A DNA stretch of 41,751 bases. Source: an uncultured Actinomycetes bacterium (lineage in GTDB: Bacteria; Actinomycetota; Actinomycetes; Nanopelagicales; Nanopelagicaceae). The stretch is from assembly GCA_903898555.1 (NCBI GenBank), contig CAIUFY010000011.1, positions 1-41,751 of the forward strand, given 5' to 3'. Positions 1-41,751 of this stretch are shown here, in pieces (within the stretch, counting starts at the first letter, position 1; the number at the start of each line of letters is the position of its first letter). Position numbers and translations under genes: made by a program. The notes beneath the pieces were generated by a model. It was not told the DNA's origin, did not search any database, and worked only from the letters and a program-made list of their open reading frames with translations.

Positions 1-551
1 AGCTCGGCTTCCTTGTGCTTGAGAAGTTCATCGATTTTAGTTACATGATCGCTCGTTGCCTTTTCAAGATCCTTTTCCGCACGGGCAACATCGTCTTTAC
101 CCGCATCGCCATCTTTCTCCATCTTCTCCATCGCTTCTTTTGTTGCGCGACGGATATTTCGAATAGAGATGCGTGAATCTTCTGCCTTATTTCGAGCTAC
201 TTTTATGTAATCCTTGCGGCGCTCTTCTGTGAGTTGGGGGAAATTAACGCGAATTACTCCACCATCAGTTTGAGGATTTACACCCAAATCAGATTCGCGG
301 ATGGCCTTCTCGACCAATGCGATTGCACCTTTATCGAATGGACTTACAAGAGCCATGCGATTTTCAGGCACTTGGATAGTGGCTAATGAAGCAAGCGGCG
401 TAAATGAACCGTAATAATCCACCATAATCTTGGCAAACATTGATGGATGAGCCCGTCCGGTACGGATTGCACCAAAGTCATCCTTAGCAACTTCAATTGC
501 CTTGGTCATTTTTGTATTGGCGTCGGCCAAGAGTGCGTTCAAATCAGACAT
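1..551 (-). CDS. frr: Ribosome recycling factor (3' end truncated at window edge)
   Basis: Open frame on minus strand from ATG at 551 to window edge. The C-terminal part reads ...VTKIDELLKHKEAEL, typical of RRF. It sits directly downstream of pyrH in the canonical rpsB-tsf-pyrH-frr order. Absent from the ORF track because the stop lies outside the window. Confidence 0.93.
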   Translation of the reverse strand, partial: MSDLNALLADANTKMTKAIEVAKDDFGAIRTGRAHPSMFAKIMVDYYGSFTPLASLATIQVPENRMALVSPFDKGAIALVEKAIRESDLGVNPQTDGGVIRVNFPQLTEERRKDYIKVARNKAEDSRISIRNIRRATKEAMEKMEKDGDAGKDDVARAEKDLEKATSDHVTKIDELLKHKEAE

Positions 552-577
552 CAGCGTCACGTTCCCCTTTTTTCAAT

Positions 578-1303
578 TTAGCGGTTTCCGGAAACGAGCG
601 TTCCGATTTGGTCGCCCTTTACTGCTCGAGCGATATTTCCCTTGTTCTTGAGATCAAAGACAATTATTGGCAGATTATTTTCACGGCAAAGACTGAAGGC
701 TGCCGCGTCTGCAACAGCTAAAGATTTTGAAAGAACATCGTCGTAACTTACTGAATCATATTTTGTTGCTGTTGGATCCTTTTTAGGATCCGCGGTATAT
801 ACGCCGTCGACGCCGCTCTTTGCAAGAAGCAAGCACTCTGCTCCTATTTCAAGTGCACGCTGAGCTGCCACTGTGTCGGTTGTGAAGAAAGGCATTCCCG
901 CGCCTGCGCCAAAAATTACGACTCTGCCTTTTTCAAGGTGGCGTATTGAGCGACGTGGAATATAAGGCTCTGCAACTTGGCCCATGGTGATTGCTGTTTG
1001 TACGCGTGTATCGATATTTTCTTTTTCCAAGAAATCTTGCAACGCTAAACAGTTCATAACTGTTCCGAGCATTCCCATATAGTCTGCGCGAGCGCGATCC
1101 ATTCCGCGCTGCTGCAACTCTGCTCCGCGGAAATAATTTCCTCCGCCTACAACAATTGCTACCTGAGTTCCGCTTCGCACTACATCTGCAATCTGCGATG
1201 CAATGTCGTGTACTACATCGGGATCTACGCCGATGCCCTTAACTCCGCCAAATACCTCTCCAGAAAGCTTAAGGAGCACTCTCTTGTAACCATTTCGGGC
1301 CAT
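578..1303 (-). CDS. pyrH: UMP kinase
   Basis: 241 aa; [15 protein letters not shown] start and [10 protein letters not shown] motif; between tsf and frr. Confidence 0.97.
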
Positions 1304-1359
1304 GAGAAGTGCTCCTTTCGCTTTAATTACTGGGTGATTACTAGTTCTACTGGATGAGA

Positions 1360-2187
1360 TTACTGCCCAACCTTGAAACGGTGAAACGCCGACACAGCGG
1401 TCTTTGCCTCATCGAGGATTTGCTGGACTGTCTTCTTCGCATCTTTAGCAAAAGATTGCTCAAGAAGGCTGATTTCCTTGACGAAACCAGTTACTCGGCC
1501 TTCAACAATCTTGGTGAGAGAAGCTTCTGGCTTTCCCTCAGCGCGAGCTGTCTCTTCGGCAATACGGCGCTCTGCCTCGATTTGATCTGCAGGAATATCT
1601 TCCCGGCGAACAAACTGAGGTGCAAAAGCAGCAATATGTTGCGCAACGTCCTTACCTGCTTCAACAGCATCTGCTGTGAGCTGAACCAAGACACCAAGTT
1701 GTGGTGGAAGGTCTGGGTTTGTGCGGTGCAAGTAGAGAGAAACTGGTGATCCATCTAGAACTGCAATACGACGAATTTCAATCTTTTCGCCGAGGGTTGC
1801 ATTTCCTTCGTCAACACGGGCTTGAACTGTCTGTCCGCTTGGAAGTGTTGAAGCCAAGAAAGCAGGGAGTTCATTAATGCTTGATGAAGATAGGTGGTTC
1901 AAGAGTTCATTTGCGAGCTCCTGAAAACGCTCTCCTTTAGCCACGAAATCAGTTTCGCAGTTAAGTTCGAGCATTACTCCACGAGTTCCTTCAGCTTTTG
2001 CAATAACCAAACCATTTGAGGTTGAGCGGCCTTCACGCTTTGTGACGCCCTTCAAACCCTTCACGCGAATGATTTCAACAGCTTTGTCGAAGTCGCCATC
2101 GGCTTCATCGAGTGCCTTTTTGCAATCAAGCATTCCTGCTGCGGTTTGTTCGCGCAGTTTCTTTACATCTTCAGCTGTGTAAGCCAT
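1360..2187 (-). CDS. tsf: Elongation factor Ts
   Basis: 275 aa; [22 protein letters not shown] and [11 protein letters not shown] motifs; downstream of rpsB. Confidence 0.98.
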
Positions 2188-2198
2188 AACTATTTCAC

Positions 2199-3026
2199 TT
2201 ACTCCTTAACTTCTGTAACAACGGCCTCTGGTGCAGCAGCAGTTTCAACAACTGGTGCAGCAGCAAGAATTTCTGCTTCCAACTTATCTGCATCTGTAGC
2301 AGCTGCGGCTGGAGCCTTATCTGGGTTTGATGCTGCGTTAGCTGAACGAGCAGCGAGTCCTGCAGCCGCTGCATCAGCGATAACGCGAGTAAGCAAACCG
2401 ATTGAACGGATTGCATCATCGTTACCAGGAATCTTGAAATCAACTTCATCTGGATCGCAGTTTGTATCCAAGATTGCTACAACTGGAATACCAAGCTTGT
2501 GAGCTTCAGCTACTGCAAGGTGTTCCTTCTTTGTGTCGACAACCCAAATTGCTGAAGGCAATTTAGTCATGTTGCGAATACCTTCGAGGTTCTTTGTGAG
2601 CTTTTCGCGCTCGCGACGTAGAACAAGAAGTTCCTTCTTTGTAAGAACTTGATCGTTCTTCTCTTCTAGAAGTTCCAACTCCTTCAAGCGTTGAATACGC
2701 TTGTAAACGGTTGGGAAGTTTGTGAGCATTCCACCAAGCCAGCGCTCAGTAACGTAAGGCATATCTACGCGAGCTGACTGTTCCTTGATAGGTGCGTGTG
2801 CTTGCTTCTTGGTTCCAACGAAAAGTACGTGGCCACCCTTTGCAACTGTGTTCTTGATGAACTCGTAAGCACTGTCGATAAGAGCAAGTGATTGCTGGAT
2901 ATCGATGATGTAAATTCCATTGCGCTCGGTGAAAATGTAGCGCTTCATTTTTGGATTCCAACGACGAGTCTGGTGTCCGAAGTGGACTCCGCTGTCGAGG
3001 AGTTCTCGCATTGTTACAACCGCCAT
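2199..3026 (-). CDS. rpsB: 30S ribosomal protein S2
   Basis: 275 aa; [33 protein letters not shown]; alanine-rich C-terminal tail. Confidence 0.98.
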
Positions 3027-3045
3027 GGCGGCACGCTCCTTTATT

Positions 3046-3065
3046 GCATATGTATAAACATATGC
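3046..3065 (-). promoter_or_regulatory. Perfect 8-bp-stem hairpin (GCATATGT-TTAT-ACATATGC) in the rpsB 5' UTR just upstream of the ribosome-binding site
   Basis: Inverted repeat gcatatgt/acatatgc with 4-nt loop, 7 nt before AAAGGAG. Confidence 0.5.
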
Positions 3066-3121
3066 ACTCGGTTAACGATCCAACGATTTGTCGAATCTCT
3101 AACGCCTTGTCACCGACCAGA

Positions 3122-3151
3122 CTTTTACCTCTGGACCGAAGTGGTTCTCAA
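3122..3151 (-). promoter_or_regulatory. Putative rpsB operon promoter (TTGAGA-N18-TAAAAG)
   Basis: -35-like TTGAGA (3146-3151) and -10-like TAAAAG (3122-3127) with 18-nt spacer, about 100 nt upstream of rpsB; the -35 is embedded in palindrome CTCAATTAATTGAG. Confidence 0.35.
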
Positions 3152-3160
3152 TTAATTGAG
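3147..3160. repeat. 14-bp perfect palindrome CTCAATTAATTGAG upstream of rpsB
   Basis: Direct reading; self-complementary. Confidence 0.7.
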
Positions 3161-3175
3161 TAAGACGTATGAAGT

Positions 3176-3203
3176 CAGGAATGCCAGATATCTGGCTTTC
3201 CTG
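3176..3203 (-). terminator. 28-bp near-perfect inverted repeat downstream of xerC, candidate terminator without U-tract
   Basis: CAGGAAtGCCAGATATCTGGCtTTCCTG: 14-bp perfect core palindrome flanked by CAGGAA/TTCCTG with one mismatch; between xerC stop and the rpsB promoter region. Confidence 0.4.
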
Positions 3204-3241
3204 CTGGGTGAATCTTATTGGGGCTGGGCTATACGCCCAAA

Positions 3242-4141
3242 TTACGCTCGAGGATGAGCCTGCTCATAGGCCCTTTGCAGCCTTTCAGGCGAAACATGCG
3301 TATAAATCTGAGTAGTCGAGAGGGATGAGTGGCCAAGAATCTCTTGCACCGTTCTTAAATCAGCCCCTCCCTCAAGTAAGTGGGTCGCGGCCGTGTGCCT
3401 AAGTCCATGGGGTCCCATCGAAGATCCGATTGCCTCCATTGCGTCATACACAGCATCGCGAGCAGTTCGTTGATCAATTCGCTTGCCGCGAGAACCAAGA
3501 AATACGGCGCTCCCAGATTTTTCGTTTGCCATTTGAGGGCGAGCAATTTTCAGATAATTTTGAAGTGCCTCCATGGCTGGAATTCCAAGGGGAACCACCC
3601 GCTCCTTGTTGCCCTTACCAATCACTCTCAATGTATTGCGACTTGTGTCGATGGAGAGATTATCCAGACCACATAATTCAGAGATTCGAATTCCAGATGC
3701 GTAAAGAACTTCAACCATTGCGAGGTTTCGAAGATTCACCGCTGTTGGTTCCTCTCCAGCCTTCAGTTGCAAAGCGGCCAGAACTATTTCCGTATCTGCA
3801 ATATCGAGCACTTCAGGTAAATGAGGCTGAGGTTTTGGAATTGCTAGCGCGGCACCGTAATCAGACTTTATCCAACCGTTGCTTGCAGCCCAATAAGTAA
3901 ATGCACGCATTGAAACAATTCGGCGGGCCAACGTTGCACGGGTAGCGCCATTTGCTTGTAAAGAGGCTAACCAGGATCGGATATGGGAAAGATCCAAATT
4001 TTTGAATTCATCAATCTTTAGCGTTTCAAGATGTTTCAAGAATGACTCTAAATCACTCACATAACCACGAATGGAGTTATCAGCCAGATTGCGCACGAGA
4101 GCCAAATGCTCTTCATATTGCGCAATTAGTGGTGAGGACAT
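3242..4141 (-). CDS. xerC: Tyrosine recombinase XerC
   Basis: 299 aa; catalytic motifs ASGIRISELCGLD, HGLRHTAATHLLEGGADLRTVQEILGHSSLSTTQIYTHV; conserved position upstream of rpsB in actinobacteria. Confidence 0.9.
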   Translation of the reverse strand: MSSPLIAQYEEHLALVRNLADNSIRGYVSDLESFLKHLETLKIDEFKNLDLSHIRSWLASLQANGATRATLARRIVSMRAFTYWAASNGWIKSDYGAALAIPKPQPHLPEVLDIADTEIVLAALQLKAGEEPTAVNLRNLAMVEVLYASGIRISELCGLDNLSIDTSRNTLRVIGKGNKERVVPLGIPAMEALQNYLKIARPQMANEKSGSAVFLGSRGKRIDQRTARDAVYDAMEAIGSSMGPHGLRHTAATHLLEGGADLRTVQEILGHSSLSTTQIYTHVSPERLQRAYEQAHPRA

Positions 4142-4150
4142 GTCCTCACA

Positions 4151-5740
4151 TTACTCTGGCTTGCGGCCTTGACGTAGAAGGCCGAAGGTGACGGCGTCTT
4201 CAAGTGCCATCGCCGATGCGGCAATAACATTTTCGTGCACACCGATTGTGCTCCACTCCCCTTCGCCATCGCTTGTTTCAACTAGAACACGAGTTACAGC
4301 GCCAGTTCCGAGTCGACCTTCGAGGATACGAACTTTATAATCTGTGAGTTCGAGCTTAGAGAGTTCAGGATAAATCTTTTCAAGACCTGAACGAATAGCC
4401 ATATCAATAGCGTTCACAGGGCCATTTCCCGATCCAACAGCTTTAATGACTTCACCCTTAGCCTTTATCGTGACTGTCGCAGTGGAAGTCACTTCAGTCT
4501 CATCTCCGCCATGGACGCTTGTTGTCCAGTCTTCAAGTTCAAAAAACTGAGGGCGCTTTCCGTGAAGTTCTTCAAGAAGCAGAAGCTCAAAAGAAGCATC
4601 CGCTGCTTCAAATGTGAAACCTCGAGATTCCATCTCCTTTACGCGGGCAACAACGCGAGTTACTACATCTTTATCCTCGCCAAGATCAATCCCAAGTTCT
4701 AAAGACTTCAATTCGATAGATGCACGGCCAGCCATATCTGAAACCAACATGCGCATGTCGTTTCCGACAGAAGCTGGATCTTCATGCTGATAAAGGTTTG
4801 GATCAACCTTGATGGCAGATGCGTGAAGTCCGGCCTTGTGAGCAAATGCTGAGACACCAACGTAAGGCTGACGAGGACTTGGCGCAACATTTGTAACTTC
4901 AGCAACTGCATGAGCTATGCGGAAGGATTCGCGAAGTAACCCAGCTGGTAGAACTATTTTGTTTTTCTTTAATTCCAGATTAGCAATGATTGAGACGAGA
5001 TCAGCATTTCCCGTGCGCTCTCCATAACCATTTAAAGTTCCCTGAACATGAGTTACGCCCGCTTCAACCGCTGCAAGTGAGTTTGCAATCGCGCATCCCG
5101 TGTCATTATGACAATGAATACCAAGTCGAGCTGAAGAACTCTGCAGCACATCGTTTACTACTTGTTGCAATTCATCGGGAAGCATTCCGCCATTTGTGTC
5201 GCAAAGTGCGGCTACATCTGCCCCAGCTTCCATAGCGGTGCGAATTACTTCCAAGGCGTAATTACGATTGGATTTATATCCGTCAAAGAAGTGTTCTGCG
5301 TCCAAGAAAACACGCTGACCATTTCCTTTTAGAAACTCAATAGAATCCTTAATCATTGCGAGGTTCTCATCGAGATTTGTCTTCAAAGCAAGATCAACGT
5401 GTCGATCATGACTCTTGGCCACCAGTGTGACCACAGGTGCACCCGAATCAGCTAGGGCTCGAAGAAGTACGTCATCTGCAGCCTTAACATTTGGACGTCG
5501 AGTTGCTCCGAAAGCAACAAATGTTGCGTTCTTCAATTTCAATTCAGTTTGGGCTCGTTTAAAGAATTCGGTGTCCTTCGGATTTGCTCCTGGCCAACCG
5601 CCTTCAATAAACCCAACACCTAGGTCATCGAGGTGACGCGCGATGGAAAGCTTGTCATGAACTGAAAGATTTAGGCCTTCTTGTTGGGCACCATCACGAA
5701 GTGTGGTGTCGTATATGTGAAATGCATCTGAGATTGTCAT
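4151..5740 (-). CDS. cimA: (R)-citramalate synthase (CimA-type, LeuA-like)
   Basis: 529 aa; IYDTTLRDGAQQEGLNLSVHDKLSIARHLDDLGVGFIEGGWPGANPKD, HCHNDTGCAIANS; C-terminal regulatory domain. Confidence 0.9.
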   Translation of the reverse strand: MTISDAFHIYDTTLRDGAQQEGLNLSVHDKLSIARHLDDLGVGFIEGGWPGANPKDTEFFKRAQTELKLKNATFVAFGATRRPNVKAADDVLLRALADSGAPVVTLVAKSHDRHVDLALKTNLDENLAMIKDSIEFLKGNGQRVFLDAEHFFDGYKSNRNYALEVIRTAMEAGADVAALCDTNGGMLPDELQQVVNDVLQSSSARLGIHCHNDTGCAIANSLAAVEAGVTHVQGTLNGYGERTGNADLVSIIANLELKKNKIVLPAGLLRESFRIAHAVAEVTNVAPSPRQPYVGVSAFAHKAGLHASAIKVDPNLYQHEDPASVGNDMRMLVSDMAGRASIELKSLELGIDLGEDKDVVTRVVARVKEMESRGFTFEAADASFELLLLEELHGKRPQFFELEDWTTSVHGGDETEVTSTATVTIKAKGEVIKAVGSGNGPVNAIDMAIRSGLEKIYPELSKLELTDYKVRILEGRLGTGAVTRVLVETSDGEGEWSTIGVHENVIAASAMALEDAVTFGLLRQGRKPE

Positions 5741-6825
5741 TACTTAACTCGCACATTCCAGCCGTGTTTATCTTCAATTGTTCCGTGTTGAATACCAAGT
5801 AAATGGTTGCGAATTTCCATTGTGATTTGACCCGGTTCACCATCGCCTGTTTTCCACGATCCTTGAGAGCTCTTCGCCATACCGATTGGCGATACGACAG
5901 CCGCGGTTCCGCAAGCAAAGATTTCGGTGATTTCTCCTGATGCAACGCCATCACGCCATTCATCGGTTGAAATCATTCCTTCTTCAACTTTATATCCAAG
6001 GTCTTTTGCAACAGTAAGAATCGAATCGCGTGTAATTCCTGCGAGGAGAGTGCCGGTTAGTTTTGGCGTAAATATGGTCGCGTCTTTTCCTCTTCCCTTC
6101 ACAAAGTAAAGGTTCATTCCGCCCATCTCTTCAACCCACTTATGTTCAACAGCATCTAGCCACACAACTTGATCGCATCCTTCTGCCGCTGCCTGCTTCT
6201 GTGCCAGTAATGAAGCTGCGTAATTTCCGCCAGTTTTTGCTGCGCCAGTTCCACCCTTTGCCGCGCGGACAAACTCTGTTGAAATCCAGACAGTCACAGC
6301 TTTGCTTGGATCAAAATAAGCCGATGCTGGAGTTGTAATGACGATATATGTTGCATGGTTTGAAGGGCGAACACCTAAACCAACTTCAGTTGCAATCATG
6401 AATGGGCGGATATAGAGAGACTCGCCAGTATTTTTTGGAACCCACTTAATATCCTGCTTAACAAGCGCATGCACAGTCTCAACAAAATCTTCTACTGGAA
6501 TTTCAGGAAGAGCCATACGAACAGCGCTCTTATTAAAACGCTCAGCGTTTGCCGTTGGACGAAAGAGGCTAACTCCCCCATCTGGCTGGGCATATGCCTT
6601 CATTCCTTCAAATATCTCTTGGCCATAATGAAGAACAGATGTTGCAGGATCAAGGGCAAGTGGTCCATATGCCTTTAGTTCCGCATCGCTCCACCCTGTT
6701 GCCTCATTCCACTCAGCAATCACCATATTGTCGGTGTAGTACTTGCCGAATCCCCCAGCAGCAATCTTCTCTTCGCGAGAAGAATCACTTGCAGGCTGTG
6801 AGTTTGGATTGAGGTTGATCTTCAT
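5740..6825 (-). CDS. ilvE: Branched-chain amino acid aminotransferase
   Basis: 361 aa; LHYGQEIFEGMKAYAQPDGGVSLFRPTANAERF; EIFACGTAAVVSPIG. Confidence 0.96.
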   Translation of the reverse strand: MKINLNPNSQPASDSSREEKIAAGGFGKYYTDNMVIAEWNEATGWSDAELKAYGPLALDPATSVLHYGQEIFEGMKAYAQPDGGVSLFRPTANAERFNKSAVRMALPEIPVEDFVETVHALVKQDIKWVPKNTGESLYIRPFMIATEVGLGVRPSNHATYIVITTPASAYFDPSKAVTVWISTEFVRAAKGGTGAAKTGGNYAASLLAQKQAAAEGCDQVVWLDAVEHKWVEEMGGMNLYFVKGRGKDATIFTPKLTGTLLAGITRDSILTVAKDLGYKVEEGMISTDEWRDGVASGEITEIFACGTAAVVSPIGMAKSSQGSWKTGDGEPGQITMEIRNHLLGIQHGTIEDKHGWNVRVK

Positions 6826-7863
6826 TTACTTAACCGCCTCCGCTAGCGCGGTTCCAACTTCAGCAGTTGTACGTTTTGTTGAACCGCGATTCTCGAGATC
6901 TTTCGTAACAGCTGCAGCAATTTCTGCAGCAGCATCTAAGTGTCCTAGGTGAGCAAGCATCATGCCAACTGAAGAAATTGTTGCAGTTGGGTCAGCAATC
7001 TGTTTTCCAGCGATATCAGGAGCCGAACCGTGAATTGGTTCAAACATAGATGGGAATTTTCCAGTGGGGTTGATGTTGCCAGAAGCAGCAAGTCCAATTC
7101 CCCCGCTTATTGCAGCTGCAATATCGGTGATTATGTCTCCAAAGAGGTTATCGGTGACAACTACATCGAAACGATGTGGCTGGGTCACGAAGAACATGGC
7201 AGCCGCATCAACGTGAAGATAGTCGGTTGTGATTTGTGGATACTCAGCTGCAACTTCATTAAAGGCGCGAGTCCAGAGATTTCCGGCACGAGTGAGAACA
7301 TTGTTTTTGTGCACGAGAGTGACCTTCTTACGAGGGCGCTTCATTGCAGTTTCAAATGCGTAGCGAATGGCTCTTTCTGCACCTCGGCGAGTGTTGATGC
7401 TCTCTTCAGTTGCGATTTCATTCTCAGTTCCGAGCGCTAAAACTCCACCAGCCCCAATGTATGGGCCTTCAGTTCCTTCTCGAACCACAACGAAATCGAC
7501 TTCGCCAGGATTTGATAGCGGTGAGGCGACTCCAGGGTAAAGACGAGTCGGACGAAGATTAATGTAATGGTCAAAAGCAAAACGAAGTTTTAGCAAGAGT
7601 CCTCGCTCAAGAACACCACTTGGAACTGTTGGGTCACCAACTGCGCCAAGAAGAATTACATCCGCTTGTGCTAGTTCAGCCATGACTGAATCAGGAAGCG
7701 TTTCTCCTGTCTTATGCCAATACTTTGCACCGAGCTCATATTCGGTCTTTGCGAAGTTAAGCCCATGCTTAGCGGCAATAACATCTAGTACTTTCAAACC
7801 CTCAGCAACTACCTCTGGTCCAATTCCATCACCAGGAATAACAGCCAACTTGTATGAAGTCAT
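6826..7863 (-). CDS. leuB: 3-isopropylmalate dehydrogenase
   Basis: 345 aa; [52 protein letters not shown]. Confidence 0.93.
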
Positions 7864-10486
<2,623 letters not shown>

Positions 10487-10984
10487 TTATTTGCCTTTCC
10501 CTGGTTTAAGCCCGCGCTCCATTGCGACAAGACCTGATTGCACTAGTTCCTTTATTCCATATGGCTCAAGCACTCGCAAAAGAGCCTGAATTTTCTCTGC
10601 ATTACCCGTTGCTTCGATTGTGACAGCGTCTTGTGCGACGTCCACAACTTTCGCGCGGAATAACTGAACGGTCTCAAGTACTTGAGAACGTGTTTCTGGG
10701 GTTGTATTTACTTTGACAAGTAAAAGTTCGCGTTGTACCGACGTCACAGGATCTAGACGGTCTGTACTTATAACGTCAATCAATTTATCTAATTGAGCAA
10801 TAACTTGCTCAAGAGCATGATCCTCAACATCAATCACAATAGTCATGCGAGACACATTGGCATCTTCTGTCGGACCCACTGCAAGTGAATCGATGTTGTA
10901 ACCACGACGAGAAAATAGCGATGCAATACGAGCAAGTACGCCTGGGCTATTTTCAACGAGAACTGAGAGTGTATGAGTGGCCAT
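10487..10984 (-). CDS. ilvN: Acetolactate synthase small (regulatory) subunit
   Basis: 165 aa; HTLSVLVENSPGVLARIASLFSRRGYNIDSLAVGPTED ACT domain. Confidence 0.97.
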   Translation of the reverse strand: MATHTLSVLVENSPGVLARIASLFSRRGYNIDSLAVGPTEDANVSRMTIVIDVEDHALEQVIAQLDKLIDVISTDRLDPVTSVQRELLLVKVNTTPETRSQVLETVQLFRAKVVDVAQDAVTIEATGNAEKIQALLRVLEPYGIKELVQSGLVAMERGLKPGKGK

Positions 10985-12735
10985 TAGAGCTCCTGTGAAT
11001 CCCAGACAGGCGCGAGTGAACGCGCGAGAGTGATTGAGTCATTTGATGTGCCGGCTGCAACCATCGGCCAGACCATCGCATCTCGGTGAACGCTAAAGTC
11101 AACGACGACTGGTTGATCGTTTATTGACATAGCTTTTTCAATAACGGCATCAACTTGATCGCGTGAATCAGCGCGTAATCCAACGCATCCCATTGCTTCA
11201 CCAAGTTTGGCAAAATCCGGAATTCGCTTTGAATGTAAGTCAGTATTTGAGTAGCGCTCGTTATAAAACAATGATTGCCATTGGCGAACCATGCCAAGGC
11301 TTTCATTATTGATAATTGCGATCTTCACTGGAATTCCATTTAGTGCGCACGTTGTAAGTTCTTGATTTGTCATTTGGAAACAGCCGTCTCCATCAATCGC
11401 CCAAACGGTGCGATCAGGTGCACCAACTTTTGCTCCCATGGCTGCTGGAACTGCGTAACCCATAGTTCCTAAACCACCAGAGTTCAACCAGCTTCGCGGG
11501 CGCTCGTACTTCACAAATTGCGAAGCCCACATTTGATGTTGGCCAACACCGGCAACATAAATTGCGTCGGGACCAGCAATCTTTCCCAATCGTTCAATGA
11601 CATATTGTGGCGATAACGAACCATCTGCAGGGTGGTCATAGCCCAGTGGATATGTTTCGCGCCATCCCTGTACTTGTTTTACCCAAGCAGTGATGTCTGG
11701 CTGACTCTTCTTAAACTCCGACTTAAGTGCGGGAATCAGCGCGTCAATTGTGTTCTTCAAGTCTCCAACAAGTGGAACGTCAACGCGACGCAGTTTGCCA
11801 ATTTCTGCCGGATCAATATCCGCGTGAATAACTTTGGCATTTGGTGCGAATGATGAAAGTTTTCCAGTTACACGGTCATCGAATCGCGCTCCAAGGGTTA
11901 TGAGTAGATCTGCTTTTTGAAGTGCAGTAACAGCAGCGACTGTTCCGTGCATTCCCGGCATTCCTAAATGTTGCGGATGGCTGTCAGGGAACGCTCCGAG
12001 TGCCATCAGTGTTGTAACAACAGGAGCGCCTGTGAGTTCGGCAAGCTTCATCAATTCCTTGCTTGCATTTGCCTTGATGATGCCGCCGCCAACATACAAA
12101 ACTGGTTGGCGTGACTCGGCAATTAAGCGAGCAGCGTCACGAATATCTCCATCGTTTGGATCAAGCTTTGGCTTATAGCCAGCAAGATTTACAGAAGATG
12201 GATAATCAAAGGTCGTCATGGCAGACAACGCATCTTTTGCAATATCAACCAAGACCGCACCGGGGCGACCTGTCGATGCAATGTGAAATGCTGAAGCAAT
12301 CGCATGAGGAATATCTTTTGGATTTGTTACTAAGAAATTGTGTTTAGTAACCGGCATGGTGATTCCACGAATATCGGCTTCCTGGAATGCATCTGTGCCT
12401 ATAGAAGTTGAGTTGACCTGACCGGTAATTGCAACAAGTGGGACAGAATCCATTTGTGCATCTGCAAGAGGAGTTACTAAGTTCGTTGCACCAGGGCCTG
12501 AGGTTGCAATACAAACGCCAACACGTCCAGTTACTTGGGCATAACCAGTTGCCGCATGACCGGCTCCTTGTTCATGTCGAACAAGGATGTGGCGAATCTT
12601 TGAATCAAAAATTGGATCGTAAGCAGGAAGAATCGCGCCGCCCGGAATTCCGAACATCACGTCGACGCCTGCATGCTCCAAAGATTTCACTAGGGACTGT
12701 GCCCCTGTTACTGAATCAGCGTTGCTGTTTGTCAT
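10984..12735 (-). CDS. ilvB: Acetolactate synthase large subunit
   Basis: ThDP enzyme; [51 protein letters not shown]. Start at 12735 preferred over 12741 because the Shine-Dalgarno GGAAGGAG abuts the first ATG. Confidence 0.97.
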
Positions 12736-12779
12736 GTTCATCTCCTTCCGGTTCCTTGTGCTGCGATTAGATTGTTAAA

Positions 12780-12811
12780 TGAGAAAACCCTCAGTTTTTC
12801 CACTGAGGGTT
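12780..12811 (-). terminator. Intrinsic-terminator-like hairpin in ilvB leader (candidate attenuator)
   Basis: Minus strand AACCCTCAGT-GGAAAA-ACTGAGGGTT-TTCTCA: perfect 10-bp stem, 6-nt loop, short T-rich tail, about 45 nt upstream of the ilvB start. Confidence 0.7.
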
Positions 12812-12812
12812 A

Positions 12813-12842
12813 GCGCGCGATCGTCTTGCTTAGATCGCACGC
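12813..12842 (-). promoter_or_regulatory. First leader hairpin of ilvB attenuator region
   Basis: Minus strand GCGTGCGATC-TAAGCAAGAC-GATCGCGCGC: 10-bp stem with one G-U pair; its 5' arm is the end of the leader ORF and the stop codon is in the loop. Confidence 0.65.
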
Positions 12843-12877
12843 TCTCGAATCACGACGGCTTTCTTGTCAGATGCCAT
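12830..12877 (-). CDS. Putative ilvB leader peptide MASDKKAVVIRERAI
   Basis: ATG at 12877 to TAA at 12830; Val-Val-Ile run plus terminal Ile (4 of 15 residues branched-chain); lies between a promoter and a terminator-like hairpin upstream of ilvBNC. Confidence 0.6.
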   Translation of the reverse strand: MASDKKAVVIRERAI

Positions 12878-12883
12878 GGCTGT

Positions 12884-12912
12884 ATTCTCGCCGACCATTA
12901 AGAGGCAGTCAA
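12884..12912 (-). promoter_or_regulatory. Putative ilvB operon promoter (TTGACT-N17-GAGAAT)
   Basis: TTGACT at 12907-12912, 17-nt spacer, GAGAAT at 12884-12889; ATG of the leader ORF is 6 nt downstream of the -10, implying leaderless initiation. Confidence 0.55.
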
Positions 12913-12936
12913 CCCCTGAGATGTAAGTCTCATTAT

Positions 12937-14610
12937 TTAGGACGTTACTGCTCCTTGCGAGGCAGATCCGACGACCTTTGAATACTTTGCCAAGACTCCC
13001 CGCTTGTACTTATGTGGCACTGGCGTGAAGTGCTTGCGACGTTCAGCCATAGTTGCGTCATCCACAAGTAAGTCCAGCTGACGAGTCACGGTATTAATGC
13101 GAATTCGATCTCCGTCTTGCACGAATGCAATCGGTCCACCATCAACGGCTTCTGGAGCAACGTGTCCAACACAAAGACCCGTACTTCCGCCAGAGAAGCG
13201 ACCGTCTGTAAGAAGAAGCGTGGATTTACCAAGCCCTGCGCCTTTGATTGCGCCGGTGATCATTAACATTTCGCGCATTCCTGGTCCGCCCTTAGGGCCT
13301 TCGTAACGAATGACAATTGCATCTCCGGCTTTGATCGTTCCGTTCTCAAGAGCCTCCATTGCAGCCTGTTCGCGTTCGAAAACTCGAGCCGGTCCTTCAA
13401 ATTCATCGACTCCAACGCCTGCGGTTTTGCATACGGCGCCTTCAGGAGCAAGTGAACCCTTGAGGATTGTAATTCCGCCGCCGACCGAGAGGGGTTCTTT
13501 AATTGAGTGGAGAACTTCTCCATCGGGATCAAGTGGCTTCACATGTGCAAGATTCTCAGCCATTGTCTTTCCAGTGACAGTCAATACATCTCCATGCAGA
13601 AGACCTGCGTCAAGTAGTGCACGTAGAACTACAGGAATTCCACCAACTTTATCAACGTCAGTCATTACATATTTTCCAAATGGTTTTACGTCAGCTAGAA
13701 GTGGAACCCTAGAGCTGATTACTTGGAAATCCTCAAGAGTTAAATCAACTTCAGCTTCGTTAGCCAGAGCCAAGAGGTGGAGAACTGCGTTTGTTGATCC
13801 ACCAAGTGCCATAACGACAGTAATCGCATTCTCAAATGCTTTCTTAGTCAAAATATCGCGAGTTGTAATTCCTTGACGAATCAATTCAACAACAGCTGCG
13901 CCAGAAGCAACTGCATAATCATCGCGACGATGATCGACAGATGGAGGTGAAGCAGATCCTGGAAGTGAAAGGCCTATAGCTTCGCCGACCGCAGCCATCG
14001 TGTTAGCTGTATACATACCGCCACAGGCACCCTCGCCTGGACAAATCGCGCGTTCAATTCGGTCTACTTCTTCTTCTGAAATCAAACCACGAGCACATGC
14101 GCCAACCGCTTCAAATGCATCAATGATTGTGACATTTTTGCCATCAACATTTCCAGGAAGTGTTGAGCCTGCATAAACAAATACTGCGGCAACATCGATA
14201 CGAGCCGCTGCCATCATCATTCCTGGAAGTGACTTATCGCAACCGGCGAACATCACCATTCCGTCCAAGCGTTCTGCTTGCATTACAGTTTCAACGGAAT
14301 CGGCAATCACTTCGCGAGAAACTAAGCTGAAGTGCATTCCTTCGTGGCCCATTGAAATTCCATCAGATACTGAAATTGTTCCAAATTGCATTGGAAACCC
14401 GCCGCCATCGATAACGCCTTTACGTGAGGCCTTTGCAAGGCGATCAAGAGATAGGTTGCAAGGGGTAATTTCATTCCACGATGAGGCAATTCCGATTTGT
14501 GGTTTTTTGAAATCAGCATCTTCCATTCCAACCGCACGCAACATTCCACGGGCAGGAGAACGTTCCAGACCGTCAGTTACAAGACCTGAACGTGGCTTCA
14601 TATTTGTCAT
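12937..14610 (-). CDS. ilvD: Dihydroxy-acid dehydratase
   Basis: 557 aa; [64 protein letters not shown]. Confidence 0.97.
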
Positions 14611-14618
14611 TTTAACCT

Positions 14619-16121
14619 CTACGCCCCTTGACCTAAGTGGTTGAGTAATAATTCTCGAACGCGCGCAGCGTCTGCTTGTCCTCCGGTCGCCTTCATGACA
14701 GCGCCGATAAGTGCTCCAGCAGCAGGAATGTTTCCATCGCGAACGCGTTGGGCGGTATCTGGCTGGGATGAAATAGCGGCTTCAATCGCGGCCATTAGGG
14801 CAGAGTCATCTGAAACGACTTTAAGACCACGCTTCTCGATAACTTCACGCGGAGAACCCTCTCCCGCAATAACGCCTTCAACAACTTGGCGGGCAAGCTT
14901 GTCTGTTAACTCACCAGATGCAACAAGTCCAATAACTTCTGCAACTTGTGCAGGGTTCATCAATGAAGTTGCTTCAACTTCTTTTTCATTTGCAACTCGT
15001 GAAATTTCTCCAAGCCACCATGTGCGAGCCTTTGTTGGATCGGCGCCAAGCTTCACAGTTGCTTCGACTGTGTCAAGAAGTTCAGCATTTATCATCGCTG
15101 TCATTTCTTTATCAGGGACAGCCCATTCGGCTTGCAAACGCTTTCTGCGTACTGAAGGTCGCTCTGGAAGTGTTGCGCGAATTTCTTCAATCCAAGAAGC
15201 TTCAGGTGCTACTGGAACTAAATCTGGCTCTTGGAAATAACGATAATCCTCAGCAGTTTCCTTCGAACGACCAGGGCGAGTTTCACCGCTTTCCTCTAGG
15301 AAGTGGCGAGTCTCTTGAATAATTCTTTCGCCATTTTCAAGGAGGTTTCCTTGGCGAATCATTTCGCCATGAATTGCTCGTTCAACAGAACGCAAGGAAT
15401 TCACATTCTTTGTTTCACTTCGGGTTCCAAGTTTTCCACTGCCTCGTGGAGAAAGAGAGACGTTTGCGTCACAACGAAGTGAGCCTTGTTCCATCTTCAC
15501 ATCGGAAACCCCGAGTGAGCGAAGGATGTCGCGAAGCTCTGTCACATATGCTCGCGCAACTTGCGGGGCATATTTCTCAGTTCCTGGAATCATCTTTGTA
15601 ACGATTTCCATTAAAGGAATGCCGGCGCGGTTGTAATCAAGAAGTGAATACTCGGCACCATGGATACGTCCAGTTGCTCCGCCAACGTGCAGGGACTTAC
15701 CCGTATCTTCTTCCATATGCACGCGTTCAATTTCTACGCGGAAAGATTTTGTTCCTTCATCTATGTCGATTTCAACATCAAGGAAACCATTTACACAAAT
15801 TGGTTCGTCGTACTGTGAGATTTGGAAATCTTTTGGCATGTCAGGGTAGAAATAATTTTTACGTGCAAAGCGGCTAAAAGGGGCGATTGAACAATTAAGT
15901 GCAAGCCCAATTTTAATAGCTGATTCAATTGCAACTTCATTAACAACAGGCAACGAACCAGGTAGCCCGAGGCAGACCGGGCAGGTTTGAGTGTTTGGCT
16001 CTGCTCCAAATTCAGTTGAGCATCCACAAAACATCTTGGTATTTGTGTTGAGTTCTACGTGGACTTCTAGTCCAAGTGTAGGTTCGTATTTTTCAATCAC
16101 TCCGTCGTAGTTAAGAGCCAT
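14619..16121 (-). CDS. gatB: Aspartyl/glutamyl-tRNA amidotransferase subunit B
   Basis: [38 protein letters not shown]-type motif ([14 protein letters not shown]). ATG at 16121 ([17 protein letters not shown]) overlaps the gatA stop and is preferred over 16169. Confidence 0.96.
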
Positions 16122-17620
16122 TATTTTGCTCCCAGCGCTGGTGCTTGTGACATCAATGTCGAACCCCATTTTGAATTAAGTGCAGCTTCCAGTGTTCCAC
16201 CAACTTGATACATCAAGTCATCCTTCATTGCTGGGGACATGATTTGGAATCCAACAGGCAAGTTATCTTCGGGGGCAAGACCACAAGGAAGACTCATTCC
16301 ACCAATTCCAGCCATGTTTACAGGAATGGTTGCAATATCGTTTAAGTACATTGCCACTGGATCATTAGCTTTCTCGCCAATCTTGAAAGCTGTTGTTGGA
16401 GCCGTTGGCGAGACGAGTACATCTGCCTTTGCGAATGCTGCCTCGTAGTCGCGCATGATTAATGTACGAACTCTTTGAGCCGACCCGTAGTAAGCATCGT
16501 AATAACCAGAAGAAAGCGCATAGGTTCCAAGAATAATTCGGCGCTTCACTTCTTTGCCAAAACCAGCTTGTCTTGTAAGGCTCATGACTTCTTCTGCGCC
16601 ACGAGATCCATCATCTCCCACACGAAGGCCATAACGCATCGAATCAAAACGAGCTAAGTTTGATGAAGCTTCCGAAGGGGCAATTAGGTAATACGCAGCA
16701 AGGGCATATTCGAAGTTAGGACAAGAAACTTCAACAATTTCTGCGCCAGCTTTAACAAGCTCCTCAAGGGCCTCATTAAATCTTTCGCTAACACCCTTCT
16801 GGAATCCTTCACCACCAAGTTCTTTAACAACACCAATCTTCATTCCTTTAACATCAAGTTTCTTTGCAGCAGCAACCACTTGTGGCACTGGCGCGTTAAT
16901 TGATGAGGAGTCTTTTTTGTCATGTCCTGCAATAACTTCGTGCAGCATGGCTGCATCTAGAACTGTTCTTGCGCATGGGCCTGCTTGATCTAATGATGAT
17001 GAGAATGCAACGAGACCATAGCGAGAGACTGCGCCATAAGTTGGTTTAACTCCAACGGTTCCTGTCACCGCTGCTGGTTGGCGAATTGATCCACCCGTGT
17101 CGGTTCCAATTGCCAAAGGTGCTTCGAAAGCCGCGAGAGATGCCGATGAACCGCCGCCTGAACCACCAGGAATGCGAGTTAGGTCCCAAGGATTGTGAGT
17201 TGGACCGTAGGCTGAATTTTCAGTTGAAGACCCCATAGCAAATTCATCCATGTTGGTTTTACCCAAAATAACAATTCCCGCATCTTTCAAACGAGTTACA
17301 ACTGTCGCATCGTACGGCGGACGCCAGCCTTCAAGAATTTTTGATCCGCAAGTGGTTGGGATTCCGCGTTGCGCCATGACATCTTTAAGTGCAAGGGGAA
17401 CACCAGCTAGTGGGGAGAGCTTTTCTCCAGCTGCTCGCTTTGCATCTACGTTCTTAGCCTGCTCCAATGCACCTTCTTTATCTAAATAAAGAAATGCATG
17501 AACATCTGTATCCACACTTTCAATTCGATCAAAATGCTCATTTGCCAGGTCGACAGCGCTGATCTCTTTACTTGCTAACGCGTTTGCCATTTCAGCAGCA
17601 CTCTTATAAATAAATGTCAT
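16121..17620 (-). CDS. gatA: Aspartyl/glutamyl-tRNA amidotransferase subunit A
   Basis: 499 aa amidase signature [32 protein letters not shown]. Confidence 0.97.
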
Positions 17621-17916
17621 TCGGCATCTCCCAAAATCTGTGGGACTTTGAATCGCTGTTCATCAGATGCTGGTGCGCCCGACAGGGCATCCTGCGGAGA
17701 AAGAGAGGCGACGACTACATCGGGACGAGTCACATTCTTCAATGGAAGAGGGTGTGAGGTCGGGGGAACATTGTCTTTTGCTGCCTCTTGAACGCGATCT
17801 ACTGCATGAAGAATCTGATCCAATTCGGATGCAAGATGGTCGAGTTCCTCAGAACTCATTTCGATGCGAGCTAGACGCGCAAGGTGGGCTACTTCGTCAC
17901 GTGAGATTGCGGCCAT
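17617..17916 (-). CDS. gatC: Aspartyl/glutamyl-tRNA amidotransferase subunit C
   Basis: 99 aa; [33 protein letters not shown]. Confidence 0.95.
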
Positions 17917-17925
17917 AGCCCAACC

Positions 17926-19191
17926 TTATCGGATTTGCCCTGTGCCCCACACAATCCAAGTTGTGGTCGTCATCTGCTCAAGTCCCATAGGGCCTCGGGC
18001 GTGAAGCTTTTGATTCGATATTCCAATCTCAGCCCCAAAACCCATCTGTTCCCCATCGGTAAATCGCGTTGATGCGTTCACCATTACTGCGGCGCAATCA
18101 GATAGCGCAATAAATTGATTTGCTCGCTCAACATTTTCGGTGACGATGGCCTCTGTGTGCTGGGTTCCGTATTTTTGAATGTGATCGGCAGCTGCAAGAA
18201 GAGATGGCACCACAGCAACATTCATTTCAAGAGAATTATATTCGGTAGACCAATTCTCCTCTTCGGCTTGATTAACTTGCAATCCAATTGAACCTGCAAT
18301 ATTCATTGTTGCTGCATCGGCATGAATTCTTACTCTTGCATCAATAAGCGCCTTTAGAGCAACCGGAAGAAATTCATCCGCTACTGCGGCGTGGACGAGT
18401 AAAGTCTCAGCAGCGTTACACACACTTGGGCGATGAGTCTTGGAATTGATCAAAATTGGAAGAGCTTTTCCTAAATCGGCGAATTCATCGACATACACAT
18501 GACAAACGCCAGCTCCGGTTTCAATAGTTGGGACTGAGGAATCATCCACAACCCGTCGAATAAGTTCAGCGCTACCTCTAGGAATTACTAAGTCCACTTT
18601 GCCGCGTGCATGCAGAAGGGCACCAACTGTTGAACGGTCTTCCGAAGGTATGTTTTGAATAACTTCAGGGGAGATTGAAGTGCCTGCCAATACTTCTCGC
18701 ATGATGTCAATGAGAACTGCATTGCTCGATGCGGCACTTGACGAGCCTCTAAGAAGTGCAGCATTACCAGATTTCAATAAAATTGCTGCGGCATCCACAG
18801 TTACATTTGGACGTGCTTCGTAAACCATTCCAACTACACCAAATGGAACGCTGAGTTGCTTCAAATGCAATCCGTTTCCAAGTGTGCGCTCATTAATCAC
18901 CCTATTTAATGGATCTGGGAGCGCCGCAACCTGCCTAGCTCCATCTGCCATTTCCTGAATACGCTTTGGGGACAATAAGAGCCGATCCACCATTGAACTC
19001 TGCATTCCAGAAATTTCTGCCCGGGCGAGGTCCTCTTTATTGGCTTCAAGAATTCTGTCCGAATTCAAAACCAAGGCGTCAGCTATTTTTTGGACTGCAT
19101 CGGCGCGCTCAGCAGCGGAGGCTGAAATTAGAGTGCGGGCTCCTGCTCGCGCAAGACCTGCCAAGGTATCCACGACTGCAGTTGCTTCCAT
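17926..19191 (-). CDS. proA: Gamma-glutamyl phosphate reductase
   Basis: FGVVGMVYEARPNVTVDAAAILLKSGNAALLRGSSSA; GPMGLEQMTTTTWIVWGTGQIR. ATG at 19191 (MEATAVVDTL) preferred; the 19299 ORF start would overlap the divergent gene. Confidence 0.95.
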   Translation of the reverse strand: MEATAVVDTLAGLARAGARTLISASAAERADAVQKIADALVLNSDRILEANKEDLARAEISGMQSSMVDRLLLSPKRIQEMADGARQVAALPDPLNRVINERTLGNGLHLKQLSVPFGVVGMVYEARPNVTVDAAAILLKSGNAALLRGSSSAASSNAVLIDIMREVLAGTSISPEVIQNIPSEDRSTVGALLHARGKVDLVIPRGSAELIRRVVDDSSVPTIETGAGVCHVYVDEFADLGKALPILINSKTHRPSVCNAAETLLVHAAVADEFLPVALKALIDARVRIHADAATMNIAGSIGLQVNQAEEENWSTEYNSLEMNVAVVPSLLAAADHIQKYGTQHTEAIVTENVERANQFIALSDCAAVMVNASTRFTDGEQMGFGAEIGISNQKLHARGPMGLEQMTTTTWIVWGTGQIR

Positions 19192-19197
19192 TGTGCA

Positions 19198-19214
19198 AGG
19201 GTAGGGGCAATAAT
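19198..19214. promoter_or_regulatory. Candidate back-to-back -10 elements for the divergent proA (minus) and serine hydrolase (plus) genes
   Basis: TACCCT on minus (19198-19203), 6 nt before the proA ATG; AATAAT on plus (19209-19214), 7 nt before ATG 19222; only 30 bp separate the two start codons. Confidence 0.4.
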
Positions 19215-19221
19215 CCCCCTT

Positions 19222-20361
19222 ATGAAATTCCTTCGTAAAACCCTTGTGACGGTCTTCGTTCTCTATTTCGCGCTTTGGGGCGTGACCCTTGTTATTCACT
19301 ACCCAAATCCGTACCAGTCAGTGAAGTTGGGCTTAGCGCCCGCTTCTAAGACTCCAGATTTAATGCCAGCGCACACAATTGCACCATCAACAAATCCAAT
19401 TTCACTCACAACAGCAAACGAGAACATGCCAGTGAGAGTTAATTGGCAAGGCAAATTAGTTCCTTGGCAAGAATTTCTAGACACAACACATACGAATGTA
19501 TTCCTAGTTCTGCGAAATGGTGTGCTCACTTACCAGTACTACCGCGATGGCTTTACTCCAACTACTCGACTTCCGTCGTATTCGGTTGGAAAGACGATGA
19601 CCTCCATAATGGTCGGCCAACTCGTAGCAGCTGGAAAAATCAAAGAGAGCGATAAATTCGTTGATTACTTCCCTGAATATAAAAATGGTACTTCTTTTGA
19701 TCGCGTAACAATCGGAGAATTGTTAGATATGCGCGGCGGAGTAGGAGTGAGTGATAACTATCCAACTGGTCCGCAAGGCTGGGGCGTTGGAATTGCGCAG
19801 ATGTATGCGACAACGGATATGAATTGGTTTATCAAGCACAACCGAAAGATGGCATTTGAACCAGGTTCTCAAGCAATCTATCGCAGCGTTGATCCTCAAT
19901 TAATCGGAATGGTTATTAAAAAGGTCACGGGAATGTCGGTAAGTGACTATTTCAGTAAGAATGTTTGGCAGCCTGTTGGAGCACTAACACCAGCAACGTG
20001 GAATGTTGACCATGTGGGTGGAATTGAAAAGACTTTCTGTTGCTTTAATGCTGCAGCCGAAGATTACGCAAAAGTTGGCTTAATGCTCATGAATAACGGC
20101 ATGGTTGGAAAGACTCGTGTACTAGATTTGAATTGGATCAAGCGCATGAGCACTTCTGTCGAACAACTTGAAGGTTCTGGCTACAGCGCCTACACATGGC
20201 ATCCATTTGCAAATATTGACATGATGGATGGGCTTCATGGCCAGTATGTATTCATCGATCGTGCGTCACGAACAGTTATTGTTAAATTGAGCGACGTTCC
20301 CACTGGAATGGAAATTACAAAACCAACAGCTCAGGTAATGATGGATATAGCTAAGAATTAA
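19222..20361 (+). CDS. Serine hydrolase of the beta-lactamase / NylB (6-aminohexanoate-oligomer hydrolase-like) superfamily, with N-terminal membrane anchor/signal
   Basis: 379 aa; hydrophobic N-terminus MKFLRKTLVTVFVLYFALWGVTLVI; S-x-x-K in SYSVGKTMTS; Y-R-S-x-D in IYRSVDPQLIGMVIKKVTG; late HGQY motif. Confidence 0.8.
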   Translation: MKFLRKTLVTVFVLYFALWGVTLVIHYPNPYQSVKLGLAPASKTPDLMPAHTIAPSTNPISLTTANENMPVRVNWQGKLVPWQEFLDTTHTNVFLVLRNGVLTYQYYRDGFTPTTRLPSYSVGKTMTSIMVGQLVAAGKIKESDKFVDYFPEYKNGTSFDRVTIGELLDMRGGVGVSDNYPTGPQGWGVGIAQMYATTDMNWFIKHNRKMAFEPGSQAIYRSVDPQLIGMVIKKVTGMSVSDYFSKNVWQPVGALTPATWNVDHVGGIEKTFCCFNAAAEDYAKVGLMLMNNGMVGKTRVLDLNWIKRMSTSVEQLEGSGYSAYTWHPFANIDMMDGLHGQYVFIDRASRTVIVKLSDVPTGMEITKPTAQVMMDIAKN

Positions 20362-21473
20362 AGCAGGACGAGGTCGTCCCTGTGTACGAGTTCCCGCTCG
20401 TATTCAGGGCCCATCGTTTGAGCAAGTTCCTTAGTAGATTTTCCAATCATCTTAGGAATTTCTTGTGAATCAAAAGCTACTAACCCTCGAGCAATCACAA
20501 TTCCTTGGAGTGAAACTAATTCGACGGTATCCCCTGAAATAAATTCACCTTCAACGCTCTTAACGCCAGCGGGAAGAAGTGAGACTCCACGTTCCTTAAG
20601 TGCCTTCACTGCTCCGTCGTCGATTACGAGTTTTCCATTAGGCGTTGAGGCGTGAGCCAGCCATAGCAATCGAGAGGATTTTCTATCTTTAATAGCCTCG
20701 AAGAATGTGCCCTCATCTTCTCCCCTAAGGGCCAAACTTAATTTCTCAAGTGAAGTGAGAAGCATGGAAACTCCAGCTCCTGTTGCAATTCGCGCGGCGT
20801 CAATTTTTGTGATCATTCCACCGCTGCCGACGCCTGAAGATCCAACTCCACCAACCTGCACATCAACAAGCTTTGTAACATCGGGTACTTCTGAGATTCG
20901 CTTCGCACCTGGCTTTGAAGGCGGCGCATCGTAAAGGCCATCTATGTCCGTTACAAGAACTAAGAGATCTGCTCCAATTAAATGTGAGACAAGGGCAGCA
21001 AGGCGATCATTATCTCCAAAGCGAATTTCTTGGACGCCTACGGTGTCGTTCTCGTTGATAATTGGAACTACACCGAGTTGAAGCAATTTAAAAAGAGTGC
21101 GCTGCGCATTTTGGTAATGAGCGCGCCGAACTACATCGTCAATTGTTAATAGAACTTGGGAGGAGATCAAGGAATGGCGTGTAAACGCTTCGTTGTAATA
21201 TGAAATCAATAAGCCTTGTCCAACAGAAGCTGCTGCTTGCTGAGTGGCAAGATCCTTTGGTCGCACACTCATTCCAAGTGGCGCTAGACCAGCAGCGATT
21301 GCGCCAGAGGATACGAGAACTACTTCTTTTCCTGAAGCTCGAAGGCTTGCGACAATATCTACAATGGAATCGACATGCTTTTTGTCGAGCTGCTCACCGG
21401 CCTTGCCCGTGAGGGTAGAAGAACCGATCTTGATAACAACGCGCGCAGCAGTGCCAATCTCGTTGCGCTTCAT
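20358..21473 (-). CDS. proB: Glutamate 5-kinase with PUA domain
   Basis: 371 aa; ARVVIKIGSSTLTG; VVPIINENDTV; C-terminal PUA-like region. Confidence 0.96.
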   Translation of the reverse strand: MKRNEIGTAARVVIKIGSSTLTGKAGEQLDKKHVDSIVDIVASLRASGKEVVLVSSGAIAAGLAPLGMSVRPKDLATQQAAASVGQGLLISYYNEAFTRHSLISSQVLLTIDDVVRRAHYQNAQRTLFKLLQLGVVPIINENDTVGVQEIRFGDNDRLAALVSHLIGADLLVLVTDIDGLYDAPPSKPGAKRISEVPDVTKLVDVQVGGVGSSGVGSGGMITKIDAARIATGAGVSMLLTSLEKLSLALRGEDEGTFFEAIKDRKSSRLLWLAHASTPNGKLVIDDGAVKALKERGVSLLPAGVKSVEGEFISGDTVELVSLQGIVIARGLVAFDSQEIPKMIGKSTKELAQTMGPEYERELVHRDDLVLL

Positions 21474-21482
21474 GTTTTAAAC

Positions 21483-22952
21483 CTAGTTCTCGTCGATTCG
21501 TGGAGTGTGTGGATCTGCGACGTTGTACTCCCATTGTGCTTCAATTTCATCTTCATTGAGAACGTCTGCTTTGTCTTCCACGTAGCGACCAGCCCAAGGG
21601 GATTCAATACGCAAGTCACTGCCTCGTGGTCCAGCAAGAAGTTCAGCACCCGCTTCAATTGTTGGTTCCCAATCGAAAATTACAGCTGAATCGCCAGTTC
21701 CAATACGAACTTCATCCTTGGCTTTTGCGCCTGCTTTGAAAAGTGCGCGCTCAACACCAAGTTGTGCAAGACGGTCTGCCAAGTATCCAATCGCTTCGGC
21801 ATTGCCGAAATCGGTCTGGCGAACAAAGCGTTCAGGCTTGTTGCCTGTTACAGAGAATGATCCATCTGGGTTGGCAGTTACAGTGAAGCCACCATCGTTT
21901 ACTGGAGTTGGGCGAAGAACAATTCGTACCTTCTCCTCTTTTGCTTCATTCTTTCTGTACTCCTGAATGATTCTTCCCATTGCATAGGTAAGTTCTTGTA
22001 AGCCCATTCGAGCAGCAGCGGAAATTTGGTAAACCTCAAAGCCACGGGCTTCAAGTGTTGATTGCACCATGTCAGCCATTGTTTTTCCATCAGGCAAATC
22101 GATTTTGTTCAGCGCAATAATTCGTGGGCGATCAGCTAATCCACCATAGTGCGAAAGTTCTTCTTCAATCACATCAAAATCCTTAATTGGATCACGATCG
22201 GTTTCAAGAGTTCCGCAGTCGAGCACATGCACGAGAGCTGCGCAGCGTTCAACGTGACGTAGGAATTCAAGTCCCAAACCTTTACCCTGTGAAGCACCTG
22301 GAATAAGTCCAGGAACGTCAGCAACAGTGAATCGAGTTTCTCCGGCTTGGACAACGCCAAGATTTGGCACAAGAGTTGTAAACGGATAGTCAGCGATCTT
22401 CGGACGAGCCGCTGAAATAGCAGCGACCAGAGAAGATTTGCCGGCGCTTGGGAAACCAATCAACCCAATATCTGCAACGCTCTTGAGTTCTAGAATTAAT
22501 GTGCGCTCTTCACCTGGCTCACCTTTGAGAGCAAATCCTGGTGCGCGGCGCTTACGTGAAGCTAAGCCGGCATTACCTAATCCACCCTTGCCGCCTTGCG
22601 CAGCGATAAATCTAGTTCCGGTTCCAACTAAATCCGCGAGAATGTTTCCATTCTTATCTTTAACTACTGTTCCGTTAGGAACTGAAAGTATTAGGTCGCC
22701 ACCATCTGCGCCATTGCAATAGTCGCCGTATCCGGGACGTGCACTTAGGGCTTTGCGATGTGGAGAGTGGTGAAAATCAAGAAGTGTGGTTTCGCCTGAA
22801 TCTACAACCAGGATGATGTCGCCACCGCGTCCACCATTTCCTCCATCTGGGCCACCAAGTGGGACGAATTTTTCGCGGTGAATAGAAACGCAACCATCTC
22901 CACCGTTACCTGCAGAAGCATGAAGCGTTACGCGATCAACGAATGTTGTCAT
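21483..22952 (-). CDS. obgE: GTPase ObgE/CgtA
   Basis: 489 aa; glycine-rich Obg fold [72 protein letters not shown]-terminal OCT domain. Confidence 0.97.
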
Positions 22953-22992
22953 TTTTCACTCCCCACTTCCTCAATTATTTAAACTGCTCTAG

Positions 22993-23027
22993 AAAAAAAA
23001 TAGCGGGTCCGCATTCCGCGGACCCGC
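22993..23027 (-). terminator. Strong Rho-independent terminator between rpmA and obgE
   Basis: Minus strand GCGGGTCCGC-GGAAT-GCGGACCCGC followed by TATTTTTTTT: perfect 10-bp GC-rich stem and long U-tract. Confidence 0.92.
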
Positions 23028-23043
23028 AAAGATAAATCCGCTG

Positions 23044-23301
23044 TTAAGCGAGTACCGGAACGACGTTCACAACCTTGCGACCGCGAGCGCGACCGAACTC
23101 AACTGCTCCTGCAGCTAGAGCGAACAAAGTGTCATCTTTACCGATGCCAACATTTGCTCCTGGGTGGAAAACTGAACCGCGTTGGCGAACGAGAATCTCG
23201 CCGCTCTTAACTACCTGACCACCGAAACGCTTGATTCCGAGATACTGCGCATTTGAATCGCGACCGTTACGGGTAGACGAGACACCTTTTTTACTTGCCA
23301 T
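23044..23301 (-). CDS. rpmA: 50S ribosomal protein L27
   Basis: 85 aa; [42 protein letters not shown]. Confidence 0.98.
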
Positions 23302-23316
23302 TTTTTATTCGCCCCC

Positions 23317-23625
23317 TTACTTATTTATTCCGGTAATTTTGACCTTGGTCAAGCTTGCACGAAAACCTTGACGACGGCGATAGCCAGTCTTGTTCTTGTA
23401 ACGAAGGATGTCGATCTTAGGACCCTTTGTCTCTTCAAGAACTTCGCCTGCAACCTTTACGGTAGCAAGAACTTTTGGATCAGATGTCACTGTTGCGCCA
23501 TCAACCAATAGAACTGCAGGGAATGACACTGTTGCGCCAATTTTTGCATCGAGACGATCGACGATGATTGTGTCGCCAACGGCAACCTTCTCTTGACGAC
23601 CTCCAGCTTTAACAACCGCGTACAT
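23317..23625 (-). CDS. rplU: 50S ribosomal protein L21
   Basis: 102 aa; [39 protein letters not shown]. Confidence 0.98.
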
Positions 23626-23704
23626 ACTTTTCCCTACTTTTCTGTATCTAATGAAAACTGCTTATGAGCTCGAATTCCCATTTGGGGCCCGAGGGCAGAG
23701 GCTA

Positions 23705-23734
23705 AGGGTACGGAAAACCGACCCATAGGGTCAA
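23705..23734 (-). promoter_or_regulatory. Putative rplU promoter (TTGACC-N18-TACCCT)
   Basis: TTGACC at 23729-23734, TACCCT at 23705-23710; about 75-nt GC-rich leader before rplU; overlaps the 13-nt hairpin GACCC-ATA-GGGTC (23720-23732) just past the rne stop. Confidence 0.45.
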
Positions 23735-23749
23735 ACTGAGTTCTGGAGC

Positions 23750-25948
23750 TTATTCGGGCGTAATTATCCCCGTGCTGACCGCCCGGCGACGCTTGCGCTT
23801 AGGGGCTTGAGCTGGGTTTGACTCGCTTTCTTCAGATTTAGGCTCCGGTACGGCCGGCGCCTCTACAACTACTGGCTGCTCAGGTTCAGCTGAGGCTCCC
23901 ATGTACTCGCTGGCCCTGACGTCCAAATCTTTGTCGAGTGCGACCTTGCGAACAGGTTCGCTATGAATATGAATTCCACGACCTCCGCATGATTCGCATG
24001 TAGTAGAGAAGGCTTCGATAAGGCCTTGTCCAATGCGCTTGCGCGTCATCTGGACGAGTCCGAGTGAAGTCACTTCAGCAACTTGATGCTTAGTCCGATC
24101 GCGACCTAAAGATTCAACAAGGCGACGAAGAACTAAATCACGATTTGATTCCAGAGCCATATCAATAAAGTCGATTACAACGATTCCGCCCAAGTCGCGC
24201 AAGCGAAGTTGTCGAGCAATTTCTTCGGCAGCTTCAAGATTGTTCTTTGTAACTGTCTCCTCGAGGTTTCCACCTTTACCGACAAATTTTCCTGTGTTCA
24301 CATCGATAACAACCATTGCTTCAGTGCGATCAATTACGAGTGAGCCACCTGATGGTAGGTAAACCTTGCGATCAAAAGCCTTAGCAAGCTGTTCTTCAAT
24401 TCTATGTTCAGCAAAGAGATCGCGTGGACCTACCCACTTTTCAATCTTCTGTGTGAGTTCAGGTGCAATATGGCCAAGATATTCATTTATGTCATCCCAG
24501 GCTTGATCGCCTTGAACGAGCAGCTGTCGGAAATCTTCGTTAAAGATATCGCGAATGACTCGAACAGTTAGATCTGGTTCGCTGTACAAGAGGGAAGGAG
24601 CTGAAGTACTTGGGTTTTCTGCCTTCTCTTGAATCGCCAACCATTGTTCTTGTAGACGCTTTACATCACTAGAAAGTTCTTCTTCTGAAGCACCCTCAGA
24701 GGCCGTGCGAACAATGACGCCAGCTTCATCAGGAACTAATCCTTTGAGAATTGATTTAAGGCGAGAACGCTCTTGGTCAGGAAGGCGACGACTAATGCCG
24801 CTCATCTCACCACTAGGAACATAAACAAGATAGCGACCAGGTAATGAAATCTGACTTGTTAGGCGTGCACCTTTTTGTCCGATTGGATCTTTTGTAACTT
24901 GAACAAGTACTGATTGGCCAGTCTTTAAAACGTGCTCGATCTTTCGATTCGCACTTTCCGCCATTCCAGCAGCATCCCAGTTAACTTCGCCAGCATAAAG
25001 AACTGCATTTCTGCCCTTGCCGATATCAACGAATGCAGCTTCCATCGAAGGCAAGACGTTTTGAACTTTACCGAGGTAGACGTTTCCAACGTAAGAAATA
25101 TTTGAATTTCGATTAACGTAGTGCTCCACCATGATCTTGTCTTCAAGAACGGCAATCTGAGTTCTGTCACCTGTCTGACGGACGAGCATGATGCGATCAA
25201 CGTTTTCGCGACGAGCTAAGAATTCACCTTCGGTGATAATCGTGCCACGACGTCGTACAAAATCGCGAGGTTCTCTATCGCGACGGTTGTTACGATCATT
25301 GCGATCGCGGCCTCTGTCGCGGCGATTGTTACGATCATTTCGATCTGGACGGTCTTCACGTTGTTTTGGTTCGCGAGGTTCGCGTACTTTTACAACTGTC
25401 TTTACGCCATCTTCATCAATCGTTTCTTCAATTGCATTTCCATCTACATCGACTCCGCGCGCACGGCGACGGCGACGACGGTGTGTTCCAGAAGCTTCGC
25501 TTCCATCTTCTCCTGCTGGGTTTTCATTTGAATTTTCATTTTCTTGAGTGGACTCTTGTCCCTCTTGTCCCTCTTGCCCGTCTGGGCGCTCACCTGGACG
25601 ACGGCGACCGCGGCCTCCGCGACGACGACGACGGCGCTCAGCACTTTCAGCGCTTTCTTCAGTTGATTCAGAACTCTCAACAACTGGCTTGGCCGCTGCT
25701 GGTGCAGCTTTCTTAGCTGCAGGTGCGGCTTTCTTTGTTGCTCGAGCAGGCTTTTCAGTAATTGGAGCCGCTTGAAATACAGGAACTGGAATTGCCGCGG
25801 CCTTTTTTGTTTGGCGCTTTGGCTTTTCTTCAATTAACGCTTCAACAATCTCCGGTTTCGACTCTTCAACAACCTCTGAAGTACCCGAAGCACGTGCTGC
25901 TGTTTTTTTGGTAGCGCGCTTGCGCCCACCTTTTGGCTCTGGAGCCAT
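23750..25948 (-). CDS. rne: Ribonuclease E/G
   Basis: 732 aa; S1-like region (YVGNVYLGKVQNVLPSMEAAFVDIGKGRNAVLY), VIDVNTGKFVGKGGNLEETVTKNNLEAAEEIARQLRLRDLGGIVVIDFIDM; Ala/Lys- and Arg-rich N-terminal extension. Confidence 0.95.
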   Translation of the reverse strand: MAPEPKGGRKRATKKTAARASGTSEVVEESKPEIVEALIEEKPKRQTKKAAAIPVPVFQAAPITEKPARATKKAAPAAKKAAPAAAKPVVESSESTEESAESAERRRRRRGGRGRRRPGERPDGQEGQEGQESTQENENSNENPAGEDGSEASGTHRRRRRRARGVDVDGNAIEETIDEDGVKTVVKVREPREPKQREDRPDRNDRNNRRDRGRDRNDRNNRRDREPRDFVRRRGTIITEGEFLARRENVDRIMLVRQTGDRTQIAVLEDKIMVEHYVNRNSNISYVGNVYLGKVQNVLPSMEAAFVDIGKGRNAVLYAGEVNWDAAGMAESANRKIEHVLKTGQSVLVQVTKDPIGQKGARLTSQISLPGRYLVYVPSGEMSGISRRLPDQERSRLKSILKGLVPDEAGVIVRTASEGASEEELSSDVKRLQEQWLAIQEKAENPSTSAPSLLYSEPDLTVRVIRDIFNEDFRQLLVQGDQAWDDINEYLGHIAPELTQKIEKWVGPRDLFAEHRIEEQLAKAFDRKVYLPSGGSLVIDRTEAMVVIDVNTGKFVGKGGNLEETVTKNNLEAAEEIARQLRLRDLGGIVVIDFIDMALESNRDLVLRRLVESLGRDRTKHQVAEVTSLGLVQMTRKRIGQGLIEAFSTTCESCGGRGIHIHSEPVRKVALDKDLDVRASEYMGASAEPEQPVVVEAPAVPEPKSEESESNPAQAPKRKRRRAVSTGIITPE
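25281..25345 (-). repeat. Imperfect 39-nt tandem repeat inside rne encoding NDRNNRRDRGRDR / NDRNNRRDREPRD
   Basis: cgacggttgttacgatcattgcgatc (25281) and cggcgattgttacgatcatttcgatc (25320), spaced exactly 39 nt (13 codons). Confidence 0.75.
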
Positions 25949-26204
25949 AAGATCAAATCCTTTTCATGTACCCCACCTGCTGGTACTTCGTTTAGGCCTC
26001 ACACCATTAAATGCGAAGCGGTGCTCGTACAAAATCTTTATGAAATTACTCTTAAAAATTTAGCATCGGATGCAATCTGAGCTATTAAGGCCGCACCCGA
26101 AGGGGGCCACTCAAGTAAGTACATGCGCGAACGCTGAGATAAGTATTGCAGACGGGGTCAGAAATCAAGAATTGGGGCAGATTTACGCGTGTTTGAGCGA
26201 GCGG

Positions 26205-27368
26205 TTATCGACTACGAACGTGAACATTTTGGAGTAGCCCAAATCCAATCAAATTCGCAAACATGCTCGACCCTCCATAGGAGAGAAAAGGCAGGGGTAC
26301 TCCAGTCATGGGCACCAGCCCCATGCACATGCCGACATTTTCAAATGTTTGGAAAGCAAACCAAGCAATCACCCCAACGCATACCAATCGACCAAACATA
26401 TCCGACGTTCGCCTAGCAATCATGAACGCTCGAAGGAAAATTACCGAAAAGCAGATGAGGATGAATCCAGCGCCGAGGAAACCAAGCTCTTCCCCTGCAA
26501 CCGTAAAGATGAAGTCAGTTTGTTGTTCTGGAACAAACCTTCCATTTGTTTGTGGGCCATTAAATAAACCCTTACCCAAGAAGCCACCTGATCCGATTGT
26601 GATTCGAGATTGTCTTATTTGATAACCACTTTGCTGTGGATCAGCTGTTGGATCTACGAAAGCTTGAAGGCGCTTTACCTGGTAGTTGCTTACAACTCCG
26701 GCCTTAATTGCAACGAATCCCCCAAGAACTGCAAGTAACAACAATCCAACAATCCACCGCGAGGGTGCTCCTGAAACTGCAATCATCGCCACCATTGCGG
26801 CGCTGATGATTACTACAGTTCCCAAATCGGGTTGTAGCAAAATTAGTAAAATTGGTATTGCCGATAAAGAGAGCGCCTTTAAGACATCGCGATCTGTCGG
26901 ATCAGCATCGATATCTCGCTTCTCCGCAAGAAGCATTGCAATACCAACAATGATTGCAATCTTTGCTAATTCTGCTGGCTGAACTTGAAACCCACCAGGG
27001 AATGAAATCCACGCGCGTGCTCCATTTACAGTTGAACCAACTCCAGGAATAAGTACTGCAATAAGTCCAAGTACTCCGAGTCCCCACACAATCGGTGTGT
27101 ATGCACGCAAGAGCCGATAATCAACGAGAGTAGTTCCGTAGGAGAGAAGTCCCCCAATGACAATGTTGAGAACGTGTCTCTTTAAATAATATTGTGGATC
27201 TAGTCCTTGCGATGCGAACCATGTTCGCGTTGCTGCCCACACAAGAAGGGTCCCGACAATTAAGAGCATTAACACAGCAAGTGTTAGCCACTTGTCGAAA
27301 CCAGAGAGATTTCTTCGAATTGAATCGCCGCGAGATCGAGTGCGAAATGATTGGTTGAGCGAAGTCAT
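26205..27368 (-). CDS. rodA: Rod shape-determining SEDS glycosyltransferase RodA
   Basis: 387 aa multipass; FPGGFQVQPAELAKIAIIV, LQPDLGTVVII, QQTDFIFTVAGEELGFLG, GVPLPFLSYGGSSM; in the mre operon. Confidence 0.94.
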   Translation of the reverse strand: MTSLNQSFRTRSRGDSIRRNLSGFDKWLTLAVLMLLIVGTLLVWAATRTWFASQGLDPQYYLKRHVLNIVIGGLLSYGTTLVDYRLLRAYTPIVWGLGVLGLIAVLIPGVGSTVNGARAWISFPGGFQVQPAELAKIAIIVGIAMLLAEKRDIDADPTDRDVLKALSLSAIPILLILLQPDLGTVVIISAAMVAMIAVSGAPSRWIVGLLLLAVLGGFVAIKAGVVSNYQVKRLQAFVDPTADPQQSGYQIRQSRITIGSGGFLGKGLFNGPQTNGRFVPEQQTDFIFTVAGEELGFLGAGFILICFSVIFLRAFMIARRTSDMFGRLVCVGVIAWFAFQTFENVGMCMGLVPMTGVPLPFLSYGGSSMFANLIGFGLLQNVHVRSR

Positions 27369-29464
27369 TTTGTCACCGCCTTCTTAGTCACTGCGCTCTT
27401 TGTATCAATCTTCGGAATAGAGGTCTTTGGACCGCTAGCTGGAAAGATAGCTGCCTTAGGATCAACAGTATTTCCTTTGACGCCAAAAAGTGCGGAGTAG
27501 ATTTCTTTTACCCCACCACCAGATGCTGTTGCTCCAAATCCACCTTGGCTAACCATCATCACAACCGCGTATTGCGGTTTGTCGCTTGGTGCGTATGAGA
27601 CAAACCAGGAGGTGTCATCTTTTGCGCTTCCGTTTGTATTTCGACCTAATACCTGACCCGTACCAGTCTTTCCGCTGACCGCAATTGGATAATTAGCAAA
27701 AAGTCCGGCGGCCGTTCCCCGTGTTGCTACGGCACGAAGTGCACGATGTAAGAATGCGAGATCTGAGGATGTGGCAGGGATTTTTCCATTCACTACTGGC
27801 TTGAAGTCTTTAATCACTTTGCCCTGCGGACTGACAATTGCTCGCGCAATTTGTGGTTTGTAAAGCGTCCCGCCATTTGCAATTGCCGCATACATATTAA
27901 CTAGCTGAAGAGGGGAAACCAGAGTGTCACCCTGTCCGATTGAAAAGTTAACAGCGTCTCCGGCTCGCAACATGTAGCCATCAATGCAATTTTCATGGGC
28001 GATTGCAATGAGGTACGGAGTGAGATCCTTCTTCAAGGCACGCGTTGAATAGTTGCAGAAGAAATTCTTGTTTGCATCCCAGTAATTCTTCTTCCAATTT
28101 CGATCCGGCAAGCGGCCAGCTGCTTCACCAGGAAGGTCAATGCCCGTCTTTTTCCCAACACCAAAGTTCTTAGCATTGAGGAAGAAGTAGTCCTTCAGAT
28201 TAGATTTAGGACTTAGACCACCATCGCGAACCCACGCATCGTATGCGATCTGATACCAAATGGTGTCACAAGAAACAGCAATTGCCTGTTCCATATTGAT
28301 TGTGCCCTCGTTCTTGGCTTCAAAGTTCTTGAAAACTCTATTTCCAATTTTTACAGTTGAGGGACATGCGTAATTGCCATTCAGGTTGTATCCGGCTTTA
28401 GAAGCCGCCACAACTGACAGTGCTTTGAATGTCGAAGCCGGTGCGTATGTTCCTTGAATTGCTCTCGAGAGAGCAGGGACGCCTGTTGCTTCGCTAAAAA
28501 GGTCTTTGGCTTGTTGAACCGTAAGACCTTTTTGAAACATATTTGGATCATAAGTTGGCCAAGAAGCCATTGCGAGGACGGCGCCATTCTTCACATTTAA
28601 CACAATCGCTGCACCTGAGTCCGCGTGGTAGCCCATTGATCTGGAATTGCGAACGGCTCGATTTAGGGCAGTTTCGGTTGCTGCTTGAAGACTCGCATTT
28701 AAGTTAGTGACAAGATTATCGCCCGGTATTGGAGCGGTATTTTGAGAAGTCTGAGTCACTGCTTCTTTTCGATCAACAATTACAGTCTTGATTCCAGGCG
28801 TTCCACGCAAATAATTGTCGTACATGTACTCAAGCCCAGACTTGCCTACATTCTCGTTTCGATAAAAGCCTTTTGTCGGATCGTTTAAATCATTTTCTGA
28901 AACGCCACCCACATAGCCCAGGACGTGTACTGGTGACTCACCTGCAAGTGATGGGTAGCTTCGGACTGGAACTGGTTCGGCAGTAACGCCGGCATATATA
29001 TCTGAATTTTCAAGGATTACGAGTGCTTGAGTTTGAGTTGCCTGTTTTGTAATTGGAATGGCTTGAAAACGCGTACCGTTCCAGCACCCAGATTTCTTAC
29101 CTGTTGTGATTTCACCACAAAGACGCGTGCTTTGCCATAAATCGGCGTAAGGCAGCTTTAGCAGATTACTAACTCTCGTAAGAACTGCAACACCTTTATC
29201 GGACTGCTTATCAATAACACTTCGATCCACTGCAATTGCTAAACCAGGACGGTCCATTGCAAGAGGAAGCCCTGCGCTATCTGTTATAGCTCCCCGGAGC
29301 GCAGGACTCACAATGTCACGGCTTTGGATGGAGAGCGCTGCGCTTTGATAAACCGTTGTATTTGCAACCTGCAAATAGAAAAGTCGGCCAATAAGGGCAA
29401 GCATCAATGAAATAACGAGAGTTTGAACAATTACAAGGTTAAGTCTGGAACGTTGGGAACTCAC
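27365..29464 (-). CDS. mrdA: Penicillin-binding protein 2 (elongation transpeptidase)
   Basis: 699 aa; LRGAITDSAGLPLAMDRPG; YAPASTFKALSVVAA (SxxK); VSGKTGTGQ (KTG). Confidence 0.94.
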   Translation of the reverse strand: MSSQRSRLNLVIVQTLVISLMLALIGRLFYLQVANTTVYQSAALSIQSRDIVSPALRGAITDSAGLPLAMDRPGLAIAVDRSVIDKQSDKGVAVLTRVSNLLKLPYADLWQSTRLCGEITTGKKSGCWNGTRFQAIPITKQATQTQALVILENSDIYAGVTAEPVPVRSYPSLAGESPVHVLGYVGGVSENDLNDPTKGFYRNENVGKSGLEYMYDNYLRGTPGIKTVIVDRKEAVTQTSQNTAPIPGDNLVTNLNASLQAATETALNRAVRNSRSMGYHADSGAAIVLNVKNGAVLAMASWPTYDPNMFQKGLTVQQAKDLFSEATGVPALSRAIQGTYAPASTFKALSVVAASKAGYNLNGNYACPSTVKIGNRVFKNFEAKNEGTINMEQAIAVSCDTIWYQIAYDAWVRDGGLSPKSNLKDYFFLNAKNFGVGKKTGIDLPGEAAGRLPDRNWKKNYWDANKNFFCNYSTRALKKDLTPYLIAIAHENCIDGYMLRAGDAVNFSIGQGDTLVSPLQLVNMYAAIANGGTLYKPQIARAIVSPQGKVIKDFKPVVNGKIPATSSDLAFLHRALRAVATRGTAAGLFANYPIAVSGKTGTGQVLGRNTNGSAKDDTSWFVSYAPSDKPQYAVVMMVSQGGFGATASGGGVKEIYSALFGVKGNTVDPKAAIFPASGPKTSIPKIDTKSAVTKKAVTK

Positions 29465-29982
29465 ACTCGCTCCCTCGAAGTAAGAGTCAATTCACGTAGT
29501 CGACGTATGACCGGCAGGAATAGTGGTGTGAAAAGAAGAGTCCAGATGAAATTCCCAGCAACAACTAAGAGATTGTGACCGAATGAACCGCTATTTTCGC
29601 CAAGCGCTAATCCGACGACTAGGTAAATGAAGAGTGCGAACGCAGATCCGATTGATATAAAAAGAACAAATGAAATTGGTTGGGAAGTGAAATCTCCAAC
29701 ACTTTCCAAATTATTAGAAACTAGGAAACCGATAATTGTAAAAATTAGCGCCCATTGTCCAAAGGGACTTTGTGAGGTCGGGGAAAGATCTAGAACTAGG
29801 CCGCCAATAAAACCCATGACAACTGATCCATTGTGATCTTCAAGTGCAATCAAACAGACGAGAACAGCTAAATAAAGTGAAAACCCAGAAATTGGAAGAT
29901 GCACAATTGAAATAATCGATTCCTGAATTACGAAAACAAAGAAGAGAATGGCGGAACTAACCCCAAGCCGAACCGAACTCAC
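29461..29982 (-). CDS. mreD: Rod shape-determining protein MreD
   Basis: 173 aa hydrophobic protein between mreC and mrdA; GFIGGLVLDLSPTSQSPFGQWAL. Confidence 0.88.
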   Translation of the reverse strand: MSSVRLGVSSAILFFVFVIQESIISIVHLPISGFSLYLAVLVCLIALEDHNGSVVMGFIGGLVLDLSPTSQSPFGQWALIFTIIGFLVSNNLESVGDFTSQPISFVLFISIGSAFALFIYLVVGLALGENSGSFGHNLLVVAGNFIWTLLFTPLFLPVIRRLRELTLTSRERV

Positions 29983-30944
29983 TTCTTAGCCTGTTTTGCA
30001 GATGTCGAAGGAGAAGGAGTTGGGCTTGCGCTAATCGATGGTGAAGGAGCGGGAACTGGCGTAACCATCACTGTCACCGTTGGATTAGGAGTTGGATTTA
30101 TTGGCTTGCTTGGCGCAGTCGTCGGAGCTTGTATAACCACTGACACAATGCCAAGATCATTTAAATTGCTAAAAGACTTCACAGTGGCGCTCTGTGTAAG
30201 GAGAGTTTCAGTGTGATCGACTTTTGTAACCACTCCTACAGGCAAACCTGGAATGAACGGACGATTGTTATCGCTTCCGATTGAAATGAGTGAATCACCA
30301 ATTTGTAATGAGCCAGCTGGGTCTAGCAATTCAAGATTATAGGTATTAGTTCCTTGACCAATAAGAACACCTACGCTCTGAGAACGAGCGACTCGAACGC
30401 CGATTCGGAATGTTGGGTCACTCATTAATAAAACGATTGATGAATTAACCGTTACTGACTTCACTACACCAACTAGACCATTCTCGGAAATGACAGTCAT
30501 GTTGTTTCGAATTCCGCTACTTGAACCAGCATCGAGGGTAATCGTCTGACTAAATGTCGAAGCCGATCCTCTGCCGATAACTCGCGCAGAAACAACTTTA
30601 TAACCTCCGCGTCCAGCGAGGTCTAAGACTTTACGCAGTTGCGTCAGTTGACCTTTGATATCTGCGTTGAGAACGGCTTGCTTTTTTAATCTAGCATTTG
30701 CAGTACGTAAATCCTGAATTTCCGCTTTTGTCTTTCCAAAATTCTTTACATCGCTCAAGAAGCGTCCAACGGGCGCAAAAATATCTGACGTTGCTTTTTG
30801 AATTGGAGATAAGACAGTTTGGGCAGCACTTCGAGAACCTGAAATTAAACTTACGCCTCTCAAATCGAGAGTAATTAGTAAAAGCGATGAAACCAAAAGT
30901 GTCACGAGCAGGAGTCTGGAACGATTGCTCCCGCTGCGTGCCAT
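29979..30944 (-). CDS. mreC: Rod shape-determining protein MreC
   Basis: 321 aa; single N-terminal TM, LRTANARLKKQ coiled coil, ARVIGRGSASTFSQTITLDAGSSSGIRNNMTVIS; Pro/Ser/Thr-rich C-terminus. Confidence 0.93.
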   Translation of the reverse strand: MARSGSNRSRLLLVTLLVSSLLLITLDLRGVSLISGSRSAAQTVLSPIQKATSDIFAPVGRFLSDVKNFGKTKAEIQDLRTANARLKKQAVLNADIKGQLTQLRKVLDLAGRGGYKVVSARVIGRGSASTFSQTITLDAGSSSGIRNNMTVISENGLVGVVKSVTVNSSIVLLMSDPTFRIGVRVARSQSVGVLIGQGTNTYNLELLDPAGSLQIGDSLISIGSDNNRPFIPGLPVGVVTKVDHTETLLTQSATVKSFSNLNDLGIVSVVIQAPTTAPSKPINPTPNPTVTVMVTPVPAPSPSISASPTPSPSTSAKQAKK

Positions 30945-30980
30945 AAAAGTCTCCTTGCCTTGTCGCTACAAAATTACAAC

Positions 30981-32024
30981 TTAACGACGAGGTTCTGAAA
31001 TCAAAACCTTTTCAAGTGCTTCGAATTCCTCGATACATTTTCCGGAACCTTCAGCAACAGCATTTAGAGGACGATCGCAAACATGAACTGGCATTCCAGT
31101 TTCTTGGCGAAGTCGCTCATCAAGTCCGCGAAGCAGAGCGCCGCCACCAGTAAGAACAATTCCACGATCCATTAGGTCGCTTGCAAGTTCTGGTGGTGTT
31201 TTATCTAGCGTGCTCTTAACAGCGTTAACAATTTGATTTACAGGCTCTTCAAGAGCTCTGCGGATTTCTTCAGCAGTTACAAGGATTACCTTTGGAAGAC
31301 CTGTTGCTAAATCGCGTCCGCGAATCTCAGCGTCAGGCTCGTCTGGAAGCTTGCACGCAGAACCAATTGCCATCTTAATTTCTTCAGCCGTGCGCTCACC
31401 CAGTAACAAGGAATATTCCTTCTTAACCCAAGTAATAATTGCTTGATCAAGCTCGTCTCCACCAATTCGGATTGAGAGCGCTGTCACGATTCCGCCAAGT
31501 GAAATTACGGCAACTTCCGTTGTTCCGCCGCCAATATCTACAACCATGTTGCCTGTTGGCTCATGAATTGGAAGTCCTGCGCCAATAGCAGCTGCCATTG
31601 GTTCTTCAATGATGTAAACCTTGCGGGCACCTGCCGCATAACCAGCATCTTTAACCGCACGCTGCTCGACGCCTGTGATTCCAGATGGAACACAAACAAC
31701 GATGCGAGGCTTTGCCAAGTAACGACGCTTATGTACCTTTTGAATGAAGTAACGAAGCATGCGCTCGGTTGTATCAAAGTCTGCGATTACGCCATCTTTT
31801 AGAGGACGGATCGCAACAATATTGCCTGGTGTACGGCCAATCATTCTTTTGGCTTCGATTCCAACAGCGAGGATTGCACCTGTATCTTGATTTACAGCTA
31901 CGACAGAAGGCTCGTTAAGAACGATTCCGCGTCCGCGAACATAAACCAAAGTATTCGCAGTTCCAAGATCTACAGCCATATCACGTCCAAAAAAGTCCAT
32001 GCGTGATGGTTTCTTCTCGCTCAT
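30981..32024 (-). CDS. mreB: Rod shape-determining protein MreB
   Basis: [49 protein letters not shown]. Internal ATG ([11 protein letters not shown]) with GGAAGAG SD preferred over 32048. Confidence 0.96.
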
Positions 32025-32047
32025 CTCTTCCTTCTTCCTCATCTTCA

Positions 32048-32494
32048 TTAATTCTTAATTTCCGGAAACCAAATAGTTATTTCACGAGTTGCAGATTCGA
32101 CTGAATCTGAACCGTGAACAATATTCTGAACAACTTTTGTACCTTGATCGCGCGCTAAGTCGCCGCGGATTGTTCCTGGTTCTGCAGTCGTTGGATCAGT
32201 AGTTCCAGCCAACTTGCGGAAGCCTTCGATTACTCGATTGCCCTCAGCGATGATTGCTACGACCGAACCCGACAACATAAATTCAAGAAGAGGTTCATAG
32301 AACGGCTTTCCCTCATGCTCGGCATAGTGAAGAGCAAGAGTTGCGAGATCTGGTTGCACCATCTTCAACGCGGAAATTTTGTAACCCTTACGTTCGATGC
32401 GAGCGATTACTTCGCCTACCAATGAACGCTTAACGCCATCTGGCTTAACGAGAATGAGGGTTCTTTCCTGCTGAACTTGCGCTGGGTTGGTCAC
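32048..32494 (-). CDS. ndk: Nucleoside diphosphate kinase
   Basis: 148 aa; [47 protein letters not shown]. Confidence 0.97.
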
Positions 32495-32525
32495 TGACGC
32501 ATTCTATGGGCTTGTCGGGAATCCC

Positions 32526-32867
32526 TTAAATCGGACTGTTCTGGTCTCTTTCGGCAATCAATTTGGCCCTAATCGCCTCGCCCTTGCGCCCCAGGAAGAA
32601 GGCCGTTGCCCAAAGGCCGCCGAAAAGCGCACCTATGAAATACATGGACGGCACTACCAATCCGTAGGCGATGAGCCCGACTTGAAGGGCTGTCCCGATC
32701 AACCAGCCAATTTTCTTCTTCATAAGGCCAGCTGTTAACAAGCAGGCAAGTGCCAAAAGTCCACCTAATGAAAGAGCGACGGCTCCATGGTTTTCCATGG
32801 CTAGCAAAAGGGCAAAGCCCATTATCAGCGCTTCCATTGTTATGACTGCAGAGCCGAGAATTCTCAT
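32526..32867 (-). CDS. DUF4233-type small membrane protein
   Basis: 113 aa, about four TM helices; directly downstream of folC, the usual actinobacterial context for DUF4233. Confidence 0.75.
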   Translation of the reverse strand: MRILGSAVITMEALIMGFALLLAMENHGAVALSLGGLLALACLLTAGLMKKKIGWLIGTALQVGLIAYGLVVPSMYFIGALFGGLWATAFFLGRKGEAIRAKLIAERDQNSPI

Positions 32868-34222
32868 GTTCGTGACTCAACAATTTTACGAAGTATGGCT
32901 CGCGATTCACCAGCTGTCACGACAGAACCTGTTATCAAAACTGCCGAAACGCCTTCACTCTTTTGATTTATCAACGTACATTGTTCGATCGATGTTGTTA
33001 TAGCGCGCTGCAAATCAACTTCTTTAAATACTCGCTCGGCTCCAAACACTTCCACAGCGGCGGCATATAAATCATCGACGGGAAGAGCTCGATCAGAAGA
33101 GTTCTGGGTAACTACAAGCCTGTCAATAACTGGCTCAAGTTCCATCAAGACTCCGTGCACATCTTTTTCTCCCAATATAGAAAGAACGCCAAAAACAGTT
33201 TCAAAATCAAACTCGGTTGAAATTGTTGAGGCAAGCGCATGAGCGCCATGTGGGTTATGCGCAGCGTCAACTATGACAGTTGGATCTCTATAAAGAACTT
33301 CGAAGCGACCCGGGGATGTAACTTTTGCAAACGCCACTCGAACGATTTCTTCATCTAGTTTTACCCCAGCAAATGCCTCGACAGCGGCGATTGCAACTGC
33401 GGCATTCGAACCTTGATGTGCGCCATAGAGTGGAATAAATATTTCTGTATATTCTCCGAAAATTCCGCTAACAGAAATCATCTGGCCGCCTACCGCGATA
33501 TCGCGATGAGATACTGAAAATTCAATTCCCTCTCGATATGGAATTGCAGACTTCTCAAGGATTTTTGCCGTCAATACTTTGGCAACTTCAGCTGGTTGGG
33601 CAGCAAGAACAACGTGCGTCTCAGGCTTAATAATTCCAGACTTTGTTTCGGCAATCTCCTCTAGGGTCTCGCCCAAGTATTCGGTGTGATCTAATCCGAT
33701 GGGAGTAATAACAGAAACTTGGCTTGCAACAATATTTGTTGCATCCCATGCCCCGCCCATTCCGGCCTCAACAACAGCGACGTCTACTGGAAATTCAGCA
33801 AAGGCTACAAAAGCCAGAGCCGTCATTGCTTCAAAAAATGAAATTGGATGTGGTTGGCGACTATCGATTAAATCCAAGTAGAGAGCGATGTCGTTATATG
33901 TGGCAATCATGCCCTCAGGGGAAATCGGTTCTCCCTTTAGTGAAATTCGCTCTAGAAAGCTTTCAAGATGAGGGCTAGTAAAGCGTCCAGTTCGATATCC
34001 AAGTTCGCTAAATAGTGAATCAATCATTCTTGAAGTAGTTGTCTTGCCATTAGTTCCTGCAATGTGCACGACCGGATATGTCCGCTCCGGACTTCCAAGT
34101 GCGTCGCAGAGCGCGGCAATACGATCTAAAGAGGGCTCGATTCGAGTCTCAGGCCAGCGCTTAAGCAGAGCTTGGTAAATATGTTCGACTGCTTCAAGAC
34201 TATCTGGGGAGCTCATGTTCAT
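32864..34222 (-). CDS. folC: Folylpolyglutamate synthase / dihydrofolate synthase
   Basis: 452 aa; VVHIAGTNGKTTTSRMIDSLFSELGYRTGRFTSPHLESFLERI; VDAAHNPHGAHAL. Confidence 0.96.
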   Translation of the reverse strand: MNMSSPDSLEAVEHIYQALLKRWPETRIEPSLDRIAALCDALGSPERTYPVVHIAGTNGKTTTSRMIDSLFSELGYRTGRFTSPHLESFLERISLKGEPISPEGMIATYNDIALYLDLIDSRQPHPISFFEAMTALAFVAFAEFPVDVAVVEAGMGGAWDATNIVASQVSVITPIGLDHTEYLGETLEEIAETKSGIIKPETHVVLAAQPAEVAKVLTAKILEKSAIPYREGIEFSVSHRDIAVGGQMISVSGIFGEYTEIFIPLYGAHQGSNAAVAIAAVEAFAGVKLDEEIVRVAFAKVTSPGRFEVLYRDPTVIVDAAHNPHGAHALASTISTEFDFETVFGVLSILGEKDVHGVLMELEPVIDRLVVTQNSSDRALPVDDLYAAAVEVFGAERVFKEVDLQRAITTSIEQCTLINQKSEGVSAVLITGSVVTAGESRAILRKIVESRT

Positions 34223-36813
34223 TCGGCGGGTAGAGCAGCAAGCGCTGCAGTTATTCGCTCAATGTCAGCAGTTGTATCAGCTAGGCGCTGACGAATTTCC
34301 TGGACAACTTCCATTGGAGCCTTAGCCATGAAACCTTCATTATCAATTTTTATCTTTGCTGTATTTCTATCTTTCTCCGCAGCCGCTAAGTCCTTTGTTA
34401 ATCGCGCGCGTTCAGCTTTAATGTCGATTGCACCAGATAAATCAAACTCAATAGTTACCCCAGCAACATCAATTTTTGATGTGAAGTTTCCATCTTCTTT
34501 GTCGCAACGAACAATAAATCGAATTGCATCTTCATACGATGAAAGTCCGACTTCATCCATTCCATTGAATCTGGCAACGATACGAGCTGAAGTCTTGATT
34601 CCTTGATCATTTCTAAAGCGACGAATTTCGGTGATGATTTCTTGAACTTTGGAGACAGCAATAAGAGATGATTCATCGCGTTGTGCTGGATCAAATTTTG
34701 GCCAAGCGGCAGTCACAAGAGTCTCTTTGCCAGTTAAGTTGCACCAGAGTTCTTCAGTAATAAACGGCATGACCGGATGCATTAATCGAAGAAGCTGATC
34801 TAAAACATGGCCCAGTACTCGCTGGGTATCTGCTGCATCTGTTCCGCCCTTGGCAAACGCTGATTTCGTAAGTTCCAAATACCAGTCGCAAAGGTCATCC
34901 CAGGCAAAGTGATAAATAAGTTCACAAGCCTTAGCGAATTCGAATTTTTCAAGATATTGATCTACATCAGCAACGGTTTCATCAAGACGCGTAAGAATCC
35001 ATTTGTTGATGTCATCAAGAGAATCAAAAGCTGGAAGTGCGCCTTCAGTTGTTGCGCCATTCATATTTGCGAATCGTGTTGCGTTCCAAAGCTTTGTTGC
35101 AAAGTTTCGAGCTCCTGCAATCCATTCTTCAGCAAGCGCTTGGTCTGCTCCAGGATTTGCTCCTCGAGCTAAGGTGAATCGAAGCGCATCTGAACCATAC
35201 TTATCCATGAATTCAATTGGATCAACAACGTTGCCCTTTGACTTTGACATCTTCTTGCCAAATTTGTCGCGAACTAGGCCATGGAGAGCGATTGTATGGA
35301 AAGGCTGGACGCCATCCATTGCGAACAATCCCCACATCATCATTCGCGCAACCCAGAAGAAGAGAATGTCATAGCCTGTTACAAGAACACTTGTTGGGTA
35401 AAACTTTGCTAAATCTTCCGTTTTATTAGGCCAGCCTAAAGTTGAGAAGGGCCAAAGGGCCGAAGAGAACCAGGTATCAAGCACATCGGGATCTTGCTCG
35501 TATCCGGCAGGTGGAACTTCATTTGGTCCACAAACAACTACTTCGCCATTTGGGCCGTAATAAACAGGTATGCGATGACCCCACCAGAGCTGGCGAGAAA
35601 TACACCAGTCATGCATGTTGTCGATCCAGTCAAAATATCGAGGCGATAATTCTTCAGGTTCAATCTTTACGCGACCATCACGAACAGCATCCCCTGCCGC
35701 TTTCGCGAGCGGTGCAACCTTTACAAACCACTGCTTAGAAAGGCGCGGTTCAACAGTCGTGTCGCATCGTGAACAGTGTCCGACAGAGTGCATGTATGGG
35801 CGCTTCTCTGCAACGATTCGACCGTCTGCTTTAAGCGCTTCGACAACTTTTGTGCGAGCCTCAAAACGATCCATTCCATCAAAGACAGTTCCTGTATTTG
35901 CAATTACGCCGAGGCTGTCCATAACGCTAATGTTTTCGAGTTTATGGCGCTGTCCGATTTCGAAGTCGTTAGGGTCGTGGGCAGGAGTTACTTTTACTGC
36001 ACCAGTACCAAACTCTGGATCAACGTGTTCGTCAGCAACGATTGGAATCTTCCGACCAGTAATTGGCAGAGTGACAAAAGTTCCGACAAGGGCCTTGTAG
36101 CGATCATCTTCTGGGTGAACAGCAATAGCCGTATCCCCCAACATGGTTTCAGCACGTGTAGTCGCGACAACAATCGCGCTATCACCATCTCCGTAGCGAA
36201 TGGAGACAAGTTCACCTGCATCATCTTGGTGATCTACTTCGATGTCCGAGAGCGCTGTGTGGCAACGAATACACCAGTTGATGATTCGCTCTGCACGATA
36301 AATTAATTTTGCATCGTAGAGGCGCTTAAATATTTCCAAGACAGCTTCGGAGAGATTTGCATCCATCGTGAATGCTTCCCGGCTCCAGTCAACTGAATCT
36401 CCGAGTCGCTTCATCTGTCCAAGAATGGTGCCGCCAGATTCTGCTTTCCACTCCCAAACTTTTTCTGCAAATTTTTCACGACCTAGATCGTGACGCGATA
36501 AACCTTGTGCTGCCAATTGTTTTTCGACAACGTTTTGAGTTGCGATTCCGGCATGGTCCATTCCTGGAAGCCACAGAGCTTCGAAACCCTTCATTCGCTT
36601 CATCCGAATTAAAATGTCTTGAAGCGTGTGGTCAAGAGCGTGGCCAATATGCAGACTTCCGGTCACGTTTGGAGGAGGAATAACTATGGTGAACGGAGGC
36701 TTCTCCGACTTTGCATCAGCCTTGAAATAGCCTGCGTCAATCCACTTTTGATAGAGGACACCCTCAATATCGGCAGGCGTAAAACTCGCTGCTAGTTCAG
36801 GGCGTTCGCTCAT
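34219..36813 (-). CDS. valS: Valyl-tRNA synthetase
   Basis: 864 aa; PPPNVTGSLHIGHAL (HIGH), GKKMSKSKGNVVDP (KMSKS); LWLPGMDHAGIATQNVVEK. Confidence 0.97.
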   Translation of the reverse strand: MSERPELAASFTPADIEGVLYQKWIDAGYFKADAKSEKPPFTIVIPPPNVTGSLHIGHALDHTLQDILIRMKRMKGFEALWLPGMDHAGIATQNVVEKQLAAQGLSRHDLGREKFAEKVWEWKAESGGTILGQMKRLGDSVDWSREAFTMDANLSEAVLEIFKRLYDAKLIYRAERIINWCIRCHTALSDIEVDHQDDAGELVSIRYGDGDSAIVVATTRAETMLGDTAIAVHPEDDRYKALVGTFVTLPITGRKIPIVADEHVDPEFGTGAVKVTPAHDPNDFEIGQRHKLENISVMDSLGVIANTGTVFDGMDRFEARTKVVEALKADGRIVAEKRPYMHSVGHCSRCDTTVEPRLSKQWFVKVAPLAKAAGDAVRDGRVKIEPEELSPRYFDWIDNMHDWCISRQLWWGHRIPVYYGPNGEVVVCGPNEVPPAGYEQDPDVLDTWFSSALWPFSTLGWPNKTEDLAKFYPTSVLVTGYDILFFWVARMMMWGLFAMDGVQPFHTIALHGLVRDKFGKKMSKSKGNVVDPIEFMDKYGSDALRFTLARGANPGADQALAEEWIAGARNFATKLWNATRFANMNGATTEGALPAFDSLDDINKWILTRLDETVADVDQYLEKFEFAKACELIYHFAWDDLCDWYLELTKSAFAKGGTDAADTQRVLGHVLDQLLRLMHPVMPFITEELWCNLTGKETLVTAAWPKFDPAQRDESSLIAVSKVQEIITEIRRFRNDQGIKTSARIVARFNGMDEVGLSSYEDAIRFIVRCDKEDGNFTSKIDVAGVTIEFDLSGAIDIKAERARLTKDLAAAEKDRNTAKIKIDNEGFMAKAPMEVVQEIRQRLADTTADIERITAALAALPAE

Positions 36814-36836
36814 AAGAGGTGAGTCTAGATTAAAAC

Positions 36837-38138
36837 TTAAGCGCTCTTCTCCTCGGAACCATCGGCGCTCTTTGGCTTGCTTGCTCGCTTAGGGCCGGCT
36901 CCGCGGGAGACGTACTGAGGTTCTTCTTCTTTTCGTACCACTCCAGGAGTGATGACAACGCGCTCCACATCCTTGCGGGATGGAACTTCGTACATGACCG
37001 AAAGAAGCGTTTCTTCCATAATTGCTCGAAGACCACGAGCTCCGGTTCCGCGCTTGATCGCAAGATCAGCCACAACGCCAAGAGCTTCTGGAGTTACTTC
37101 AAGTTCAACACCATCTAATTCGAATAGCTTCTCATATTGTTTTACGAGTGCATTTTTTGGCTCAGTAAGAATTTCCATGAGGGCCGGGCGATCAAGATTT
37201 TCAACGCTCGTAAGAATTGGTAAACGTCCGATGAATTCAGGAATCATTCCAAACTTCAACAAATCTTCAGGCATGACCTCGCCGAAAATATCTGTCTTTT
37301 GAACATCATCAATTGATTGAAGTTTCGCGTTGAATCCAACTCCGGCTTTGCCCTTGCGGCTCTCAATAATTTTCTCAAGTCCAGAGAATGCACCGCCAAC
37401 GATGAAAAGAATATTTGTTGTGTCAATTTGCAAGAATTCTTGATGAGGGTGCTTTCGGCCACCTTGTGGTGGAACAGATGCAGTTGTTCCTTCGAGAATC
37501 TTCAATAGTGCTTGCTGTACGCCTTCACCCGATACGTCACGAGTAATGGATGGATTCTCTGCCTTGCGTGCGACCTTATCGATTTCATCGATATAGATGA
37601 TTCCTGTTTCGGCCTTCTTAACATCAAAATCTGCAGCTTGAATAAGTTTGAGGAGAATGTTTTCTACATCCTCGCCCACATAACCTGCTTCGGTTAGTGC
37701 TGTTGCATCCGCAATCGCAAATGGAACGTTCAACATTCTGGCCAGTGTCTGAGCAAGAAGTGTCTTGCCGCAACCTGTAGGTCCAAGAATCAAAATGTTT
37801 GATTTCGCAAGCTCGACAGAATCCTCGCGCTTTGTATCGCCAGATTGAACACGCTTGTAGTGGTTATAGACAGCAACTGCGAGTGAACGCTTTGCTCGGT
37901 CCTGCCCAATTACAAATTGATCTAGGAAGTCTGAAATCTCTTGTGGCTTTGGAAGTTCAGTTAAACCAAGGGTGCTTGTCTCTGAAAGCTCTTCGATAAT
38001 GATTTCATTACAAAGTTCAATACATTCATCACAGATGTATACGCCGGGACCAGCGATAAGTTTCTTGACTTGCTTTTGTGTCTTTCCGCAGAAAGAACAC
38101 TTCAAGAGATCGCCTGATTCTCCGATGCGTGTGTTCAT
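36837..38138 (-). CDS. clpX: ClpX ATPase subunit
   Basis: 433 aa; zinc finger [52 protein letters not shown]. Confidence 0.98.
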
Positions 38139-38154
38139 GCCTTAAGACTACAAA

Positions 38155-38176
38155 GCCCCACCATTTCTGGCGGGGC
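38155..38176 (-). terminator. GC-rich hairpin between clpP2 and clpX (candidate partial terminator)
   Basis: Minus strand GCCCCGCC-AGAAAT-GGTGGGGC followed by TTTGTAG; 8-bp stem with one G-U, weak U-tract. Confidence 0.5.
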
Positions 38177-38215
38177 ATTTGAGCACAAGCGGTGTTCGCT
38201 TATAGGTGAATCGAA

Positions 38216-38839
38216 TTACTTAACAGCTTTACGAGAGGCTAGAACCTGGTCGATGAGGCCGTACTCGACAGCGTCTGCGGCAGTAAGAATCTTGTCGCGC
38301 TCGATGTCTTTAGCAATTTCTTCAGCTGACTTTGTTGAATGCTTAACAAGCATCTCTTCCAAAAGTGCGCGCATGCGCATGATTTCGCGAGCTTGGATTT
38401 CGATATCCGATCCTTGGCCACCGCCCTCTGATGAAGGTTGGTGAATCAAGATACGGGCATGCTCAAGAGCAAAGCGCTTTCCTTTAGCTCCTCCTGCAAG
38501 CAAAATCGCAGCAGCTGATGCAGCTTGACCGAGACAAATTGTCATCACGTCAGGACGAACGAATTGCATCGTGTCATAAATTGCCGTTAGCGCTGTGAAA
38601 GATCCGCCAGGTGAGTTGATGTACATCATGATGTCGCGGTCTGGATCCATCGACTCGAGAGTCAATAGCTGCGCCATTACATCGTTTGCAACTGTGTCAT
38701 CAATTGGTTGACCCAAGAAAATAATGCGCTCTTCGAAAAGCTTTGTATAAGGATCAAGACGTTTGAAACCATAAGCCGTCTTCTCCTCGATTGTTGGGAG
38801 AACGTAACGAGCCGAGATGTCGTTTACTTTGTTATTCAT
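38216..38839 (-). CDS. clpP2: ClpP protease subunit (second paralog)
   Basis: 207 aa; [53 protein letters not shown]. Confidence 0.96.
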
Positions 38840-39447
38840 GCTGCGCCACCGCTTCCTGTTACTTGTGATGCTGACTTAACAACATGGTCAACAAGACCAT
38901 AAGCCTTTGCTTCTTCTGCATCGAACCAGCGGTCGCGATCAGAGTCAGCTGTAATTGTTTCTACGCTTTGACCTGAGTGCTTGGCAATTAGTTCTGCCAT
39001 GCGACGCTTTGTGAATGCCATTTGTTCAGCTTGAATACGAATCTCAGTAGCCGTGCCGCCAATTCCTCCGAGAGGTTGGTGCATCAATATGCGCGCGTTA
39101 GGAAGTGCGTAACGCTTTCCAGCTGCGCCGGCGGTGAGCAAGAACTGACCCATTGATGCAGCAAGTCCCATCGTCACTGTCGCAACATCATTCTTGATGT
39201 ATTGCATGGTGTCGTAAATAGCCATACCCGCAGATACAGATCCGCCAGGTGAGTTGATGTATAGGAAAATATCTTTATCTGGATCTTCAGCTGCAAGGAG
39301 CAGCATCTGAGCAGAAATTGCATTTGCCATGTTGTCTTCAACTTGACCGGTCATGAAAATGATGCGCTCTTTCAGAAGTCGCTGGTAAACCTGGTCATCC
39401 AAGCCGCCCATATTTGAACCCGCTGAACGCGAGGTGATTTCTTCCAC
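38836..39447 (-). CDS. clpP1: ClpP protease subunit (first paralog)
   Basis: 203 aa; [61 protein letters not shown]. Confidence 0.96.
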
Positions 39448-39582
39448 TGTTCCTCCTGAAGGCTTTATTCAATACGAAATTTCTATGTATTGACCTTAAC
39501 AATCTTTGGGTGGGAATGCTTCCCGATTGTTGGTGAAATCAGGCTCAGCCTGTTCGCCCTGAGAGAAGTTAGGTGGAGTGGC

Positions 39583-40875
39583 TTATTCAGAGTCGGCGTC
39601 AAGAACAACAGGTTGTGGACGAAGAGCTTCTAGATCCACAGCCTTTCCTGACTTAGTGACTACCTTCACGCGACTCAGAACACCAGCAAGCGCCTTAGCG
39701 CGAGCTACTTCTGAAATCATCGTGTTTACCTGACCAGCATCAGTTACTTCCTTGATGAATTGATCTGGAGACATTCCGTAACGCTGTGAAGCGCGGAAAA
39801 GGTATTCAGTTAATTCAGCTTCGTTAACTGAAACTTGCTCAGCATCAACGATGGTGTCAAAAATAATTTCTTGAGTAAATGACTTTGTAGTTGACTCAAT
39901 TACTTCAGCGCGGTGAACTGCATCATCTTGACGGCCTTCGCCTTCAAGGTGGCTGTTAACTTCGCTATCAATTAAGTTTTGTGGAACAGGGACCTTAATC
40001 TCTGTCATCAACTTGTCGACCAGAAGATCGCGAGCAGATGATCCTTGCTCCATCTCCTTGATGCGATTCAAGCGAGTAGAAATATCAGCCTTTAGTTCTG
40101 CAATGGTTTCAAACTCAGATGCCATCTTTGCAAAAGAATCATCAGCTTCTGGAAGATCGCGACGCTTTACAGACTTCACGGTTACATCGATATCGCCAGT
40201 TTGTCCTTCTGCCATTCCAACAAGGCCAGCAGTAAATCGCTTGCTCTCGCCTTCCTTTAATCCTTGAAGTGCATCATCGAGTCCATCAACCATGCGGTTT
40301 GAACCGACTTCATAAGAAACATCATTAACAGTTCCGCCTTCAATTTCTTCGCCATCAACTTTTGCACTCAAATCAATTGAAACAAAATCGCCAGTCTCAA
40401 CAAGTTTTTCAACAGAGGTCAGAGTTCCAAAGCGAGCGCGGAGTGCTGTGAGTTGTTCTTCAATTTCCGCATCCGTTACTTCTACATCATCAACCGTAAG
40501 AGTGATTTGTGAAAAATCAGGAAGTTCAATTTCAGGACGGATATCAACTTCAACTTCTAAAGAAAGTGAAACCTTGTCTTTGAGTTCTTTGATATCAACT
40601 TCAGGGCGACCGATTGGAGAAATCTTTGCTTCGCGAGCTGCTTGTGTATAAAAAGTTGGGATAGCGGCATTGATTGCTTCATCCAATACAACTGCGCGAC
40701 CAACGCGTTGATCAATCATTGCTTGAGGAACTTTGCCTTTACGGAATCCAGGAATGTTTACGCGCGAACTTACAGTTGTGTATGCGTCTGCGAGAAAGGG
40801 CGCCAGTTCGTCGAATGTAACTTCAATAGAAATCTTTACGCGGGTTTCATTGAGTTTTTCTACGGCGCTCTTCAC
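39583..40875 (-). CDS. tig: Trigger factor (GTG start)
   Basis: 430 aa; MKSAVEKLNETRVKISIEVTFDEL; NIPGFRKGKVP; PPIase domain; upstream of clpP1P2X. Confidence 0.95.
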   Translation of the reverse strand: MKSAVEKLNETRVKISIEVTFDELAPFLADAYTTVSSRVNIPGFRKGKVPQAMIDQRVGRAVVLDEAINAAIPTFYTQAAREAKISPIGRPEVDIKELKDKVSLSLEVEVDIRPEIELPDFSQITLTVDDVEVTDAEIEEQLTALRARFGTLTSVEKLVETGDFVSIDLSAKVDGEEIEGGTVNDVSYEVGSNRMVDGLDDALQGLKEGESKRFTAGLVGMAEGQTGDIDVTVKSVKRRDLPEADDSFAKMASEFETIAELKADISTRLNRIKEMEQGSSARDLLVDKLMTEIKVPVPQNLIDSEVNSHLEGEGRQDDAVHRAEVIESTTKSFTQEIIFDTIVDAEQVSVNEAELTEYLFRASQRYGMSPDQFIKEVTDAGQVNTMISEVARAKALAGVLSRVKVVTKSGKAVDLEALRPQPVVLDADSE

Positions 40876-40924
40876 GACACTCCTTTAAAGGGATTCCCTA
40901 TGGCAACTTGGATCTGGGTACTAC

Positions 40925-41000
40925 TGGTCGGGGCGGCGAGATTCGAACTCGCGGTCTCCTGCTCCCAAAGCAGGCGCGCTAGCCACTACGCTACGCCCCG
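40925..41000 (-). tRNA. tRNA-Pro (anticodon UGG), CCA encoded
   Basis: Cloverleaf CGGGGCG...CCTGC-TTTGGGA-GCAGG...GCGAG-TTCGAAT-CTCGC-CGCCCCG-A-CCA. Confidence 0.95.
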
Positions 41001-41123
41001 GCGGCGTAAGGCAGGAGTCTAAGGTATGAAATTACCTTCTCCTAACCAGAACCGGTACCTTATGCCACTGGAGCAGAAACCTCGTAATTGAGGTTCCCGC
41101 CCCGAAGCAAGAAACGCCTAAAT

Positions 41124-41197
41124 GCGGGTGTAGTTCAATGGTAGAACTCCAGCCTTCCAAGCTGGTTGTGCCGGTTCGATCCCGGTCACCCGCTCCA
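41124..41197 (+). tRNA. tRNA-Gly (anticodon UCC), CCA encoded
   Basis: Cloverleaf GCGGGTG...CCAGC-CTTCCAA-GCTGG...CCGG-TTCGATC-CCGG...CACCCGC-T-CCA. Confidence 0.95.
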
Positions 41198-41231
41198 GCA
41201 TTTAGAGGTATTTCCTCGTTAGTGGCCTTAA

Positions 41232-41751
41232 TTACATCGTTAGTGACGAACCAACTTGTTCAGCTAAAAAACCTCCTGACGACGTAAAAGTATTGACCGT
41301 GGTTGAAGGTGCAACAGAAATAGTCGCTTGCAACCTGAAGTCACTTGGGACTGAAGTGCCGTCCACGAGCACTTTGGCAAGAATGTTGTTTTCAATCACA
41401 GAGGTACCACTTCGGACAGACGCCCCACTTGTGACTAAGTAGGTGAATGAAATTGCAGGCGAGAATCCGGGTGATGTAAGTCGAACTAAATTAATAGCAC
41501 CTTGGGTTCCTGTCACAACGAATGTCCCATGAATCAACACATCAATCACATAAATCTTTCCAGCTAAGAAATTTCCGAATGAAGCTGAAGTTAATTCAGT
41601 ATTTGGACTCGAATTCAGATCTCCAAAACTTATTGATCCTAAGGACGCGGAAGAAATTCCCGCGGGTCCGGTTGCACCTTGCAGACCTTGCGAACCCTGC
41701 GATCCGGTTGCACCTTGTTGGCCGGTTGCACCTTGTGCACCTGTTAATCCA
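41232..41751 (-). CDS. Collagen-like Gly-X-Y repeat protein with beta-rich C-terminal domain (N-terminal part beyond window)
   Basis: Frame is open to the window edge. Translated minus-strand end: GLTGAQGATGQQGATGSQGSQGLQGATGPAGISSASLGSISFGDLNSSPNTELTSASFGNFLAGKIYVIDVLIHG... The ORF track shows only the last 105 aa because it starts at an internal GTG. Confidence 0.85.
   Translation of the reverse strand, partial: GLTGAQGATGQQGATGSQGSQGLQGATGPAGISSASLGSISFGDLNSSPNTELTSASFGNFLAGKIYVIDVLIHGTFVVTGTQGAINLVRLTSPGFSPAISFTYLVTSGASVRSGTSVIENNILAKVLVDGTSVPSDFRLQATISVAPSTTVNTFTSSGGFLAEQVGSSLTM

Follow-up and report, generated by a model that had tools for sequence, protein, structure and literature searches.

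A collagen-like fibre gene with two deeply separated head classes at a conserved locus of freshwater acI bacteria

The window, that is the whole stretch of 41,751 nt analysed here, ends inside a collagen-like gene. What does the complete gene encode, and why does its C-terminal end come in two forms among the relatives? On the minus strand, positions 41232-41750 formed a single open frame of 172 codons that ran off the right edge. A mechanical ORF list began this frame at an internal GTG (41549). A sequence-only reading of the window had extended it to the edge instead, and this extension was confirmed. The series of triplets given in that reading was also exact: 11 uninterrupted Gly-X-Y triplets (GLT GAQ GAT GQQ GAT GSQ GSQ GLQ GAT GPA GIS) made up the 3ʹ end of a collagen stalk (41652..41750, minus strand), followed by a C-terminal head of 139 residues (41235..41651, minus strand) and a stop codon (41232-41234). 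Pfam Collagen matched this fragment with E=6.2e-5, under the curated cut-off. Since the window is the entire contig C11 of a 1.47-Mb source genome in 170 contigs, the gene was cut by an assembly break and not by decay.

The 5ʹ half of the gene is very probably a 253-codon frame at the end of contig C43 (L027). This frame has a start codon and encodes a hydrophobic leader ending in AQGA, then a domain, SGKGAPSASLGLLGDFYIDTSSMNFYGPKTSTKWPTPISLKGP, and then 38 further triplets up to the contig end, and it exceeded the Pfam cut-off for PF01391 (Collagen). We took C43 as the other half because C11 carries the clpX..tig side of the locus and C43 the pepN..small-protein side. The two contigs had no usable overlap (the longest common word was 18 bases), therefore the join rests on synteny. 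The sequence-only reading had considered that the frame might close just outside the window, or that the triplet run might end there as a degraded fragment. Neither was found, as the edge is a contig end and, by synteny, the run continues on C43. Elsewhere in the same genome, a 25% match on C64 and a 97-aa frame on C24 looked like noise.

The cut gene stands at the end of a conserved series of neighbours. Between the fibre gene and tig, the window contains tRNA-Gly (tcc; 41124..41197, plus strand) and tRNA-Pro (tgg; 40925..41000, minus strand). They are followed on the minus strand by tig, coding trigger factor (39583..40875), clpP (38836..39447), a second clpP (38216..38839), and clpX (36837..38138). 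Dozens of genomes of freshwater acI bacteria (Nanopelagicales) kept the order pepN-trmB-rpiB-small protein / fibre gene / tig-clpP-clpP-clpX, and in a relative assembled as a single contig (G032) it read clpX-clpP-clpP-tig / fibre gene / small secreted protein / rpiB / trmB / pepN. About 20 genomes of the genus had the same locus, which was also found in other genera of the family. When named genomes were scanned, 80 loci were obtained, nearly all from freshwater acI / Nanopelagicales, among them those of the complete genomes IMCC25003 and IMCC26103. This is consistent with the streamlined plankton lineage that had been proposed from the window. Flanking genes were present at 76 of these 80 loci; L173, from a different phylum, lacked them, and three loci gave no frame in the flank analysis. 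When genomes of the genus without a fibre match were checked, the tig-side contig ended at the locus in nearly all of them, suggesting that most apparent absences are assembly gaps. G036 was the only checked genome that continued past tig without a fibre gene.

The small secreted protein, which is divergently transcribed and has a weak DUF2680 match, always adjoined the fibre gene (L027 2536-3159, minus strand, and relatives), and it was duplicated in some genomes (L078, L080, L083). In G034, the fibre gene and tig were separated by an insertion of about 4 kb with a Fic-like protein, so labelled by the look of its sequence, and other small genes (L033 5562-9529).

The full-length relatives had a common layout: a leader, a short conserved GDFYID/YGPK domain, 24-64 triplets (median 41 in type A and 38 in type B, as defined below), and a head of about 130-145 aa. 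The number of triplets varied across relatives, a comparison that the sequence-only reading had suggested. Pfam Collagen scored 62-65 bits on full-length relatives (E ~1e-17) against a cut-off of 27.2, and together with the C43 part this placed the gene among bacterial collagen-like proteins, as had been claimed. A hydrophobic leader segment was present in 73 of 76 proteins by a crude test, so the search for a signal peptide proposed earlier ended in a predicted leader, and the fibre protein is predicted from its sequence to be secreted. The parallel search for an anchor gave none: there was no LPXTG-like motif at the C-terminus, and a cysteine behind the leader was found only rarely. Other collagen-like proteins suggest, by analogy, that the fibre is trimeric and exposed on the outside of the cell.

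No Pfam family was found for head A or head B, in agreement with the earlier impression of a domain without assignment. AlphaFold2 monomer models of both heads were all-beta (mean pLDDT 85.8 for head A and 92.2 for head B), and the beta-sandwich fold, previously given as probable, is well supported by these models. Fold matches were weak. Head A matched viral and phage collagen-like proteins (E 5e-4, TM 0.54-0.60), and head B matched TNF-like proteins among others (E 0.025-0.06). The best PDB matches, which served as a test for a C1q/TNF-like jelly roll, had E of 0.008 or worse and TM of 0.45 or lower, so that to call the modelled heads C1q/TNF-like would be a guess. The dN/dS of heads was mostly 0.06-0.3, with a few values near 0.5, and was above the values of the N-terminal domain. 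The heads are under purifying selection, though less than the N-domain.

Two other collagen-like proteins were seen in the relatives. One, of 1209 aa, carried about six GDFYID/YGPK copies and was unlike the fibre gene (L089 2880-6509; G022 contig C2). The other, an unrelated second collagen-like protein of 465 aa with 77 triplets, lay outside the conserved locus (L077 4181-5578; G017 contig C45), and had a different head and no GDFYID domain.

Every classifiable gene had a head of one of two lineages, A, which is that of the window, or B, as assigned by profile scores on complete heads. In a tree of 59 heads, 25 A and 34 B heads formed two clades, each with 100/100 support. Matches across the types were weak (E ~1e-6 to 1e-10), suggesting that A and B are probably distant homologues. 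Very divergent subtypes were present inside A (L150; heads of G003, G016, and G028), and the division into two classes may therefore be oversimplified.

On the flank tree of pepN+trmB+rpiB from 59 genomes, head type needed 20 changes. This was no fewer than in shuffled data (mean 19.1), indicating that head type is unlinked to phylogeny. When close relatives differed in type, their N-terminal domains were still 77-97% identical, against only 9-30% for their heads. For example, L106 (B) and L115 (A) were 95% identical in the N-domain and 29% in the head; the corresponding values were 97% and 23% for L105 and L108, and 90% and 9% for L139 and L163. When pairs with flank identity of at least 90% were compared, the median head identity was 0.68-0.69 for same-type pairs versus 0.16 for different-type pairs, while N-domain identity was equal for both, at 0.78-0.88. 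Head type showed no coupling to the adjacent small secreted protein either (19 changes, shuffled mean 18.7).

Within each type, the heads followed the flanks. For 17 of 25 A heads and 23 of 34 B heads, the closest head belonged to the genome whose flanks were also closest, where about 1 such case was expected, with at most 8 in 5000 shuffles; in the other cases the closest head and the closest flanks belonged to different genomes. This nearest-neighbour test was used within types in place of a rank-based Mantel test, which was weak within type B heads (r=0.12, 73/2000 shuffles) since identity saturates between distant relatives. The N-domain tracked the flanks in a Mantel test (r=0.31, 0/2000 shuffles). 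The tracking within types indicates that both classes persisted through species divergence, or that exchange takes place mainly among close kin. By the trees and the nearest-neighbour test together, the allele classes are shared among several species and predate the divergence of these species.

The difference between the types had sharp limits. In six A/B pairs, nucleotide similarity broke off around the last triplet (from 12 nt before it to 13 nt after it) and resumed around the last codon (from 31 nt before it to 30 nt after it), and outside these limits the six pairs kept 76-98% identity over kilobases. The segment that is replaced measures roughly 380-450 bp, from the end of the stalk to the stop codon. 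In close same-type pairs, the alignment ran straight through the head. The right-hand exchange boundary in the window would accordingly be placed at the 3ʹ end of the gene (41232..41262, minus strand), by analogy with these pairs and with the MAG pairs of relatives rather than from its own genome.

Five MAGs, which are population composites with possible binning errors, carried both head types on one stalk: G020, G026, G004, G028, and G094. Exact identity extended over 124 bp at both sides of the head in G020. The stalk was 92% identical in G026, G004, and G028, with an exact 3ʹ side of 99 bp in G026 and 81 bp in G028, and the values for G094 were 98% and 87%. Such exact overlaps would represent two alternative paths of the assembly graph, and a head in two forms offers a reason why many acI assemblies break at the fibre locus. 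Both types were found less cleanly in G019 and G092, the latter looking like two co-binned relatives, and G001 had one head type in two versions with different stalk lengths.

In principle, each MAG in which a single stalk carries both heads could also be one genome with two cassettes, one expressed and the other silent or inverted, of which assemblies would show one. We regard such phase variation as very unlikely, because the complete genomes IMCC25003, IMCC26103, and G032 have one head each, with no second head or silent cassette found in them. In addition, nearly all of 50 further genomes had the head in one place (two genomes had two), and in contiguous assemblies tig came close behind the gene without a second cassette. 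Two deep head clades would also be left by a pair of ancient paralogues that were lost differentially. This is hardly credible to us, since the difference is confined to the head while the N-domain, the stalk, and both flanks follow species and not type, no contiguous genome carries both genes, and about 20 independent losses would be required. Finally, free exchange of heads might extend to distant lineages, much as phage tail tips are shuffled, without any long-kept classes. Sharp cassette boundaries and frequent type changes fit this idea, but the deep clades number only two, and within each clade the heads track the flanks, a signal that free exchange would erase. We consider it improbable; exchange among close kin is possible, and compatible with the explanation that follows.

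What we propose as the probable explanation is a secreted collagen-like fibre with two ancient head allele classes at a single-copy core locus, swapped by recombination and kept by balancing selection. The head class would switch by replacement of the 380-450 bp between stalk end and stop codon, presumably by homologous recombination through the near-identical flanks, and both classes would have outlasted speciation across the acI family. The pattern points to balancing, negative frequency-dependent selection as the keeper; neutral persistence of both classes over a family seems implausible. The fibre tip would be displayed on the surface, and the selecting agent may be something that recognises the head, with phages as the likeliest candidate. 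The sequence-only reading had guessed at an interaction determinant, and the dimorphism of the head counts for that idea as indirect evidence. Its anatomy of the protein stood; it did not include the missing half of the gene, the core locus with its conserved neighbours, or the existence of two head alleles.

The microdiversity of acI bacteria is usually blamed on phages (PMC10202952). Selection by phages would fit the phage pressure assumed for Nanopelagicales and the variable host-recognition island, with tail fibre and collagen-like genes, of their phages (PMC10202952). It would also fit what is known from Pasteuria, where the C-terminus of a collagen-like protein has a part in genotype-specific attachment (PMC10987987). 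The dimorphism could instead be kept by ecological specialisation on two particle or glycan targets, by protist grazing, or by kin recognition. Collagen-like proteins are often adhesins (PMC10987987), and a beta-sandwich head could bind glycans, to judge from weak fold matches. The data would also agree with particle adhesion, grazing, or kin recognition, and nothing specific speaks against them; we keep these agents as a tentative alternative to phages.

That the fibre gene itself is a domesticated or resident phage gene seems highly improbable. The GDFYID/YGPK module with a collagen stalk is common in phage fibres, being present in 454 viral stretches and in tail proteins of isolated phages, and phage collagen-like proteins are among the top fold matches of head A (TM ~0.54-0.60). 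The acI gene, however, is a single-copy gene with a predicted leader peptide, fixed at a core locus among housekeeping genes across the group. Searches of viral sequences found no phage relatives of head A or head B, and all contiguous loci had housekeeping neighbours, with no adjacent phage structural genes and no prophage context. An ancient phage origin of the GDFYID/YGPK module is possible. As a separate observation, the viral loci L174-L253 showed this module to be widespread in phage collagen-like fibres, as a building block common to host and phage.

Among known systems, Scl1/Scl2 of Streptococcus and Lcl of Legionella resemble the acI fibre in being secreted and in having a Gly-X-Y stalk, a separate non-collagen domain, and a varying repeat number. 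Unlike them, the acI fibre lacks LPXTG, carries its head at the C-terminus, and has two deep head classes; on the Scl/Lcl NCBIfam families it scored 51-78 bits, below the cut-offs of 325-500. For Pcl7 of Pasteuria, we know of no family-wide two-class alleles. Pcl7 shares a C-terminal head with the acI fibre, but is a parasite spore protein of another phylum; its collagen-like C-terminal head mediates host-genotype-specific attachment under coevolution (PMC10987987). Phage collagen-like tail fibres have the same GDFYID/YGPK module and stalk, and a predicted fold similar to head A, whereas the acI gene is chromosomal, leader-bearing, and conserved in hosts, with heads not found in phages.

Alternative modules of Porphyromonas surface proteins spread by homologous recombination, negative frequency-dependent selection has been proposed for them, and one exchanged gene is common to P. 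gulae as well (PMC5266723). That exchange involves two species, in contrast to two classes family-wide in acI with within-class heads following lineages. Eukaryotic trans-species polymorphisms, such as MHC, Daphnia resistance (PMC11193740), and fungal incompatibility (PMC11138114), are similar in that alleles predate species and the footprint around the selected segment is narrow. The acI bacteria differ in being genome-streamlined bacteria, in which mixing must come by gene transfer. We see an even chance that this locus is a bacterial counterpart of the eukaryotic systems, namely a two-class surface recognition locus, maintained by negative frequency-dependent selection over many rounds of speciation in the most abundant bacteria of fresh waters, with the fibre head as a receptor for phages or as a contact label.

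Taken one by one, collagen-like surface proteins, fibre heads, and allelic exchange have been described before. A limited search of the open-access literature found no paper on the fibre gene in acI and no bacterial surface protein with a family-wide system of two allele classes, and the open-access papers searched gave no acI phage receptor on the host side. The acI bacteria dominate many lakes, and their single-copy, either/or fibre tip, recurring throughout the family, is a specific, testable candidate host receptor. If selection is confirmed, the locus would be an example, unusual in bacteria, of balancing selection that has acted for a long time on two deep allele classes.

Some records at the locus deserve mention for their labels. 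Lake MAG records titled Bifidobacterium breve or Streptomycetaceae carried the acI locus (L115, L119, L128, L136, L143, L164), and these titles look wrong. G029 (L078) and G031 (L080), counted as different species, had nearly identical fibre genes with heads 99% alike, which suggests recent exchange or cross-binning.
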